64,000 bases of DNA, taken from NCBI RefSeq assembly GCF_030268085.1, contig NZ_BSDE01000001.1:1116001-1180000 (forward strand), given 5' to 3'. A program made the position numbers and the translations under genes. The notes below the pieces were generated by a model. The model did not search any database and had not been told where the DNA came from. It saw only the letters and a list, made by a program, of their open reading frames with translations. This document shows positions 1-64,000 of the stretch, piece after piece (position 1 is the stretch's first letter; each line of letters starts with the position of its first letter). Source of the stretch: Geothrix limicola. Its GTDB lineage: Bacteria > Acidobacteriota > Holophagae > Holophagales > Holophagaceae.

Positions 1-87
1 TCTCCGGGTTGACAAACCATCGCGGGTTCGTTCCACCACCCTTCCTTTGCCTTCTTCGCAAAGAAGCGTCAAGCTACAACCCACACC

Positions 88-792
88 ATGATCCATTCCC
101 CCTACATCGTTCCTCCCCTGCCACCTGCTTGGCCCTTCGAGCCCGGTGTGCCGCTGCATCCGCTCGGTTGCCGCCTGAACCTCGACCTGCCTGGACTCGG
201 CGGCGGTTGGCGCGTCTGCACGCCCGGAGGCATCGTCCCGTCGGGTGATCCCGTTGCGCTCTCGGGCGTGTTCGGACGCGGAGGCATCTTCCGCGTGGGC
301 GACCTGGTGCTGAGGCCCTACCGGCGGGGCGGTTTATTACGCCATCTCAATGAAAAGACCTACCGCTCGCACCTCCGCTTCGCTGCCGAGCACGCCGTGC
401 ACCGCGGCTTGTGGGAAGCCGGATTCCCCACGGTGGAACCGCTCGGCTACGCCTGGCGGCCCAGCGGCCTCGGCGTCGAGGGCGTGCTCATCACCCGCAT
501 GGCGGAAGGTGAAGCCTGGCCCCGGCGCTGGGACCTCAGCATCCCCCGGGCTGAAGCTATTGGTCGCGCCATCGGTTCGCTTTGCGACTGGGGCCTGTGG
601 TCGCCGGACCTCAATGCCACCAACGTGATGCTGCCGCCCGACGGCGGTGCGCTGTTCCTGGACTGGGACCGGGCCCGCTTCGAGCCTCCGAGCGAGTCGC
701 GGAGTGCGGATCTCCGGACGCGCTACCGCGCCCGTCTGGAGCGCAGCCTGCGCAAGCTCGGCGCGCCGCCCGAAGCCTTCGGGATCATTTGA
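88..792 (+). CDS. Kdo/LPS kinase-like protein (KdkA/WaaP family)
   Basis: Probable small lipopolysaccharide-core kinase of 234 residues, transferring phosphate to inner-core Kdo or heptose on the cytoplasmic face of the inner membrane. The RRGGLLRHL segment (about 79-87), the catalytic-loop-like SPDLNATNV (172-180) and the metal-binding LDWDR (191-195) match the KdkA/WaaP pattern (HADLNAHN and DFDR in canonical members). The usual catalytic-loop His is replaced by Ser. The ATG has no clear Shine-Dalgarno, so the start is uncertain. The 3' end overlaps the convergent cyclophilin gene by 8 bases. No other LPS gene is adjacent, so the substrate is inferred from the family only. Confidence 0.65.
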   Translation: MIHSPYIVPPLPPAWPFEPGVPLHPLGCRLNLDLPGLGGGWRVCTPGGIVPSGDPVALSGVFGRGGIFRVGDLVLRPYRRGGLLRHLNEKTYRSHLRFAAEHAVHRGLWEAGFPTVEPLGYAWRPSGLGVEGVLITRMAEGEAWPRRWDLSIPRAEAIGRAIGSLCDWGLWSPDLNATNVMLPPDGGALFLDWDRARFEPPSESRSADLRTRYRARLERSLRKLGAPPEAFGII

Positions 793-1363
793 TTTCGACG
801 GCGTCCTTGATGACCACGGGCTTCACCGGCAGGTTCAGGAAGTCGCTGCGCTTGTTGCTCGTCTTCACGGCCTTGATGCGGTCGACCACGTCCATGCCCT
901 GGATGACCTTTCCGAACACGCAGTAGCCCCAGGTCTTGTCGTTGGTCTTGGCCTTGAAGTCCAGGGCCGGATTATCCACGACGTTGATGAAGAACTCCGC
1001 GGCGGCGCTGTGGGGATCCGGCGTGCGCGCCATGGCCACCGTGCCGCGCTTGTTCTTGAGGCCGGCGGCCGTGGCGCGGTCGGCCTCGTTGAGGATCGAA
1101 TTGTCGGTCCGCTTCTTTCCGAGATACTCCACGTAGCCGCCGCCCTGGATCATGAAGCCGTTGATGACGCGGTGGAAGATGGTGCCCTTGTACTGGCCCT
1201 TCCTCACGTACTTCAGGAAGTTCTCCACGGTCTTCGGCGCGGCGTCGGGCTCCAGCTCCATCACGATCACGCCCATGGAGGTGGTCAGTTTCACCTTCGG
1301 CTTGGGCGCGGCGCAGAGGCCGAGCGCGGCAGCGAACAGAAAGACGGCGATCAGGTGGCGCAT
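785..1363 (-). CDS. secreted peptidyl-prolyl cis-trans isomerase, cyclophilin type
   Basis: Cyclophilin of 192 residues that should catalyse prolyl isomerisation of proteins outside the cytoplasm. It opens with a signal peptide (MRHLIAVFLFAAALGLCA). The cyclophilin core carries FHRVINGFMIQGG, with the catalytic Arg, then GTVAMART and AAEFFINV. I chose the ATG at 1363 because GGAG sits six bases upstream and the signal peptide begins there. It is last in the minus-strand run after the TPR gene and is separated from it by a palindromic repeat (1398-1487), which may reduce read-through. Family assignment is firm; the client proteins are unknown. Confidence 0.92.
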   Translation of the reverse strand: MRHLIAVFLFAAALGLCAAPKPKVKLTTSMGVIVMELEPDAAPKTVENFLKYVRKGQYKGTIFHRVINGFMIQGGGYVEYLGKKRTDNSILNEADRATAAGLKNKRGTVAMARTPDPHSAAAEFFINVVDNPALDFKAKTNDKTWGYCVFGKVIQGMDVVDRIKAVKTSNKRSDFLNLPVKPVVIKDAVEIK

Positions 1364-1397
1364 CAGGATCTCCGGGGGATGCCCCAGGATACCCGGA

Positions 1398-1487
1398 CTG
1401 ACATGAACGAGGGACACCACCCGGGACGCTTTGCCCTCTGCGTGCTCCCACGCGGTGTCCGGCCAAGCCCGGCCACCACGTCTGATC
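1398..1487 (-). repeat. two-hairpin intergenic element, copy A
   Basis: This 90-bp element fills the gap between the TPR gene and the cyclophilin gene. Read on the minus strand it starts GATCAGACGTGGTGGCCGG and ends CTCGTTCATGTCAG. Both ends recur exactly in copy B at 29571-29673. The first half folds into a hairpin: plus-strand ACGCGGTG (1450-1457) pairs with CACCACGT (1474-1481), with inner CCGG/CCGG arms. It begins two bases after the TPR stop codon. Confidence 0.8.
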
Positions 1488-1489
1488 GC

Positions 1490-3271
1490 TCAGTAGGCGC
1501 CCAGGCTCTTGGCGAGGGCGTCCCGCTGTCCCTTGAAGCCTTGCTCGTCGCGGGCATCCTTGATGAGCGCCTTGGCCTGCTCCCGCTGCCCCAGCTTCAT
1601 CAGGGCCTGGGCCCGCATGAGGGCCACCCAGCCCCGCTGCTCCGACGCCGCCGCCTTCGCGGGATACATCGCCAGGGCGCCCTTGGCGTCGCCCAGCTGC
1701 AGCCGGAGGTCCGCCACGAGGATCATCAGAGGTTCGCGAACCTCGCCCTTTTCCGGGGCGCGCGAAAGAAAGCCTTCGGCCTCGGCGAGCCGCTTGGCCG
1801 TGGTGTCCGGAGGCTGGATGGGACGCTGAAGGAGGCGCAGCACGGCCTGGATGCGTTCGGGCCCGGCCTTCGCGCGGGGCAGCGCGGCCCGCAGCGGCGC
1901 CCAGTGTTCCTGGGCGGCCTCGGCCCGCGCCCGCTGCAGGGCCTCGTCAGCGGTGTCCCCTTTCGCGGGCAGCATCCGAAGCAGGGCCTGCGGCTGGGCC
2001 TCGGGCTGCACCTTGGCCAGGGCGGCCTTGCGCAGGCCGGCGCGTTCGGCGGCGGGGGCCTCCGGCAACAGGCGGGGCAGCAGGTCCAGCAGGCCGCGTT
2101 CGGCGAGGAGTTCGACGACGCCCGTGCGCAGCTTGGCATCCAGCGCCCCGAAGGTGCCGGCTTTCAGGCGCGTGAGCAGTTCGCCGGGAAACCCCTTCTC
2201 CAGGCGCTGCCCCACCCAGGATCGCCAGGCCTGGGTCCAGAGCTTCTTCACTTCGGGCTGCCCTTCGCGCAGGGTGTTGTCCATGCGGTCCACGAGGTTG
2301 AGGGCCTCCTCCCACAGCGTCTTCTCGACGAACAGACGCAGCTCCACGATCTGGGCCGTGCCTTTGGGCAGGCCCTTTCCGCCTCTGCGGACCTCGGCCA
2401 GCAGCGATTCCGCGCTGGGAAGCCCCTTGGTGTCCGGCAGGCTACCGTCTGTCAGCAGGTTCGCCAGGGCCAGCCGGGCATCGTCGGCCTGACTGGATTC
2501 CGGATGATCCTGGATGAGTTTGCGGAAGATCTGCGCCGCCTCGGCCGCGTTGCCCGAGCGGCCCAGCAGGCGGGCCCAGGCCAGATCGACCCTGGGCATC
2601 AGGGCGCTGTTGGGAAAGAGATTCTGGAAATCCTTCAGGCTGCCCTGGGCCTGTTCCTTCTCACCCGCGGTGGAGAGCACCTCGACTATGGCGGCCAAGC
2701 CCCGCTCGCTGGGCCGCTCATTGCCTTCGAGCGGACGCAGGGACTGCACGATGGGCAGCGCCTCCTGGTGGCGTTCCTGTTCCGCCAGCGTCCAGATCAG
2801 CAACTCCTGCGGCTTGCGCTTCTGTTCGGAGGGGATGTCCGAGGCCAGGGCCTGATGCAGGCGCCCTTCCGCTTCCTTGTAGCGCCGGTTGGCCACGGCG
2901 TCTTCCGCGAGGATGACCTGCGCCTCGCCCATGAAGGGGGATTTGGGCCACTGCTTTTCGAGTTTCTTCAAGGCCACGGTGGCCGCGGACAGGTTGCCGA
3001 GACGCGCCTCGAGGATGCCCTGGGCGTAGAGCACCAGCTCCCGCTCGGGAACCCGGCTGTTCTTGAAGGTGTGTCCCCGCAGCCGGGTGAGCGCAGCCCG
3101 GATGGAGGCCGGATCACCCGCGCCGAGAGCCCCCTTGGCCAGCTCCGCGGCCTGAGCGTCGGTCATCCGCCCGCTCGCGGCCCGGGCGGGCTGCGGCGCC
3201 GTTCCGGACTGGGCCGCCAAGGGCACCACCAGCAGCCAGGACCAGGCCGCGCAGTGCCGCACCAGGTTCAT
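1490..3271 (-). CDS. secreted TPR-repeat protein
   Basis: A 593-residue protein with an N-terminal signal peptide (MNLVRHCAAWSWLLVVPLAAQ) followed by an all-helical chain rich in Ala, Leu and Glu with TPR-like periodicity, for example SAATVALKKLEKQWPKSPF and AAQIFRKLIQDHPESSQAD. It is probably a periplasmic scaffold. No enzymatic motif is visible. The ATG at 3271 overlaps the stop of the response-regulator gene by four bases (ATGA), so the two are likely translated together. An in-frame ATG three codons upstream is possible but lies inside the preceding gene. Precise function unknown. Confidence 0.75.
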   Translation of the reverse strand: MNLVRHCAAWSWLLVVPLAAQSGTAPQPARAASGRMTDAQAAELAKGALGAGDPASIRAALTRLRGHTFKNSRVPERELVLYAQGILEARLGNLSAATVALKKLEKQWPKSPFMGEAQVILAEDAVANRRYKEAEGRLHQALASDIPSEQKRKPQELLIWTLAEQERHQEALPIVQSLRPLEGNERPSERGLAAIVEVLSTAGEKEQAQGSLKDFQNLFPNSALMPRVDLAWARLLGRSGNAAEAAQIFRKLIQDHPESSQADDARLALANLLTDGSLPDTKGLPSAESLLAEVRRGGKGLPKGTAQIVELRLFVEKTLWEEALNLVDRMDNTLREGQPEVKKLWTQAWRSWVGQRLEKGFPGELLTRLKAGTFGALDAKLRTGVVELLAERGLLDLLPRLLPEAPAAERAGLRKAALAKVQPEAQPQALLRMLPAKGDTADEALQRARAEAAQEHWAPLRAALPRAKAGPERIQAVLRLLQRPIQPPDTTAKRLAEAEGFLSRAPEKGEVREPLMILVADLRLQLGDAKGALAMYPAKAAASEQRGWVALMRAQALMKLGQREQAKALIKDARDEQGFKGQRDALAKSLGAY

Positions 3272-3915
3272 GAAAGCCACCGGGCCAGCAGGTTCTTCTT
3301 CCCCTGGGCGAACTCCTCATCCGAGAGCAGGCCCTTGCCCTTGAGGGCCGCCAGCCGTTCCAGATCCGCCAGTGCATCATTGCTGCTGGGAACATTGGTC
3401 GGCGCCATCGAATTGGCGAGGATCTCCATCCGGCCGAGAGTGGTCTCCAGGCGTTCGGCCCGTTCGGACAGGGCCTTCACCTTCTCTCTCAGTTCGTCCC
3501 GCTCGTGGGTGAGGGTGCGGCGCTCCATGAGCCGCCGCAGCGTGTTGCGGAACTGATCGATCTGCATCGGCTTCGTGACGAAATCGAAGGCGCCCAGTTC
3601 CATGGCCTCGGTGGCTTCCCGCACGCTGCCGAAGCCCGTGAGCACGAGCACCGTGCAACTGGGATTCCGATTCAAGGCGCACTTCAGCACGTCCATGCCC
3701 GTCTTTCCGGGCATGACCAGATCCGTGATGACCAGGTCGAAGGGCGGCTGTTCAGCCTTGAGCTTGCGTTCAGCTTCTTCGCCCGTGGAGGCCGTCACCA
3801 CCTGGAATCCCTCGGCCGACAACAGGGTCGAGAGGGTCTCCCGGGGCATGGGATCGTCATCGACCAGCAGCAGGCTGGGAGCTGGGAGGTGGGGCGGGAC
3901 GATGGGGCGGGTCAA
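3268..3915 (-). CDS. response regulator with REC, coiled coil and SHOCT domain
   Basis: A 215-residue regulator. The N-terminal receiver has the acidic pocket VDDD (18-21), the phospho-acceptor D65 in VITDLVMPG, T93 and K115. A charged predicted coiled coil (about 130-165) follows, then a C-terminal SHOCT-like segment (about 181-212: LADLERLAALKGKGLLSDEE). There is no DNA-binding or enzymatic output domain, so output is probably protein-protein, perhaps oligomerisation. The start is TTG at 3915, with GAGGA six bases upstream; no other initiator precedes the receiver. It follows flhB by 67 bases and is coupled to the TPR gene, but no histidine kinase is adjacent. Confidence 0.8.
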   Translation of the reverse strand: MTRPIVPPHLPAPSLLLVDDDPMPRETLSTLLSAEGFQVVTASTGEEAERKLKAEQPPFDLVITDLVMPGKTGMDVLKCALNRNPSCTVLVLTGFGSVREATEAMELGAFDFVTKPMQIDQFRNTLRRLMERRTLTHERDELREKVKALSERAERLETTLGRMEILANSMAPTNVPSSNDALADLERLAALKGKGLLSDEEFAQGKKNLLARWLS

Positions 3916-3982
3916 GGGCGTTCCTCGGGCTGGCCTAACAATACCCTTTCGGCAGATATTTTTGGGAGCAGGAGCCCGGGAT

Positions 3983-5038
3983 TCATGCGGCCCCCCTCAG
4001 GCGGTAGACGAAGGCGAGCACCTGGGCCACGGCCTGGTAGAGGTCGCGGGGAATGGGCTTCTCCACCTCCACGGTGCGGTAGAGGGCGCGGGCCAGTTCG
4101 GGGCGCTCCAGGATGGGCACGCCGGATTCCTTGGCCTTCTCGCGGATCTTGAGCGCCAGGTGGTCCAGCCCCTTGGCCACGCAGACGGGCGCCGCGGTCT
4201 TCTCGTCGTATTTCAAGGCCACCGCCACGTGGGTGGGGTTCGTCACCACCACCGTCGCCTTCGGCACCTCGGCCAGCATGCGGCGGCGGGCCGCGGCCAT
4301 CATGATGGCCTTCTGCTTCTGCTTGATTTCCGGGCTTCCGTCCGCGTCCTTCACTTCGTCCTTCACCTCCTGCTTGGTCATGCGGATGCTCTTCTCCCAG
4401 GAAAAGCGCTGCCAGGCGAAATCCGACACGGCGATCACCAGCATGGCCAGCATCACGTTCCGGTAGAGGGCGAACACGGCGCTCTGGAAGATGTCCAGGG
4501 ACTGGCCCAGCGGGAGCTTCAGCGTGGCCAGAAGCAGCGGCAGCCGGGGCGTCAGCACCAGGTAGGCGACCCAGGCGAGAAGCCCGAATTTGGCCAGGCT
4601 CTTGATCAGCTCCACGAAGGCCCGGGCCGAGAAGATGCGGCGAAACCCCTGGGCCGGGTTCAGCCGGTCGAACTTGGGCTGCAGCGGCTTGGCGCTGAAG
4701 CTGAACCCCCGCTGCGCAAAGCCCGAGGCCAGCGCCACCAGCAGGTTGAGGGCCAGGAAGGGCAGCAGCAGCCGTCCGAGGATCGTGAGCACATCCGTGA
4801 GCAGGGTGACGCGACCCGCCTCCTCCAGCGCGCCCGGCTGGGCCAGCTGGAGGAAATGGGCCACCTGCTTGGTCATCAGGGCCAGCGTGGCCCCACCCAG
4901 GGACAGGAAGAGGAAGAAGTTCCCCCAGAGCAGGACGGCCCCGTCGAAGTCGGAGCTGCGGGGGACCGATCCCTCCTCGCGCGCCTTTTGGCGCCGTTTG
5001 GGGGTGGCTTTCTCGGTCTTGCCGGGATCCTGGGCCAC
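3983..5038 (-). CDS. flhB: flagellar export gate protein FlhB
   Basis: FlhB is the substrate-specificity switch of the flagellar type III export gate in the inner membrane. The 351-residue protein has the basic N-terminus (GKTEKATPKRRQKAREEG), four hydrophobic segments (about 32-55, 80-105, 142-165, 185-208) and a cytoplasmic domain with the autocleavage motif NPTH at 267-270. The start is GTG one base after the fliR TAG stop, with GGAGG upstream that overlaps the end of fliR. It is the last gene of the fliO-P-Q-R-flhB block. The NPTHVAVALKY context is typical of flagellar FlhB, and no secretion-system genes are nearby. Confidence 0.97.
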   Translation of the reverse strand: MAQDPGKTEKATPKRRQKAREEGSVPRSSDFDGAVLLWGNFFLFLSLGGATLALMTKQVAHFLQLAQPGALEEAGRVTLLTDVLTILGRLLLPFLALNLLVALASGFAQRGFSFSAKPLQPKFDRLNPAQGFRRIFSARAFVELIKSLAKFGLLAWVAYLVLTPRLPLLLATLKLPLGQSLDIFQSAVFALYRNVMLAMLVIAVSDFAWQRFSWEKSIRMTKQEVKDEVKDADGSPEIKQKQKAIMMAAARRRMLAEVPKATVVVTNPTHVAVALKYDEKTAAPVCVAKGLDHLALKIREKAKESGVPILERPELARALYRTVEVEKPIPRDLYQAVAQVLAFVYRLRGAA

Positions 5039-5039
5039 C

Positions 5040-5825
5040 CTAGCCTCCGAGCAGCTTCAGGCTGAGCCGCGGGGCGGCCTCCAGCAGGGGTGTCAGCCAG
5101 GGGCCGAGCTCCCGCAGCACGAAGCCGAGGATGATCGTGCCGAAGGCGATCTTCAGCGGAAAGCTCAGCTGCAGGAGCTGGAGCTGGGGCATGAACTTGC
5201 CGGAGATACCGAGGGTCAGGTCCAGCATGAACAGCACGGCCACCACCGGGAAGGCGAGCTGGAAGCCTTTGGCCAGAAGCTGTCCGATGAGGACGACGAA
5301 ACCCACGGCCTGGAAGGGGATCCCCTGCCCCATGGGCGCCACGCGGTAGCTGTCCACCAGCGCCAGGATCATCTGGTGGTGGAGGCCCGTGACGAAGACC
5401 ATCAGGGTCGCCATCTGCATCATCAGCGAGCCTGAAATGGAAGTGCTCTGCGAGGTGGCCGGATCGAGGATCTGGACAAAGGAAAAGCCCATCTGGGTAT
5501 CCATGATGGAGCCCGCGAAGGCCACCGCTTCGAGGATCCAGGCCACCACCGTGCCCAGGAGAAGTCCGATGGCCAGCTCAGAGGCCATCAGCCCCACCAG
5601 GTCCACCAGACCCGTGGGCATCGAGGCCGGCAGATGGATCACGGGCAGAAGCACCGTCGCCAGCAGGGCGGCCAGGGCCGCGCGCAGTTGCATGGGCATC
5701 TGCTCGGAACCGAGGATCGGCAACGTCGCCAGCAGCCCCGTGATGCGCGTCAGCAGCAGCACCCAGAGGGCCGCCTTGGCGCCCGTGAAGGCCCAGATCC
5801 CGGGGTTCGACAGAGTCGGCGTCAC
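5040..5825 (-). CDS. fliR: flagellar export gate protein FliR
   Basis: FliR completes the FliP5-FliQ4-FliR1 export channel in the inner membrane. The 261-residue protein is hydrophobic along most of its length, with about six membrane segments and the conserved SGSLMMQMATLMVFV region of the family. It starts with GTG at 5825, seven bases after the fliQ stop, with only a weak ribosome binding site, so coupling to fliQ is likely. It precedes flhB by one base. Length and order match the conserved fliPQR-flhB arrangement. Confidence 0.95.
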   Translation of the reverse strand: MTPTLSNPGIWAFTGAKAALWVLLLTRITGLLATLPILGSEQMPMQLRAALAALLATVLLPVIHLPASMPTGLVDLVGLMASELAIGLLLGTVVAWILEAVAFAGSIMDTQMGFSFVQILDPATSQSTSISGSLMMQMATLMVFVTGLHHQMILALVDSYRVAPMGQGIPFQAVGFVVLIGQLLAKGFQLAFPVVAVLFMLDLTLGISGKFMPQLQLLQLSFPLKIAFGTIILGFVLRELGPWLTPLLEAAPRLSLKLLGG

Positions 5826-5832
5826 GGCGGGC

Positions 5833-6111
5833 TCAGGTCATCTGGCGCACGACGGCATTGAATTCGGTGAACATGCGCGTGGTGAATTGGGACATCACCT
5901 GCATCATCCAGGGGAAGCTGATGGCGACCACCAGCATCACGGCGATGACCTTGGGCACGAAGGCGATGGTCTGATCCTGGAGGCTCGTCACCACCTGGAA
6001 CACCGAGATCATGATGCCCACCACCAGCGAGACGACGAGGGCCGGCCCGGCCACCATCAACGCGGTCCTGAGGGCGTCTTTTCCGATTTGAGCGATCAGC
6101 AGTTCGTTCAT
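5833..6111 (-). CDS. fliQ: flagellar export gate protein FliQ
   Basis: A small (92-residue) inner-membrane protein of the flagellar export gate with the FliQ signature: two hydrophobic helices (about 15-40 and 52-75) around the polar turn QDQTIAFVPK. The ATG at 6111 overlaps the fliP stop by four bases (ATGA), which fixes the start. FliQ subunits wrap the FliP/FliR core and help open the channel. Confidence 0.96.
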   Translation of the reverse strand: MNELLIAQIGKDALRTALMVAGPALVVSLVVGIMISVFQVVTSLQDQTIAFVPKVIAVMLVVAISFPWMMQVMSQFTTRMFTEFNAVVRQMT

Positions 6112-6878
6112 CCCGTGTATCCCTTCACGAGCGACCCGACGATGAGGTACCAGCCGTCGACGAGCACGAACAGCAGCACCTTGAAAGGCAGCGAAATGGT
6201 CACGGGTGGCAGCATCATCATGCCCATGCTGAGCAGGATGCTGGCCACCACCATGTCGACGATGAGGAAGGGCAGGAAGATCATGAAGCCGATCTCGAAG
6301 GCGGTCTTCAGCTCGCTGATGAGGAAGGCCGGCAGCAGGCATTCCATGGGCACATCGGCCTTGGTTTTCGGGGCCGGAGCCTTGGCGATGCCCAGGAAGA
6401 GCGACAGGTCCTTCTTCCGCGTGTAGCGCAGCATGAACACCTTCAGCGGGGCCGACGTGCGGTCCAGCGCCTGTTCGGTGGTCAGCTCGTTGCGCTGCAG
6501 GGGCTGGATCACCGTGCTGTTAATCTCCCGCGCGGTGGGGGCCATGATGAAGAAGGTGAGCACCAGCGACAGGCTGATGAGCACCTGGTTCGAAGGCGTC
6601 TGCTGCTGGCCCAGGCCCTGCCGCAGAAAATGAAGCACCACCGTGATGCGGGTGAAGCTGGTGGCCGTCATGAGGATGGTGGGCGCCAGGGTCAGCACCG
6701 TCAGCAGCAGCATGGCCTGCAGGCTGGAACTGAGCGCCGGGCCCGAGGGCGTCTTGCCGAAATCCACGGTCACCGAAGGCAGCGGCGCCGCCTGCTGGGC
6801 GCAGAGGCTCAGGCCCGCCAGCAGCAGCAGAACCATGGGAATCCAGCGGCTAAACGAGCGGCAGCCGGGCCGGTTCAC
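6108..6878 (-). CDS. fliP: flagellar export gate protein FliP
   Basis: FliP forms the pentameric core of the flagellar protein-export channel. The 256-residue product has a cleavable signal sequence (WIPMVLLLLAGLSLCAQQ), then the family motifs TSFTRITVVLHFLRQG and QTPSNQVLISLSLVLTFF, an extracytoplasmic loop (TSAPLKVFMLRYTRKKDL) and C-terminal helices ending in GWYLIVGSLVKGY. I start it at GTG 6878, which overlaps the fliO stop by four bases (GTGA). An in-frame ATG at 6836 would remove the basic n-region of the signal peptide. It is coupled to fliQ downstream. Confidence 0.95.
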   Translation of the reverse strand: MNRPGCRSFSRWIPMVLLLLAGLSLCAQQAAPLPSVTVDFGKTPSGPALSSSLQAMLLLTVLTLAPTILMTATSFTRITVVLHFLRQGLGQQQTPSNQVLISLSLVLTFFIMAPTAREINSTVIQPLQRNELTTEQALDRTSAPLKVFMLRYTRKKDLSLFLGIAKAPAPKTKADVPMECLLPAFLISELKTAFEIGFMIFLPFLIVDMVVASILLSMGMMMLPPVTISLPFKVLLFVLVDGWYLIVGSLVKGYTG

Positions 6879-7405
6879 TGGGCACCCCCGCCCTGCTTGA
6901 GCATGGCCTCCATCTCCCTCACGGGCACCGGACGCCCCAGGTCCACTTGGCGATTCAAGGCTTCGTCGAAGGTTCCGGTTTCGCCCCGCTCCGTGGGATC
7001 CAGGCGCGATACGAGGTTGATGCCCTGAGGGGTCATGGCGATGAGGAAGCGCTCGCCTTCCACGTCCAGAATGGAAACAAAGCGACGGTCCCCCAGGGCC
7101 AGGGTTTCTTCGACCCGCAGCTTGCCGCCGCCACTGCCGGGCAGGCGTCCGCGACCATACTTCTTCAGGGCCCAGAGGCTGAGGCCGGCAAGGCCGAGCA
7201 CCAGCACCAGCGAGCCGAAGGCCCGCAGGCCCGAGGGCGGGGCACTCACGGCCTGGCCCTGCGTCGGTTTTCCGTCCTCCAGCGTCAAGGGAGCCTGCAA
7301 TTCCTTCTCCGCCGCCGTCGGCGGGGGCGCCGGGCGATCGGCCGCCTGGGCCCCAAGACCCAGGCCCACCGTCAATCCAAGGGAAAGCACCATCCGTCGC
7401 AGCAC
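6875..7405 (-). CDS. fliO: flagellar biosynthesis protein FliO
   Basis: FliO is the poorly conserved assembly chaperone of the FliP ring. The 176-residue product has an N-terminal signal-like segment (MVLSLGLTVGLGLGAQA), a Pro/Ala-rich stretch, one strong membrane helix (about 64-82: FGSLVLVLGLAGLSLWAL) and a cytoplasmic domain with VEETLALGDRRFVSILDVEGE and LIAMTPQGINLV, as in FliO proteins. Start GTG 7405 has GGGAG seven bases upstream; an in-frame ATG lies at 7393. It heads the export-gate operon, so position immediately before fliP supports the call. Confidence 0.88.
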   Translation of the reverse strand: MLRRMVLSLGLTVGLGLGAQAADRPAPPPTAAEKELQAPLTLEDGKPTQGQAVSAPPSGLRAFGSLVLVLGLAGLSLWALKKYGRGRLPGSGGGKLRVEETLALGDRRFVSILDVEGERFLIAMTPQGINLVSRLDPTERGETGTFDEALNRQVDLGRPVPVREMEAMLKQGGGAQ

Positions 7406-7435
7406 GACAAACTCCCGACACAGCAGGGGAGAGGG

Positions 7436-7450
7436 GCGAGAGGGATGCCA
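7436..7450 (-). promoter_or_regulatory. candidate sigma-54 promoter upstream of fliO
   Basis: On the minus strand the sequence TGGCATCCCTCTCGC has GG and GC dinucleotides at the exact spacing of the sigma-54 -24/-12 consensus (TGGCACG-N4-TTGC), though the -12 element is TCGC. It would start a transcript about 20 bases before the fliO GTG. Many bacteria use sigma-54 for flagellar operons, but a single match of this quality can arise by chance. Confidence 0.35.
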
Positions 7451-7471
7451 GGGCCGGAACCCGGCCCACCG

Positions 7472-7500
7472 TTGCGCCTGGCCCCCCAGGGGCGTAGGGT
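7472..7500 (+). promoter_or_regulatory. candidate sigma-70 promoter for the first iorAB pair
   Basis: TTGCGC (7472-7477) and TAGGGT (7495-7500) are separated by exactly 17 bases. A short inverted repeat AGGGT-gta-ACCCT overlaps the -10 box and transcript start. The start codon is 34 bases further on. The -35 and -10 each match four of six consensus bases. Confidence 0.4.
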
Positions 7501-7533
7501 GTAACCCTCACCTCACGATGTTATGGAGCTGCC

Positions 7534-7995
7534 ATGCCTTCGTACCAGCTCACCGTGAACGGCCGCACCCGCACCGTGGATGCCGAGGCCGACACCCCCC
7601 TCCTGTGGATTCTCCGGGACACCCTCGGCCTCACGGGCACCAAGTTCGGATGCGGACAGGGGGTCTGCGGATCCTGCACCGTCCACGTGGATGGCAAGGC
7701 CCAGAAATCCTGCCAGACCAGCCTGAAGGAGGCCGCCGGGCACAGCATCGTCACCATCGAGGGCCTCTCCAAGGATGGCTCCCATCCCGTGCAGAAGGCC
7801 TGGATAACCGAGGACGTGGCCCAGTGCGGCTACTGCCAGCCCGGCATGATCATGAGCGCCGCCGCCCTGCTCAAGCGCAAGGCCCATCCCAGCGACGGCG
7901 ACATCGACGAGGCCTTCGCCGATCACGTCTGCCGCTGCGGCACCTACCCGCGCGTGCGGAAAGCCGTGAAGCGGGCCGCGGGAGGTGTGAAATGA
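7534..7995 (+). CDS. [2Fe-2S] subunit of a molybdenum hydroxylase (IorA-like), copy 1
   Basis: Small electron-transfer subunit (153 residues) of a xanthine-oxidase-family enzyme. The plant-type ferredoxin cluster is set by C40, C45, C48 and C60 ([10 protein letters not shown]), and the second cluster by C98, C101, C133 and C135 ([12 protein letters not shown]). The size and sequence resemble isoquinoline 1-oxidoreductase alpha/aldehyde-oxidoreductase small subunits. ATG follows a GGAG. Its stop overlaps the start of the large subunit by four bases. A close paralogue lies at 10204. The natural substrate cannot be read from the sequence. Confidence 0.92.
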
Positions 7996-10136
7996 CGGAC
8001 CGCCGCGACTTCCTCAAGATCGCCGGCGTCGCGGGGGCGGGGCTCGTGCTCGGCCTGCGCCTGGACGCCAAGACCCGGCCCGGCGCGGCCGCCGCGCCCG
8101 AATTCGCGCCCAACGCCTTCCTCGCCGTCCGGCCCGACGGCACCGTGCGCATCACCGTGCCCAAGACGGAGATGGGCCAGGGCGTGCGTACGGCCCTGCC
8201 CCTGGTTGTGGCCGAGGAGATGGATCTCGACTGGGCGAAGGTCGAGGTGATCAACGCCAATCCCGGACCTGATTTCAAGTCCATGCAGACCGGCGGCAGC
8301 ACGAGCGTGAGCAGCACCTGGGGCACCCTGAGAAAGGCCGGCGCCACCGCCCGCGAGATGCTGAAGGCCGCCGCCGCGGCCCGGTGGAACGTCGACCTCA
8401 AGTCCTGCCGCACCGAGAAGGGATTCGTGCTGGGCCCCGGCAACCAGAAGCTGGGCTATGGCGCCCTCGTCGAAGCCGCCGCCAAGCTGCCCGTGCCCAA
8501 GGATCCGTCCCTGAAATCCCCCAGGGACTACCGCCTGCTGGGCAAGCGCACGCCGCGCTTCGATGGTCCCGACATCGTCACGGGCAAGGCCATCTTCGGC
8601 CTCGACGTGCGCCGGCCCGGCCAGCGCTTCGCCGCCGTGCTGCGGTCCACGGTCTGCACAGGACGGCCCATGGCCTGGGATGCCGGCAAGGCCCTGGAGG
8701 TCCCGGGCGTGGTCGACGTAGTGAAGGTGCCCACGGGGATCGCCGTGATCGCAACGAATACCTGGGCCGCGCTCAAGGGGCGCGAGCGCCTCGCGGCCGA
8801 CACCACCTGGGAGCTGGGCTCGGCCCAGGACTTCAATTCCGCCGACCTGGAGACCTTCATGCGCGAGGCCCTCACGGGTCCCGGCGAGGAGGCCCGGAAG
8901 CAGGGCGACGCCGAGAAAGCCCTAGTGGCAGCGGCCAAGGTGCTCGAAGCGGAGTACAGCTTCCCGTACCAGGCCCACGCCACCGTCGAGCCCATGAACG
9001 CCACCGTGCAGATCCGGCCCGAGGGTGCAGAGATGTGGACCGGCAGCCAATCGCCCAACAAGGCCCAAGCCACCGCCGCCGCGGCCCTGGGCCTCAAGCC
9101 CGAACAGGTGAAGGTGAACGTGGCCCTCATCGGCGGTGGCTTCGGCCGGCGCCTCGGCACCGACTTCAGCACCGAGGCCGCCCAGGTGGCCAAGGCCGCC
9201 GGCGGCGGCCCCATCCAGGTGGTGTGGGACCGCGAGGATGATTTCCGCCACGACCTCCACCATCCGGCCACTCTGCACCGCCTGCGGGCGGGCCTGGATG
9301 CCAGCGGCGCCCTCACGGCCTGGGCCCACCGCATCGCCGGACCCTCCATCCTCCATTCCTGGGTCGGCCAGAAGACGCCCTCCCAGGTCCTGGCCGAGGC
9401 CAACGGCGCCCTCGACATCCCCTACGCCATTCCGGCCATCCGCGTGGACTACGCCGAAGTCGCGGCTCCCACGCCGCTGGGTTGGTGGCGCGGCATCGAG
9501 ATCGTGCCCAACGTCTTCGCCCGGGAATGCTTCTTCGACGAGGTGGCCCACGCCGTGGGCAAAGACCCCCTTCAACTGCGCCTCGACCTGTTGGGAAACC
9601 AAGGTCTCGTGAAGTTCGGCCGCGACGAGGCCGACATCCGCCGCCTGAAGAAGGTGCTGCAGGTCGCTGCCGAAAAGGCGGGCTGGGGCCGCAAGCTGCC
9701 CGCGGGACGCGGCCTGGGCCTGGCCTGCCACGCCTACGACGGCCGCACCTATGCCGCCGAGGTGGCCGAGGTTTCGGTGGAAAAGGGTCAGCTTCGCATC
9801 CACAAGGTCACCTGCGCCGTGGACTGCGGATTCGTCGTGAATCCCGCAGGGCTTGAAGCCCAGGTGGAAGGCGGCATCGCCTTCGGGCTCTCGGCCCTGT
9901 TCACCCAGATCACCTGGGAGAAGGGCCACACGGTCCAGACCGGCTACCAGGAGTTCCCCCTGCTCCGCCTGGGCGACATGCCCGAGGTCGAAACCCACGT
10001 GGTGCAAAGCGCCGAAGCGCCCTCGGGCATCGGCGAACCCCCCGTGCCGCTCGCCATCCCCGCCGTCCTCAACGCCGTCTTCGCCGCCACCGGCAAGCGC
10101 ATCCGCAAAGTGCCCGTGGATCTTTCGGCCATCTGA
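7992..10136 (+). CDS. molybdopterin-binding large subunit (IorB-like), copy 1
   Basis: Catalytic subunit of 714 residues that hydroxylates an aldehyde or N-heterocycle using the molybdenum-cytosine-dinucleotide cofactor. It starts with a twin-arginine-type signal ([20 protein letters not shown]), so the folded heterodimer is probably exported to the periplasm with IorA as hitchhiker. The core shows [15 protein letters not shown], the cofactor-binding [12 protein letters not shown], and the C-terminal [19 protein letters not shown] with the catalytic Glu. ATG at 7992 overlaps iorA by ATGA. No C-terminal cytochrome domain is present, so the electron acceptor is unknown. Confidence 0.9.
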
Positions 10137-10160
10137 CATTCCGCTGCCGCGGGTCTGGCT

Positions 10161-10195
10161 TCCGGCGTAGGATGTGGGCCGATCCTACAACCGGA
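10161..10195 (+). promoter_or_regulatory. hairpin that can pair with the iorA2 ribosome binding site
   Basis: GTAGGAT (10167-10173) pairs perfectly with ATCCTAC (10182-10188) around an 8-base loop. Outer arms TCCGG (10161-10165) and CCGGA (10191-10195) extend the stem into the Shine-Dalgarno GGAGG (10193-10197) of the second iorA gene. The GGCGTAGGATGT at 10164-10175 also resembles GGCGTAGGGTGT at 7491-7502, before the first pair. The TAGGAT may also serve as a -10 box. Confidence 0.4.
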
Positions 10196-10203
10196 GGTGC
10201 CCC

Positions 10204-10677
10204 ATGGCGGCGTTCACCCTGACGGTCAACGGTCAATCCCATCGCGTGGAAGCCTCGCCGGAGATGCCCCTGCTCTGGGTGCTGCGCGACCGCCTGGGCT
10301 TGACCGGCACCAAGTTCGGATGCGGGCAGGGACTCTGCGGCGCCTGCACGGTCCACCTGGGGGACGCGCCCGTCCGGTCCTGCAAGACGCGCCTGGGCGA
10401 TGTCGGCAGCAGACACATCACCACCATCGAAGGGTTGGATCCCCACGGCGCCCATCCCCTGCAGAAGGCCTGGGTCGAGCTGGACGTGGCCCAATGCGGG
10501 TACTGCCAGACGGGCCAGATCATGACCGCCGCCGCCCTGCTGGCGAAAAATCCCCACCCCTCGGACGCGGACATCGACCACGCGCTGGGCCGGAACGCCT
10601 GTCGCTGCGGCACCTACCTGAGAATTCGGGAGGCCGTCCATGCGGCCGCGGGCCAACGCAGGGAGGTGATCCCATGA
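10204..10677 (+). CDS. [2Fe-2S] subunit of a molybdenum hydroxylase (IorA-like), copy 2
   Basis: Paralogue of the 7534 gene, 157 residues, with the same eight cluster cysteines (C40, C45, C48, C60, then QCGYCQTG and CRCG). I start it at ATG 10204 rather than an upstream in-frame codon because GGAGG sits six bases before it and the family N-terminus begins there. It overlaps the large-subunit start by ATGA. Only 67 bases separate it from the first pair. That gap holds a hairpin able to mask its ribosome binding site, so the second pair may be regulated separately. Confidence 0.92.
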
Positions 10678-12830
10678 GCACCACCCGCCGCGATTTCATC
10701 AAGACCGTTGGAAGCCTGTCCCTGGCCTTCTACCTGCCCCTGGACGCCAAGCACGCCCCTGCGGCGGCCCCTCCTGCCGTTGGATCCTTCGAACCCAACG
10801 GCATGCTCCGCATCGATGGGGACGGCTCGGTCACGGTCTGGGCCACCCGGGCGGAAATCGGACAGGGCGTCCGCACCAGCATGGCCATGGCCATCGCCGA
10901 AGAACTCGAAGCCGACTGGTCCAAGGTCAAGGTCCTGCAGGCCTCCACGGATCCGAAGTTCGGGGATCTCGGCGTCACGGGCGGCAGCCAGACCACCCGC
11001 AGCACCACCCAGGCCCTGCGCAAGGTCGGCGCCCAGGCCCGGGAGATGCTCCTGCAAGCCGCCGCCGACAGCTGGGGCGTCCCCAAGGCCGAGTGCCTCG
11101 CCCGGTCGGGCCGCATCCAGCATCCGCCCAGTCACCGCGACCTGGGCTTCGGCGACCTGGTGGCCAAGGCTGCCGCCCTCACGCCGCCCGCGGATCCGCC
11201 CCTGAAGGCCACCAAGGATTTCCGGATCCTCGGCAAGAACATCCCGCGTCTGGACGGGCCCGATATCGTCACCGGGCGTGCCCAGTTCGCCACGGACATC
11301 CACCTGCCGGGCATGCTGGTGGCCAGCATCGAGCGCTGCCCGGTATTTGGCGGAAAGGTGAAATCCTTCGACGCCTCGACGGCCCTCAAGGTGCCCGGCG
11401 TGAAGCAGGTGCTGCAGGTGCCCAGCGGCGTGGCGGTCTTCGCCGAAGACACCTGGTCCGCCTTCCAGGGGCGCCAGGCCCTCAAGGTGCAATGGGAGGA
11501 AGGCCCGGCCGCCCAGGTGGACAGCGCCTCCATCCGCCGACAGTTCGAAGCCCGCCTGAAAAGCGCGGGCAAGGTGGTGCGGAAGGAGGGTGACCCGGCC
11601 CAGGCGCTGCCCGCGGCGGCCAAGCGCATCAAGGCCACCTACGACGCGCCCTTCCTGGCCCACGCCACCATGGAGCCCATGGTGGCCGTGGCCGACGTGA
11701 AGGCGGATCGCTGCAAGGTTTGGGCTCCCACCCAGGCGCCGGGCATGGCCCTGCCCTCCGTCCAGGCGATCACGGGCCTGAAGGCCGAGCAGATCGAGAT
11801 CCAGGTGACGCTGGCGGGCGGAGGTTTCGGCCGTCGTGCCATGTCGGATTTTATCGCCGACGCCGTGGCCTGTTCCAAGGCCGCGGGCGCGCCCGTGAAG
11901 GTGCAGTGGACGCGGCCCGATGATTTTCAGCACGACGGATACCGCCCCGCCACCTTGCATGAACTGGAAGCGGGGTTGGATGGCCAGAGCCGGCCGCTGG
12001 CCTGGCTCCACCGGTTCGTCGGAGGTTCCATCGCCGCCTCGAACCACTTCCCCTGGCCCCCGGAAGCCGCCGAGCTCTCCGGCGCGTCGGACCTGGCCTA
12101 CGACATCCCGAACCTGCAGGTGGAGTGGGGACAGAGCGACACGCCCGTGCCCCTCTGGTTCTGGCGCGCGGTGCCCGCCAGCTTCAACCCCTTCGTCACC
12201 GAGTGCTTCTGGGATGAACTGGCCCACGCGGCCGGGAAGGATCCGCTGGACTTCCGCCTCGACCACCTCCCGAAAGCCCCGCGCCAATTGGGCCGGGACA
12301 CCTTCGATCCGGCACGCTACCGCGCGGTGCTGGAGCTGGCCGCGGCGAAATCCGAATGGCGGACCCGCAAGCTGCCCAAGGGCTGGGGCCGCGGGATCGC
12401 CGCCCACGCCTACCTCGACTGCGGCACCTACGTGGCCCAGGTGGCCGAAGTGGAAGCGGAGGCGGATGGCCCCATCCACGTGCGCCACGTGGTCTGCGCC
12501 GTGGACTGCGGCATGGTGCTGAACCCCCGCAACGTGAAAGCCCAGATGGAAAGCGGCATCGCCTTCGGCCTCAGCGCCGCCCTCTACGGCGAGATCGCCA
12601 TCAAGGCCGGCCGCGTGACCGCCACGAGCTTCCTAGACCAGCCCATGCTGCTGATGCCCAACATGCCGAAGATCGAAGTCCACATTGTTCCGAGCGACCT
12701 GCCTCCGGGCGGCGTGGGGGAACCTGGTCTGCCGCCCCTCGCGCCCGCCGTGGGCAATGCCGTGTTCGCCGCCACGGGAAAGCGGCTGCGCAGCCTGCCC
12801 CTGCTCCCCAAGCCGCTCCGGAGGGCATAA
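10674..12830 (+). CDS. molybdopterin-binding large subunit (IorB-like), copy 2
   Basis: Catalytic subunit of 718 residues, paralogous to the 7992 gene but clearly diverged, so the two pairs probably act on different substrates. A twin-arginine-like N-terminus ([20 protein letters not shown]) suggests export. Cofactor-binding [12 protein letters not shown] and the C-terminal [19 protein letters not shown], with the catalytic Glu, are intact. ATGA overlap with iorA2. The xdhC-like gene follows after seven bases, which places cofactor insertion in the same transcript. Confidence 0.9.
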
Positions 12831-12837
12831 TCCCCTC

Positions 12838-13815
12838 ATGCACAAAGAACTCCAGGACATCCTGGTCTTGATCCGGGACAGCAACCGGCCTCTGGCCCTC
12901 GCCACCCTGCTGCGCGTCGAAGGATCCAGCTATCGCAGGCCAGGTTCGCGCCTACTCACGGACGGCGACCAGGTGTTGCGCGGATCCCTCAGTGGAGGCT
13001 GCCTCGAAGGCGAGGTGCTGGCCCGGTCCAACGAAATCCTCGCCGATGGTCTGCCGCGCCTGCTGCGCTACGACCTTCGCGGCGAGATCGACCTGGTTTG
13101 GGGCAGCGGCAGCGGCTGTGAAGGCGTCCTGGACATCCTGGTGGAACGCATCGATCCCGGCGCTCCTCCCGAATGGATCGGCTGGCTCGAAGCGGTGATC
13201 CGACATCGCCATCCCCTCCGGCTGGCCACCTCCCTGGAAAGCGGCTTCTCGCGCCGTCGTCTTGAGCCCGGAGAGAAGCCCCGTGCGGATGAAACGCAGG
13301 AGACCATCCAGCCGCCGGTCTCGCTCTGGATCCTGGGGGCCAGTGATGACAGCCGGCCCCTCCTGCGGCTGGCCAAGGAACTCGGATGGGAGGTAGGGCT
13401 GCTGGATCACCGCCCCGCCTTCGCCCGCGCGGAGCGCTTCCCCGAGGCCGACCAGGTGCTTTCGGGCCACCCCGCCCAGCGGGTTCCCGAGCTGGTGCTG
13501 GATTCCCGGAGCGCCGTGGTGCTCATGACCCACAACTACCTGAAGGATCTCGAAGCCCTGCGTCTGCTGGGCCGCTCCGACGCGGGCTATCTCGGCCTCA
13601 TGGGCAGCCGCGCCCGGAGCGCGAAGATGATGGCGGACCTGGCCGCGGAGGGCGTCGACTGCGGCCCCCGCCTGCACAGCCCCGTGGGGTTGGACCTCGG
13701 CGCTGAGGATCCCGAAACCATCGCCCTCGCGGTGCTGGCTGAAATTCAGGCCTGCTTCCAGGGACGCATCGGCGGTCCTCTCAAGGCTGCCCGCACGCCT
13801 GTCTCCGCGATATGA
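12838..13815 (+). CDS. XdhC/CoxI-family molybdenum-cofactor chaperone
   Basis: A 325-residue maturation factor that should bind the molybdenum cofactor, promote its sulfuration and deliver it to the IorB apoproteins. It has the N-terminal XdhC_CoxI domain (about 1-90: EGSSYRRPGSRLL, SGGCLEGEV) and a C-terminal Rossmann domain (about 160-305: LWILGASDDSRPLLRLAKEL, DHRPAFARAERF, LMTHNYLKD, YLGLMGSRARS). ATG lies seven bases after iorB2. Its stop overlaps the mobA-like start by ATGA. The context beside two xanthine-oxidase-family enzymes supports the role. Confidence 0.9.
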   Translation: MHKELQDILVLIRDSNRPLALATLLRVEGSSYRRPGSRLLTDGDQVLRGSLSGGCLEGEVLARSNEILADGLPRLLRYDLRGEIDLVWGSGSGCEGVLDILVERIDPGAPPEWIGWLEAVIRHRHPLRLATSLESGFSRRRLEPGEKPRADETQETIQPPVSLWILGASDDSRPLLRLAKELGWEVGLLDHRPAFARAERFPEADQVLSGHPAQRVPELVLDSRSAVVLMTHNYLKDLEALRLLGRSDAGYLGLMGSRARSAKMMADLAAEGVDCGPRLHSPVGLDLGAEDPETIALAVLAEIQACFQGRIGGPLKAARTPVSAI

Positions 13816-14366
13816 CGGCGGCCGTGATCCTCGCCGCCGGCGCGGGCCGCCGCATGGGTCGCCCCAAGGCCCAGCTCGAATTCGAAGGGGAAACCCTGCT
13901 GCGGCGCGCCGTGAAGGTCGCGTTGGCCTCGGGATGTTCACCGGTGATCGCCGTAACGAATCCTGAGGATTCGGGCCAGCTGGGCTTGGAGGCGCGGTGC
14001 CTTCCCAACCCCGACGCGGCCACCGGCATGGCCAGCTCCATCCGAATCGGTATCACTGCCCTCGAGGCCGGAGTAGAGGCGGTCCTGCTGCTCACGGTGG
14101 ACCAGCCCCTGGTGGATGCGGCGCTGCTGCGCGATCTCCAGGCCCTGTTCCAGAAGGACCCATCACGTCCCGCGGCCTGCGCCTACGCGGGAACCCTCGG
14201 CATCCCCGCCCTCTTTCCCCGGCGGCTGTTCCCGGCCCTACTTGCGCTGGAAGGCGACCGGGGAGCCAAGGTCATCCTCCTGCGCGAAGGCGCCGCCACC
14301 CTGCCTTTCCCCGGCGGCGGAACGGATCTGGACACCCCCGAGGATCTGGAGCGACTCAGGCGCTGA
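13812..14366 (+). CDS. MobA/MocA-type molybdenum cofactor nucleotidyltransferase
   Basis: A 184-residue nucleotidyltransferase with the signature VILAAGAGRRMGRPKAQLEF (5-24), where Gly-rich loop, Arg and Lys bind the nucleotide, and a metal-binding LTVDQPLV. Being next to xdhC and IorAB genes, it most likely makes molybdopterin cytosine dinucleotide (MocA type) rather than the guanine form. Coupled to xdhC by ATGA. Its last codons and stop (TGA 14364-14366) lie inside the first copy of a 75-bp repeat. Confidence 0.85.
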   Translation: MTAAVILAAGAGRRMGRPKAQLEFEGETLLRRAVKVALASGCSPVIAVTNPEDSGQLGLEARCLPNPDAATGMASSIRIGITALEAGVEAVLLLTVDQPLVDAALLRDLQALFQKDPSRPAACAYAGTLGIPALFPRRLFPALLALEGDRGAKVILLREGAATLPFPGGGTDLDTPEDLERLRR

Positions 14367-14522
14367 GGGCGGGCTTTGCCCGGCCGAAGCGCGGGGGCCC
14401 GGGGGGACATCGCGAGCAGAGCGAGCAGGCGGTCCCCTCGGAGAACATCAGGCGCTGAGGGCGGGCTTTGCCCGGCCGAAGCGCGAGGGCTCGGGGGGAC
14501 ATCGCGAGCAAAGCGAGCAGGC
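14356..14522. repeat. tandem pair of 75-bp intergenic repeats
   Basis: Two copies, 14356-14430 and 14448-14522, differ at only a few bases. Both begin TCAGGCGCTGAGG and end GCGAGCAGGC, with 17 bp between them. The 13-bp head occurs a third time at 14604-14616, where it forms the 3' end of the hxlR gene. In copy 1 the head contains the TGA stop of the mobA gene; at 14604 its TCA is the hxlR stop on the other strand. Confidence 0.85.
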
Positions 14523-14585
14523 CTCCGCCTAGCGCCTCGCTCCCGCGAGGCTCCTGCTTCCGCTGCGCGGCTCGCAGAGGCGGAG
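14523..14585. repeat. nested hairpin following the 75-bp repeats
   Basis: Outer arms CTCCGCCT (14523-14530) and AGGCGGAG (14578-14585) enclose a perfect 7-bp hairpin GCCTCGC-tccc-GCGAGGC (14534-14551). It lies between the convergent ends of mobA and hxlR, so it could act as a bidirectional transcription barrier. There is no T-run on either side. Confidence 0.55.
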
Positions 14586-14603
14586 CCTCCCCCCCGGACG
14601 ACA

Positions 14604-15002
14604 TCAGGCGCTGAGGCTGGGCTTCTTCTGCAGGTGGTCGTAGCGCTTGCGGGCCTGCTCCAGCTCCGCCAGGTGCGCGCCCGCCCACTCGCAGAGCGCG
14701 CCCAGGGGGCCGATGAGGGTGTGGCCCAGCTTGGTCAATTCGTATTCCGTGCGCGGGGGCACTTCGGGGTAGACGTGGCGCGTGACCAGGCCGTCGCGCT
14801 CCAGCTTGCGCAGGGTCTGGGTGAGCATCTTCTGGCTGATGCCGCCCACCTGCCGGTGGAGGTCGCCGTAGCGCTGCTTCCCCTTCGACAGCAGGTAGAT
14901 CAGCAGCGTGGTCCACTTGTCTGCGATGAGATCCAGGGCCTGCCGCGTGGGGCACTGGGCGCTGAGGACGTTGGGAGCGAGGGTGCATGCCTTACTAACC
15001 AT
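14604..15002 (-). CDS. HxlR-family (DUF24) transcriptional regulator
   Basis: A 132-residue winged-helix regulator. CPTRQALDLIADKWTTLLIYLL (17-38) is the HxlR-family opening, followed by QRYGDLHRQVGGISQKMLTQ (helix-turn-helix) and the wing TRHVYPEVPPRTEYELT. The Cys of the CP motif (C17) is the position that senses quinones and aldehydes in related regulators such as B. subtilis YodB. I use ATG 15002 because it has GGAAGG ten bases upstream; an upstream in-frame ATG at 15053 would run through the repeated sites. It is divergent from a flavodoxin/quinone reductase gene, its likely target. Confidence 0.85.
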   Translation of the reverse strand: MVSKACTLAPNVLSAQCPTRQALDLIADKWTTLLIYLLSKGKQRYGDLHRQVGGISQKMLTQTLRKLERDGLVTRHVYPEVPPRTEYELTKLGHTLIGPLGALCEWAGAHLAELEQARKRYDHLQKKPSLSA

Positions 15003-15004
15003 TG

Positions 15005-15054
15005 GGTGCCTACCTTCCAAAATAGTGCCTACTTTCTTTTCGATTGTAAGCACC
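15005..15054. promoter_or_regulatory. three repeated half-sites between hxlR and the reductase gene
   Basis: GGTGCCTAC (15005-15013), AGTGCCTAC (15024-15032) and the inverted GTAAGCACC (15046-15054) share the core GTGCYTAC. The second and third form an inverted repeat whose centres are 21 bp apart, two helical turns. The first overlaps the leader of hxlR. This is the arrangement expected for autoregulation and control of the divergent gene. Confidence 0.5.
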
Positions 15055-15106
15055 TAAAGTTTGGGTCACGGGCCATCCGAATGCAAGCGCCCGCACAGGA
15101 GCGAAC

Positions 15107-15658
15107 ATGTCCCAGATCGCCATCGTGTACCACAGCGGCTTTGGCCATACCAAGGTCGTGGCCGAGCAGGTGAAGGCCGGCGCGGAATCCGTGCCCGGCA
15201 CCAAGGCCCGCCTCATTTCCGTCGAAGAAGTCGATGCCCATTGGGCGGATCTGGAGGCCGCGGATGCCATCGTCTTCGGCAGCCCCACCTACATGGGCAA
15301 CGTGAGTGGCCCCTTCAAGACCTTCATGGACGCCAGCTCCAAGGCCTGGTTCGAGCAGAAGTGGAAGGACAAGCTGGCGGCCGGCTTCACCATCAGCGGC
15401 AGCCCCAGCGGCGACAAGCTGAACACCCTGCAGTCCCTCATGATCTTCGCCATGCAGCACGGCATGGTCTGGGTGGGCAACGCCGAAATGCCCTACAACG
15501 AGGAAGGCATCAACCGCCTTGGCAGCTTCTCCGGTGTCATGGCCCAGGCCGGCCAGGTGGCGCCCGAGGTCGAACCCAACGCCGCCGACCGCAAGAGCGC
15601 GGAGCGGCTGGGCCACCGCCTCGCCACCGCCACGGCGCGCTGGGCCAAAGTCTCCTGA
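15107..15658 (+). CDS. flavodoxin-fold NAD(P)H:quinone reductase (WrbA-like)
   Basis: Cytoplasmic FMN protein of 183 residues that probably reduces quinones by two electrons. The N-terminal phosphate-binding loop is YHSGFGHTKVVAEQV (8-22). The FMN-binding stretch FGSPTYMGNVSGPFKTFMD follows, then FTISGSPSGDK and the flavodoxin-fold C-terminus. ATG has GGAG nine bases upstream. It is divergent from the HxlR regulator and shares an intergenic region with three repeated half-sites, as seen for quinone-responsive HxlR/reductase pairs in other bacteria. Confidence 0.85.
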   Translation: MSQIAIVYHSGFGHTKVVAEQVKAGAESVPGTKARLISVEEVDAHWADLEAADAIVFGSPTYMGNVSGPFKTFMDASSKAWFEQKWKDKLAAGFTISGSPSGDKLNTLQSLMIFAMQHGMVWVGNAEMPYNEEGINRLGSFSGVMAQAGQVAPEVEPNAADRKSAERLGHRLATATARWAKVS

Positions 15659-15729
15659 GCCGCGGATATTGTCATGACTGAGAATGCCTCCAAATCCGTT
15701 ATTCTGGGGGCCGAACCAGGAGTCAAGGC

Positions 15730-16050
15730 ATGTCTGACCTCATCCAGCACCTGACCGATACGACCTTCACCGGGGCCGTGGCCCGCGGCGTCACCGTCGT
15801 GGATTTCTGGGCTCCCTGGTGCGCTCCCTGCCGTGAACTGGCTCCCATCACCGAAACCCTCGCCGCCGAATTCACCGGCAAGATCGCCTTCGCCAAGCTG
15901 AACGTGGACGACTTCACACCCCTGTCCGAGCAGTACGACGTGCTGAGCATGCCGACCCTCGTGATCTTCAAGGACGGCGAGGCCATCGACCGCATCGTGG
16001 GCGCGCTGCCCATCGACGAGCTGCGGGCCCGCATCGAGCAGGCCCTGTAA
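15730..16050 (+). CDS. thioredoxin
   Basis: Thioredoxin of 106 residues with active site WCAPC (30-34) in VVDFWAPWCAPC and the cis-Pro segment SMPTLVIFKDG. Functions as a general cytoplasmic disulfide reductase; the Ala in place of Gly in the CxPC motif (CAPC) may shift its redox potential. It lies in a run of redox genes, 72 bases after the flavodoxin gene, with AGGAG before the ATG. It is probably one of several thioredoxins, so I do not assign trxA. Confidence 0.92.
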   Translation: MSDLIQHLTDTTFTGAVARGVTVVDFWAPWCAPCRELAPITETLAAEFTGKIAFAKLNVDDFTPLSEQYDVLSMPTLVIFKDGEAIDRIVGALPIDELRARIEQAL

Positions 16051-16079
16051 CCCATCTCCCATCTGCATCAGAGGAACCC

Positions 16080-16730
16080 ATGAACACCATCTCGGGCGAG
16101 AGCCTGCTCCAACAGCTGAACTGGCGCTACGCCACCAAGAAGTTCGACGCCACGAAGAAGATTTCCGCCGCAGACTGGGCCGTGCTCGAAGAGGCCCTGA
16201 TCCTCACCGCCTCCAGCTACGGTCTGCAGCCCTGGAAGTTCATCATCGTCACCGACCCCGCCCTCAAGGCCAAGCTGCGCCCCGCCTCCTGGAACCAGTC
16301 CCAGGTCGAGGATTGCAGCCACCTCGTGGTCTTTGCCGCCAAGGAAGACGTCACCGAAGGCGATGTGGACCGCTTCATCTCCCGCATCGCCGAGGTGCGC
16401 GGCGCCTCCGTGGAAAGCCTGGCCGGCTACAAGGGCTTCATGATGGGCGATCTCGTGAACGGCCCCCGCCACGCCATCATCCAGGAGTGGGCCGCCCGCC
16501 AGACCTACATCGCCATGGGCAACCTGCTGACCTCCGCCGCCCTGCTCGGCATCGACGCCTGCCCCTTCGAAGGCATCGATCCCGCCAAATACGACGAGAT
16601 CCTCGGCCTCAAGGGCACGGGTTACGCCACCGTCTCCGCCTGCCCCGTGGGCTACCGCGCGGCCGATGACAAATACGCCACCGTCGCGAAGGTCCGCTTC
16701 GAGGCCAAGGACATCGTCGACCACCGCTGA
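16080..16730 (+). CDS. NAD(P)H-dependent nitroreductase-family oxidoreductase
   Basis: A 216-residue flavoprotein of the NfsB/nitroreductase type. The family opening LNWRYATKKFDATKKIS (14-30), the FMN-contacting SSYGLQPWKFIIV (about 50-62) and the C-terminal LGLKGTGYATVSACPVGYR are present. It probably reduces nitro compounds or quinones with NAD(P)H and FMN. AGAGGAA precedes the ATG by six bases. It sits 29 bases after thioredoxin and is likely co-transcribed. A long inverted repeat follows it. Confidence 0.9.
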   Translation: MNTISGESLLQQLNWRYATKKFDATKKISAADWAVLEEALILTASSYGLQPWKFIIVTDPALKAKLRPASWNQSQVEDCSHLVVFAAKEDVTEGDVDRFISRIAEVRGASVESLAGYKGFMMGDLVNGPRHAIIQEWAARQTYIAMGNLLTSAALLGIDACPFEGIDPAKYDEILGLKGTGYATVSACPVGYRAADDKYATVAKVRFEAKDIVDHR

Positions 16731-16759
16731 GCCGGTCTGGCGAAGCAATAAGGTTCTAG

Positions 16760-16849
16760 ACACTCGCAGAGATACGCTGAGCAGGCCGAGAATGTAGAGG
16801 AATTTTTTTCTCCGCGTCCTCCGGTTTTCTCGGCATTCTCTGCGAGTGT
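16760..16849. repeat. compound inverted repeat (REP-like)
   Basis: A perfect 13-bp pair, ACACTCGCAGAGA (16760-16772) and TCTCTGCGAGTGT (16837-16849), encloses a second perfect 8-bp pair, GCCGAGAA (16785-16792) and TTCTCGGC (16827-16834). A T7 tract lies in the loop. It occupies most of the gap between the nitroreductase and aldo/keto reductase genes, so it may terminate transcription or be a dispersed repeat. Confidence 0.75.
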
Positions 16850-16886
16850 TTTTCATCTAAAGCCTCCCCACGCGAAGGAGATCCCC

Positions 16887-17876
16887 ATGCTGACCCGTCA
16901 CCTCGGAACCCAGGGCCTCACCGTATCGGCCATCGGCCTCGGCTGCATGGGCATGTCCGAGTTCTATGGACACCGGGACGACGCGGAATCCACGGCCACC
17001 CTCCTCCACGCGGTGGACCGGGGCGTCACGTTCTTCGATACCGCCGACGCCTACGGCCCCCATGCCAACGAAGTGCTGGTGGGCAAGGTCCTGGCGGAAG
17101 TGCGCCAGCGCGTGGTGATCGCCACCAAGTTCGGCATCGTCCGCGATCCGAACGATCCGACCCTGCGGAGAATCTGCGGGCGCCCCGACTACGTCCGGAG
17201 TTCCTGCGACGCGAGCCTGAAGCGCCTGGGAGTCGAGACCATCGACCTCTATTACCTGCACCGCGTGGATCCCCAGGTGCCCATCGAGGAGACCGTGGGC
17301 GCCATGGCGGACCTGGTGAAGGCCGGCAAGGTGCGGTTCCTGGGCCTTTCCGAAGTGGGTCCCTCCACCCTTCGCCGGGCCTTCGCCGTGCATCCCATCA
17401 GCGCCGTGCAGTCCGAGTACTCGCTGTGGACCCGGGATCCCGAGGAGGGCCTCCTCCAGGCCTGCCGCGAGCTCGGCGTGGGGCTCGTGCCCTACAGCCC
17501 CCTGGGCCGCGGCTTCCTCACGGGCCAGATCCGGAGCTTCGAGGATTTCGAACCCGACGATTACCGCCGCAACTCGCCCCGATTCCAGGGTGAGAACTTC
17601 CAGAAGAACCTGGATCTCGTGGCCAAACTGCAGGACATGGCCGCCGCGCGCGGCTGCACACCTTCCCAGCTGGCCCTCGCCTGGGTGCTGGCCCAGGGGG
17701 GCGACGTGGTGCCCATCCCCGGCACCAAGCGCCGGGACCGCCTGGACGAGAACCTCGGCGCCCTCGATCACGTGCTGTGCCCCGGCGAACTCGACGAGCT
17801 GGGCGGCCTCTTCCCGCCCGGAGCCGCCGCCGGCACCCGCTATCCTGCCGCCATGATGGCCCTGGTGAACCGCTAG
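16887..17876 (+). CDS. aldo/keto reductase
   Basis: Cytoplasmic NADPH-dependent carbonyl reductase of 329 residues with the (beta/alpha)8 fold. The catalytic tetrad is visible: D51 and Y56 in [15 protein letters not shown]81 in VVIATKFG, and the His of YYLHRVD (about 122). The opening [13 protein letters not shown] places it with the large AKR group often induced by electrophile or oxidative stress. ATG has AAGGAGA upstream. It is separated from the upstream redox genes by a palindromic repeat, and is followed 21 bases later by the ferredoxin-MBL gene. Confidence 0.92.
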
Positions 17877-17897
17877 GCTGCCGAGCCAGGAGGGACC

Positions 17898-18758
17898 GTG
17901 GCGCGTCGAACGGAGGCCTATCCCAACAATGCTCCCGGCCCCTTCTTCGTGGACCGGACCTGCATCGACTGCGGCACCTGCTACCAGTTCGCGCCTGACA
18001 CCTTCGCCGACGGGGGCGCCCACGCCTACGTCCACACCCAGCCCATGGACGAGGCCAGGGGCCTGCGCGCCGCCATGGCCCTGGTGGCCTGCCCCGTCGG
18101 CTCCATCGGCTCCGATGAGAAGGGACACCTCCAGGCCGCAGCCCGGGCCTTCCCCCATCCGCTGACCGAGGACGTCTATTTCAGCGGCTACACCAGCGAG
18201 AAGAGCTACGGGGCCTGGAGCTATTTCATCCGCCGCCCCCGGGGCAACGTGCTGATGGATTCCCCACGGGCGGCGGAACCGCTCATGAAGAACCTGGAGG
18301 CCCTGGGCGGCGTGTCCATGCTGGTGCTCAGCCACCAGGACGACGTGGCCGATCACGCGGCCTTTCGCCAGCGCTTCGGCTGCGAGCGCGTCATGCACCG
18401 GGGGGACGGCCTCACGGGCCTCGAACGCCTGGTGGACGGCGACGAACCCATCGCGCTAGATGAGGACCTGCTGCTGATCCCCACCCCCGGGCACACGGCG
18501 GGGAGTGTCTGTCTGTTGTACCGGGACTGCCTCTTCACGGGGGATCACCTGTGGTGGAACCCGGAGAAGCGGCGCCTTTCCGCCTCCCGCACCTACAACT
18601 GGCATTCCTGGGAGCAGCAGCTGGCCAGCCTGGAGAAACTGCTGGCCTACGACTTCAGCCGGGTGCTGCCCGGCCACGGATATCTTCACAAAGCGCAAAG
18701 CCCCGAGGCCATGAGAGCCGATTTGGAGCGGGCCATCCGGGCGCTCCGGGCCTCTTGA
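17898..18758 (+). CDS. ferredoxin-metallo-beta-lactamase fusion protein
   Basis: A 286-residue two-domain protein. Residues 1-75 form a ferredoxin-like domain with C22, C25, C28 and C65 (CIDCGTC, ACPVGSI), enough for one iron-sulfur cluster. Residues about 90-280 form an MBL fold with LSHQDDVADH, PTPGHTAGS, FTGDHLWW and LPGHGYLH. The first metal motif is spaced unlike the canonical HxHxDH. A GTG start at 17898 follows a strong AGGAGG. It may couple hydrolysis or sulfur chemistry to electron transfer, but no substrate can be read from the sequence. It shares the redox context of its neighbours. Confidence 0.85.
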   Translation: MARRTEAYPNNAPGPFFVDRTCIDCGTCYQFAPDTFADGGAHAYVHTQPMDEARGLRAAMALVACPVGSIGSDEKGHLQAAARAFPHPLTEDVYFSGYTSEKSYGAWSYFIRRPRGNVLMDSPRAAEPLMKNLEALGGVSMLVLSHQDDVADHAAFRQRFGCERVMHRGDGLTGLERLVDGDEPIALDEDLLLIPTPGHTAGSVCLLYRDCLFTGDHLWWNPEKRRLSASRTYNWHSWEQQLASLEKLLAYDFSRVLPGHGYLHKAQSPEAMRADLERAIRALRAS

Positions 18759-18809
18759 TCGCCGTCTCGTCCGGTCCGTGGGAAACTAGGGCGTTCAGTT
18801 GGAGCTCCC

Positions 18810-20477
<1,668 letters not shown>

Positions 20478-20529
20478 GTCTGTCTTTCCGACAGAACCGT
20501 CGATAGCATGGGCCATCCCCCGAGGTCCC

Positions 20530-20973
20530 ATGAGTGAGCCCGCGCCTGCCTCGACCGTTCCTCAGCCTCCATCCACCCTCGTGCTGCGCCTGCTCAGCGC
20601 GCTGACGGTCTGCCTGTCGCTGGGCGACCTGGTCTGGTTCGCCGTCACCTTCCCGAGCTATTTCCGCTGGTTCAGCCAGGGCTGGACGAGTCCCGCCATT
20701 CCGCTCTTCCTTCTCTGGGCCTTCCTCGGCCTGCCCTCGCTGGCCTGTGCCCTCATCACCGTGCGTCTCGCGCGGGCCGCGGGTCGCCTGGGGCGCGCCA
20801 CAAAGCTCGCCTTCCACCTGGTGCTGCTCGTCTGCACCCTGGTGCCCCTGCTCTCTTCCTTCGCAGCCTGGACGGCGGGCGCGGGGAGGTTCCCTTGGTG
20901 GATCTGGATGAGCACCCTCGCCGTCGCTTCCGTGGTCTGGTACATCGCGCTGCGCTTCCGCGCGCGTCCCTGA
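20530..20973 (+). CDS. small multi-pass membrane protein
   Basis: A 147-residue protein with four predicted membrane helices (about 15-38, 50-75, 90-112, 120-140). A polar N-terminus rich in Pro and Ala precedes them and an Arg-rich C-terminus follows. I do not recognise a family. The ATG follows GAGG, and TAGCAT upstream could be a -10 box. It stands alone between urocanase and the YchJ-like gene; a 9-bp hairpin follows its stop. Confidence 0.6.
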   Translation: MSEPAPASTVPQPPSTLVLRLLSALTVCLSLGDLVWFAVTFPSYFRWFSQGWTSPAIPLFLLWAFLGLPSLACALITVRLARAAGRLGRATKLAFHLVLLVCTLVPLLSSFAAWTAGAGRFPWWIWMSTLAVASVVWYIALRFRARP

Positions 20974-20982
20974 GCCACATCA

Positions 20983-21003
20983 CAGGATCGCCGTGCGATC
21001 CTG
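20983..21003 (+). terminator. hairpin after the membrane-protein gene
   Basis: Perfect 9-bp stem CAGGATCGC (20983-20991) and GCGATCCTG (20995-21003) with a 3-base loop, ten bases after the stop codon. No T-run follows, so it may be a weak or factor-assisted terminator. Confidence 0.4.
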
Positions 21004-21028
21004 ATGGCCCTGTTGTTCCGAGGTTTTC

Positions 21029-21427
21029 ATGTCCCGCCTGTGCCCCTGCACCTCCAAGAAGCCCTACGACCGCTGCTGCGGTCCCTTCCACACCGGGGCC
21101 GCCGCACCCGAGACTGCCGAGCAGTTGATGCGTTCGCGCTTTTCCGCCTACGCCATGGCCAAGGTGGACTACCTGATCGCCACGCGGCCCGAAGCCAAGC
21201 GCGGCGAGGAGAACCGCGACGAACTGCTGCAGTACTGCAAATCCGTCAGCTGCGTGGGACTCAAGATCGTCGGCAAGGAAAAGGGTGGGAAGACCGATGA
21301 CACCGGCATCGTCACCTTCCATGCAAGTCTCCAGGCCAATGGGCGGCGCAGCCTGCACATCGAAACCAGCAACTTTGCCCGCGAAAACGGCAAATGGGTC
21401 TATGTGGATGGCGTGGTGAAAGCCTAG
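21029..21427 (+). CDS. YchJ-family (UPF0225) protein with SEC-C motif
   Basis: A 132-residue protein. The N-terminal LCPCTSKKPYDRCCGPFH is a zinc-binding SEC-C motif of the CxC...CC kind, followed by the YchJ-type NTF2-like domain (EQLMRSRFSAYAMAKVDYLI, then FHASLQANGRRSLHIETSNF). The biochemical role of YchJ proteins is not established. The ATG is 55 bases after the preceding gene. An AT-rich region follows. Confidence 0.85.
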   Translation: MSRLCPCTSKKPYDRCCGPFHTGAAAPETAEQLMRSRFSAYAMAKVDYLIATRPEAKRGEENRDELLQYCKSVSCVGLKIVGKEKGGKTDDTGIVTFHASLQANGRRSLHIETSNFARENGKWVYVDGVVKA

Positions 21428-21561
21428 GCTTTCCGGGCACTAGGCAATTATTTGTGTCATCGAATGAAGCAAATTTTGCGTTTTTGCCTGATTTTTCACA
21501 TTTGCCTCAGAAAATTTTGTTAACCTCGATCCGATTCGATAAGAGTCTTTTGAGGTCAAGT
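21428..21561 (+). promoter_or_regulatory. AT-rich upstream region of the hybrid kinase gene
   Basis: This gap is far richer in A and T than the surrounding sequence, with runs such as GTTTTTGCCTGATTTTTC. It is most likely the promoter and leader of the kinase gene. I cannot assign a convincing -35/-10 pair. GAGG lies six bases before the ATG at 21562. Confidence 0.35.
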
Positions 21562-22764
21562 ATGAATGAAGGGCCCATCTTCTATCGCCGTGCGGACCAC
21601 GGGGCCCGGGTCCTGGTGGTGGATGATGACGCGCTCGCTCGCCGCAGCCTTCGGGCCATGCTGGAACGGGGGTATTACCAGGTGGAAGCCGCCGAGAGCG
21701 GCGAAAAGGCCCTGGAGCTACTCGACACCTACAAGCCGGAACTGGTGCTCCTCGATATCCAGATGCCGGAGATGGATGGACTGGAGGTCTGTCGGCGCAT
21801 CCGCGAGCGTCCCAATGGAGAACTTCTGCCCATCATCTTCCTGACCGGGGATGAACGCCCCGACATCCACGCCCAGGCCCTGCGCGCCAAAGGCGATGAT
21901 TTCCTGCGCAAGCCCGTCCTGTCCCCCGAACTGATCGTGCGCATCCGCAGCCTCATGCGGCTCAAGCGCCTCCAGGCGGAGATCCAGGCCGAGCGCGACA
22001 ACCTGCTCGACCTGCAGAAGCAGCGGGAACAGCTCTTCGAATTCATCGTCCATGACCTGAAAAACCCCCTTTCAGCCATCCAGGTGGGCCTGGAACTGCT
22101 GGACGACAAGACCGGCCAGGATTCCAGCTCGCGCAACCAGGTGCGCCGCCTCCGCGACACGGCCCACACCATGGGGCGGATGATCCAGAACATCCTTGAC
22201 ATCGGCCGCGCCGAACAGGTGGGACTCGATCTCCACAAGACCCGCATCTCGCTGAACACGTGGATTCCCGCTCTGCTCAAGGAGATGGAATCGCAGGCCC
22301 AGTCCCGCCATCACTCGCTGAGCTGGGACTGCGCGGCGGATCTGGAGGTGGAGGCCGATCAGGAGTTCCTCCGCCGTCTCCTGCTGAACCTCCTCGACAA
22401 CGCGCTGAAGTATTCGCCTTCGGGCAGCAGCACGCGCATCGAAGCCAGACCCACGGAAAACGGTGTGCGCGTGGAGGTGCGAGACCAGGGTCACGGCATC
22501 CCCGAGCACATGCGCGACCAGGTGTTCGGGAAATTCATCCGCGTGCAGGGCGGCGCCGCCGATGACGCCCATTTCGGTTCGGGCCTCGGGCTCGCCTTCT
22601 GCCAGTTGGTGGCCGAGGCTCACGAAGGCCGGATCTGGGTGGAGGAGAATCCCCCCCGCGGAAGCGCCTTCGTGCTCGAAATGCCCACGCGGACATGCAG
22701 CTCGCATCCCGAGGAAACCGGCGTGGACGGTCAGGATTCCGACGGGGCTGCCCAGGAAGCCTGA
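21562..22764 (+). CDS. hybrid receiver-histidine kinase
   Basis: A 400-residue soluble signalling protein with receiver first and kinase second. The receiver (about 13-130) has VVDDDA and the acceptor Asp in LVLLDIQMPEMDG. A coiled linker leads to the H-box FEFIVHDLKNPLSAI. The ATPase domain has the N-box LLNLLDNALKYSPSG, the G1 box VRDQGHGIP and the G2 box GSGLGLAFC. There are no membrane segments, so the signal is cytoplasmic or arrives through phosphorylation of the receiver. No DNA-binding partner is adjacent. Start chosen by GAGG and the AT-rich leader upstream. Confidence 0.92.
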   Translation: MNEGPIFYRRADHGARVLVVDDDALARRSLRAMLERGYYQVEAAESGEKALELLDTYKPELVLLDIQMPEMDGLEVCRRIRERPNGELLPIIFLTGDERPDIHAQALRAKGDDFLRKPVLSPELIVRIRSLMRLKRLQAEIQAERDNLLDLQKQREQLFEFIVHDLKNPLSAIQVGLELLDDKTGQDSSSRNQVRRLRDTAHTMGRMIQNILDIGRAEQVGLDLHKTRISLNTWIPALLKEMESQAQSRHHSLSWDCAADLEVEADQEFLRRLLLNLLDNALKYSPSGSSTRIEARPTENGVRVEVRDQGHGIPEHMRDQVFGKFIRVQGGAADDAHFGSGLGLAFCQLVAEAHEGRIWVEENPPRGSAFVLEMPTRTCSSHPEETGVDGQDSDGAAQEA

Positions 22765-22799
22765 TCCCTGCCCGCCGGTCAACGCGGACTGGAGTCCCC

Positions 22800-23738
22800 A
22801 TGAAACGCCTGATCACCCTCGGCGCCCTCGCCGGATCCCTGCTCGCCCACGACGTGATGGGATGGATTCCGCCCTATCGCCTGGAGATCAGCCGGAAGGC
22901 CCTGCGCCACAAGGCAGGCCCGGTGACGGCCGATCAGTGGCTGAGCCGCCTGGGTCTCCAGTTCTGGATCCTCAACTCCGAAGGCCGCCTGGCCTACGCC
23001 GAGCGTGGCGAGCGGATCACCGACGTCGACGTGTCCCACTTCCGCCAGTGGGCGCAGACCCGCGGCGTCATGGTGCTTCTCACGGTCTACAACCACGACG
23101 GCAAGATCTGGGACTGGCAGCGAGCCCGCACGGCCTTCACGCTGCACCGCGACACACTCGTGAAGTCCCTCGTGGATGAGATGCTGCGCCTCTGCCTGGA
23201 CGGCATCGATCTCGATCTGGAAGGCGAAGGCAACCTGGATGGGGACCGCGCAGCCTACGGCGCCTTCGTGGCGGCGCTCTCTGCGGCCGTGCACGCCAAG
23301 GGCAAGCTGCTCACCATCGACAGCTTCCACAGCCCCTGCTTCAACGCCCCCAACATGGCCTGGTGGGGCGACTGGAAGGGCCAGGTGGACGCCATCCATT
23401 CCATGGGCTATGGCGACCTCTACGAAGCCAACGCCTCCGATTTCACGCCGGAGGGCGGCCAGCCCTGCGCCGGCGGCGCCGCCATCTTCCGGTTCAGCTG
23501 GCAGGTGGACTGGGCCAAGAGCAAGGGCTACCGACCCGCCCAGGTGCTGCTGGGCGTACCCGGCTGGCAGTACGAATGGGGCGGTTCCGCCCTGCCCGGA
23601 CATCTCCAGGACCTGGCCAAGACGGGCGCGGGCTGCGCCGTGTGGGACATTCCCTCCATCCTCGGCGACGGCAAGGATGCGCGCTGGAGCTCCGAAGCAG
23701 CCTGGAAGGCCCTGGCGGCTTTCAAGCAGGCCGAATAA
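22800..23738 (+). CDS. GH18-type glycosidase-like protein
   Basis: A 312-residue protein with a short hydrophobic N-terminus (MKRLITLGALAGSLLAHDVM), suggesting export. The family 18 motif DGIDLDLE is complete (D134, D137, D139 and the catalytic Glu E141), and downstream GYGDLYEAN and LLGVPGWQYEWGG line the barrel. It may hydrolyse a chitin-like or peptidoglycan-like glycan, or bind a sugar without turnover. GGAG precedes the ATG. It follows the kinase gene by 35 bases. Confidence 0.75.
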   Translation: MKRLITLGALAGSLLAHDVMGWIPPYRLEISRKALRHKAGPVTADQWLSRLGLQFWILNSEGRLAYAERGERITDVDVSHFRQWAQTRGVMVLLTVYNHDGKIWDWQRARTAFTLHRDTLVKSLVDEMLRLCLDGIDLDLEGEGNLDGDRAAYGAFVAALSAAVHAKGKLLTIDSFHSPCFNAPNMAWWGDWKGQVDAIHSMGYGDLYEANASDFTPEGGQPCAGGAAIFRFSWQVDWAKSKGYRPAQVLLGVPGWQYEWGGSALPGHLQDLAKTGAGCAVWDIPSILGDGKDARWSSEAAWKALAAFKQAE

Positions 23739-23750
23739 CCGCCACGCCCC

Positions 23751-24635
23751 TCAGTGCAGGCCGGGGTTCTTCTCACCCGCGGGCACATCCACCGCGAGAT
23801 GATTCTGCTTGGGCGGCAGCGGGCAGGTCGCAAACATCGAGAAGGCGCAGGGCGGATTGATGGCCCGGTTGAAATCCAGGATCACCTTGCCGTTCTTCGG
23901 CATCTCGGCGTAGAGGAAACGCCCCGCCGGGTAGGTGCCGTGGGTGCTCGTGGTGTCCTTGAAGATGATGAACAGTTCGGGATGCTCGGGATCCTCGATC
24001 ATGGGTTCCAGCGTGACCTCGCGACCGCCCACCTTGAAGCGCAGCAGGCCCGGCGTCGTCATGGATTCGGTGGTGCCGATCACCGTGCCGATGGGCCGCG
24101 TCTGGGGCGGGTTGTAGGGGATGAAGTCGGCTTCGATGCGCCAGGCGGGATCCACCGGATAGCGCGGCACGCCGTGGAAGGCCTTGCGGGCGGGGGTTTC
24201 CGGATCCTTCAGGCGGATGCCGAAGCGGTCGCCGCGGCGGATCACGTAGAAGCGCACCCGGCCGGCCTGCAGCTGGTCCGGATGCTCGTCGGCATCGGAT
24301 TTGAGGACGGCCTCGACCGCGGGTTTTCCGTTCAAGAGGATGCCGCTGCCCGGCAGAGTTCGGAAGCGGACCGTGGTGCCTTCCAGAATGAACAGGCCCG
24401 CCTTTGCGGGCGCGACGCCTTCGGGCAGCAGCACCGTGGATCCGGGCGCGGTGCCCAGCGTGTTCTCGCCGGGATTCAGCCAGTCCCGCCCGATCAGGCT
24501 CAGCCAGCCATCTTCGGCGGCCAGCCGGGCTTCGCGGGCCGCGTGCCAGTCGTCCACGGATTTCCGATAGGCGTCCTGGGCAGGGGCGGCCAGGCAGATG
24601 AGCGACAGGATGGCGGGGGCGAAGGCGCGTTTCAT
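23751..24635 (-). CDS. DUF1684 domain secreted protein
   Basis: A 294-residue protein with a signal peptide (MKRAFAPAILSLICLAAPAQ). Recognisable DUF1684 sequence runs from about 30 to the end (AEDGWLSLIGRDWLNPGEN near the start, GRFLYAEMPKNGKVILDFNR and NPPCAFSMFATCPLPPKQN at the end). The family is widespread but uncharacterised. Two in-frame ATGs (24644 and 24635) are possible; I chose the second because the signal peptide begins there, and neither has a strong ribosome binding site. It is convergent with the GH18-like gene. Confidence 0.82.
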   Translation of the reverse strand: MKRAFAPAILSLICLAAPAQDAYRKSVDDWHAAREARLAAEDGWLSLIGRDWLNPGENTLGTAPGSTVLLPEGVAPAKAGLFILEGTTVRFRTLPGSGILLNGKPAVEAVLKSDADEHPDQLQAGRVRFYVIRRGDRFGIRLKDPETPARKAFHGVPRYPVDPAWRIEADFIPYNPPQTRPIGTVIGTTESMTTPGLLRFKVGGREVTLEPMIEDPEHPELFIIFKDTTSTHGTYPAGRFLYAEMPKNGKVILDFNRAINPPCAFSMFATCPLPPKQNHLAVDVPAGEKNPGLH

Positions 24636-24712
24636 GGGCACCATCGTACCAGCGCGACGGACCCGGCGCAGAACGATCTAGGATGGGGTCATCCCCCCAC
24701 TCCGGAGCCCCC

Positions 24713-25681
24713 ATGCGCCGCTGCTTCCTTCTCCTTCTGTCGGCCCTTTCCCTCGGCGCGGGCGAGGTGCCCCGCCGCCCCGTCCACACCTATTCCATCG
24801 TGGCTCGGGATGCGGCCACGGGAGATCTCGGCGTGGCCGTGCAAAGCCACTGGTTCTCCGTGGGCGCCTCCGTGCCCTGGGCCGAACCCGGCGTGGGCGT
24901 GGTGGCCACGCAAAGCTTCACGGATCCCAGTTACGGCGCCCTGGGCCTGGCCCTCATGAAGGCCGGCAAGTCCGCGCCAGAAGCCCTGAAGGCGTTGCTC
25001 GCGGCGGATCCCGATCGTGAGGTGCGCCAGGTGGCCATGGTGGATGCCCAGGGCCATGCCGCCGCGCACACGGGCGCGAAATGCATCCAGGCCGCGGGCC
25101 ACGAGGTGGGAGAAGCATTCACGGTGGAAGCCAACCTCATGGACAAGGCCAGCGTCTGGCCCGCCATGGCCAAGGCCTTCCGCGGCGCCAAGGGCGACCT
25201 CGCGGACCGGCTGCTGGCGGCCCTGCGCGCGGCCCAGGCCGAGGGTGGCGACATCCGCGGCCAGCAGAGCGCGGCCATCCTCATCGTGAAGGGCAGGCCG
25301 TCGGGCCAGCCCTGGAACGACCGCCTCTTCGACCTGCGGGTGGAGGACAGCCCCGATCCGCTGAAGGAGCTGGGCCGCCTCATCCAACTGCGCCGCGCCT
25401 ACCGCCTGATGGACGAGGGCGATGGTTTCGTCACTGCCGCCAAGTGGCCCGAGGCCAAGGCCGCCTACGCGGCCGCCGCCAAGCTGGCGCCCGGCATCTG
25501 GGAGATGCCCTTCTGGCAGGCCGTGGCCCTGGCTTCCAGCGGCAAGCTGAATGAGGCCTTGCCCCTCTTCAAGCAGGTCTTCGCCGCCGAACCCTTCTGG
25601 AAACGCCTCGTCCCGCGCCTCGCCGACGTGGACCAGCTGCCCAAGGACCCGGCTTTGCTGAAAGCCATCGAAGCCCAGTAA
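24713..25681 (+). CDS. DUF1028 protein with C-terminal TPR-like tail
   Basis: A 322-residue protein with a signal peptide (MRRCFLLLLSALSLGAG). The DUF1028 domain, related to Ntn hydrolases, spans about 22-225 (HTYSIVARDAATGDLGVAVQ, SVPWAEPGVGVVATQSF, QQSAAILIVKGRPSGQPW). After it come two or more TPR-like helices (about 235-315: AKWPEAKAAYAAAAKLAPG, LNEALPLFKQVFAAEPFW). CGGAG precedes the ATG. It is divergent from the DUF1684 gene and convergent with lspA. Substrate unknown. Confidence 0.85.
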   Translation: MRRCFLLLLSALSLGAGEVPRRPVHTYSIVARDAATGDLGVAVQSHWFSVGASVPWAEPGVGVVATQSFTDPSYGALGLALMKAGKSAPEALKALLAADPDREVRQVAMVDAQGHAAAHTGAKCIQAAGHEVGEAFTVEANLMDKASVWPAMAKAFRGAKGDLADRLLAALRAAQAEGGDIRGQQSAAILIVKGRPSGQPWNDRLFDLRVEDSPDPLKELGRLIQLRRAYRLMDEGDGFVTAAKWPEAKAAYAAAAKLAPGIWEMPFWQAVALASSGKLNEALPLFKQVFAAEPFWKRLVPRLADVDQLPKDPALLKAIEAQ

Positions 25682-25693
25682 TGCAAAAACCAA

Positions 25694-25753
25694 CCACGGA
25701 TGAACGCAGATGAAAGCGCGGTTCCATCCGTGTTTATCTGTGTTTATCCGTGG
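25694..25753. repeat. inverted repeat between convergent genes
   Basis: CCACGGATGAACGCAGAT (25694-25711) pairs with ATCTGTGTTTATCCGTGG (25736-25753); 16 of 18 positions are Watson-Crick and the other two can wobble. It lies between the convergent stops of the DUF1028 gene and lspA and could stop transcription in both directions. Similar intergenic words are common in several bacterial phyla. Confidence 0.7.
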
Positions 25754-25760
25754 CTGACGC

Positions 25761-26252
25761 TCAGTTCTCCTTGGTCTTGGGCTCGGCCCGCGCCACCAGG
25801 AGCATCCGCAGGCCGTAGAGGATGGCGCCCACCAGGATGAAGCTGTCCGCCAGGTTGAAGGTCCAGTAGTGCCAGCTTCCGAACACGAAATCCAGGAAGT
25901 CCACCACGGCGCCGCGCAGGATGCGGTCGATGCCATTGCCGAGGGCGCCGCCGAGGATGAGGCCCATGGCCACGCGCTCCCAGGTCGACGTGTCCCGGGC
26001 CAGGAAGAGGCGGCCGAAGTAGACCAGGGCCGCCACGCCCGCCAAGGCGAATACGATGAAGCGCACCGTCGGCGGCATCCAGGTGAGGCTGCCGAAAATG
26101 GCGCCCCGGTTGAATCCCAGCGTGAGGTAGAAGAAGCCCTTGATGACCGTCAGGGATTCGCTTTCGCCGAGGTTTTTCAAGATCCAGGCCTTGGAGCCCA
26201 GGTCCGCCACCAGGGCGCCGATGGGAAGCAGCAGCCAGAGCAGGCGGCGCAC
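25761..26252 (-). CDS. lspA: lipoprotein signal peptidase (signal peptidase II)
   Basis: Inner-membrane aspartyl protease of 163 residues that removes the signal peptide of prolipoproteins after lipidation. Four membrane helices and the two catalytic Asp motifs, GNGIDRI and FNLADSFI, are present. The start is GTG at 26252, overlapping the ileS stop TAG by one base, so it is translated after ileS. The ileS-lspA order is widespread in bacteria. Lipoproteins that need it occur in this window (for example 33428 and 36769). Confidence 0.95.
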   Translation of the reverse strand: MRRLLWLLLPIGALVADLGSKAWILKNLGESESLTVIKGFFYLTLGFNRGAIFGSLTWMPPTVRFIVFALAGVAALVYFGRLFLARDTSTWERVAMGLILGGALGNGIDRILRGAVVDFLDFVFGSWHYWTFNLADSFILVGAILYGLRMLLVARAEPKTKEN

Positions 26253-29041
26253 TAGCCCACCACCGACGCGCAGCGAACACACAGGGCTGCATCTTCGCCC
26301 TTGCCGTGGCCACCCTTGTGATTCCAGCAGCGGGGGCACTTCTCGCCCTGATGGGCGGAGACAGCAACCATGGGCGTGGCGGCGCTCGCCTCGACCTTGC
26401 GGGTCAGGGAGGAGACGACGAACAGATCATCGAGTGACTCGCCGAGGGCATCCAGCAGCTCCCAATCCTTCGGGCTGCCCAGGGTGATCTCCACCGCCGC
26501 ATCCAGGCTCGTGCCGATGGTCTTGGCCGCGCGGTGCGGCTCCATGGCGGCCTGCACCGCCTCGCGGACCTCCCAAAGCTTTTCCCATTTGGGCTCGACG
26601 GCCGCGCCGCTGAGCTCGGGGAAGCGCTGCTCGTGGACGCTGCCTTCGACACCCGGAATCTGCTCCCAGGCTTCGTCTGCGGTGAAGCTCATGACGGGCG
26701 CCAGCAGGGTGCAGAGACCCTTGGCCAGTTCCCAGCAGGCGTGGCGGCAGCTACGGCGGCGGGCCGAATCCAGCGCGTCGCAGTAGAGGCGGTCCTTGAT
26801 GATCTCGAAGTAGCGGCCCGAGAGCTCCAGCTGGCAGAAGCCGTGGAGGGCCTGGGTCGCGCGGTGGAATTCGAAGCGCGTATAGGCGTCTCGAGCTTCA
26901 ACGGTGGTGCGGGCGAAGGCATCGAGCACCCAGCGGTCCAGGGGCGCCAGGTCCGCGGCCGCGACGGCATCCTTCGCGGGATCGAAATCCGCCAGGGCGC
27001 CGAGCAGGAAGCGCAGGGTATTGCGGATCTTGCGGTAGGCGTCGGCGCTGCGGTCGAGGATCTCCTTGGAGATGCGGATGTCCTCGCTGTAGTCGCAGGA
27101 GGCGGCCCACCAGCGCAGGATGTCGGCGCCCAGCGTCTTCAGGATCTCTTCGGGCGTGATGACGTTGCCCAGGCTCTTGGACATCTTCTGTCCCTTGCCG
27201 TCCAGCACGAAGCCGTGGGTGACCACCTGCTTGTAGGGCTTGGTGCCCGTGGCGGCGAGGTTGAAGAGCAGCGAACTGTGGAACCAGCCGCGGTGCTGAT
27301 CCGAACCTTCCAGGTAGATGAACTGGCTGTAGTCGTTGCGGCTCAGTTCTGGATGGGACTCGCACACGACGGAGGCACTCACGCCGGAATCGATCCACAC
27401 GTCGAGGATGTCCGTTTCCTTCTGGAAGGCCGTGGAACCGCACTTGCAGCGGGCCCCTGCGGGCACCAGGCCCTCGACGGGCAGCTCGGCCCAGGCTTCG
27501 ATGCCACCCTTCTCGATGGCCGCGGCGGCCGCCTTGAAGATGGAATCGGCCACCAGGGGTTCGCCGCAGGCTTCGCAGCGCAGCACGGTGATGGGCGTGC
27601 CCCAGGCGCGCTGGCGGCTGATGCACCAGTCGGGACGGCCCGCGATCATGGCGTGGATGCGATTCTGGCCCTGGGCGGGGATCCATTGCGTCTGCTCGAC
27701 GCCTTCGATGCCCAGCTCGCGCAGGCTGCGGCCCTTGCCCGCCAGTTCCGAATCCATGGTGATGAACCACTGCTCGGTAGCGCGGAAGAGGATGGGCGTC
27801 TTGGTGCGCCAGCAGTGGGGATAGCTGTGGTTCAGGCTCTCCTCGTGGAGCAGCCGCCCTTCCCTTCGCAGACGATCCACCACGAGGGGATTGCAGTCGA
27901 AGATGTTCTTGCCCTCGAACTCGGGATCGTTGACAGCGGGCAGGAACTTGCCGTCGGGCCCCACGAGCTGGAGCAGACCCAGGTGGTGTGCGAGGTTGAA
28001 GTCGTCCACGCCATGATCGGGCGCCGTGTGCACGAGGCCCGTGCCCGTGTCGGCGGTCACGTGATCGCCCAGCAGCACAGGGCTTTCACGGTCGATCCAG
28101 GGATGGCGGGCCACCAGGGTCTGGAACTCCTTGCCCTTGCGGATCTCGACGGTGTGCAGCTCCGTGCCCAGCTTCTTGGCGAAGTCCTCGCGCAGGGTCA
28201 CGGCCACGACGTAATGCTTGTCGCCAGCACGGACCACCGCGTATTCCAGATCCGGGTGCATGGCCACGGCCTTGTTGCTGGGCAGGGTCCAGGGCGTGGT
28301 GGTCCAGATGGGCACGAAGAGCGGCGTGGGCAGTTCCAGACGCTTGGCCTCGGCATCGGTCACGGGGAAGGCCACCGTGATCGCCGGGCTGGTCTTGTCG
28401 GCGTACTCGACCTCGGCTTCGGCCAGGGCCGTGCGCGCGCCGTAGCTCCAGTGGACGACCTTCAGCTTGCGGGTGACGCTGCCGCTTTCAAAGAGCTTGG
28501 CCAGGTGGCGCACGGTCTCGGCCTCGTAGGCGGGATCCATGGTCACGTAGGGCTGTTCCCAGGCGCCCAGCACGCCGAGGCGCTGGAAGGCCGTGCGCTG
28601 CGTGTCGATCCACTTCTGCGCGTAGGCGCGGCAGCGCTGCAGGAAGTCGGCGCGGCTCATCTCCCGACGCTTGGGCCCGAGGTCCTTTTCGACCGCATGC
28701 TCGATGGGGAGGCCGTGGCAGTCCCAGCCGGGCACGTAGGGCGATTCGTAGCCCTCCATCCAGCGGGACTTCACGACGACGTCCTTGAGGATCTTGTTGA
28801 GCGCGTGGCCCATGTGGATGGCGCCGTTCGCATAGGGCGGGCCGTCGTGCAGCACCTCGCGGCCCTTGCCCTTGCCCGCGGCGTTGTCCGCCTGGCGCTT
28901 GGCTTCGATGCGGCGGTAGAGATGCTCGGCCTTCCAGCGTTCCAGCCGCTTGGGCTCGCGCTGCGGCAGGTCCGCCTTCATGGGGAAGTCGGTCTTCGGC
29001 AGGAAAACGGAGTACTTTTTAACCGGAGCTTGCTCGCTCAT
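26252..29041 (-). CDS. ileS: isoleucyl-tRNA synthetase
   Basis: Class I aminoacyl-tRNA synthetase of 929 residues that charges tRNA-Ile. It has the HIGH-type motif (HMGH in PYANGAIHMGH), the editing domain, KMSKS in QKMSKSLGNVI and a C-terminal zinc finger (CPRCWNH and LCVRC). I chose ATG 29041 because family N-termini start near here and GAGG lies upstream; an in-frame ATG at 29104 would add 21 unusual residues. A 7-bp GC hairpin sits 20 bases upstream. It overlaps lspA by one base. Confidence 0.97.
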   Translation of the reverse strand: MSEQAPVKKYSVFLPKTDFPMKADLPQREPKRLERWKAEHLYRRIEAKRQADNAAGKGKGREVLHDGPPYANGAIHMGHALNKILKDVVVKSRWMEGYESPYVPGWDCHGLPIEHAVEKDLGPKRREMSRADFLQRCRAYAQKWIDTQRTAFQRLGVLGAWEQPYVTMDPAYEAETVRHLAKLFESGSVTRKLKVVHWSYGARTALAEAEVEYADKTSPAITVAFPVTDAEAKRLELPTPLFVPIWTTTPWTLPSNKAVAMHPDLEYAVVRAGDKHYVVAVTLREDFAKKLGTELHTVEIRKGKEFQTLVARHPWIDRESPVLLGDHVTADTGTGLVHTAPDHGVDDFNLAHHLGLLQLVGPDGKFLPAVNDPEFEGKNIFDCNPLVVDRLRREGRLLHEESLNHSYPHCWRTKTPILFRATEQWFITMDSELAGKGRSLRELGIEGVEQTQWIPAQGQNRIHAMIAGRPDWCISRQRAWGTPITVLRCEACGEPLVADSIFKAAAAAIEKGGIEAWAELPVEGLVPAGARCKCGSTAFQKETDILDVWIDSGVSASVVCESHPELSRNDYSQFIYLEGSDQHRGWFHSSLLFNLAATGTKPYKQVVTHGFVLDGKGQKMSKSLGNVITPEEILKTLGADILRWWAASCDYSEDIRISKEILDRSADAYRKIRNTLRFLLGALADFDPAKDAVAAADLAPLDRWVLDAFARTTVEARDAYTRFEFHRATQALHGFCQLELSGRYFEIIKDRLYCDALDSARRRSCRHACWELAKGLCTLLAPVMSFTADEAWEQIPGVEGSVHEQRFPELSGAAVEPKWEKLWEVREAVQAAMEPHRAAKTIGTSLDAAVEITLGSPKDWELLDALGESLDDLFVVSSLTRKVEASAATPMVAVSAHQGEKCPRCWNHKGGHGKGEDAALCVRCASVVG

Positions 29042-29060
29042 CGGCGCCCTCGTGCGTCGG

Positions 29061-29080
29061 GGGGCGCACCCAAGCGCCCC
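29061..29080 (-). promoter_or_regulatory. GC-rich leader hairpin of ileS
   Basis: GGGGCGC (29061-29067) and GCGCCCC (29074-29080) form a perfect 7-bp stem with a 6-base loop, 20 bases before the ileS ATG. It could affect translation of ileS. No T-box features are visible. Confidence 0.35.
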
Positions 29081-29123
29081 GGGGTTGATCCTCCAGTTCA
29101 GCATGGGAAGGCGTGTTCTCACA

Positions 29124-29151
29124 AGAGAAAGGGCCCGGAAACCCGGGCCCC
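29124..29151 (-). terminator. terminator downstream of mscL
   Basis: Read on the minus strand, GGGCCCGG-gttt-CCGGGCCC forms an 8-bp stem followed by TTTCTCTTG. It lies 18 bases after the mscL stop and separates mscL from ileS. Confidence 0.7.
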
Positions 29152-29169
29152 TCGTCAGATGGAGAACTC

Positions 29170-29559
29170 TCAGAGCTGGCTGGTGCAGTGCTTGCAGCGG
29201 GTCGCCTTGAGGGGCACCTGCTCCAGGCAGGCTGGGCATTCTTTCGTGGTGGGCTCGGCCGGAGGCGCCTCCTTCTTGATGAAGCGGCCCAGGAACTTGA
29301 TCAGCACGAGGAAAATGACCAGCGCAATGATCAGGAAGTTCAGGGTGGCCCCGAGCACGGCGCCAATCCGGAACTTGCCGAGCACCCACTCCTCCCACTT
29401 GATGTTGGCGGGCAGGACGTAGGTCACCATCGGCATGACGACGCCATCGACGAAGGCGGTGACGATCTTGCCGAAGGCGCCGCCGACGACCACGGCCACC
29501 GCCAGGTCGACCACGTTGCCCTTCATGATGAAGGCCTTGAACTCGTCTTTCAGGGACAT
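29170..29559 (-). CDS. mscL: large-conductance mechanosensitive channel with C-terminal zinc ribbon
   Basis: Inner-membrane channel that opens under high membrane tension to release solutes during osmotic downshock. The 129-residue protein has the MscL N-terminus ([20 protein letters not shown]), the pore helix [17 protein letters not shown] and the second helix [20 protein letters not shown]. The C-terminus carries two CxxC pairs ([18 protein letters not shown]), a zinc-ribbon-like tail in place of the usual short helix. Start ATG 29559 has GGAGGAAG upstream. Followed by a terminator, so it is probably monocistronic. Confidence 0.95.
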
Positions 29560-29570
29560 GGCTTCCTCCG

Positions 29571-29673
29571 GATCAGACGTGGTGGCCGGACTTGGTCCGG
29601 ACACCACGTGGGGGTGCATGAGGGGGACGCAGAGGAGGCGAAGCGTCCGGGCGGTCCCCCTCGTTCATGTCAG
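29571..29673 (+). repeat. two-hairpin intergenic element, copy B
   Basis: A 103-bp element with the same ends as copy A (GATCAGACGTGGTGGCCGG at 29571, CTCGTTCATGTCAG at the end), in the opposite genomic orientation. Its first hairpin is ACGTGGTG (29577-29584) with CACCACGT (29602-29609) and inner CCGGAC/GTCCGG. The second uses GAGGGGGAC and GTCCCCCTC. It lies between ompA and mscL. It is 13 bp longer than copy A, the extra bases being mainly in the middle. Confidence 0.8.
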
Positions 29674-29705
29674 GCGGGCGGGGACCCGCGAAGGCCCCCG
29701 CCCGC
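29674..29705 (-). terminator. GC-rich hairpin after the OmpA-family gene
   Basis: GCGGGCGGGG (29674-29683) and CCCCGCCCGC (29696-29705) form a perfect 10-bp stem, seven bases after the stop codon on the minus strand. No T-run follows; the adjoining repeat element may contribute. Confidence 0.5.
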
Positions 29706-29711
29706 GGGATG

Positions 29712-30815
29712 TTACTTGTTCGGAGTGGATTCGACGGTCTCCGTCGTGATCTTGCGGACTTCGGCCTTGCCTTCCTTCACCTTCACGTCGATCTCGACGC
29801 GGCGGTTCTTGGCCTGGCCTTCCTTGGTCTTGTTATCGGCGAGGGGCTTGTCGGGACCGACACCCACGGTGGTGACCTTGGCGGCGGGAATGCCGGCGTC
29901 CACCAGCACCTTGGCGACCGCATCGGCGCGCTTCTTGGAGAGCGCCTTGTTCACGGCCTTGCTGCCAGTGGAAGACGTGTGGCCGCTGACTTCCAGGGTG
30001 TACTCGCCGGGGTAGGCCTTCAGGCTGTCTGCCACCTTCTGGATGGCTGCGGTGGCATCGGCGCCCAGATCGGCCTTGCCGTTGGCGAAGTGCAGCACGG
30101 CCTCGTCCAGCACGATCTTGGCGGGCGGCGGCGGCACGGGCTTGGCGACTTCCTTCACCGGCTCGGGAGCCGGCGGCGGCGGGGGAGGCGGCGGCGCCAC
30201 GGGCGCGGGGGCCGGCTCAGGCGCAGGCGCGGGTGCGGGTGCCGGCTCGGGGGCCGGCGCAGGCGCAGGAGCGGCCTTCTTGCCGCCGCCCCAGGTGTAG
30301 CCCAGGCCGAGGGTCGCCAGGTATTCGGTGCGGGCCTGGGGCAGTTCCACGCGAACCGCCTTGACGCCGAAATCCATCAGGAAGCTTTCGGCGGGCTTGC
30401 CCATGATGCCGAGACCGGCGTGGTAGTTGAGGCGGGTCGTGCTTTCGGACTTGCCCGAATAGGGAGAGCCCACGTTGGTGCCGCCCAGACCAGCAGCGGC
30501 GTAGGGGTACCAGTTCTCTGCGCCGGGGCGGAAGTTGAAGAGGGCCGACGCCAGCAGGTGGGTTTCGTTCCCCGAGGCGATGTTGAAGGGATTCTTGTCC
30601 AGCTCGAGGTCGCTGCGCAGGGCGCGCAGGTCGAGGCCCCAGCGGTCGGTGTACCAGTGGCCGACGCCAAGACCGTAGTGCATCTGATCCTTCAGGTTGG
30701 TCTTGGACTCGAAGATGGTCTGGCCCACCTGGGCGGTGACCCAGGCCGTCCCCTGCTGGGCGGACAGCGTCAGAGCCGTTCCTGCGAGCAGGAACATCAG
30801 GGTTCTTTTCTTCAT
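29712..30815 (-). CDS. OmpA-family outer-membrane porin
   Basis: A 367-residue protein with a signal peptide (MKKRTLMFLLAGTALTLSAQ), an eight-strand-like beta-barrel (about 21-178), a 50-residue Pro/Ala linker (about 181-232) and a C-terminal OmpA domain (about 236-355: ANGKADLGADATAAIQKV, VSGHTSSTGSK, ALSKKRADAVAKVL, KNRRVEIDVK) that should bind peptidoglycan. GGAGG precedes the ATG, and the AT-rich leader (30870-30950) probably carries a strong promoter. It likely anchors the outer membrane and is highly expressed. Confidence 0.93.
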   Translation of the reverse strand: MKKRTLMFLLAGTALTLSAQQGTAWVTAQVGQTIFESKTNLKDQMHYGLGVGHWYTDRWGLDLRALRSDLELDKNPFNIASGNETHLLASALFNFRPGAENWYPYAAAGLGGTNVGSPYSGKSESTTRLNYHAGLGIMGKPAESFLMDFGVKAVRVELPQARTEYLATLGLGYTWGGGKKAAPAPAPAPEPAPAPAPAPEPAPAPVAPPPPPPPPAPEPVKEVAKPVPPPPAKIVLDEAVLHFANGKADLGADATAAIQKVADSLKAYPGEYTLEVSGHTSSTGSKAVNKALSKKRADAVAKVLVDAGIPAAKVTTVGVGPDKPLADNKTKEGQAKNRRVEIDVKVKEGKAEVRKITTETVESTPNK

Positions 30816-31040
30816 GAAGACCTCCGTGTCGAGGTGGAACCTCTGCTCCACGCTATCCAGAAGGGGCCGACATGATCAATTGGAAACACGGATTTTAAAA
30901 ATCACTGACCCGTATAATTCCGTTGAACCACCTTGCAATTACCGGTGTTTTTTCGACCGTCGAGACAGTCAATTCAGACAGGGGCCCGGGGATTTCAACC
31001 ACCCTGAATCCGGGACGTATCCAGTCAGAGCCCCCTCCCG
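30816..31040 (-). promoter_or_regulatory. AT-rich region upstream of the OmpA-family gene
   Basis: About 225 bases without a gene. The part at 30880-30955 is markedly AT-rich and holds TTGCAA and, 16 bases on (minus strand), TATACG, a plausible promoter for the porin. The remainder, next to the biotinyl-domain remnant, holds nothing I can recognise. Confidence 0.35.
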
Positions 31041-31157
31041 TCAAGCCTCGGGCGCCACCACCGTGATCAGCGCCGCCCCGGTCTCTACGGTGGCGCCCTC
31101 CTGGACATGCACGATCCCGACGGTTCCGGTGGTGTTGGTCTTGAGCTCGTTCTGCAT
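31041..31157 (-). pseudogene. duplicated 3' end of a biotinyl carrier gene
   Basis: This 117-bp stretch is about 90% identical to the last 117 bp of the adjacent carrier gene (31198-31314), including the stop. It encodes only the second half of a biotinyl domain (MQNELKTNTTG...TVVAPEA), starting just after the biotinylated Lys, so it cannot be biotinylated. It follows the intact gene in the same orientation, separated by a 40-bp stretch with a hairpin. Confidence 0.85.
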
Positions 31158-31161
31158 CCTC

Positions 31162-31190
31162 TCGGTATCGCCTGGGGCGATACGCGAGAC
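31162..31190. repeat. hairpin between the carrier gene and its duplicated tail
   Basis: A perfect 8-bp stem GTATCGCC-tgg-GGCGATAC, with outer TCTCG and CGAGA able to extend it. It occupies the junction between the stop of the carrier gene and the remnant. Confidence 0.6.
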
Positions 31191-31197
31191 CTCTCTT

Positions 31198-31722
31198 TCA
31201 GACCTCGGGCGCCACCACCGTGATCAGCGCCGCTCCCGTCTCCACGGTGGCGCCCTCCTGGACGTGCACGGTCGCCACGGTTCCAGTCGTGTTGGTCTTG
31301 AGCTCATTCTGCATCTTCATCGCCTCCATGACGAGGAGGGTCTGGCCTTCCTGCACGGCATCGCCGGCCTTCACGAGCAGCTTCACGATCTTGCCGGGCA
31401 TGGGCGAGGCGAGGATACCGCCCCCCGCTCCAGCGCCACCGGATGCTGAAAGCAGGGCGCGGCGTGGATCCACCAGGGCGAACTCGTAGGCGCCGTCATA
31501 GAGCATGGCCCGGTAGGCGTGGGTTTCGGGATCTGGCGACTTGGCGGCGTCCAGGCGGACCTCCACCGAGCGGCCATCCAGCAGGATGGAATAGCAGCCG
31601 GGTTCGAGTTCGAGGATGTCGACGGGCTGGCTCTGTCCCTCCCAGATCAGCGTGGTCACGCCGTCCTGATGGAGCAGTTCCACATCATGGGATTCCTTGC
31701 CGAGCAGAAGGGTGCGTTTCAT
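31198..31722 (-). CDS. biotinyl carrier protein of an acyl-CoA carboxylase
   Basis: A 174-residue carrier with an N-terminal region of unknown fold, an Ala/Gly hinge (about 93-103) and a C-terminal biotinyl domain (about 104-172). The biotinylated Lys is K136 in EAMKM. It transfers carboxyl from the biotin carboxylase subunit encoded just upstream to a carboxyltransferase not present in the window. The ATG lies 15 bases after the biotin carboxylase stop. Its last 117 bp are duplicated downstream. Substrate could be acetyl-, propionyl- or methylcrotonyl-CoA. Confidence 0.92.
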   Translation of the reverse strand: MKRTLLLGKESHDVELLHQDGVTTLIWEGQSQPVDILELEPGCYSILLDGRSVEVRLDAAKSPDPETHAYRAMLYDGAYEFALVDPRRALLSASGGAGAGGGILASPMPGKIVKLLVKAGDAVQEGQTLLVMEAMKMQNELKTNTTGTVATVHVQEGATVETGAALITVVAPEV

Positions 31723-31737
31723 CTATGAATTCCTCGG

Positions 31738-33231
31738 CTAAAGACGGTTGAACCGGCCCCAATGCTTCCAGGCATCGGGCTTTCCATCGACGGCGGCGGC
31801 GGGCTGGGTGGCGCGGCGTTGCTCGTTTTCCAGTTCGTGCAGCAGGGCCGCGGCCACGGCGAACTTCAGATCGGGCCCCTGCTCCTTCCGCTTCCAGAAG
31901 GGCTTGTCCAGCATGCCCGTGTGGAGAGCCCCTTCCCGGAAGGGTCCGTGTTCCATCAGGGCCTCGTGGAAGGCGATGTTGTGCCGGATGCCGCCGATGC
32001 GGTACTCGCCCAGGGCCGCGCGCATGCGTTCGATGGCCTCCAGGCGCGTGGGCCCCCAGGTGCTCAGCTTGCTGATCATCGGATCGTAGAACATGGGCAC
32101 GTCGGCGCCTTCGTAGACGCCGCTGTCGTCTCGGACATTGCGCCCGCTGGGCGTGCGGAGGAAGGTGATCTTCCCGGGGCTCGGCATGAAGTTCTTGTCC
32201 GGATCCTCGGCGTAGACGCGGCATTCCATGGCCCAGCCGTTGAGGGGGATCTCCTCCTGGGTCATGGGCAGTTTCTCGCCACGGGCGACGAGGATCTGCC
32301 ACTTCACGAGGTCGAGCCCCGTGATCCATTCGGTGACGGGATGCTCCACCTGAAGGCGTGTGTTCATCTCCAGGAAGTAGAAGTTGCGGTCCGCATCCGC
32401 CAGGAATTCCACGGTGCCGGCGCCGACGTAGTTCACCGCCCGGGCCACCTTCAGCGCCGCCTCGCCCATGGCCTTGCGCATCTCCGGCGTCACATGGGGG
32501 CTCGGAGCCTCCTCGATGACCTTCTGGTGGCGCCGCTGCACGGAGCATTCCCGCTCATGCAGGTAGACGTGGTTGCCATGCGTATCCGAAAAGATCTGGA
32601 TCTCGATGTGACGCGGCTGGACGATGGCCTTTTCCACGTACACGCTGTCGTCGCCGAAAGATGACAGTGCCTCGCCGCGCGCCCGCGCGAGCGAGGAGGT
32701 GAACTCCTCGGGCTTGTGCACCAGGCGCATGCCCTTGCCGCCTCCGCCCATGGCGGCCTTGAGCATCACCGGGAAACCGATCTTGAGGGAGGCTTCCAGC
32801 AGCGCCTCGTCGGCCATGGTCTCCTGGATGCCCGGCACCACGGGGCAGCCCGCGGCGATGGCGACCTCGCGGGCGGCGGTCTTCGACCCCATGCTCACGA
32901 TGCACTCGGGGCGCGGCCCGATGAAGGTGATGCCCGCAGCCTGGAAGGCGCGCGCGGCCTCGGCGTTCTCCGAGAGGAATCCATAGCCCGGATGCACCGC
33001 GTCGGCGCCGCTGCGCTTGCAGACGTCGAGGATCTTCTCCAGCACCAGGTAGCTTTCCCGGGCCGCGGCGGGGCCGATGCAGTAGGCCTCGTCGGCCATG
33101 CGCACGTGCAGGGCGCCGCGATCGGCTTCGGAATAGACAGCCACGGTGGGAATGCCCATCTCGCGGCAGGTGCGGATCACGCGGATCGCAATTTCCCCGC
33201 GGTTTGCAATCAGGATCTTGGTCACGGGCAT
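31738..33231 (-). CDS. biotin carboxylase subunit of an acyl-CoA carboxylase
   Basis: ATP-grasp enzyme of 497 residues that carboxylates biotin using bicarbonate and ATP. It shows the opening KILIANRGEIAIRVIRTCRE, GYGFLSENAEAARAF, the ATP-grasp loop KAAMGGGGKGMRLV and the catalytic EMNTRLQVEHPVTE. The tail past about 450 is longer than in AccC and resembles propionyl/methylcrotonyl-CoA carboxylase alpha chains, with the carrier encoded separately. Start ATG 33231 follows GAGGA. A copy of its first codons with its own ribosome binding site lies upstream at 33376. Confidence 0.95.
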   Translation of the reverse strand: MPVTKILIANRGEIAIRVIRTCREMGIPTVAVYSEADRGALHVRMADEAYCIGPAAARESYLVLEKILDVCKRSGADAVHPGYGFLSENAEAARAFQAAGITFIGPRPECIVSMGSKTAAREVAIAAGCPVVPGIQETMADEALLEASLKIGFPVMLKAAMGGGGKGMRLVHKPEEFTSSLARARGEALSSFGDDSVYVEKAIVQPRHIEIQIFSDTHGNHVYLHERECSVQRRHQKVIEEAPSPHVTPEMRKAMGEAALKVARAVNYVGAGTVEFLADADRNFYFLEMNTRLQVEHPVTEWITGLDLVKWQILVARGEKLPMTQEEIPLNGWAMECRVYAEDPDKNFMPSPGKITFLRTPSGRNVRDDSGVYEGADVPMFYDPMISKLSTWGPTRLEAIERMRAALGEYRIGGIRHNIAFHEALMEHGPFREGALHTGMLDKPFWKRKEQGPDLKFAVAAALLHELENEQRRATQPAAAVDGKPDAWKHWGRFNRL

Positions 33232-33235
33232 GGGC

Positions 33236-33376
33236 TCATCCTCGCTTGCTGGTCGTGCATCGCTGGCCTGCGCGGGGACCTGACCCCGATCGCTTCGCTC
33301 CTGCTCCCTCGCCCTGCTCGATCGCAGAGGGGTCATCGTCCCCGCAATTCGCCATCAGGATCTTGGTCACGGACAT
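33236..33376 (-). pseudogene. short frame carrying a duplicated start of the biotin carboxylase gene
   Basis: A 46-codon frame that begins MSVTKILMANCG, nearly the same as MPVTKILIANRG of the intact gene, and has its own Shine-Dalgarno (AAGGA, AGCCCC, ATG). About 37 bases match with five differences. After GCGGGGA the similarity ends and the frame runs through a palindromic element, stopping four bases before the intact ATG. It is either a remnant of an earlier gene copy or a translated leader. Confidence 0.7.
33272..33345. repeat. palindromic element at the carboxylase 5' junction
   Basis: Arms GCGGGGACCTGACCCC (33272-33287) and GGGGTCATCGTCCCCGC (33329-33345) pair over GCGGGGA/TCCCCGC and ACCCC/GGGGT, enclosing an inner CGATCG pair. 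The word GGGGTCAGGTCCCC is reminiscent of REP/REPIN palindromes. That link is from general knowledge, not shown here. Confidence 0.65.
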
Positions 33377-33427
33377 GGGGCTTCCTTCGCAGGGCTGGAA
33401 TCTCGGAATCGGGCATGATGGAGGACG

Positions 33428-33871
33428 ATGCGTTCCTTCAGCCTAGCAAACCCACTGCTTGCCATCATCCTTGGCCTCCTCACAATCGGTTGCGGACGGA
33501 AGGGCGATCCCATTCCTCGCCCCCGCGCGGCGGCCCAACCCGTGGAGGCGCGCCTGGAAGGCCTCCGCTCGATCCGCCTGGTCCTGCCCCGCCTGGATAC
33601 GAAGGATGAGGCCCTGGTGGGCGTGGAGATCGTGCGGGTGCTCTACCTTCCCCTGGGCCTCGTCAAGCCCACGCCGGAAGAGGTCTTCAGCCACGGTGAG
33701 GTCGTGCTGGAGCGCCGGCGCCCGGACCTGCCCGGCCCCGGTGGAACGCTCCTGCTGGATCTGAAATCGCTCCAGCGCCCCCAGGGCTGGATCGTGATCG
33801 TGGCCGTGCGCCTGGGCAACGTGCCGGGGCGCCCCAGCGAGGTGCTCCCCTGGATGGCCCCGGCGCTGTAG
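33428..33871 (+). CDS. small lipoprotein
   Basis: A 147-residue protein with a lipobox (LGLLTIGC, lipidated C22) followed by GRKGDPIPRPRA, the pattern of small outer-membrane lipoproteins of the YifL/LptM kind. The rest is a beta-rich domain without a motif I recognise. It is divergent from the carboxylase operon and convergent with coaBC. The ATG follows GGAGG at close spacing. Confidence 0.65.
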   Translation: MRSFSLANPLLAIILGLLTIGCGRKGDPIPRPRAAAQPVEARLEGLRSIRLVLPRLDTKDEALVGVEIVRVLYLPLGLVKPTPEEVFSHGEVVLERRRPDLPGPGGTLLLDLKSLQRPQGWIVIVAVRLGNVPGRPSEVLPWMAPAL

Positions 33872-33881
33872 CCCACCGGAT

Positions 33882-35084
33882 CTAGATCGACCTGGCCTCC
33901 AAACGCTGGGCCCACCACTGCACCACGGCCCGAGCCAACTGATCCTTCGCCAAGGGCCCGAGGGGCGCCTGAGGTCCTTCGGCCGTGACCGGGGTCAGCG
34001 TATTGGCCTGGGCCCCGAAGGCCTTGCCGTCCTGCACATCGTTGACCAGCACCGCGTCCAGCTGCTTCTTCTGCAATTTGGCGCTGGCGTGCTCCAGGTG
34101 CTTCTCGCTTTCGGCGGCGAAGCCGATCACCCACTGACCGGGGCGACGCGCCGAGGAAAGCCGAGCCAGGATGTCCGGCGTCCGCACGAGGTTCAGGGTT
34201 TCGATACCCTCGCCCTTCTTCACCTTTTCGGGCGACGAGGTCTCGGGGCGCTGATCGGCGACGGCCGCCGCGGCCACCAGTCCATCGGCCTCGGCCCAAC
34301 GGGCCTCGCAGGCTTCCAGCATCTGCTGGGCGCTGCGGACGCGGGTCGTGTCCACGCCCCAGGGCGCCGCCAGATCCCCGCCCAGCACCAGGTGGACCCT
34401 GGCTCCCACGTCGCGGAAGGCCCGGGCCAGCTCGATACCCATGGCCCCCGTGCTCCGGTTGGTGAGGGTGCGGACCGGGTCCAGGTCCTCCCGGGTGGGG
34501 CCCGAGGTGATGAGCACCCGCCGCCCGTTGAGGCTGGGCTGTTTCGGCGTGCCGTGAACCTGGATGGCCTCGGCGATGATGTTGATGTCAGCCAGCTTGC
34601 CCGCGCCTTCCTCTCCGCAGGCCAGGATGCCTTGGCCGGGGTCGACCACCGCATGGCCGAAGGACCGGAGCCGGTCAAGGTTGGCCTGCACGGCCGGGTG
34701 CTCCCACATGCCCGTGTTCATGGCCGGTGCCCACAACACGGGCGCCCGGGTAGCCAGCAGCACCGTGCTGAGCAGGTCCGAGGCCAGGCCGTTGGCCGCC
34801 TTGCCGATGATGTTGGCCGTGGCGGGCACCACCGTCACCAGGTCCGCCCAGCGGGCCAGCTCGATGTGCTCGATGCCGGGGTTGGCGCGCCATTCCCCCT
34901 GATCCGGATTGGCGCCATAGCAGGGCTCGCCCGTGAGGCTGGTCAGGGTGAGCGGCGTGATGAACCGCGCCCCGGCCTCCGTCAGGATGCACCGCACCTG
35001 GTGGCCTTGATTCGCCAGCATCCGGGCCAATTCAGCGGATTTGTAGGCGGCGATACCGCCGGTGATGCCGAGGATGATACGCAT
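33882..35084 (-). CDS. coaBC: bifunctional phosphopantothenoylcysteine decarboxylase/phosphopantothenate-cysteine ligase
   Basis: Coenzyme A biosynthesis enzyme of 400 residues. The N-terminal FMN-dependent decarboxylase half (about 1-185) has GITGGIAAYKSAELAR and PAMNTGMWEHPAVQ. The C-terminal ligase half has LITSGPTREDLDPVRTLTN, FAAESEKHLEHA and KKQLDAVLVND. Start ATG 35084 overlaps the DinB-gene stop by one base (TGATG). In many genomes coaBC follows rpoZ; here rpoZ is nearby but divergent. Confidence 0.96.
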   Translation of the reverse strand: MRIILGITGGIAAYKSAELARMLANQGHQVRCILTEAGARFITPLTLTSLTGEPCYGANPDQGEWRANPGIEHIELARWADLVTVVPATANIIGKAANGLASDLLSTVLLATRAPVLWAPAMNTGMWEHPAVQANLDRLRSFGHAVVDPGQGILACGEEGAGKLADINIIAEAIQVHGTPKQPSLNGRRVLITSGPTREDLDPVRTLTNRSTGAMGIELARAFRDVGARVHLVLGGDLAAPWGVDTTRVRSAQQMLEACEARWAEADGLVAAAAVADQRPETSSPEKVKKGEGIETLNLVRTPDILARLSSARRPGQWVIGFAAESEKHLEHASAKLQKKQLDAVLVNDVQDGKAFGAQANTLTPVTAEGPQAPLGPLAKDQLARAVVQWWAQRLEARSI

Positions 35085-35557
35085 CAGATGGCTCCCGGCA
35101 GTCCGTGCAGTTTGCGGATGATTCCGATCTGGCCCAGGTGGTAGCACTCATGCATGTAGAGGAAGGCCAGCACCTGCTCCAGGGGCTGCTCTGCCCCCAG
35201 GGCCGGGTTCATCGTGGGGCGATCCCATTCCTCGAACTGGAGGAAGGTCTCCTTGAGGGCCTGGTCCGAGACCCGGAAGCATTCCCGGAGGGCTTCCCAG
35301 TCCAGGTGGGCGGATTCTCCCGCCCCTCCACGCGCATAGTGCTGCTCCCACACGGGATGGTCTTCAAGCACGCCGCCACCCATCATGCGTCTGAGGCGAT
35401 ACCGGACCGTCACCAGATGACCCAGGATCCAGGCCGCCGAGGACACCCCGTCGGCCGCTCGCTGAGTGGCCATGTCCGGCGTCAGCCCCGCGCTGTTAAG
35501 GTCCAGCATCCGCACATTGTTGCCGAAGGCGGTGCGCCAGAGCTTGCCCCGTTCCAT
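35084..35557 (-). CDS. DinB-family protein
   Basis: A 157-residue four-helix-bundle protein of the DinB/YfiT type. Three likely metal-binding His are in ILGHLVTVRYRL and YMHECYHLGQIG. The family includes metal-dependent hydrolases and thiol transferases, often with unknown substrates. Start ATG 35557 has GGAGGGAGC just upstream. It is translated immediately before coaBC and shares a one-base overlap with it. It is divergent from rpoZ. Confidence 0.82.
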   Translation of the reverse strand: MERGKLWRTAFGNNVRMLDLNSAGLTPDMATQRAADGVSSAAWILGHLVTVRYRLRRMMGGGVLEDHPVWEQHYARGGAGESAHLDWEALRECFRVSDQALKETFLQFEEWDRPTMNPALGAEQPLEQVLAFLYMHECYHLGQIGIIRKLHGLPGAI

Positions 35558-35605
35558 GCTCCCTCCACGAGGATCCAATCCTACCCCCAACCCTCGCCGG
35601 GAGCA

Positions 35606-35634
35606 TTGCCGGAAGCGCTTTCAGATGCTATGCT
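35606..35634 (+). promoter_or_regulatory. candidate sigma-70 promoter of rpoZ
   Basis: TTGCCG (35606-35611) and TATGCT (35629-35634) are separated by exactly 17 bases, and the rpoZ start codon lies 20 bases after the -10 box. Each box matches four of six consensus bases. Confidence 0.55.
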
Positions 35635-35653
35635 TCCAGGTTCGGAGTGCCCC

Positions 35654-35938
35654 ATGACCCAGCGCACCATTGTTCGAGTCCCGGAAGAAATCGCCAACAA
35701 GTACCGCTTCGTCGTCGTCGCCGGCAAGCGCTGCGAGCAGCTTCAGCGCGGCGCCTTCCCCAAGGTCGAGGTGGTCGTGCCCGTGAACAAGCACGGTCAG
35801 GCCCAGGACGCCCCCAAGCTCGCCTCCTTCTGGGGCCAGGTGGCGGTGGCCGAGGTCGAGGAAAACCGCATCGCCTTCGAAGAAGCCGAAATCCTCACCA
35901 TCGAAGACACCACGGTGGTTCCCATCTCCGGCGAGTAA
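35654..35938 (+). CDS. rpoZ: RNA polymerase omega subunit
   Basis: A 94-residue omega subunit, which helps fold and hold the beta' subunit of RNA polymerase. The segment ANKYRFVVVAGKRCEQLQRG (14-33) is the RpoZ core motif; the remainder is an acidic, diverged C-terminus. GGAG lies seven bases before the ATG. It has its own promoter-like sequence and a strong terminator, so it is monocistronic. Confidence 0.8.
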   Translation: MTQRTIVRVPEEIANKYRFVVVAGKRCEQLQRGAFPKVEVVVPVNKHGQAQDAPKLASFWGQVAVAEVEENRIAFEEAEILTIEDTTVVPISGE

Positions 35939-35955
35939 TCTCCGCTGTCTTCCCG

Positions 35956-35982
35956 AAAAGCCCCCGCATCCGGGGGCTTTTT
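35956..35982 (+). terminator. rho-independent terminator of rpoZ
   Basis: AAAAGCCCCCG (35956-35966) and CGGGGGCTTTT (35971-35981) form a perfect 11-bp stem with a 4-base loop, ending in a run of five T. It begins 18 bases after the rpoZ stop. Confidence 0.95.
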
Positions 35983-36049
35983 GCTGTGCCGACGAAATTT
36001 CCACGCTCAATGAAATAGGGTCTTGCGCGAAGGCGGATCGGATCACATT

Positions 36050-36067
36050 ATTCAACACTTGTTGAAT
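36050..36067 (+). promoter_or_regulatory. palindromic operator upstream of the TetR gene
   Basis: ATTCAACA-CT-TGTTGAAT, an 18-bp palindrome with perfect 8-bp arms, ten bases before the TetR start codon. TetR-family repressors commonly bind such sites next to their own gene, so autoregulation of the whole export operon is likely. Confidence 0.7.
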
Positions 36068-36076
36068 TGGATCTCC

Positions 36077-36757
36077 ATGACCACCCCACCCATCAAATCC
36101 CGCGGTCCCAAACCCACCAAGGTCGACCCCGATCAGATCCTGGACGCGGCCCAGGCCGTGTTCGCCGAGGAGGGTCTGCGCGCCGCCAGTCTCCGGGCCA
36201 TCGCCCGCCAGGCGGGCTGCGATCCGGCCCTGATCTACTACCACTTCGACAGCAAGGAGACCCTCTTCAAGGCCCTGCTGGACCGCCGCTTCCCCGCCGT
36301 CCTCCACGATGTGGAGCGCCTGGCGGATCCGGCAGACGTCCGTCCCACGGCCCTGCGCCTGTGGGAGGTCCTGCTCATCTACCACCGTCACCTGAAGGAC
36401 GATCCGGGCATCCGCGCCATGATCCGCGGCGAGATCGTACGAGGCGCCGAAGGGCTCACCCACCTCATCGAAAAACGGGTCCGGCCCATCGTCGTCCACG
36501 TGAGCCGGATCATCGAACAGGGCATGGCCCGCGGGGACCTGCGTCCGGACCTCCCCCCCCTGCTGACCACCTTCTTCCTCGTGAAGATGCAGCTGGAAAT
36601 CCTCGATGTGCTACCTGCCGTCCTGCCGCACTTCACGAACCTGCCACCCCAGGAGGTCCTGCTCACCGGCATGCGCAGCTGGTTCGACCTCTATTGGCGC
36701 GGCGTGGCCCTGCACCCCGCCTCCCCGCTGCCGCCCCTGCCCGATCCCACCGCCTGA
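36077..36757 (+). CDS. TetR-family repressor (CecR/YbiH-like)
   Basis: A 226-residue repressor. The N-terminal helix-turn-helix (about 18-64) reads QILDAAQAVFAEEGLRAASL, then AIARQAGCDPALIYYHFDSK. The C-terminal ligand domain has a CecR-like length and style. Start ATG 36077 directly follows the 18-bp palindrome. Its gene order (TetR, HlyD-type protein, ATPase, ATPase, two permeases) parallels E. coli ybiH-ybhGFSR, where the repressor controls an exporter of toxic compounds. The stop overlaps the next possible ATG by one base. Confidence 0.85.
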   Translation: MTTPPIKSRGPKPTKVDPDQILDAAQAVFAEEGLRAASLRAIARQAGCDPALIYYHFDSKETLFKALLDRRFPAVLHDVERLADPADVRPTALRLWEVLLIYHRHLKDDPGIRAMIRGEIVRGAEGLTHLIEKRVRPIVVHVSRIIEQGMARGDLRPDLPPLLTTFFLVKMQLEILDVLPAVLPHFTNLPPQEVLLTGMRSWFDLYWRGVALHPASPLPPLPDPTA

Positions 36758-36768
36758 TGAGGATGCCG

Positions 36769-37788
36769 ATGCGCCCCCACCCCGCTTCCCAGCCTTCTCA
36801 CCGAGTTTCCGCCTGCATCCGGGCCTGGCCCCTTCCCCTCCTGGCTGGCGCCCTGCTGCTGGCCACCGCCTGCCGGACCCAGCCCGGGAACCGGCTCCGG
36901 CTCTCCGGCAACATCGAAGTGATCCAGGTCGAGGTGAGCTTCCGCGTGCCCGGCAAGGTGCTTGAGCGCCCCGTGGACGAAGGCCAGTCGGTCAAGGCCG
37001 GACAGCTACTGGCACGCCTCGACGCCAAGGATCTCGAGCAGCAGGCGGCCATGCGCGCAGCCGACTCGGCCACGGCCAAGGCCGCCCTCGATGCGATGCT
37101 CGCCGGATCGCGGCAGGAGGAGATCGAAGCGTCCAAGGCCGCCCTGGAGCAGGCCAGCGCGGATCTCCGTCGTCTCGAACCCGACGAAGCGCGCCTCCGC
37201 GACCTCTACCAGAAGGGCATTCTCTCGGTGCGCGACTACGAGGCCAGCCGCGCCGCCCTGGAATCCGCCCGCGGCAAGGTGCGGCAGGCGGACCAGCAGT
37301 ACACCCTCGTAAAAAAAGGCCCCAGGAAAGAAGACATCGACCAGGCCCGCGCCCGCTTCGAGCAGGCCCAGCAGGCCCTGGCTCTGGCCCAGACCCAACT
37401 GGGTTTCGCCACCCTGACCGCCCCCAGCGATGGCGTGATCCTCTCCAAGAACATCGAACCCATGGAGTATGTCGCGCCGGGCACCGCCGTCGTGACGTTG
37501 GCGGATCTCGGCCAAGTCTGGCTGCGCGCCTTCATCGAAGAACCGGATCTGGGCCGCGTGAAGCTGGGGCAGAAGGCCTTCATCAGCACCGATACCTTCC
37601 CGGGCAAGCGCTACGAAGGGCGCGTGGCCTTCGTGGCCTCCGAAGCGGAGTTCACCCCCAAGACCGTGCAGACCCGCAAGGAGCGCACGAAGCTCGTCTA
37701 CCGCATCCGGATCGACATCCCCAATCCTTCCCAGGAACTCAAGCCCGGCATGCCGGCGGTTGCGGAAATCGCCCTGGACGGCCGCTGA
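36769..37788 (+). CDS. HlyD-type periplasmic adaptor lipoprotein (YbhG-like)
   Basis: Membrane-fusion protein of 339 residues that links the inner-membrane ABC exporter to the periplasm. A lipobox (LLLATAC, C35) is followed by a barrel segment (SGNIEVIQVEVSFRVPGKV), a long alpha-helical hairpin (about 85-200) and the C-terminal barrels (FATLTAPSDGVIL, YVAPGTAVVTLADL). I use the third of three in-frame ATGs because GAGG lies six bases before it; ATG 36757 (one-base overlap with TetR) is also possible. The next gene overlaps by one base. Confidence 0.88.
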   Translation: MRPHPASQPSHRVSACIRAWPLPLLAGALLLATACRTQPGNRLRLSGNIEVIQVEVSFRVPGKVLERPVDEGQSVKAGQLLARLDAKDLEQQAAMRAADSATAKAALDAMLAGSRQEEIEASKAALEQASADLRRLEPDEARLRDLYQKGILSVRDYEASRAALESARGKVRQADQQYTLVKKGPRKEDIDQARARFEQAQQALALAQTQLGFATLTAPSDGVILSKNIEPMEYVAPGTAVVTLADLGQVWLRAFIEEPDLGRVKLGQKAFISTDTFPGKRYEGRVAFVASEAEFTPKTVQTRKERTKLVYRIRIDIPNPSQELKPGMPAVAEIALDGR

Positions 37789-38711
37789 TGGAGACCGTCC
37801 GGACCCGGGCGCTCACGCGCCGATTCGGGGATCTCGTCGCCCTCGACCAGCTGAACCTGGCCGTGGAGGAGGGCGAGATCTTCGGACTCGTCGGGCCGGA
37901 CGGCGCGGGCAAGACCACGACCATGCGCCTGCTGACGGGGATCCTCGAACCCAGTTCCGGCGAGGCCTGGGTGGATGGGCTCCACGCCGTTCGCGAGGCC
38001 GAGGCCATCAAGGACCGCATCGGCTACATGTCCCAGCGCTTCGGCCTGTATCCCGATCTCACGGTGATCGAGAACATCGACTTCTACGCCGACCTCTATG
38101 AGGTTCCGAAGGCGGGTCGGAACGAACGCATCGAACGGCTCCTGGCCTTCAGCAACCTCACCCCCTTCAAGCGCCGGCTGGCGGGCAACCTCTCCGGGGG
38201 CATGAAGCAGAAGCTCGGCCTCGCCTGCGCCCTCGTCCACACGCCCCGGGTGCTCTTCCTGGACGAACCTACCAATGGCGTCGATCCCGTGTCCCGCCGC
38301 GACTTCTGGCGCATCCTCTACCAGCTTCAGCAGGAGCGCGTGACCATCTTCGTCTCCACCGCCTACCTGGACGAGGCCGAGCGCTGCAACCGCATCGGCC
38401 TGCTCCACCGGGGGCGGCTCATGGCCTGCGACACGGTGGATGGCGTGAAGGGACTGCTCCAGGGCGCGCTCCTCGAAGTGCGCTGCGATTCACCCCGGCG
38501 GGCGGCCATCCTCCTGCGTGCCACAGATCTGGGCGGCGTGGCCCTCTTCGGGGATCGCATCCACGTCCTCGTCCCGGATATCGACCAGGGCCGGCTTTCC
38601 ATCGAGGCGGTGCTGCGGGCCGAGGGCATCCCCTGTCACGGTCTGCAGGTGATCGAACCCAGCCTGGAAGATGTCTTCACCTCGGCCATTCCCGCGGTGA
38701 CACATGTCTGA
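37788..38711 (+). CDS. ABC transporter ATPase (N-half of YbhF-like)
   Basis: ATP-binding subunit of 307 residues with Walker A GPDGAGKTT (36-44), signature LSGGMKQKL, Walker B VLFLDEPTNGVDP and the switch His region. The GPDG form of Walker A is the one found in the N-terminal half of YbhF, whereas the next gene has GPNG as in the C-terminal half. The ATG overlaps the adaptor stop by one base. It overlaps the second ATPase gene by eight bases. The pair presumably forms a heterodimer. Confidence 0.9.
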   Translation: METVRTRALTRRFGDLVALDQLNLAVEEGEIFGLVGPDGAGKTTTMRLLTGILEPSSGEAWVDGLHAVREAEAIKDRIGYMSQRFGLYPDLTVIENIDFYADLYEVPKAGRNERIERLLAFSNLTPFKRRLAGNLSGGMKQKLGLACALVHTPRVLFLDEPTNGVDPVSRRDFWRILYQLQQERVTIFVSTAYLDEAERCNRIGLLHRGRLMACDTVDGVKGLLQGALLEVRCDSPRRAAILLRATDLGGVALFGDRIHVLVPDIDQGRLSIEAVLRAEGIPCHGLQVIEPSLEDVFTSAIPAVTHV

Positions 38712-39666
38712 TTTCGCCGTCACCCTGCGGGATCTGGAGCGGCGCTTCGGGGCCTTCGTGGCCGTCAACCGCATCAACCTGGATGTGCGCCGCGGTGAGA
38801 TCTTCGGATTCCTGGGCCCCAACGGCGCCGGCAAATCCACGACCATCCGGATGCTGTGCGGGCTCCTCGAACCCTCGGGCGGCCATGGCACGGTGGCGGG
38901 GCACGACATCCGCACCCAGCGCGAAGCGATCAAGCGCTGCATCGGCTACATGAGCCAGAAGTTCAGCCTCTACGACGACCTCACGGTGGAAGAGAACATC
39001 GACTTCTACAGTGGCATCTACCGGATTCCCAAAGCCAAGAAGGCCGCGCGCAAGGCCTGGGTGCTGGACATGGCCCACCTGCAGGCGCATCGCCACACCC
39101 GCACGGGTCAACTGCCGGGCGGCTGGAAGCAGCGCCTCTCCCTGGGCTGCGCCCTGCTCCACGAACCCCAGGTGCTCTTCCTCGACGAGCCCACCTCGGG
39201 CGTGGATCCCCTGAGCCGCCGCGCCTTCTGGGATCTCATCTACGAAATGGCCGGTCAGGGCGTCACGGTCTTCGTCACCACCCACTACATGGAGGAGGCC
39301 GAGTACTGTGATCGCCTCGCGCTCATCTACCGGGGCGAACTGGTGGCCCTGGGCACCCCGGGCGAGATGAAGGAACGCCTCATGACGGACCAGGTGCTCT
39401 GCGTCACCTGCGACCGCTCCCACGAAGCCATGGGCCTGGCCGCGGCCGTGGAGGGGGTTCGGGACGCAGCCCTGTTCGGTCGCGACATCCACCTGATGAC
39501 CGAGGACGCCGTAGCCCTCGCGCCCCGCCTGCGCCGGACGCTCACGGAAGCCGGATTCGAGGTGGGCACCGTCGAGCGCATCACCCCCTCCCTTGAGGAC
39601 GTGTTCGTCTCGCTCATCGAGGCCCGGGACCGCGCCGACGGCGCGCAAAAGGAGTTCTCCGCATGA
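38704..39666 (+). CDS. ABC transporter ATPase (C-half of YbhF-like)
   Basis: Second ATP-binding subunit, 320 residues, with Walker A GPNGAGKST (38-46), Walker B VLFLDEPTSGVDP and signature LPGGWKQRL, where the usual SGG is PGG. It overlaps the first ATPase by eight bases and the first permease gene by four (ATGA). The altered signature may make one of the two ATP sites less active, as in other asymmetric exporters. Confidence 0.9.
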   Translation: MSDFAVTLRDLERRFGAFVAVNRINLDVRRGEIFGFLGPNGAGKSTTIRMLCGLLEPSGGHGTVAGHDIRTQREAIKRCIGYMSQKFSLYDDLTVEENIDFYSGIYRIPKAKKAARKAWVLDMAHLQAHRHTRTGQLPGGWKQRLSLGCALLHEPQVLFLDEPTSGVDPLSRRAFWDLIYEMAGQGVTVFVTTHYMEEAEYCDRLALIYRGELVALGTPGEMKERLMTDQVLCVTCDRSHEAMGLAAAVEGVRDAALFGRDIHLMTEDAVALAPRLRRTLTEAGFEVGTVERITPSLEDVFVSLIEARDRADGAQKEFSA

Positions 39667-40814
39667 GAACGCCCTGGGCCCTCAATCCCCGCCGTCTCGC
39701 CGCCGTGGCGCGCAAGGAGTTCATCCACGTCCTGCGGGATCCCCGGGCCCTCGGCATCGCCATCGTGCTGCCCATCATCCTGTTGATGATCTTCGGCTAC
39801 GCCCTGACCCTCGATCTGGACCGGGTGCCCCTGGCCGTGTGGGATCAGAGCCGCACCCCGCAGAGCCGCGAACTGGTGAGCCGCTTCGAAGGGTCGCGGT
39901 ACTTCAACGTCATGGCGATGTCGGGCAACTACGAGGAGGTTTCGGCCTCCATCAACGCGCGGCAGACCCTGATGGCATTGGTGATCCCCGTCGATTTCGG
40001 AAGGCGCGTGGGCTCCGGGCGGACCGCCCAGGTGCAGGTGGTGGCCGATGGCAGCGATGCCAACACCACGACCCTGGCGCTCTCCTATGCCGAATCCATC
40101 GTGCGGACCCACTCCATGGAGATCCTCGGGGAGAAGGCCCGGCGTCTCACGGGCCATCCCCTCACCCTACCCCTGGAACTGAGGCTGCGGGCCTGGTTCA
40201 ACACGGACCTGGAATCCCGGATCTTCATCGTGCCCGGCCTCATCGCCGTGATCATGATGCTCATCACGGCGCTGCTGACCTCGCTCACCGTGGCCCGCGA
40301 ATGGGAGACGGGCACCATGGAGCAGCTCATCTCCACGCCCCTCCGCAGCAGCGAGCTGATCCTGGGCAAGCTCGCGCCCTACTTCGTCATCGGCATGGTG
40401 GACATGCTGCTGTCCGTACTGGCCGGGCGCTTCCTGTTCGACGTGCCCATCCGGGGCAGCCTCCTGCTCCTGTTCACCGTCTCGGCCATCTACCTCGTGG
40501 GCGCCCTGTCTCTGGGCATCTTCATCAGCGCCAAGGCCAAGACGCAGCTCCTGGCCAGCCAGGCCGCCTTCGTCGCCACGTTCCTGCCGGCCTTCCTGCT
40601 TTCAGGCTTCATGTTCGACATCGGGAACATGCCCAGGGTGCTGCAGGTCGTGACCTACCTCATCCCGGCACGCTACTTCGTGACCTTCCTGCGGGGCCTC
40701 TACCTCAAGGGGACCGGCCTCACCCAGCTCTGGCCCGAATGCCTGCTGTTGGTGGCCTTCGGCGCCCTCATGCTGCTGCTCGCCATCCAGAGCTTCAAGA
40801 AACGACTGGCCTGA
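39663..40814 (+). CDS. ABC-2 type permease (YbhS-like)
   Basis: Inner-membrane permease of 383 residues: one N-terminal helix (about 27-47), a large periplasmic domain (about 50-180) and five C-terminal helices. Conserved features are RKEFIHVLRDPRALGIAI near the start, EWETGTMEQLISTPL and FLPAFLLSGFMFDIGNMP. ATGA overlap with the ATPase gene. It pairs with the next permease to form the export channel. Confidence 0.9.
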   Translation: MRTPWALNPRRLAAVARKEFIHVLRDPRALGIAIVLPIILLMIFGYALTLDLDRVPLAVWDQSRTPQSRELVSRFEGSRYFNVMAMSGNYEEVSASINARQTLMALVIPVDFGRRVGSGRTAQVQVVADGSDANTTTLALSYAESIVRTHSMEILGEKARRLTGHPLTLPLELRLRAWFNTDLESRIFIVPGLIAVIMMLITALLTSLTVAREWETGTMEQLISTPLRSSELILGKLAPYFVIGMVDMLLSVLAGRFLFDVPIRGSLLLLFTVSAIYLVGALSLGIFISAKAKTQLLASQAAFVATFLPAFLLSGFMFDIGNMPRVLQVVTYLIPARYFVTFLRGLYLKGTGLTQLWPECLLLVAFGALMLLLAIQSFKKRLA

Positions 40815-40823
40815 GAGGTACCC

Positions 40824-41954
40824 ATGCTTGAACGCCTCTACCGGATGCTCGTCAAGGAATTCATCCAGGTGCTCCGGAACCCGAGGATGCGGGCCGTCCT
40901 CTTCGGCATGCCCCTGGTGCAGGTGCTCGTCATCGGCTACGCGGTGAGCACGGATGTGCGTCATGTGGCCCTGGCCGTCTACGATCTGGATCGCACCCCC
41001 GCCACCCGCGACCTGCTGGCCCGATTCGAAGGCTCGGGTTGCTTCGACATCGTGAAGCGCATCGGTTCCGAAGCGGAGATCCAGGACGTGCTGGATTCGG
41101 GAGAGGCCAAGGCGGTGCTGCGGCTCAACCGGGGCTTCGCGGAAGACCTGTCCGGCGGCCGCGGCGCCCGCGCCCAGCTCCTGCTGGACGGTTCGGATTC
41201 GAACACGGCCAGCGTGGTCATGAGCTACGCCTCCCGACTCTCCGCCGACTACAACCGCGCCATCATGGAACAGCGCTTCTCGCGCACGGCGGGCCTGCGC
41301 CTGGAAGCCGAACCCATCGCCCTCGTTTCGCGGGCCTGGTTCAACACCAACCTGGATAGCCGGAATTTCTTCGTGCCAGGCGTGCTGGCCATGCTGGTGG
41401 CCATCCTCACGGTGATCCTCTCCAGCATGTCCATCGTCCGCGAACGCGAGATCGGCACCATGGAACAGATCATGGTCACGCCCATCGGGCGGCTGGAATT
41501 CATCCTGGGCAAGACCACTCCCTTCGCCGTCATCGGCCTCGTGGACGTGGCCCTCATCGCCCTGCTCGCGGTGTTCTGGTTCCAGATCCCTTTGGCCGGC
41601 AATCCCCTGTTCCTGTTCCTGGGCACGGGGCTGTACCTCATGAGCACCCTGGGCGCGGGGCTCTTCATCTCCACCGTGAGCTCCACCCAACAGCAGGCCA
41701 TGATGACGGCCTTCTTCTTCCTGCTGCCGGTCTTCATGCTGTCGGGCTTCGTCTACCCCATCGCCAACATGCCCGAGGCGGTGCAGTGGCTCACCCTCCT
41801 GAACCCCCTGCGCCACTACCTCGTGATCATTCGTGGCGTCTTCCTGAAGGGCCTGGGCCCCTCCGTGCTCTGGCCCCAGATGCTGGCCCTGGCCGGGCTA
41901 GGAAGCGGCATGCTGATCCTCGCCGCCGGACGCTTCCGCAAGACCATGGTCTGA
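40824..41954 (+). CDS. ABC-2 type permease (YbhR-like)
   Basis: Second permease, 376 residues, related to the preceding one (VKEFIQVLRNPRMRAVLFGM, EREIGTMEQIMVTPI, LPVFMLSGFVYPIANMPE). Same layout: N-terminal helix, periplasmic domain and five C-terminal helices. GAGAGG precedes the ATG, nine bases after the first permease. It ends the operon, and a convergent dioxygenase gene follows. Confidence 0.9.
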   Translation: MLERLYRMLVKEFIQVLRNPRMRAVLFGMPLVQVLVIGYAVSTDVRHVALAVYDLDRTPATRDLLARFEGSGCFDIVKRIGSEAEIQDVLDSGEAKAVLRLNRGFAEDLSGGRGARAQLLLDGSDSNTASVVMSYASRLSADYNRAIMEQRFSRTAGLRLEAEPIALVSRAWFNTNLDSRNFFVPGVLAMLVAILTVILSSMSIVREREIGTMEQIMVTPIGRLEFILGKTTPFAVIGLVDVALIALLAVFWFQIPLAGNPLFLFLGTGLYLMSTLGAGLFISTVSSTQQQAMMTAFFFLLPVFMLSGFVYPIANMPEAVQWLTLLNPLRHYLVIIRGVFLKGLGPSVLWPQMLALAGLGSGMLILAAGRFRKTMV

Positions 41955-41971
41955 GGCCGCCTGAGTCAGGT

Positions 41972-42754
41972 TCAAGGAAAGCGGTAGCTCGTGAGACTGA
42001 GGCTCCCCAGCTGCCACCTCTCGAAGAGCGGGCTCGGCGGGCCGCCGGTGGCGCCCAGGGCCACGAACAGCGGATCCAGATGCTCGGAGGTCGGCACGGA
42101 TTCCGCCGCGCCGGGGGCCTGCCGCCAGTCCGCGAGGGCGGCCTCGTCCCGCTGCGCCAGACGTTCGCGGATCCAGCCCTCGAAAGCGGCCGCCCAGGGC
42201 TGGGGGCCCGAGCCTTCCGCCCAGTCCAGGCGCCGCAGGTTGTGCACGATGCCGCCGCTGCCGAGGATCAGCACACCGCGTTCGCGAAGGGGCGCCAGGG
42301 CCCGGCCCGCCGCCAGCAGCTGCTCCGGCGAACGGGGCACGGGCAACGACAACTGCACCACGGGGATCCGGGCCTCCGGCGCCAGGTAGCGCAGGGGCAC
42401 CCAGGCCCCGTGATCGAGGGGGCGCCGCGGATCCAGCACCGCCTCCCATCCGGCATCCGTCAAAAGGGTGACCACCTCGGCGGCCAGCTCGGGAGATCCC
42501 GGGGCCGGATAGTCCAAGGCGTAGAGGCTTTCGGGAAAACCACCGAAATCGTGCATCACGCCCGGGCGCTCCGCCGAGGAGACCCGGAACGGCCCCGGCG
42601 CCTCCCAGTGCGCCGAGCACACCAGGATGGCGCGAACAGGTGGAAGGCTCCGGCCCAGAGCCGAAATCGCCTCGCCCCAGGCCCCGCCGTCCAGCGCCAG
42701 CATGGGCGATCCGTGCGCGAGGAAAAGGGACGGGAGGGCGGCTCGACCGGTCAT
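41972..42754 (-). CDS. class III extradiol ring-cleavage dioxygenase (YgiD/DODA-like)
   Basis: A 260-residue metalloenzyme of the YgiD type, which opens catechol rings such as DOPA at the 4,5 position. Likely metal and catalytic His are H14 (LAHGSP), H49 (SAHWEAP), H115 (LDHGAWVPL) and the His of GGIVHNLRR. The physiological substrate in bacteria is unclear. It is divergent from pdxJ across a 124-bp, partly AT-rich gap with a TGTCGGC/GCCGACA inverted repeat (42806-42832). Confidence 0.88.
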   Translation of the reverse strand: MTGRAALPSLFLAHGSPMLALDGGAWGEAISALGRSLPPVRAILVCSAHWEAPGPFRVSSAERPGVMHDFGGFPESLYALDYPAPGSPELAAEVVTLLTDAGWEAVLDPRRPLDHGAWVPLRYLAPEARIPVVQLSLPVPRSPEQLLAAGRALAPLRERGVLILGSGGIVHNLRRLDWAEGSGPQPWAAAFEGWIRERLAQRDEAALADWRQAPGAAESVPTSEHLDPLFVALGATGGPPSPLFERWQLGSLSLTSYRFP

Positions 42755-42805
42755 GGCCCCATCATCGGTTCGGCAATTACATGTTTCAACTCTTTTTTCG
42801 ACTTT

Positions 42806-42832
42806 TGTCGGCCCAGAACCTTCCTGCCGACA
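42806..42832. promoter_or_regulatory. inverted repeat between the dioxygenase gene and pdxJ
   Basis: TGTCGGC (42806-42812) and GCCGACA (42826-42832) are perfect 7-bp arms separated by 13 bp, in an AT-rich divergent intergenic region. It could be an operator or a leader hairpin of pdxJ. Confidence 0.35.
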
Positions 42833-42878
42833 TAGATCTTGCTAGGGGTTAAGCTTAGGTCAATTTTTGGAGCCCGCT

Positions 42879-43607
42879 TTGAACCTCAGGCTTGGTGTGA
42901 ACGTCGACCATGTGGCCACCCTGCGGCAAGCCCGCGGAGGACACGAACCGGAACCGGTGGCCGCGGCCCTGCTGGCCCAGAGCGCCGGCGCCCATGGGAT
43001 TACCGTTCACATCCGGGGCGACCGCCGGCACATCCAGGAGCGGGATCTGCGGGTGCTGAAGGAAGTCCTCGCCGTGCCCTTGAACGTGGAATGCGCCGCG
43101 ACGCCCGAAGCGCTGGAAGCCGTGATCCCCGTGAAACCCTTCTGGGTGACCCTGGTGCCCGAAAGCCGAGAGGAACTCACCACCCAGGGCGGCCTCGACG
43201 TGATCTTCCTCCAGGGCATGCTGAAGCCCGTGATCCGCGAGCTGCGCGGCGTGGGCGTGCACGTGAGCCTCTTTGTGGATCCCGTGCTCGACCAGGTGAA
43301 GATGGCCGCCAAGCTGGAGGCCGACGCGGTCGAACTGAACACCGGGCTCTACAGCGACCTGCCCATGGATTCCGACGCCACCACGGAGCTGGGCCGCCTG
43401 CGCGACGCGTCGCGCCTGGCCAGCCGCCTGGGCATGCGCGTGCTCGCCGGACACGGCCTGAACCTGCAGAATGTGGGCCCCGTGGCCGCCATCCCCGAAA
43501 TCGAAGAGCTGAACATCGGCCACAGCCTCATCGGAAGGGCCGTGCTCGTGGGCCTCGAGCGCGCGGTCGAGGAGATGCTCACCGCCATGGGCGAGGCGCG
43601 GCCATGA
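42879..43607 (+). CDS. pdxJ: pyridoxine 5'-phosphate synthase
   Basis: Final enzyme of the DXP-dependent vitamin B6 route, condensing aminoacetone phosphate with deoxyxylulose phosphate. The 242-residue TIM barrel has the family opening NLRLGVNVDHVATLRQARGG, then HIRGDRRHIQERD, LNVECAA, TLVPE and the C-terminal AGHGLN and LNIGHSLIGRAV. The start is TTG at 42879, with GGAG six bases upstream; another TTG at 42867 overlaps that site. Its stop overlaps the next gene (ATGA), which ties B6 synthesis to a signalling trio. Confidence 0.95.
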   Translation: MNLRLGVNVDHVATLRQARGGHEPEPVAAALLAQSAGAHGITVHIRGDRRHIQERDLRVLKEVLAVPLNVECAATPEALEAVIPVKPFWVTLVPESREELTTQGGLDVIFLQGMLKPVIRELRGVGVHVSLFVDPVLDQVKMAAKLEADAVELNTGLYSDLPMDSDATTELGRLRDASRLASRLGMRVLAGHGLNLQNVGPVAAIPEIEELNIGHSLIGRAVLVGLERAVEEMLTAMGEARP

Positions 43608-43981
43608 GCACCATCCTGGTGGTGGATGACGATCCTGGCGTGCGCCAGGTCCTGAAGGCTTTCATCGAACTGGAGGGCCACCGGGTGCTCGAGGCGGCCG
43701 ATGCCAGCTTCGCCCGCCGGGCCCTGGCCCAGGAGCAGGTGGACCTGATGTTCCTCGACGTGCTCATGCCCGGAGAGAGCGGAACGGCCCTCTGCCATTC
43801 CCTCAAGGACGATCCCGAATGCCGCGACATCAAGGTGGTACTCCTCACCGGCTTTGACGGCGAACGGTCCTGGCAGCAGGGGCTCCGGTGCGGCGCGGAC
43901 ATCTTCCTCGTCAAGCCCGTGAACCGGGAGCGGATCAAGGTCCTGCTCGATGAGCTCCTCTCCCCCGAGGGCCAGGCATGA
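43604..43981 (+). CDS. single-domain response regulator (CheY-like)
   Basis: A 125-residue stand-alone receiver. Acidic pocket VVDDD (6-10), acceptor D52 in FLDVLMPGESG, Thr in LLTGFDG and Lys in DIFLVKPVN. It has no output domain, so it acts by binding a partner. It is coupled by four-base overlaps to pdxJ upstream and to the PATAN gene downstream. A CheZ-like gene follows, whose product could dephosphorylate it. Confidence 0.9.
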   Translation: MSTILVVDDDPGVRQVLKAFIELEGHRVLEAADASFARRALAQEQVDLMFLDVLMPGESGTALCHSLKDDPECRDIKVVLLTGFDGERSWQQGLRCGADIFLVKPVNRERIKVLLDELLSPEGQA

Positions 43982-44796
43982 GCAACCTGCAAGGCACCCT
44001 GGAGAGCATCTCCCTCACGGACGTGGTCCAGCTGCTGCACGTGAACCGCAAGACCGGCATGCTCCAGGTGAGCTCCGGCAAGGTCAGCGGCGTGCTCTAC
44101 CTGTCGAGCGGCGAAGTGATCCATGCGGAGACCTTGTCCGCCAAGGGTGAAGTCGCGGCCTTCGAGATCCTGGAATGGACCACGGGCCGTTTCGAATTCC
44201 TCACCACCCAGGTGCAAACGCCCGCCTCGATCCGCCGCACCGTGCCGGACCTGCTCATGGATTCGGCGCGGCTGCAGGACAGCCGGAAGCGCCTCAACCA
44301 GATCTTCCCCAGCCTGACCTCCGTGCCCTGGCCCACCCTTCCGGCGCCTCAGCTCCTGGAGGGCCTCAAGCTTTTCGTGGAGGAACGGCGCATCCTGCCC
44401 TTTTTTGACGGGTTCCGGGACTTCAAGGACGTCATGGCCGCCTCGGGGCAGCACGATGTGGCGGTCCTCCAGGCCGCGGCCATCCTCAAGGACGCCGGCC
44501 GCCTCGAAGTGCTCGAACCCGACATCCAGGTGACCGTCGGCCTCCTGAAGACCGGGCTTTTCAAGAAGGGCGACCATCTGGAGCTGCCCAAGTCCCTGGA
44601 AACGCGGTGGAGCCAGCTCGGCCCCTACCATCCGCCCATCCGGAACCTGCGGATCATCTGGCCCAAGGGCCCGGCGGTCGAACGCGTCGAATTCGTGACG
44701 GGCCTGACGGACAACCAAGTGGCCATCCCGCGGGAACTCATGCAGGCCTGGGGGCTGGCCGAAGGAACCCATGTAAAGGTGAGGCCCGCGCCCTGA
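43978..44796 (+). CDS. DUF4388 (PATAN) domain protein
   Basis: A 272-residue protein that starts with a DUF4388/PATAN domain (about 3-105: LQGTLESISLTDVVQLLHV, GVLYLSSGEVIHAE, AAFEILEWTTGRFEF). The C-terminal part (about 110-272) is of unknown fold. PATAN domains bind receiver domains in gliding and twitching bacteria, so it is a natural partner for the CheY-like protein encoded just before it. ATGA overlap with that gene. Confidence 0.85.
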   Translation: MSNLQGTLESISLTDVVQLLHVNRKTGMLQVSSGKVSGVLYLSSGEVIHAETLSAKGEVAAFEILEWTTGRFEFLTTQVQTPASIRRTVPDLLMDSARLQDSRKRLNQIFPSLTSVPWPTLPAPQLLEGLKLFVEERRILPFFDGFRDFKDVMAASGQHDVAVLQAAAILKDAGRLEVLEPDIQVTVGLLKTGLFKKGDHLELPKSLETRWSQLGPYHPPIRNLRIIWPKGPAVERVEFVTGLTDNQVAIPRELMQAWGLAEGTHVKVRPAP

Positions 44797-44815
44797 GGGC
44801 ACCTCTGGAGTCCCC

Positions 44816-45745
44816 ATGACCGACGTTTCCGAAGCCCAGCCCCAGAACGATACGCCCGACAGCCTGATCGCGGAATTCCAGGCCCGGCGCAACCGCCTCG
44901 ACCAGCGTCTCGTCAGCCTCGAGGAACTCATCGCCGACCTCCGGAACGAGCTCCAGGGGGATTCCCAGGCGAGCATCCACCGGCTTGCCGCGGCGGCCCA
45001 GGATATGGCCAATGGCCGGGTCTACCAGAAGATCGATATCGAAGCCAAGGGTGAGCTCGGTGCCCTCGTCTCAAGCATCAACCAGACCCTGCTGAACCTG
45101 CAGCAGCTGGACGCCTCGGTGAAGCACCAGAGCACCCAGGTGCCCGAGCTTGCGGCCCAGCTGGACGCCATCACCTCCGACACCGAAGAGGCGACGCAAA
45201 GCGTCATGAACCGCCTTGACACCCTGATGGCGGCCTCCGATGACGCCACCAAGGCCGTGCAGGCCTGCCGCAAGGGGATCGAGGCGCAGAACGCCAAGCA
45301 GGCCGACCTGCATGCAGCCATCACGGGCTTTCTCGACCGCGCCGCCGGCGGCGAGAACCAGAACGCCCTGGCCCAGGAGGTCATCGAATACCTCTTCGCC
45401 CACCAGATGGCCGAGCAGGCCGCTCCCATCGATCTGAAGCCCGCCACGGACCAGCTGCAGCGGGTCAGCGACGAGGCCTTCGAGATCCTGAACATCCTTC
45501 AGTTCCAGGACATCACGCGGCAGAAGATCGAGAAGGTCGTCATCCTCCTCAAGCAGTTCCAGGGCGGCCTGAACCGCCTCCTCGTCATCTTCAACATCCA
45601 CACGGGCGCCCTCGCCGGTGAAGGATTTTCGGACCGGAAGGTGGCCACCCAGGACCGGATCTTCGACACGAGCCTCGAGGCCGACAGCCGCAAGGACAGC
45701 GTCGACGACATCATCGCCCAGTTCAAGAAGACCGGCGGGAACTGA
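44816..45745 (+). CDS. CheZ-like phosphatase family protein
   Basis: A 309-residue helical protein. QFQDITRQ (229-236) matches the CheZ active site, with the catalytic Asp at D232 and Gln at Q236. The C-terminus SVDDIIAQF resembles the CheY-binding tail of CheZ. The N-terminal two thirds is coiled coil with a HAMP-like segment. It probably removes phosphate from the CheY-like protein encoded 835 bases upstream. GGAG precedes the ATG. CheZ outside Proteobacteria is often diverged like this, so the call rests on the active site and context. Confidence 0.72.
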   Translation: MTDVSEAQPQNDTPDSLIAEFQARRNRLDQRLVSLEELIADLRNELQGDSQASIHRLAAAAQDMANGRVYQKIDIEAKGELGALVSSINQTLLNLQQLDASVKHQSTQVPELAAQLDAITSDTEEATQSVMNRLDTLMAASDDATKAVQACRKGIEAQNAKQADLHAAITGFLDRAAGGENQNALAQEVIEYLFAHQMAEQAAPIDLKPATDQLQRVSDEAFEILNILQFQDITRQKIEKVVILLKQFQGGLNRLLVIFNIHTGALAGEGFSDRKVATQDRIFDTSLEADSRKDSVDDIIAQFKKTGGN

Positions 45746-45751
45746 GGCGCC

Positions 45752-46438
45752 TCAGATCACCACGATTTCGAGGGCTTCCAGACCCTCGATGCCGCAGCGG
45801 ACTCGGTCACCCCGCAGCAGGGGTCCCACCCCGGCCGGCGTGCCCGTGAAGATGAGGTCGCCCGGCGCCAGTGTGACGAAACCAGACAAGTGGGCGATCA
45901 CCTCGGGCACGCTCCAGATCATCTGGGAGAGGTCGCCGCGCTGCTTCTCCACGCCGTTCACCGTGAGCCAGATGGCCCCGGATTCGGGGTGCCCGACCTT
46001 GGCCGCCGGCGACAGCGCCGCGACCGGGGCGGACTGGTCGAAACCCTTGGCCGTGTCCCAGGGCTGACCCTTCTCCTTCGACGCCGCCTGGAGATCGCGG
46101 CGGGTCAGATCGATGCCCACGGCGTATCCGAAGATGCAGGCCTGCGCCTCGGAAGCGGGGATGTCCCGCCCTCCCTTCGAGAGGGCCACCACCAGTTCCA
46201 CCTCGTGGTGAAGGTTCGACGTGGCGGGTGGATAGGCCACCTCGCCGCCGCCGGGAACCACCGTGTCATGGGGTTTCCCGAAGAAGAATGGCGGCTCCCG
46301 GTGGGGATCGGCGCCCATCTCCCGGGCGTGATCCGCATAGTTGCGCCCCACACAGTAGATCCGCCGCACGGGAAAGACCGCCGAGGTGCCCTGCACGGAA
46401 AGGCTTGGCATGGCCGGGAGGGGGATGACCGATTCCAT
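45752..46438 (-). CDS. fumarylacetoacetate hydrolase-family protein
   Basis: A 228-residue FAH-fold enzyme close to acylpyruvases (FAHD1 type), which cleave or decarboxylate acylpyruvates or oxaloacetate. Metal ligands are probably the two Glu of HHEVELVV and the Asp of GYAVGIDLTRRDL. Other family marks are YCVGRNYADHAREMG, FFFGKPHDTV and LIFTGTPAGVGPL. It ends seven bases from the convergent CheZ-like gene and follows xerC by 22 bases. Confidence 0.9.
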   Translation of the reverse strand: MESVIPLPAMPSLSVQGTSAVFPVRRIYCVGRNYADHAREMGADPHREPPFFFGKPHDTVVPGGGEVAYPPATSNLHHEVELVVALSKGGRDIPASEAQACIFGYAVGIDLTRRDLQAASKEKGQPWDTAKGFDQSAPVAALSPAAKVGHPESGAIWLTVNGVEKQRGDLSQMIWSVPEVIAHLSGFVTLAPGDLIFTGTPAGVGPLLRGDRVRCGIEGLEALEIVVI

Positions 46439-46460
46439 GGATGCTCCGGAAGATCAGGGC

Positions 46461-47381
46461 TCAACCCTTGGCGCGCGGGTGGGCCTTTTCGTAGGTGCGG
46501 GCCAGTTCCTCCAGCCCCAGGTGAGTGTAGCGCTGCGTCGTGCTGAGGCTGGCGTGACCCAGCAGTTCCTGGATGGCGCGCAGGTCCATGCCGCGGTTCA
46601 ACAGGTGGGTGGCGAAGCTGTGCCGCAGCGCGTGGGGGCTCACCCGCGAGCGGACCGCCGCCGCCTCCAGGGCCGACCGCAGCAGGGCCCGCACGCTGGT
46701 GGGCGTGAGGCGGCCCCCCCGTTGATTGAGGAAGAGCGCCGCGTTGGGCGGCAGCTCCTTGGCCGCCAGGAAGGCCGAACGGAAGGCGAGGTAGGCTTCG
46801 AGAACCTCCGCCGCCTGGGCGTGGTAGGGCACCAGGCGTTCCTTCCGCCCCTTGCCCAGCACCCGCAGGGTCCGCTGATCGGTGAGCAGGTCCTGAAGGT
46901 CCAGGCCCGTCAATTCGGAGACGCGCAGCCCCGAAGCGTAGAGCAGCTCCAGCAGGCAGGCCAGCCGCGACGAGGGGAAGTCCACCGCGGGCGGAAGCTG
47001 CAGCAGGGCCTGGCTCTCGCCCTCGGTCAGGAAGGCCGGCAGGCGCTTGGGCTGTTTGGGGTTCCGCAGACCCGAGGCCGGATTCCTGTCGATGCGCCGG
47101 GTTTCCCACATCCACTTGAAGAAGCCGCGCACCGTGGAGAGCACGCGTGCCTGGCTGGCGGGATCCAGTCCGCGATCGCCGAGTTCCAGTGCAAAGCCCC
47201 GCAGGGTGCGGGGACTGACCTCCCAGGAGTCCCATCGAGAACGCACCGCATGATCCAGGAGTTTCCCAAGATCCCCCGTTTGCGCACGGGCCGTGTGGGG
47301 TGAAACACCCCGCGCGCGCTGCTCGAGGTGGAAGGCCTGAATCCCCTCACCCAGCGGCCCTGCGCCCTTCCCTGCTACCAT
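46461..47381 (-). CDS. xerC: tyrosine recombinase XerC
   Basis: Site-specific recombinase of 306 residues that resolves chromosome dimers at dif. All six catalytic residues are visible: R153 (SGLRVSEL), K177 (GKGRK), H250 and R253 (SPHALRHSF), H276 (LGHASLST) and Y285 (TQRYTHL). The N-terminal core-binding domain covers about 10-105. ATG 47381 was chosen as the start of the conserved region; upstream in-frame starts exist. The XerC/XerD distinction is by overall similarity only. It is divergent from the acyl-CoA synthetase gene. Confidence 0.88.
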   Translation of the reverse strand: MVAGKGAGPLGEGIQAFHLEQRARGVSPHTARAQTGDLGKLLDHAVRSRWDSWEVSPRTLRGFALELGDRGLDPASQARVLSTVRGFFKWMWETRRIDRNPASGLRNPKQPKRLPAFLTEGESQALLQLPPAVDFPSSRLACLLELLYASGLRVSELTGLDLQDLLTDQRTLRVLGKGRKERLVPYHAQAAEVLEAYLAFRSAFLAAKELPPNAALFLNQRGGRLTPTSVRALLRSALEAAAVRSRVSPHALRHSFATHLLNRGMDLRAIQELLGHASLSTTQRYTHLGLEELARTYEKAHPRAKG

Positions 47382-47412
47382 ACCGTCACATCCCCGAGTG
47401 TCCGGAGTCATT

Positions 47413-49236
47413 GTGGCGCAGCCCATCGAAACCATTGCCCAGCTTTTCTATGCGGCGGCGGAACGCAACCTTCCCGACGCCCTGGCAGCGAGGCGCAATG
47501 GGGTCTACGTGCCAATCTCCCACGCGGAGATGGTGGCCCAGGTGGAGCGCCTGGCCCTGGCCATGGCCGCCCGGGGGCTCAAGGTCGGCGACCGCGTCGC
47601 GATCATGTCCGAGAACCGACCCGAATGGGCCATCCTCGATTTCGCCTGCGCCATCCAGGGCCTGCCCGACGTCACCATCTACTGCACCCTGAACGCCCCG
47701 CAGGCCGCCTTCATCCTCAAGGACAGCCAGGCCCGCTGGGTCGTGTGCTCCGACCGGGGTCAGCTCGACAAGGTGCTCACGCACTGGGACCTCCTGCCCA
47801 GCCTGGAAGCGGCCGTGCTCATGGACGGCGAGCTTCCCGAAGGCACCGGGCGCAGCCTCATCCACTGGAACACCCTCCAGGAGGAGGGTCAGGCCATGGA
47901 GGCTCGCCGCCCCGAGGTGCGCGCCTGGGGCGAGCAGCGGAAACCCTCGGACATCCTCACCCTCATCTACACGTCGGGCACCACGGCGGATCCCAAGGGC
48001 GCCATGCTCACCCACGGCAACCTGGTGACCAACGTGCTCGCCGCGGAATCCACCGTGGATTTCATCGAACAGGAGCGGGCCCTCAGCTTCCTGCCCCTCA
48101 CGCACATCTTTGAGCGCATGGCCGGCCAGTTCCTCTGGTTCCACATCGGCGCCTCCATCTACTACGCCGAAAGCGTGAACACCGTGGCGGCCGACCTCCT
48201 GGAGGTCCGCCCGACCGTCATGGCCTCCGTGCCCCGCATCTACGAAAAGATCTACGCCAAGATCTACGACACCGTCTCGTCAGGTCCCTTCATCAAGCGC
48301 CTGATCTTCCACTGGGCCATGCAGGCGGGTCGCCAGGCGGTGCCCTACCTTCTGAAGGGCCAGGAGCCGCCTTCCTGGAAGGGCGCCTGGTACCGTGCCG
48401 CCCGCAAGGTCGTCTTCGAGAAGATCCGCCAGCGCACCGGCGGGCGGCTGAAGGTGGCCGTCAGCGGCGGCGCCCCGCTCAGCGGCAAGATCATGGAGTT
48501 CTTCTGGATCCTCGGCATCCCCATCCTCGAAGGTTACGGCCTGACGGAAACCAGCCCGATCATCACCGTGAACCGCTTCGGGGAGGTGGTGCCCGGCTGC
48601 GTGGGACGCCCTCTCTACAAGGAGTGGAACGGCCGCCCCTTCGTGAAGATTGCCCCGGACGGCGAGATCCTCTGCCAGGGCCCGAACATCATGGTGGGCT
48701 ACTGGAACAACGAGCAGGCCACCCAGGAGGCCATCGACGCCGACGGCTACTTCCACACCGGCGACATCGGCCACCTGGACGACCAGGGCCGCCTCTACAT
48801 CACGGACCGGAAGAAGGAACTCATCGTCACGAGCGGCGGTAAGAAGATCGCCCCCCAGCCCATCGAGAACCTGCTGAAGGAGGACAAGTACATCTCCCAG
48901 GCCGTGCTCATCGGCGATCAGCGCAACTACATCACGGCCCTCATCGTCCCCAACTTCGACAGCCTGGCGCGCTGGGCGGGCTACAAGAAGATCACCTTCC
49001 GCAACCACGCCGATCTCATCCAGAACCCGCTGATCTACGCCAAGGTCGGCAGCCGTGTGGAGCGCGCCAACGAGCAGCTGTCGAACTACGAGCGCATCAA
49101 GAAGATGGTGCTCCTGGACCAGGAGATGACCCTGGAGGGCGGCCAGCTGACGCCCTCACTCAAGGTGAAGCGCCGGGTCGTGAACCAGATGTACGCGGCT
49201 CAGATCGAGGCGATGTACAGCGAGACCAAGGACTGA
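47413..49236 (+). CDS. long-chain acyl-CoA synthetase (AMP-forming)
   Basis: A 607-residue enzyme that activates fatty acids to acyl-CoA via acyl-AMP. The ATP motif YTSGTTADPKGAMLTH, the adenylate-forming motif EGYGLTETSP, the FHTGDIGHLD region and ITDRKKELIVTSGGKKIAPQ are intact. A GTG start at 47413 has GGAG five bases upstream; a GTG five codons earlier is less well placed. TACCAT upstream may be a -10 box. The sequence type (FAA1-like) is common in bacteria that use fatty acids or long-chain aldehydes. Confidence 0.93.
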   Translation: MAQPIETIAQLFYAAAERNLPDALAARRNGVYVPISHAEMVAQVERLALAMAARGLKVGDRVAIMSENRPEWAILDFACAIQGLPDVTIYCTLNAPQAAFILKDSQARWVVCSDRGQLDKVLTHWDLLPSLEAAVLMDGELPEGTGRSLIHWNTLQEEGQAMEARRPEVRAWGEQRKPSDILTLIYTSGTTADPKGAMLTHGNLVTNVLAAESTVDFIEQERALSFLPLTHIFERMAGQFLWFHIGASIYYAESVNTVAADLLEVRPTVMASVPRIYEKIYAKIYDTVSSGPFIKRLIFHWAMQAGRQAVPYLLKGQEPPSWKGAWYRAARKVVFEKIRQRTGGRLKVAVSGGAPLSGKIMEFFWILGIPILEGYGLTETSPIITVNRFGEVVPGCVGRPLYKEWNGRPFVKIAPDGEILCQGPNIMVGYWNNEQATQEAIDADGYFHTGDIGHLDDQGRLYITDRKKELIVTSGGKKIAPQPIENLLKEDKYISQAVLIGDQRNYITALIVPNFDSLARWAGYKKITFRNHADLIQNPLIYAKVGSRVERANEQLSNYERIKKMVLLDQEMTLEGGQLTPSLKVKRRVVNQMYAAQIEAMYSETKD

Positions 49237-49238
49237 GC

Positions 49239-49736
49239 CTAGGTCTTCTTGGCCACGTAGCGGCGAACGGCCTGCTCGGTCTCAGACAGCTGCAGGCCCG
49301 AATCCTTCGTGAGCCGCAAGGCCTCTTCGATGGGCATGGCCTTGTCCATCACCAGCCACACGCAGGCCACCGCAGAGGCGCGGTTGCCATCGCCGCAATG
49401 GAGCAGGACCTTGGATCCGGTTGGCAGGTCACGGATGAAACCCCGGAGGAAATCGAAGTCCGAAGCCAGCGGCCGAACTCCGATGGCGTAGCGGAGATAT
49501 TGGACCTTCAGCTCCTGCAGGCGGTGGGATTCCCACTCGCTGTCCAGATTCGGCTCGCCATCCCGACGCAGATCGATCACGTGGGTGATGTGCTGGCGGC
49601 CGATGGCCACGCAGGTCTCTTCGGTGGGAACCCCGCGCAGGACGAAGATCCCCGGGCGCACCTCTACAGCGCCTGGAACGGCCGCCTGCGCTGGAATCAC
49701 CAGGGCTGGAAGAAGGAGAAACAGGGCGCGTGACAT
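49239..49736 (-). CDS. secreted phosphatase-like protein (DUF442/dual-specificity type)
   Basis: A 165-residue protein with a signal peptide (MSRALFLLLPALVIPAQA). The phosphatase loop HCGDGNRA has Cys C114 and Arg R119 separated by four residues, the spacing of the DUF442-type branch rather than the classic five. GVPTEETCVAIGRQHITHVI and DLRRDGEPN match the fold's first half. It probably acts in the periplasm. GGAGG precedes the ATG. It is convergent with the acyl-CoA synthetase. Confidence 0.8.
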   Translation of the reverse strand: MSRALFLLLPALVIPAQAAVPGAVEVRPGIFVLRGVPTEETCVAIGRQHITHVIDLRRDGEPNLDSEWESHRLQELKVQYLRYAIGVRPLASDFDFLRGFIRDLPTGSKVLLHCGDGNRASAVACVWLVMDKAMPIEEALRLTKDSGLQLSETEQAVRRYVAKKT

Positions 49737-50007
49737 GGAACCCTCCGCGACATGGCCCGGCGCGCCGGGCAGGTTCGCGAAGACCACCGGAGGGGTGACG
49801 CGCTTCGGGAAGGGGCCACGTAGCCAAGCCCCAGCGGGCGGGTCTCCACATCCCCAATGTAGGTCGATAGGTCAGCTATGCAACAAATCGATTCATTGGC
49901 ATTTGCAATATAAGAGATAGAACTCAGGCACGTTGCAGCGAAGCGGAAGCTCCCCTGCAACGTGCCCGGATGAAAGGTGGGAGCGGCTCCAGAGGCCGCG
50001 CCAGGGC
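49737..50007. other. intergenic region with AT-rich tract and hairpins
   Basis: About 270 bases without a gene, between the 5' end of the phosphatase-like gene and the 3' end of hemN. The part at 49860-49925 is unusually AT-rich. The stretch 49927-49966 is a perfect 12-bp hairpin, and 49983-49999 is a shorter GCGGC/GCCGC hairpin. A phosphatase-gene promoter may lie in the AT-rich tract. Confidence 0.5.
49927..49966. terminator. long perfect hairpin after hemN
   Basis: GGCACGTTGCAG (49927-49938) and CTGCAACGTGCC (49955-49966) are perfect 12-bp arms with a 16-base loop. It lies 42 bases past the hemN stop on the minus strand. There is no strong T-run, so it may be a processed 3' end or a repeat. 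Confidence 0.5.
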
Positions 50008-51378
50008 TCAGACTGTGCGCGAGAAAGGCGTCTTGGCGCTGAGCTTGGCGAGGTAGGCGTCAAAGGGCTGCACGAGGTTGCGTACGAAGCGCCGACCCAG
50101 CTGGGTGATGAAGATGCCCTCGGGACGGACGTCGACGGTGCCCTGCGGAACTTCCTCCTGCAGCTGGGTCACGGCGTCGGCGAAGAGCACGGGGCCGTCC
50201 ACGCCGAAGCGGGAATTCAGATCCTCCCAGCGCAGCTCGAAATGCCCCATGAGGTGGTGGATCACCCAGCGGCGCAGCTCGTCGTCTTCGGACAGACGAT
50301 GGCCCTTGTGGACCGCCAGATGGCCGTCCGTGATGTCGCGCTCCCACTTGGCGAGGATCTTCTCGTTCTGGGAATAGACGCCCGCCACGTTGGAGATGGC
50401 GCTGGGGCCGAAGCCCAGCAGGTCCGAACCCGCCGACACGGCATAGCCCATGAAGTTGCGGATGAGGCGGCCCTCCTGCACGGCCTTGGCCATGGGATCG
50501 TTGGGATGGGCGAAGTGGTCCATGCCGATGGCGACGTAGCCCGCCTTCTCCAGGATGTCCGAGGCCATCAGCAGCAGATCCAGGCGCAGTTCCGGCGTGG
50601 GCAGCGTTTCGGCCGGGATGCTGCGCTGGAAGGGCATGATGCTCGGCAGGTAGGCGAAGCCGTAGATGGCCATGCGGTCCGGCGACAGCTCCAGCGTGGA
50701 TTCCAGCGTGCGCTTGAAGGTGTCCATGGTCTGGCCCGGCAGGCCGTAGACCAGGTCCAGGTTCACGCCTTCGAAGCCCAGGTCCCGGCACTGGCGCATG
50801 GCCGTGAGGGTGTGGTCCCAGGTCTGGCCGCGGGTGATGAGGGCCTGCACGTTCTCGTCCAGATCCTGCACGCCGAACGATACGCGGTTGAAGCCCATGG
50901 CGCGCAGCGCGGGCAGCTGATCGGGCTCAAGGAAGGTGGGATCCACCTCGATGGCGATTTCGGCGCCCGGCAGGAATTCGAAGCGGTCCTTGAAGAGCTG
51001 GAAGGTGCGCTTGAGGTCCGCCGCGTTCAGGTAGGTGGGCGTACCGCCGCCCCAGTGCAGCTGCAGGGCCTTGCGACGATCCTTCAGATGGGAGCAGACG
51101 AGGTCGAGCTCCTTCGTCACCGCCGCCAGGTAGGCTTCGACGGGATCGTACTGGGGGCTCACCACCACGTTGCAGCCGCAGTAGGCGCAACGGCGCGGGC
51201 AGAAGGGGATGTGCAGGTAGAGCGAGAGCGCCTCGTCAGGCCGGGCGTTGGCGCGATCCAGGGCCGCGAGGACTTCGGGCTCGGGGAAATCATCCGACCA
51301 GGCCGGCGGCATGGGGTAGCCCGTGTAGCGCGGGCCGGGGCGATCATAGCGGCGGATCAGATCGGCGAGCTGGTTCAT
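50008..51378 (-). CDS. hemN: oxygen-independent coproporphyrinogen III oxidase
   Basis: Radical-SAM enzyme of 456 residues that decarboxylates coproporphyrinogen III to protoporphyrinogen IX without oxygen. The cluster-binding motif CX3CX2C is FCPRRCAYCGC (C60, C64, C67). The opening PRYTGYPMPPAW and VSFGVQDLDENVQ are typical of HemN rather than HemW. The ATG overlaps the hemE stop by four bases. It is last in the haem operon and suggests haem synthesis under anoxic conditions. Confidence 0.96.
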   Translation of the reverse strand: MNQLADLIRRYDRPGPRYTGYPMPPAWSDDFPEPEVLAALDRANARPDEALSLYLHIPFCPRRCAYCGCNVVVSPQYDPVEAYLAAVTKELDLVCSHLKDRRKALQLHWGGGTPTYLNAADLKRTFQLFKDRFEFLPGAEIAIEVDPTFLEPDQLPALRAMGFNRVSFGVQDLDENVQALITRGQTWDHTLTAMRQCRDLGFEGVNLDLVYGLPGQTMDTFKRTLESTLELSPDRMAIYGFAYLPSIMPFQRSIPAETLPTPELRLDLLLMASDILEKAGYVAIGMDHFAHPNDPMAKAVQEGRLIRNFMGYAVSAGSDLLGFGPSAISNVAGVYSQNEKILAKWERDITDGHLAVHKGHRLSEDDELRRWVIHHLMGHFELRWEDLNSRFGVDGPVLFADAVTQLQEEVPQGTVDVRPEGIFITQLGRRFVRNLVQPFDAYLAKLSAKTPFSRTV

Positions 51379-52364
51379 GCCTTCACCTCGTCAAGCACGG
51401 CCCCAACCACGGCGGGATCGGTCTCGGGGGTGAGCCCGTGGCCGAGGTTGAAGATGTGGGGGTGGCCCTTCATGGCATCCACGATGGCCCGGGCCTTCCG
51501 CGTGGCGGTTTCCTTGCCGGCCAGCAGCGCGACGGGATCCAGGTTGCCCTGCAGCACCATCTTCGGGAAGCGCCGCCGGGCCTCGGAAATCGGCACCTGC
51601 CAGGGCACCGCCAGCCCCTTGCAGGGCAGGTTGTTCAGGGAATCCGGCAGGTAGCCCGTGCGGGCAAAGAAGAGGCTCGGGGCCGCGGTCACCTGGGACA
51701 GGGTGCGCTCGACGGCGGGCAGCGCGAAGGTCGCGTAATCGTCGGCATCCAGCTCGCCGGCCCAGGTGTCGAAGAGCTGCACGCCCTGGGCGCCGGCCTC
51801 GATGTGCAGGTTCAGCAGGCGGGCGGCGGCATCCGCCAGCTTGTCCATCCACTTCTGGGCGAGCACGGGGTTCTGGTGGATGAAGGCCTTGGCCTTCGCC
51901 CAGCTCTTGCTGCCCTTCCCTTCGATGCCGTAGGCCAGCAGCGTCCAGGGCGCGCCCGCGAAGCCCAGCATGGTCACCTTGGGCGGCAGGGCTGCCTTCA
52001 CCTTGCGGATGGCGTTGCAGACGGGCTCGAAGACCTTCTCATCCAGCGGACGGTTGATGTCGATCTGATCGAGCGTCTTGCCGATGCGCGGCCCGCCTTC
52101 GGGGATGGTGACTTCGCAGCCCAGCGCGTCGAGGATGACGAGGATATCGCTGAAGATGATGGCGCCATCGATCTGCGAGAAGCGACGGATGGGCTGCAGG
52201 GTCACTTCCGCCGCCAGATCCGAATCATTCAGCAACTGCTCGAAGGTGACCTTGGCCCGCACCTCGCGGTATTCCGGCAGGAAGCGCCCCGCCTGGCGCA
52301 TGAACCAGACCGGGGGCTTGTCGAGGGTTTCGCCGTTGAGAACGCGGAGGAGGGGCTGGGTCAT
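51375..52364 (-). CDS. hemE: uroporphyrinogen decarboxylase
   Basis: Converts uroporphyrinogen III to coproporphyrinogen III by removing four carboxyl groups. The 329-residue barrel has the signatures PPVWFMRQAGRFLPEYRE (18-35), IIFSDILV with the catalytic Asp, and GFAGAPWTLLAYG. Start ATG 52364. A 73-base gap separates it from hemL, while it overlaps hemN by ATGA. Confidence 0.96.
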   Translation of the reverse strand: MTQPLLRVLNGETLDKPPVWFMRQAGRFLPEYREVRAKVTFEQLLNDSDLAAEVTLQPIRRFSQIDGAIIFSDILVILDALGCEVTIPEGGPRIGKTLDQIDINRPLDEKVFEPVCNAIRKVKAALPPKVTMLGFAGAPWTLLAYGIEGKGSKSWAKAKAFIHQNPVLAQKWMDKLADAAARLLNLHIEAGAQGVQLFDTWAGELDADDYATFALPAVERTLSQVTAAPSLFFARTGYLPDSLNNLPCKGLAVPWQVPISEARRRFPKMVLQGNLDPVALLAGKETATRKARAIVDAMKGHPHIFNLGHGLTPETDPAVVGAVLDEVKA

Positions 52365-52437
52365 CACATCACCAGGAATTTGTCATCACAGAGAACGATG
52401 GTGGACGGGAGCTAGCATGCGCTCCCGTCCAGGAAAG

Positions 52438-53694
52438 TCAGGCGAAATCCTTGGCCACCGCGGCCACGGCCTGCTTGAAGTGGGCCAGCTCGGCCTCGCC
52501 GTGGGCGGCGCTGAGGAAGGCCACTTCGTAGCCGCTGGGCGGCAGGTAGACGCCCTGGCCCAGCAGGGCCTTGTGGAGGCGGTTAAAGACGCTGATGGCC
52601 TCGCCCTTCACCGCGTCGCTGCGGCGCACGCCATCCTGGAAGAGGGGCCATAGCAGGCTACCGTAGCGCGGGCAGTGGAGGCCGGGGATGGCCTCGAAGG
52701 CCTCGGCCCACTTCGCCGCATTGGCTTCCAGGCCGGCGTAGAAGGCGGGCGTCAGCTTCTCCATGGTGGCGAGGCCCGCGGCCATGGCCACGGGATTGCC
52801 CGACAGGGTGCCAGCCTGGTAGACCGGGCCGTCCGGCGCCACGACGCCCATGATGTCCTTGCGGCCGCCGTAGAGGCCCACGGGCATGCCGCCTCCGATG
52901 ATCTTGCCGTAGGTGCCCATGTCCGGCGTGATGCCGAGGCGCTCCGCCGCGCCGCCGGGGGCCACGCGGAAGCCGCTGATGACTTCGTCGAAGATGAGGA
53001 CCACGCCGTGCTTCGTGCAGAGTTCCCGCAACCGCTTGAGGAACTCGGGACGCTGAAGCAGCAGGCCGTTGTTGGCGGGGATGGGCTCGATGATGGCCGC
53101 GGCCAGCTCGCCGCCTACTTCAGCGAAGGTGCGCTCCAGGGTCTCCATGTCATCGAGCGTGACGACGGAGGTCAGCTCGGCGATGCCCTTGGGCACGCCG
53201 GCGCTGGTGGGGGCGCCGAAGGTGGCGAGACCCGATCCGGCCTTCACCAGCAGGCCGTCGCTGTGGCCGTGGTAGCAGCCCTCGAACTTCAGGATGCGCT
53301 CGCGGCCCGTGAAGCCGCGTGCCGCGCGCAGGGCCGACATGACGGCCTCCGTGCCCGAAGAGACGAAGCGCATCTTCTCGATGAAGGGCACCATCTCCTT
53401 GATCTTGCGGGCGAGGCTGAGCTCGCGGCGGCTGGGCGCGCCGAAGGTGAGCCCCTCGTGCATGGCCTCGTTCACGGCGGCGAGGATCTCGGGCTGGGCG
53501 TGGCCCAGGATCAGCGGGCCCCAGGACATGCAGAGGTCGAGGAAGCGCTGCCCGTCCTCATCCTCAAACCAGGCGCCGCTGGCCTTCTTGAAGAACTTGG
53601 GCGTGCCGCCCACGGCGCGGAACGCGCGCACGGGGCTGGAGACGCCACCGGGGAAATGGGTGAGTGCTTCCTGGAACAGGGTGTCGTTGCTCAT
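52438..53694 (-). CDS. hemL: glutamate-1-semialdehyde 2,1-aminomutase
   Basis: PLP-dependent enzyme of 418 residues that makes 5-aminolevulinate from glutamate semialdehyde, the C5 route. Diagnostic stretches are FPGGVSSPVRAFRAVGG, FVSSGTEAVMSALRAARG, FDEVISGFRVAPGGA and YGKIIGGGMPVG, where the Lys binds PLP. Separated from hemB by 49 bases on the same strand. Presence of hemA and hemL together confirms the C5 pathway. Confidence 0.97.
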   Translation of the reverse strand: MSNDTLFQEALTHFPGGVSSPVRAFRAVGGTPKFFKKASGAWFEDEDGQRFLDLCMSWGPLILGHAQPEILAAVNEAMHEGLTFGAPSRRELSLARKIKEMVPFIEKMRFVSSGTEAVMSALRAARGFTGRERILKFEGCYHGHSDGLLVKAGSGLATFGAPTSAGVPKGIAELTSVVTLDDMETLERTFAEVGGELAAAIIEPIPANNGLLLQRPEFLKRLRELCTKHGVVLIFDEVISGFRVAPGGAAERLGITPDMGTYGKIIGGGMPVGLYGGRKDIMGVVAPDGPVYQAGTLSGNPVAMAAGLATMEKLTPAFYAGLEANAAKWAEAFEAIPGLHCPRYGSLLWPLFQDGVRRSDAVKGEAISVFNRLHKALLGQGVYLPPSGYEVAFLSAAHGEAELAHFKQAVAAVAKDFA

Positions 53695-53743
53695 GAATGC
53701 CTCTTAAATGAAGAACCTCTGCGGTTGACGGTCATCCTTCGAC

Positions 53744-54721
53744 TTAGGAGATCCACCCTTTTTCCACGGCCTCGCGGCCGGCGTAGGTGACGATCATGTC
53801 GGCGCCGGCGCGGCGGATGGCGATGAGGTGCTCGTACATCAGCTGGTCGCCATTCACCCAGCCCAGACGGTCGGCGGCCTTCACGCTGCTGAACTCGCTG
53901 GACACGTGGTAGGCACAGATGGGCGCCAGGGTGCGTTCGCGCAGGCGCCAGATGAGGTCGAGGTTCGGCAGGGCCGGCTTGACCATGAGCATGTCGGCAC
54001 CCTCCTCGATGTCGAGCAGGGCATCGCGCAATCCTTCCCGGGCGTTGCGAGGATCCATCTGATAGGTCTTGCGGTCGCCGAACTTGGGGCTGCTGTGGGC
54101 GGCCTCGCGGAAGGGGCCGTAGTAGGCGCCGGAGTGCTTGATGGCGTAGCAGAGGATGCTCGTCTGCGTGAAGCCGTGCTCGTCGAGCTTGGCGCGGATG
54201 GCGCCCGCCCGGCCGTCCATCATGTCGCTGGGAGAGGCCACATCGGCGCCAGCTTCGGCGTGGCGCAGCGCCATTTCCGCCAGGATCGCAACGGACTCGT
54301 CATTGCGAACCACGCCCTCCTCGTCCACGATCCCGCAGTGGCCATGGCTCGTGCAGCCGCATAGACACACATCCGTCATGACGATCAGGTCGGATCCGAA
54401 GGCCTTCTTCAGCGCCTTCACCGCCACGGGCACCACGCCGTTGTGATCGCAGGCGTAGCGGGCATCCGGCGTCTTGGATGCGTCATCGGGCACGCCGAAG
54501 AGCAGCACGCTGGAAAGCCCCTTCTTCAGGTCCTTCTCCACCTGCCGCAGCGTCTCTTCCACGCCAGCGTTCACGATGCCCGGCATGCTGGAGATCTCGG
54601 TGCTGCCCGCCTGGGGCATCACGAAGTGGGGCTGAATGAGGTGCCGGGGCCTGAGGTCGGTCTCGGCCACCAGGTTGCGCATGGCGGCGCTGGTGCGGAG
54701 GCGGCGGGAGCGGTTCAGCAT
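53744..54721 (-). CDS. hemB: porphobilinogen synthase
   Basis: Condenses two aminolevulinates into porphobilinogen. The 325-residue barrel has the zinc-type cysteine site CLCGCTSHGHCG, the first Lys in CYAIKHSGAYYGPF and the Schiff-base Lys in MLMVKPALPNLD. ATG 54721 follows GGAGGAG and overlaps the hemD stop by seven bases. Confidence 0.97.
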   Translation of the reverse strand: MLNRSRRLRTSAAMRNLVAETDLRPRHLIQPHFVMPQAGSTEISSMPGIVNAGVEETLRQVEKDLKKGLSSVLLFGVPDDASKTPDARYACDHNGVVPVAVKALKKAFGSDLIVMTDVCLCGCTSHGHCGIVDEEGVVRNDESVAILAEMALRHAEAGADVASPSDMMDGRAGAIRAKLDEHGFTQTSILCYAIKHSGAYYGPFREAAHSSPKFGDRKTYQMDPRNAREGLRDALLDIEEGADMLMVKPALPNLDLIWRLRERTLAPICAYHVSSEFSSVKAADRLGWVNGDQLMYEHLIAIRRAGADMIVTYAGREAVEKGWIS

Positions 54722-55422
54722 GGGGACTCCTCCTTCGACGGGTCTTCGGATGCCAGGTGCTGGGCGAGCATGGCCCACAGCAGGCTGGGTTTGGGTTCGC
54801 AGTGGGCCTCGGCGGGCGCGCCGGCCCGGGCGAAGGCTTCGGCGGTGGCCTCGCCCCAGGCGAAGCGCAGCAGGCCGCCCGTCAGCGGCGCGAGGATCTC
54901 GGCCTGCATGGGGCTCAGGGCCAGGACACCCTCCACCTTGGGCAGGGGCGGGAACGGATCCCGAGCCGCCTCGCGATGGGTGACCCAGGGGTGGATGCGC
55001 CAGGAGGAACCGCGGGCCGCGACCTCCAGAAATTCGCGGCTGCGCTCGCCCCGCACCAGCACGAAGTCCCCGCCGCCAGGAAAGCGCGCCTGAAGCAGAT
55101 CCCACAGGGCCTCGGCCCGGGCCTCGGAAGGCAGGTGGAGGTCCAGATCCTCGCGACCCAACGCGTCGGCGGTTCCCGCCCCCTGCACGAGCACCGTCAT
55201 CCCGGGCAGCAGCGCCGGAGCCGCCACCTTGGCTCCCGAAGGGCTGAGGATGAGCAGGGCCTGCACCCGCTGCAGCAGCAGGGGTGGCGCGGCGCCCGTC
55301 ACCTTCAGCGAGGTGAAGGAATAGGGCACGGGCCGCCAGCCCGCCTTGCGCACGATGTCCGCGAGCGGGTGGTGCGCGGGCCGGGCGAGGGCCAGGCGGG
55401 GATGGATGACCGAGGGCGTCAT
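54715..55422 (-). CDS. hemD: uroporphyrinogen-III synthase
   Basis: A 235-residue, strongly diverged HemD. The fold-level pattern is two Rossmann-like halves, with LLILSPSGAKVAAPALL and VLALSPMQAEILAPL as the paired segments. It should close hydroxymethylbilane with ring-D inversion. The name rests largely on position: hemC upstream (ATGA overlap) and hemB downstream (7-base overlap). No other gene in the operon could fill this step. Confidence 0.75.
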   Translation of the reverse strand: MTPSVIHPRLALARPAHHPLADIVRKAGWRPVPYSFTSLKVTGAAPPLLLQRVQALLILSPSGAKVAAPALLPGMTVLVQGAGTADALGREDLDLHLPSEARAEALWDLLQARFPGGGDFVLVRGERSREFLEVAARGSSWRIHPWVTHREAARDPFPPLPKVEGVLALSPMQAEILAPLTGGLLRFAWGEATAEAFARAGAPAEAHCEPKPSLLWAMLAQHLASEDPSKEESPC

Positions 55423-56303
55423 GACAGGCCGATGCCCTTCAGGATGGCCGCCAGCAGAGCCTGGTCGTCGGTGCCACGGGCCTCGGCCCGGCGCAGCTCG
55501 CCATCGGGCGCATAGGCCGCCTGCAGCAGGAGAGTGCCATCGGCCTGGGGCGTCGCCAGGGCGCCCAGGGGCTGCTGGCAGCCTCCGCCGATGCCGGCCA
55601 GCACCTGCCGCTCCAACCGCACGCAGCGGGCGGTCATGGGATCGTGGATCTCGGAGAGCACGTCGATGAGATCGGGGCGGTCGGCCCGGGCCTCGGCCAG
55701 CAGCGCCCCCTGCCCCGGAGCCGAAGGCAGCTCCTCGGGCGTGAGGGCCCGGACCTTCAGCCCCGAGAGGTCGAGGCCCAGCCGCTTCAGGCCCGCCGCG
55801 GCCAGCATGGTGGCGTGGATCGGCTCATCCCGCAGGACCCCATCCCGCACGCGCTGCAGGCGCGTCTGCACGTTGCCGCGGATCCAGGTGAAGCGCGCCT
55901 TGGGGAAGAGCTGGCTGAGCACCCGCTCGCGCCGCACGGCGCTGGTGCCGATGACCAGGTCCTCGGGAGCGTCTTCGCGCATCACCAGCCAGTCCGCGGG
56001 GTCCTCGCGGTGCGGGATGCATGCCGACACGATGCCCGCGGGGCGCTCCAGCGACACGTCCTTGAGGCTGTGGATGAGCAGGTCCGCGGCGCCCGCGGCC
56101 ATGGCGTCCTCCAGCTCCTTCGTGAAGAAGCCGCCGCCCACCTGCTTGTCGAGGGGGCCCTGCAGCCACTGATCACCCGAGGTGGAGAACTTGCGCCAGG
56201 ACACCTCGTAGCCCCTGGATTCGAGAAACCTCACCATGGGCTCGGCCTGGCCCACGGCCAGTGCGGATCCCCGGGTCGCGACCGTGACGTGCTTCCTGCT
56301 CAT
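55419..56303 (-). CDS. hemC: hydroxymethylbilane synthase (porphobilinogen deaminase)
   Basis: Polymerises four porphobilinogens on a dipyrromethane cofactor. The 294-residue protein has ATRGSALAVGQAEPMVRFL, HSLKDVSLERPAG, TSAVRRERVLSQLFP, RGNVQTRLQRV and the cofactor Cys in GIGGGCQQPLGA. ATG 56303 has GGAGGTG four bases upstream. Coupled to hemD by ATGA. The gap to hemA is 70 bases. Confidence 0.96.
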   Translation of the reverse strand: MSRKHVTVATRGSALAVGQAEPMVRFLESRGYEVSWRKFSTSGDQWLQGPLDKQVGGGFFTKELEDAMAAGAADLLIHSLKDVSLERPAGIVSACIPHREDPADWLVMREDAPEDLVIGTSAVRRERVLSQLFPKARFTWIRGNVQTRLQRVRDGVLRDEPIHATMLAAAGLKRLGLDLSGLKVRALTPEELPSAPGQGALLAEARADRPDLIDVLSEIHDPMTARCVRLERQVLAGIGGGCQQPLGALATPQADGTLLLQAAYAPDGELRRAEARGTDDQALLAAILKGIGLS

Positions 56304-56373
56304 GCGGCACCTCCTGTGCCGCACCCTACGGGCTTCGGCTTCGCCAAAGTGGAACTTCGCTCCTGCTCCGTTC

Positions 56374-57537
56374 TCATGGGTTGACCGCCTCTCCGTCTGC
56401 GTTGGGCTTGGGTTGGGTCTGGATCAGGGCCCGGAAGGCCAGGGTCCGGCCTCGGGACAGGATCTCTTTGAGGGCTTCCCGCTGGGCGTCGTCCAGGCAT
56501 GACATGGAATCCTCCAAGGTCTTGGCCTCTTCTTCCAAGGCGCCCCAGGCCGCATCCAACCGCTCCTGAGCCGAGGCCAGGTGCCGCTTGCGGGCCCGCG
56601 CCATGGCCCGGTGCCGTAGGCGGCCCGCGGCGCCGATGAGGAAAGGTTCGGCCTTGAGAGCGGCCTCGGCCCGCTGGGCGCGCGCTGTCGTCGTCTGGGC
56701 CAGGAAGGCGTTCAGATCGATGCGGTGCACCCAGGGCAGCTGCTCCAGGCCTGGTTCGGAATCCGGCGGCAGGGCCAGGTCGAGGATGCGCAGGATGGGG
56801 CGCTTGAGCGACTGCCAGGCATCCAGCGTGAAGATCGGCTCGGGCGCGGCCGTGGCGGTGACGATGGCGTCGAAGCCCGCGGGATCGTGCTGCAGTTGGG
56901 CCAGGTCGACGATGGTGAGCCCCAGGGGATCCGCCAGGTCGTGGGCCTTGCTACGGGTGCGATTCGCGATGGAGACCTTGAAACCCCGCTCGGGCAGGCG
57001 CTCTGCCAGGTACTGGGTCATGGGACCGACGCCTACGAGAGCCACGGAAGCTCCCTTTGGCAACCCCTCGGACAGGTGCTTGAGCGCCACGGTGGCGACG
57101 CTGACATTGCCGTCCGCCAGCCCCAGCCGGGCCCGCAGCCGCTGGCCTTCGCGGATCACATCCTCGATGGCCGTCTGGGCCTCGTCCGAAGCCACGCCCA
57201 CCTGGCGGGCCTGCACGAGGGCATCCTTCAGCTGGCCCGGAATTTCGCGGTCGCCCAGGTTGGCGGATTCCAGCCCCGCGGACATCGCCAGCAGGTGCGC
57301 CCAGGCTTCCTCGCCTTCGTAGCGGCAGACACCCGGTCCGGGATCGATGGCATCGGCTTCGCCCCCCCAGACCATCCACAGCACGCGCTGGCAGGTGGCG
57401 AGGTAGACCAGTTCACGGGCGCCCGCTTGACGCTGCCATTCCCGCAGATGGGCCGGAAGCCCATCACGGACAACGTGCTGCGCCACGAGGTCCAGGTCGT
57501 GGACGGGGGCGTGAAAGCTGATGAGGACAGGTTCCAT
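56374..57537 (-). CDS. hemA: glutamyl-tRNA reductase, diverged
   Basis: First and usually controlling enzyme of haem synthesis, reducing Glu-tRNA to glutamate semialdehyde. The 387-residue protein keeps the catalytic Cys (C49 in LATCQRVLW) but not the usual TCNRxE around it. The central LGDREIPGQLKDALVQAR, the NADPH-binding VALVGVGPMTQYLAERL and IANRTRSKAHDLADPLG, and the C-terminal dimerisation helices are recognisable. I chose ATG 57537; a GTG at 57579 would add 14 residues. It heads the hem operon; a 19-bp palindrome lies upstream. Confidence 0.88.
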   Translation of the reverse strand: MEPVLISFHAPVHDLDLVAQHVVRDGLPAHLREWQRQAGARELVYLATCQRVLWMVWGGEADAIDPGPGVCRYEGEEAWAHLLAMSAGLESANLGDREIPGQLKDALVQARQVGVASDEAQTAIEDVIREGQRLRARLGLADGNVSVATVALKHLSEGLPKGASVALVGVGPMTQYLAERLPERGFKVSIANRTRSKAHDLADPLGLTIVDLAQLQHDPAGFDAIVTATAAPEPIFTLDAWQSLKRPILRILDLALPPDSEPGLEQLPWVHRIDLNAFLAQTTTARAQRAEAALKAEPFLIGAAGRLRHRAMARARKRHLASAQERLDAAWGALEEEAKTLEDSMSCLDDAQREALKEILSRGRTLAFRALIQTQPKPNADGEAVNP

Positions 57538-57582
57538 ATCGGATCCAATGATCTTTAGATCGCTGTTCAGCTCAGTCACCGC

Positions 57583-57601
57583 TTCGTCATGCCATGACGA
57601 A
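57583..57601 (-). promoter_or_regulatory. 19-bp palindrome upstream of hemA
   Basis: TTCGTCATG-C-CATGACGAA has perfect 9-bp arms around a single central base and lies 45 bases before the hemA ATG. No T-run follows on either strand, so an operator for the haem operon is more likely than a terminator of aroC. A second short palindrome, GATCTttAGATC, is at 57550-57561. Confidence 0.5.
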
Positions 57602-57612
57602 AGTGGCCACCA

Positions 57613-58755
57613 TCACAATTGCTGACCCTCAGGGTGCGGCATCAGGGCCTCGATGGCGTCCCAATCCCACTCGATCTGCCGCGGCAGACCGCCTTCGCGA
57701 AGCTCCTGTTGGGTGAGCCAGGCATCGTAGACGACGAGGGCACACATGGCCTCGGCCACGGGCACGATGCGCGGCGCGATGCAGGGATCGTGGCGGCCGT
57801 GCGTGGCGATGTCCGCCGCCTGACCCGCCCGGTCGATGGTCCGCTGCGTCTTGGTGATGGAGCTGGTGGGCTTCACCGCCATCCGCACCACCACGGGCGC
57901 GCCGGTGCTGATGCCGCCGAGCGTGCCGCCCGCGTCGTTCTTCTCGGGCCCCTCGGGACCCAGGGGATCATTGTTCTCGCTGCCGCGCCGGCGGGCGCTT
58001 TCGAAACCCGAACCCAGCTCCACGCCCTTCACGGCGCCGATGGACATGCAGGCCAGGGCCAGCAGCCCGTCCAGCTTGCCGAAGGCCGGATCGCCCAGGC
58101 CGATGGGCAGCCCCTCGATCCACACCTCGCACACGCCGCCCACGCTGTCGCCTTCGGCGCGCGCGGCTTCCACCGCGGCCTTCTGGCTCTCGAAGGTCGA
58201 AGGATCCGCCACGCGAAGGGGGTTCTTTTCCACGAAGGCCCAATCCACCGCCGTGCCCGGAATCCCGGCGATCTCGCGGTTGAAGCCGCGAACCGATACA
58301 CCCAGGGCCGCCAGCTGCTGCTTCGCCCAGGCGCCCGCGGCCACTCGGGCCAGGGTCTCGCGACCACTGCTGCGGCCGCCCCCACGCGGATCGCGGATGC
58401 CGTATTTGCGGTCATAGGTGAGATCCGCATGACCGGGCCGGAACAATTCGGAAATGGCCTTGTAGTCGCCGCTCTTCTGGTTCTCGTTGAAGACCACCAT
58501 GGCGATGGGATGCCCCGTCGTCTTGCCCTCGAAGACGCCGCTCAGCACCTTCACCGAGTCCGCCTCGCTACGCGGCGTCACCAGGTTCGACTGGCCCGGC
58601 CGGCGGCGATCCATCTCACGCTGGATCGCCTCCAGATCGAAGGGCAGCCCGGGTTTCACCCCATCCATCACCACACCCACAGCCGCCCCATGGCTTTCGC
58701 CGAAGGTGACGATGCGGAAAGCTCGGCCAAAGGTGGAGGGGGAATCGAAGAGCAT
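57613..58755 (-). CDS. aroC: chorismate synthase
   Basis: Last enzyme of the shikimate pathway, making chorismate from EPSP with reduced FMN. The 380-residue protein carries GESHGAAVGVVMDGV, RRRPGQSNLVTPR, RGGGRSSGRETLARVAAGA, ENNDPLG and RHDPCIAPRIVPVAEAMCA. ATG 58755 is preceded by a G-rich stretch at short spacing. It is followed 75 bases later by hemA and has no other aromatic pathway gene nearby. Confidence 0.97.
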   Translation of the reverse strand: MLFDSPSTFGRAFRIVTFGESHGAAVGVVMDGVKPGLPFDLEAIQREMDRRRPGQSNLVTPRSEADSVKVLSGVFEGKTTGHPIAMVVFNENQKSGDYKAISELFRPGHADLTYDRKYGIRDPRGGGRSSGRETLARVAAGAWAKQQLAALGVSVRGFNREIAGIPGTAVDWAFVEKNPLRVADPSTFESQKAAVEAARAEGDSVGGVCEVWIEGLPIGLGDPAFGKLDGLLALACMSIGAVKGVELGSGFESARRRGSENNDPLGPEGPEKNDAGGTLGGISTGAPVVVRMAVKPTSSITKTQRTIDRAGQAADIATHGRHDPCIAPRIVPVAEAMCALVVYDAWLTQQELREGGLPRQIEWDWDAIEALMPHPEGQQL

Positions 58756-58858
58756 CCCCCCATTGTGCCGTTGACGGGCGGCTTCGTCACGGGGAGGTGT
58801 CCGCCCCGGGCTGAGAGGCATCGCCCGCTCCGTCCCGCTGTTAGGCTTAGGGTTTTGG

Positions 58859-60487
58859 ATGATTTCGATGCCTCAGATGATTCGACGCGGTATTCCGGGC
58901 CGCCTGCTCTGCTGCGCGCTCCTCGGCGGCCCCCTCGCGGCGCAGGCCCCCCTGCTTCAGGACGAAGCAAACCGGCTGCGCCAGACCTTCAACCACTGGG
59001 GCGAAGGCGGGATCGACACGCCTGCACCAAGCCCGGCTCAAGGCATCTTCGAGGCGGCCGCCGTCAGCATCACGCCGGGCGGCGCCGCCCGCACCCCCCT
59101 GCTCGATGGCAGTGGGCTCGGCACCGCGCTGCGAGGCACGGGGCTCGCGTGGCGCCTCGGCTGGTCCAACGAACGGTGGACGGTGGAGGGAACCTTCCTG
59201 GCCATCCACGGAGGCGGAGACCAGGTGGATCGCCTTCGCCTGCACACGGGTCGGCTGGCCTATCGCACCGAAGGCGGATGGAAGGTCTCCTTCGAACGCA
59301 TGCCGTTCCAATGGGGCTATGGCATCACGGGGGGTTACCTCTATGGCACGTCGGCCCAACCCTTCCCGAGGGCCGTGCTTGAAACGCCCATGGCGGACCT
59401 GTCCTTGTTCAGCGTGCCCTTGGGCCGCTGGGGCTTCGAGGCTTTCCTTGGCAAGCTGGGCGCCGATCAGCGTGTGCCGGATTGGGCCGCGGACCGTGAG
59501 CAACTCCTGGCCTCAGCCCGAGCTCAGGGGGGCATTGTCCAGCAGGCCTTCCAGGGGGGCTATCGCCTCAAGGCCCAGTTCGGTTCCAGCGTGGACATGA
59601 ATTTCGCGATCTCCTCCCAATGGGGTGGCATCGCCGCCGATGGCCATGACCTCACCAGGGGGTACCGGTTCCGAACCTACCTGGGCGCCTTCCTGGGGGC
59701 TCAAAACATTGCCATCACCGAGGCCGCGGGCGACCCGGCCCATCCCAGTGGCCGCGCCACCACCGGTCAGAGCAATGGCATCGCCAACGTCGAGATCCGG
59801 TTTCGCCCCACCTGGTTGGCGGAATGGACCCACGCGAAGGGCGCCTTCGCCTACATCAGCCGCGGGGCCGAAAACGTGGACTGGCAGTGGCGGGATTTCA
59901 TCCATCATCCCCTCGAGGCGATCTGGCGCGACGTGAAGACAGACGCGACCACCTCACCCCGCACGGTCTGGGCCCGCGACCGGCGGGAAGCCTCACCCAA
60001 CCTGCAGTGGCCGAATGAAGCGGTGGGCCTGCAGTTCACCTGGGAGCACGCCGACCTTGGGCTCGAGTATCTCGATAACCGGACGGGAGAGCGGCCCGGC
60101 ACGGGTTACCAGACCTATTCGCACTGGTTCTTCCTCGCGGGGCACTCCAATGGCGGAGACCCCATGGGCGATGCGTTTGGAGGGAACATCATCAGCCAGA
60201 CGCTCTCCTACGGATGGCATCAGGACCAATGGTCCGGACGGCTCATCTTCACGGACGGCCTCCGCGCCTTCAAGGACGACATCGCCGCCTGGCGTCTGGC
60301 CCACCCCGGTGAAGAACCCGCGGATGGGCGCTTCCAGCACCTCGAGCTTCAAGGAACCTGCGGCTTTGGCCAGGGCTGGAGGGTTGGCGGGAGCTTCGCC
60401 GTCCAGCGGGAACGCAACCATCATTTCGAACCGGGGTCGACCCTCCACGGAACCAATGCCGTGTTGGCGATCAGTCGCCGGTTTTGA
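58859..60487 (+). CDS. Wzi-family capsule assembly outer-membrane protein
   Basis: A 542-residue protein with a signal peptide (RGIPGRLLCCALLGGPLAAQ) and a large beta-barrel. FQWGYGITGGYLYGT and PFPRAVLETPMADLS match the Wzi signature region, and the periodic aromatic strands fit an 18-strand barrel. It should anchor capsular polysaccharide at the cell surface. The start is one of three in-frame ATGs (58859, 58868, 58877). Its 3' end overlaps the convergent glycosyltransferase by 17 bases. The neighbouring glycan genes support the role. Confidence 0.82.
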   Translation: MISMPQMIRRGIPGRLLCCALLGGPLAAQAPLLQDEANRLRQTFNHWGEGGIDTPAPSPAQGIFEAAAVSITPGGAARTPLLDGSGLGTALRGTGLAWRLGWSNERWTVEGTFLAIHGGGDQVDRLRLHTGRLAYRTEGGWKVSFERMPFQWGYGITGGYLYGTSAQPFPRAVLETPMADLSLFSVPLGRWGFEAFLGKLGADQRVPDWAADREQLLASARAQGGIVQQAFQGGYRLKAQFGSSVDMNFAISSQWGGIAADGHDLTRGYRFRTYLGAFLGAQNIAITEAAGDPAHPSGRATTGQSNGIANVEIRFRPTWLAEWTHAKGAFAYISRGAENVDWQWRDFIHHPLEAIWRDVKTDATTSPRTVWARDRREASPNLQWPNEAVGLQFTWEHADLGLEYLDNRTGERPGTGYQTYSHWFFLAGHSNGGDPMGDAFGGNIISQTLSYGWHQDQWSGRLIFTDGLRAFKDDIAAWRLAHPGEEPADGRFQHLELQGTCGFGQGWRVGGSFAVQRERNHHFEPGSTLHGTNAVLAISRRF

Positions 60488-61397
60488 GGATCGGGTAGAG
60501 CCCCCGTGTGGAGGCAAGGCCCACCTGAGCGCCGTCCTTCACCCAGGGGAAATAGTCTTTGAGGGCGATGGGGAACTGGTCCTGGGCCAGCATGGTCCGC
60601 CACCGTTCCGGAGCGCCCTGGTACCCGTAGTAGATCTCCTTGAACCTCAACTGGGCTTCGATGACGTAGGCCAGATGCTGGAAGACGAGGCCGGCTGCTT
60701 CCGTTTCCCGGTGGGAGAAGACCGTCGCATCGCTCGCGCTGAACGGAGGTCGCAACCGCTTTCCCTGAAGGATGCGCGGCCACTGGCGCCACCTTTCGAA
60801 GCGGTGGAACAGCCCGGGGGGTTCGTGGGATTCCCAGCGGTCCCCCGGCTTGAACCGCCAGGTGCGGAGCCACTCGAAGGAGCTGTTGTTCCCGTAGGCG
60901 TCCCGGGTGGTCAGCACGTGATCAGGCCCCACGAAAAAATGGCACCAGTAGTAGGCGGCCCGTTTTTCAGGATGTGCCTGGAAAAGCTCCCGGCACCGGA
61001 CGACCTGCTCGGCGGTCCAGAGTTCATCGGCGTCCACCTGCCAGAGGAGGCATTCTTCTCGGATGTTCGCGAGGGGCGCCCGGACCATGGCCAGCTTGCC
61101 GTCCCAGAAGGTTCCCAATGGCCGGCGGTAGACCGTCACACGGTCAGGATAGGCCGCGGCAATCTCATCCAGGTAAGCGCTGGTGCCGTCGTTGCTGCGT
61201 CCCTGGTCATGGAAGGACGCTTCGATGCGGCCCCCGGCGGCCACACTCCAGGCCGTGTCGTGCTTGAGTTCCGCCACCCCTTCCACCACATGCCAGTGCC
61301 AGGCAAAGGGAAGACTCTTGAACAGGTCGAGGTGGTAGCGGATGAAGGGCTCGCCGTTGAGCACGATGGTGAAGAAGTGGATGGGCAGGCCACTCAT
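60471..61397 (-). CDS. glycosyltransferase with DxD motif
   Basis: A 308-residue cytoplasmic enzyme with a GT-A-like fold: [20 protein letters not shown] at the start, a DxD-type metal site in WQVDADELW, and [11 protein letters not shown] and [18 protein letters not shown] in the second half. It probably adds one sugar to a capsule or O-antigen intermediate. The ATG overlaps the decarboxylase gene stop by ATGA. Donor and acceptor are not readable. Confidence 0.8.
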
Positions 61398-62329
61398 GCG
61401 AGGCGCTTCCGGAAGTAGGCGATGGTCTCCTTCAGGCCGTCTTCGAGGCTGACCTTGGGTTCCCATCCCAGCAGGGCCTTGGCCTTGGAGATGTCGGGGC
61501 AGCGCTGCTTGGGATCATCCGGAGGAAGGGGCTGGAAGATCAGCTTCGACTTGCTTCCCGAAAGGCGGATCACGGCCTCCGCCAGTTCGAGCATGGTGAA
61601 TTCGCCCGGGTTGCCGATGTTCACGGGACCCGTCGTCACGTTCTGCTCCATGAAGGCGATCATGCCGGTGATGAGGTCATCGACGTAGCAGAAGGAACGG
61701 GTCTGCTGCCCCTCGCCGTAGATGGTGACGTCCTCGCCCCGGAGCGCCTGGACGATGAAATTGCTCACCACCCGGCCATCGTTGGGATGCATGCGCGGGC
61801 CGTAGGTGTTGAAGATCCGGATGACCCGGATGTCCGTGGCGTACTGGCGGTGGTAGCTGAAGAACAGACTCTCCGCGCAGCGCTTGCCTTCGTCGTAGCA
61901 GCTGCGGATGCCCAGGGGATTCACATTGCCCCAGTAGTCTTCGGTCTGGGGCTGGATTTTGGGATCCCCGTAGACCTCCGAGGTGGACGTCTGCAGGATC
62001 CGGGCGCCCGTGCGCCTGGCCAATCCGAGCATGTTGATGGAGCCATGCACGCAGGTCTTGATGGTCTCGACCGGATCCTTCTGATAGTGCACCGGCGAGG
62101 CGGGGCAGGCCAGGTTGTAGACCTCGTCAGCCTCCAGGTGGATCGGCACCATGACGTCGTGACGGATGACCTCGAAGTAGGGGCTCTTCATCAGAGGCAG
62201 GACATTTTCCTTCGACCCGGTGAAGAAGTTATCCAGGCACATGACTTCGTGCCCCTTGGACAACAGTCGCTCACAGAGATGTGAGCCCAGGAAACCTGCG
62301 CCGCCGGTGACCAAAATGCGTTTTGACAT
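61394..62329 (-). CDS. UDP-glucuronate decarboxylase (UDP-xylose synthase type)
   Basis: Short-chain dehydrogenase/reductase of 311 residues that converts UDP-glucuronate to UDP-xylose. The NAD-binding GGAGFLGSH (9-17), [20 protein letters not shown], the catalytic Thr/Glu in [10 protein letters not shown] (114-123), Y145 and K149 (YDEGKR) and FNTYGPRM fit the UXS group better than dTDP-glucose dehydratases. It supplies a pentose donor for the neighbouring glycosyltransferases. Confidence 0.92.
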
Positions 62330-62359
62330 GCCTGCTCCAAGCGTGTGGGACGGCCCATT

Positions 62360-63703
62360 CTAAAGAGGGTTTTTTGTCCGCCAGGTGATACCACTGGCTG
62401 CGGATTCGTTTCCCGGAACAACCCAGGACGTCGCATCAGCCTCAGCCAGCCCCGGAAGGCCCAGAATCCCAGGGCCATTCAGAAGGCCCGCGACCGGCAA
62501 GGTCGCGATGGTTTCGATGCCGTAGGCCAGGTAGGCCGCCAGCGGCCCCTGCCCTACGACGGCGACCGGGCCGCCGGGATGCTGCCGGTGGAAGGGGGCC
62601 AACAGGCTGCACATGATCGTGGCCGGGTAGCGCTTGAGGGCCTGGTCCGTCGGCGGGAGCCCGCGCAGGACCCAGCGCAGGGACTGTGTCCAATCCTGGC
62701 TGAGACTGGACGCGTCCCCGGCTTCGGAACGGGGTCGAAGGGATCTTTCGTGGGATTCAAGGGGTTCCGAAAGCTCTCGAACCGGGAGACCCAGGAGCAT
62801 GCCCGGCCGCTTGGCCCGGAATCCCCGCGGACGGCGCCCGAGGGACTCGCAGGCGAGCGCCAGCCAGAACGATGCGGGGCCGGTGCCATCGATCCAGATG
62901 GGCGCATCTGCGGCGGTGGATGCCAAGAGGGTCGAGGCGAGCATGCGAGCCTGGGCAAAGGCGCGTTTCACATGCCGATGAATACCCGGAAGCGTGCCTT
63001 CGAAAGGATCCGGCAGCTGGGGGTTCCTGGCCCGGTAGACCTTGACCACACTGCTGTAAATGGCCTGGGCGACGGCCTGCATCCCCAGGGATTCCGCCCG
63101 GGAACCGCCGTGGCATCGGTACTCCACCAGGGCCTTGGCCACGTGAATGCGGGGGCCCAGACCGTCAGCCTTCAGGGCGAAGTAGACGTCGTCGGCCAGG
63201 TCATCCGCGCTGAACCCTCCCACCGCTCCGGCCAGTTTGGTCGTGGCGGCGAAGGGCGCACCGAGGGAATCCCACGAAAAAAGCCGGGGCAGGGAAAAGA
63301 CCGGTGGACGCTTGCGGTACTTGCGGCCCCCGCCCTGATCGTCGATGCCGAACTGATCGCAGTAGGCCAGGGCCATTGGGTGCCGGTTGAGGGCCTCCCG
63401 GAAAGCCGAAACATAGTTGGGCAGCAACCGGTTGTCCGTATGGATGTAGCTGAAGTGTTCCCCCACGGCCATCCGAAGCATCTCGTTCAGACAGGTTCCC
63501 GGATCCATCCGCTTGGGTTCATGAATGAAGTGAATGCGTGGATCCGTGTACTCCGCCATGACTTGCGGTGTGGTATCGGAACTGTTGTCGAGGATCCACA
63601 GTTCCCAGTCGGGATCATCCTGGGCCAGGACCGAGTCCACCGCCTCCTTGATGAAATGCGCCTGGTTGTAGGAGGGCATAAGCAGAAGAAAGGGCATCAT
63701 CAT
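62360..63703 (-). CDS. family 2 glycosyltransferase with long C-terminal extension
   Basis: A 447-residue protein. The GT2 domain fills about 1-215 (LLLMPSYNQAHFIKEAVDSV, LWILDNSSDTT, SYIHTDNRLLPNYV, AYCDQFGIDDQG). Residues about 240-447 are an extension that includes short stretches reminiscent of a nucleotide-binding fold (WIDGTGPASFWLALACES and GPVAVVGQGPLAAYLAYGIE). I cannot assign that region. It follows the partial GT4 gene by two bases. Of three successive Met codons the true start is unclear. Confidence 0.8.
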   Translation of the reverse strand: MMMPFLLLMPSYNQAHFIKEAVDSVLAQDDPDWELWILDNSSDTTPQVMAEYTDPRIHFIHEPKRMDPGTCLNEMLRMAVGEHFSYIHTDNRLLPNYVSAFREALNRHPMALAYCDQFGIDDQGGGRKYRKRPPVFSLPRLFSWDSLGAPFAATTKLAGAVGGFSADDLADDVYFALKADGLGPRIHVAKALVEYRCHGGSRAESLGMQAVAQAIYSSVVKVYRARNPQLPDPFEGTLPGIHRHVKRAFAQARMLASTLLASTAADAPIWIDGTGPASFWLALACESLGRRPRGFRAKRPGMLLGLPVRELSEPLESHERSLRPRSEAGDASSLSQDWTQSLRWVLRGLPPTDQALKRYPATIMCSLLAPFHRQHPGGPVAVVGQGPLAAYLAYGIETIATLPVAGLLNGPGILGLPGLAEADATSWVVPGNESAASGITWRTKNPL

Positions 63704-63705
63704 TC

Positions 63706-64000
63706 CTATCGATGTCCGGAAACCCGGTCGAGCACGTCTTCATAAAGTGCGCGATAGGCCTCAGATGTTTTCGCCCAGGTGCGTTGCGAGATTCTCAGGT
63801 AGGCTCGGGCGGCCAGTTCCGCGGCGAAAGCCCCATCCTGCCAGAGCTTCTGGAGTGCCGTCGCCATATCGGCCGGATCCAAAGGATCGAACAGGAGCCC
63901 GGTGTCCCCCACCGCTTCCGGAATGCCGCAGATGCTGGCCGCAGCCAGGGGTTTCTGGAAGGCCATGGCCTCCAGCACGGGGATGCCGGGACCCCCCTCG
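63706..64000 (-). CDS. family 4 glycosyltransferase, C-terminal fragment at window edge
   Basis: The gene's 5' end lies outside the window. The visible last 97 codons encode the GT4 donor-sugar site GGPGIPVLEAMAFQKPLA and GIPEAVGDTGLLFDP, followed by the C-terminal helix. It is translated just before the GT2 gene (two-base gap), so the polysaccharide cluster continues to the right. Confidence 0.88.
   Translation of the reverse strand, partial: EGGPGIPVLEAMAFQKPLAAASICGIPEAVGDTGLLFDPLDPADMATALQKLWQDGAFAAELAARAYLRISQRTWAKTSEAYRALYEDVLDRVSGHR

Follow-up and report, generated by a model that had tools for sequence, protein, structure and literature searches.

Palindromic elements flanked by duplicated gene ends form a dispersed family in Geothrix and interrupt the start of a biotin carboxylase gene

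Introduction

Within a 64,000-nucleotide stretch of the Geothrix limicola genome (contig NZ_BSDE01000001.1, hereafter the window), the gene for a biotin carboxylase subunit (BC) is preceded by a second copy of its own start, which breaks off at a palindromic element and opens a short leader frame that ends just ahead of the intact gene. Why should a gene carry a displaced duplicate of its own beginning? An earlier note on this DNA took the structure for a leader in phase with BC that could couple or attenuate its translation, and named inert debris as the alternative. By comparing this locus with related genomes, we find that the feature is an insertion polymorphism of a dispersed family of elements that duplicates gene ends, including 3' ends at which no leader exists.

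Results

Read along the minus strand, the locus consists of the native upstream region, a leader ATG at 33376 preceded by a Shine-Dalgarno-like AAGGA, the BC-start copy, the palindrome, a linker and the intact BC gene from 33231 (Table 1). The two BC starts form a direct repeat of 41 nt with 88% identity at a spacing of 145 nt, and the duplicate has an E-value of 1e-7 against the whole genome. A second start with its own Shine-Dalgarno sequence, joined to a palindromic element, is thus present as first described, and its frame does run through the palindrome to a TGA that ends 4 nt ahead of the BC ATG; the leader is, however, out of phase with BC because the unit measures 145 nt and 145 mod 3 = 1. 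The arms originally assigned to the palindrome, GCGGGGAC and GTCCCCGC, lie at 33338-33345 and 33272-33279, but the palindrome they bound is imperfect and an inverted-repeat search lists nothing there. Folded as DNA, 33232-33376 does no better than shuffled sequences (z -0.8), and the structure is backed by covariation across the family instead of by folding of this single copy. The linker does not resemble the native upstream sequence found at empty sites. The BC frame is also open upstream to an ATG within the palindrome (31738-33336, minus strand), an arrangement that could lead gene callers to predict a 532-aa protein whose N-terminus derives from the element.

Table 1. Features of the two elements in the window and of the genes beside them.
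Feature	Position in window	Strand	Basis
Displaced BC start copy (first direct repeat), broken off at the element	33339..33379	-	Direct-repeat search
Second direct repeat, the start that now completes BC	33194..33234	-	Direct-repeat search
Leader frame, 46 codons	33236..33376, including stop	-	Sequence reading; kept in relatives
Palindromic element core	33277..33338	-	Covariance model R1, 57.2 bits (core is one of the 27 sequences used to build R1)
Palindrome as first described, arms GCGGGGAC/GTCCCCGC	33272..33345	.	Read in the sequence
Linker, ~42 nt, carrying the ribosome-binding site of intact BC	33235..33276	-	Sequence reading
Intact biotin carboxylase subunit gene (BC)	31738..33231	-	NCBIfam PRK08591, 631.9 bits (cut-off 597)
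Biotin carrier-like gene, downstream of BC	31198..31722	-	NCBIfam matches below their cut-offs
Second core, after the stop of the HxlR-like gene	14519..14588	-	R1, 41.2 bits
HxlR-like regulator gene	14604-15053	-	HxlR Pfam match
First direct repeat of the second element, end of the HxlR-like gene (L241)	14590..14624	-	35 nt, 30 identical
Second direct repeat of the second element	14434..14468	-	Repeat comparison

The BC query matched 47 of 47 genomes of the genus, three of them at a paralogous gene only, which leaves 44 in which the BC locus is readable. The site is polymorphic for the insertion: it is empty in 21 genomes and filled in the remainder by an insert of type A (18 genomes, one of which, L021, runs into a contig end and was typed from its linker alone) or type B (5 genomes). 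Type A breaks BC after ~39 nt and type B after ~75 nt, and the two inserts contain related palindromes. Each filled site holds one to three tandem units, with two in L007, L016 and L019 and three in L022. Contigs C12 and C32 of G015, C31 and C12 of G006 and C23 of G024 begin inside BC tandem units, so copy numbers from draft genomes are lower bounds. On the well-supported branches of the BC gene tree, type A requires at least four changes and type B at least five. Moreover, the units of L006, L010 and L011 cluster in a grouping that the BC gene tree rejects (p-AU 7e-14), and from this conflict between the unit and gene trees we conclude that the gene-start segment of BC has probably been exchanged between lineages. 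The same leader, sought in relatives, occurs in many related genomes, and the reading of it as inert debris of a single strain is therefore wrong.

The leader frame itself is conserved in type A: among 22 units from 18 loci and 17 genomes, 18 have a stop that ends 3 or 4 nt ahead of the following ATG, even as the stop codon differs between species (TGA, TAA or TAG); the exceptions are L011 and L018, which have deletions, and both units of L019. Shuffled type-A inserts reach this stop position at 0.028 per unit, a rate to be set against genomes that are related and hence not independent. The type-A frame is open across core and linker in 18 of 18 cases tested, and the core's other frames are open in 10 and 1. 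Change in the gene-derived part of the leader is concentrated at third codon positions, and the core and linker of type-A units show no clear codon periodicity, the linker having diverged between units. The suggestion of coupling made in the earlier note gains support from the open type-A leader and its stop position, which make translational coupling likely at these BC sites. At other 5' targets, the leader ends at the next start in 15 of 15 units at miaB, 3 of 3 at mnmG, 3 of 3 at a GT9-like glycosyltransferase gene and 4 of 4 at an alpha/beta hydrolase gene, mostly in an ATGA or GTGA overlap, the hydrolase stop lying at +4 in all four; at miaB, mnmG and GT9, shuffles alone yield 0.43-0.64, so the position of the leader end there is weak evidence. 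The next start is reached by none of 7 type-B BC units and by none of the 10 units at queE, uvrA, manC and ybgC together, such that the leader stops early at five of the ten 5' target sites (BC type B and these four).

Preservation of the leader frame and its stop across species would also fit dedicated regulation, with leader and hairpin forming a selected attenuator of carboxylase expression. We hold this to be highly unlikely given that the insert is absent from 21 of 44 relatives in a pattern of repeated gain or loss, that the same element stands at unrelated genes and at 3' ends, and that the leader peptide lacks codon periodicity outside its gene-derived part. Since duplicated gene ends include 3' ends without any leader, coupling would concern the survival of the insertion and not the purpose of the structure; it is better read as the way in which BC tolerates the insert than as the reason why the insert exists.

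A similarity search with the type-B palindrome led to many further sites in the genus. An alignment of 27 cores folds as a three-way junction of 17 pairs, 12 of which have changes on both sides, and its covariation score of 0.328 stands against 0.104 for shuffled alignments and at most 0.059 with slid partners. The covariance model R1 finds the core in 46 of 47 genus genomes (E<=1) and, at E<=0.01, in 36 of 396 genomes from the phylum, of which 26 belong to the genus, 7 to other genera of its family and 3 to a different family. Eight genomes hold 119 core matches, with 5 to 31 in each and 15 in the window's genome, and the window itself contains two. Sought genome-wide, as the earlier note had proposed, the palindrome occurs only once as an exact string but in 15 copies as a structural family. 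An exact-pattern search returned 19 contigs, of which 15 are backed by R1 at the pattern, the named ones among them being titled Geothrix, Holophagaceae or Acidobacteria; the other four (L082, L086, L087 and L094) are without R1 support and look like chance, and dispersal of the exact pattern outside the family was rejected. In another genome, a core-like stretch (L057, 1580-1670) immediately precedes a group of 11 clustered tRNA genes. An Rfam scan of ten loci (E<=5) gave seven hits, all below the gathering score, and thus no known RNA family, and no published description of the core family was found in searches of an open-access library.

Cores also occur within and beside one another. In L286 (798-945) and L309 (717-859), one core is nested inside a hairpin of another, seen in L309 as two overlapping covariance-model matches, and two cores stand side by side in L133 and L320. 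The linkers of L239, L248, L259, L260, L297 and L305 belong to a subfamily in which a second structured domain is conserved on the 3' side of the core; this domain (GCCAG...CCGCGTGCGC...GCGCCCAGCGGC), read by eye, precedes the second repeat.

Duplication of a gene end marks most of these sites. In a set of 100 cores, direct repeats (local score >=20) span 81, compared with 1 of 374 random window positions; a mismatched-flank control gave 15 of 299 but is inflated by orthologous loci, which makes the window control the cleaner one. The set derives from most of the 119 matches, a re-scan of 82 loci having given the 100 cores; the BC cores, the loci fetched earlier (except L125 and L126) and some weak matches are not part of it. 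Direct repeats are likewise found at 39 of 40 loci picked by similarity, at 17 of 19 additional cores (two belonging to one genome of the genus and the others to other genera or families) and at 11 of 15 cores in the window's genome. No clear repeat was detected at 19 of the 100 cores, nor at 4 of the 15 in the window's genome. The repeats are ~20-220 nt long, and of the two copies the one adjoining the core usually stops at a constant distance from it (commonest gapL = 1), with polarity reversed in 8 of 46 informative cases. At the named loci, one copy of the gene end breaks off at the core, and the gene is completed by the other. The 5' targets named are BC, miaB, mnmG, queE, uvrA and genes for a GT9-like glycosyltransferase, a thioesterase and an alpha/beta hydrolase, and the 3' targets are recR, mutL, yebC, xerD, lolD, asd and an HxlR regulator; tRNA genes are also among the targets. 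Names, which cover part of the loci, were taken from the peptides as read, automatic assignment of gene ends from the longest open frame being confounded by spurious GC-rich frames. Pfam backs ten of them (miaB, recR, mnmG, yebC, queE, xerD, mutL, uvrA, asd and HxlR), through UPF0004 and radical SAM for miaB and radical SAM only for queE, and the remaining names and the tRNA targets come from our reading of the letters. The same miaB site is occupied in another genus (L328), and the same queE site is occupied in L323, whose genome is placed in another family but belongs to a fragmented bin in which misbinning is possible. In the window, a further copy of the HxlR-like gene end, without a core, lies downstream of the second element at ~14356-14377 (minus strand).

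Many genomic islands end in a gene and supply a new end to it. The geometry seen here is the same, with an intact gene on one side, a stub on the other, repeats of ~20-220 nt and tRNA genes among the targets, and the cores could accordingly be attachment-site scars, the shrunken remnants of larger integrative elements that supplied the new gene end. We consider this quite unlikely because the targets are many different sequences that share one common core, and because the single long inter-core interval read (L285) contains apparently ordinary host genes. An enzyme encoded between neighboring cores was rejected on the content of that same interval. No mobilizing enzyme was found among the Y1 transposases and reverse-transcriptase families of the 47 genomes: Y1_Tnp occurs in only 5, against cores in 46, and a scan of 15 Y1 loci for flanking cores gave a sole match, at E 0.45, that is not credible, leading us to reject RAYT/Y1 as a general mobilizer; reverse transcriptase was rejected in turn, RVT_1 being present in only 15 of 47.

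The flank beyond the core tends to be complementary to the target that the core interrupts. Across target groups that were hand-chosen and represented by one locus each, the mean longest complement is 5.26 nt, compared with 4.25 nt after permutation (maximum of 2000 permutations, 4.79), and 15 of 35 groups reach a complement of at least 6 nt, where permutation gives 3.7 on average and 10 at most. Quasi-palindrome correction is a mutational process, and the complementary flank may be either a guide or the product of such correction after insertion. Such above-chance complementarity, along with the commonness of tandem units, would also suit an origin without transposition, in which a pre-existing palindrome caused the gene end to be duplicated in tandem, through template switching or slippage, before quasi-palindrome correction copied the target to the flank on the opposite side. 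This origin strikes us as unlikely, given that related cores at many unrelated genes, nested cores and empty sites without any palindrome all demand an insertion step, and that a plain tandem duplication would copy the native flank, which the linker does not match.

Discussion

Taken as a whole, our analysis makes it fairly probable that the structure ahead of BC is a non-autonomous mobile palindromic element that inserted together with a long copy of the gene end; we infer transposition as its source. The element would comprise a core of ~60-85 nt with three stems and a 3' part that differs between loci. In the ancestral event it would have entered ~39 nt inside the BC frame and brought a copy of BC's own start, leaving the native start upstream as a displaced stub and the copy downstream of the element to complete the gene. 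Together, core, linker and gene start form a unit that would then have been repeated in tandem or lost, giving zero to three units per species, and exchanged between lineages. Ribosomes would most likely start at the displaced ATG, translate the element in its open frame, terminate 4 nt short of the true ATG and initiate again, so that the insertion should do little harm. Because the linker differs from the native flank, simple target-site duplication would need the 3' part of the element to be locus-specific. A more speculative proposal, which we rate as doubtful, is that the arm next to the core, being complementary to the interrupted target, acts as a guide; the element would then belong to a guide-directed class that, as folded single-stranded DNA or RNA, enters gene ends and supplies the new end, so that essential genes could be colonized harmlessly. 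If this were true, the target-complementary arms, the fixed core boundary and the re-use of the miaB and queE sites in distant genomes would follow.

The family fits the general definition of a miniature mobile element and departs from each specific family compared in a defining feature. It resembles MIRUs (PMC12548453) in that the frame of the repeat is coupled to the downstream gene at some 5' ends; a frame ending at the next start is found at BC type A (18 of 22) and miaB (15 of 15) and is missing at BC type B, queE, uvrA, manC and ybgC. MIRUs, however, insert at start codons with -4 spacing, whereas the elements described here lie ~39 or ~75 nt inside BC, carry a long copy of the gene end and also target 3' ends and tRNA genes. 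With YPAL/RU-2 and the MITE-like palindromes of bacteria (PMC2229807), our elements share small size, non-autonomy, palindromic form and target duplications of variable size, and like MITEs they are shorter than ~200 bp, code for no enzyme, are dispersed and have both empty and filled sites. The target duplications of YPAL/RU-2 measure 3-26 bp in that account (PMC2229807) while those here are repeats of ~20-220 nt at gene ends. Mobile-ORF hybrids of fungal mitochondria (PMC3630166) are alike in that the gene end brought by the insertion replaces the native one and leaves a stub, but they encode homing endonucleases and change 3' ends; the inserts here, at ~60-150 nt, contain no endonuclease frame or other enzyme. 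REP/RAYT systems also consist of palindromes dispersed through a bacterial lineage, but the present cores lie in genes with end duplications and have no credible association with Y1 genes, which occur in few genomes of the genus.

Small palindromic repeats are mostly regarded as intergenic. The present family is located within genes, including many with core cellular roles, and damage would be avoided because every insertion brings its own replacement for the gene end. For a selfish element in a compact genome, this is a different route to survival. The insertions create many natural leader frames beside housekeeping genes, and they carry a warning for annotation: gene callers and assemblers applied to this group will be misled by starts that are displaced or extended and by tandem units that collapse. 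Should the complementary arm prove to be a guide, a new mechanism of insertion would become testable.
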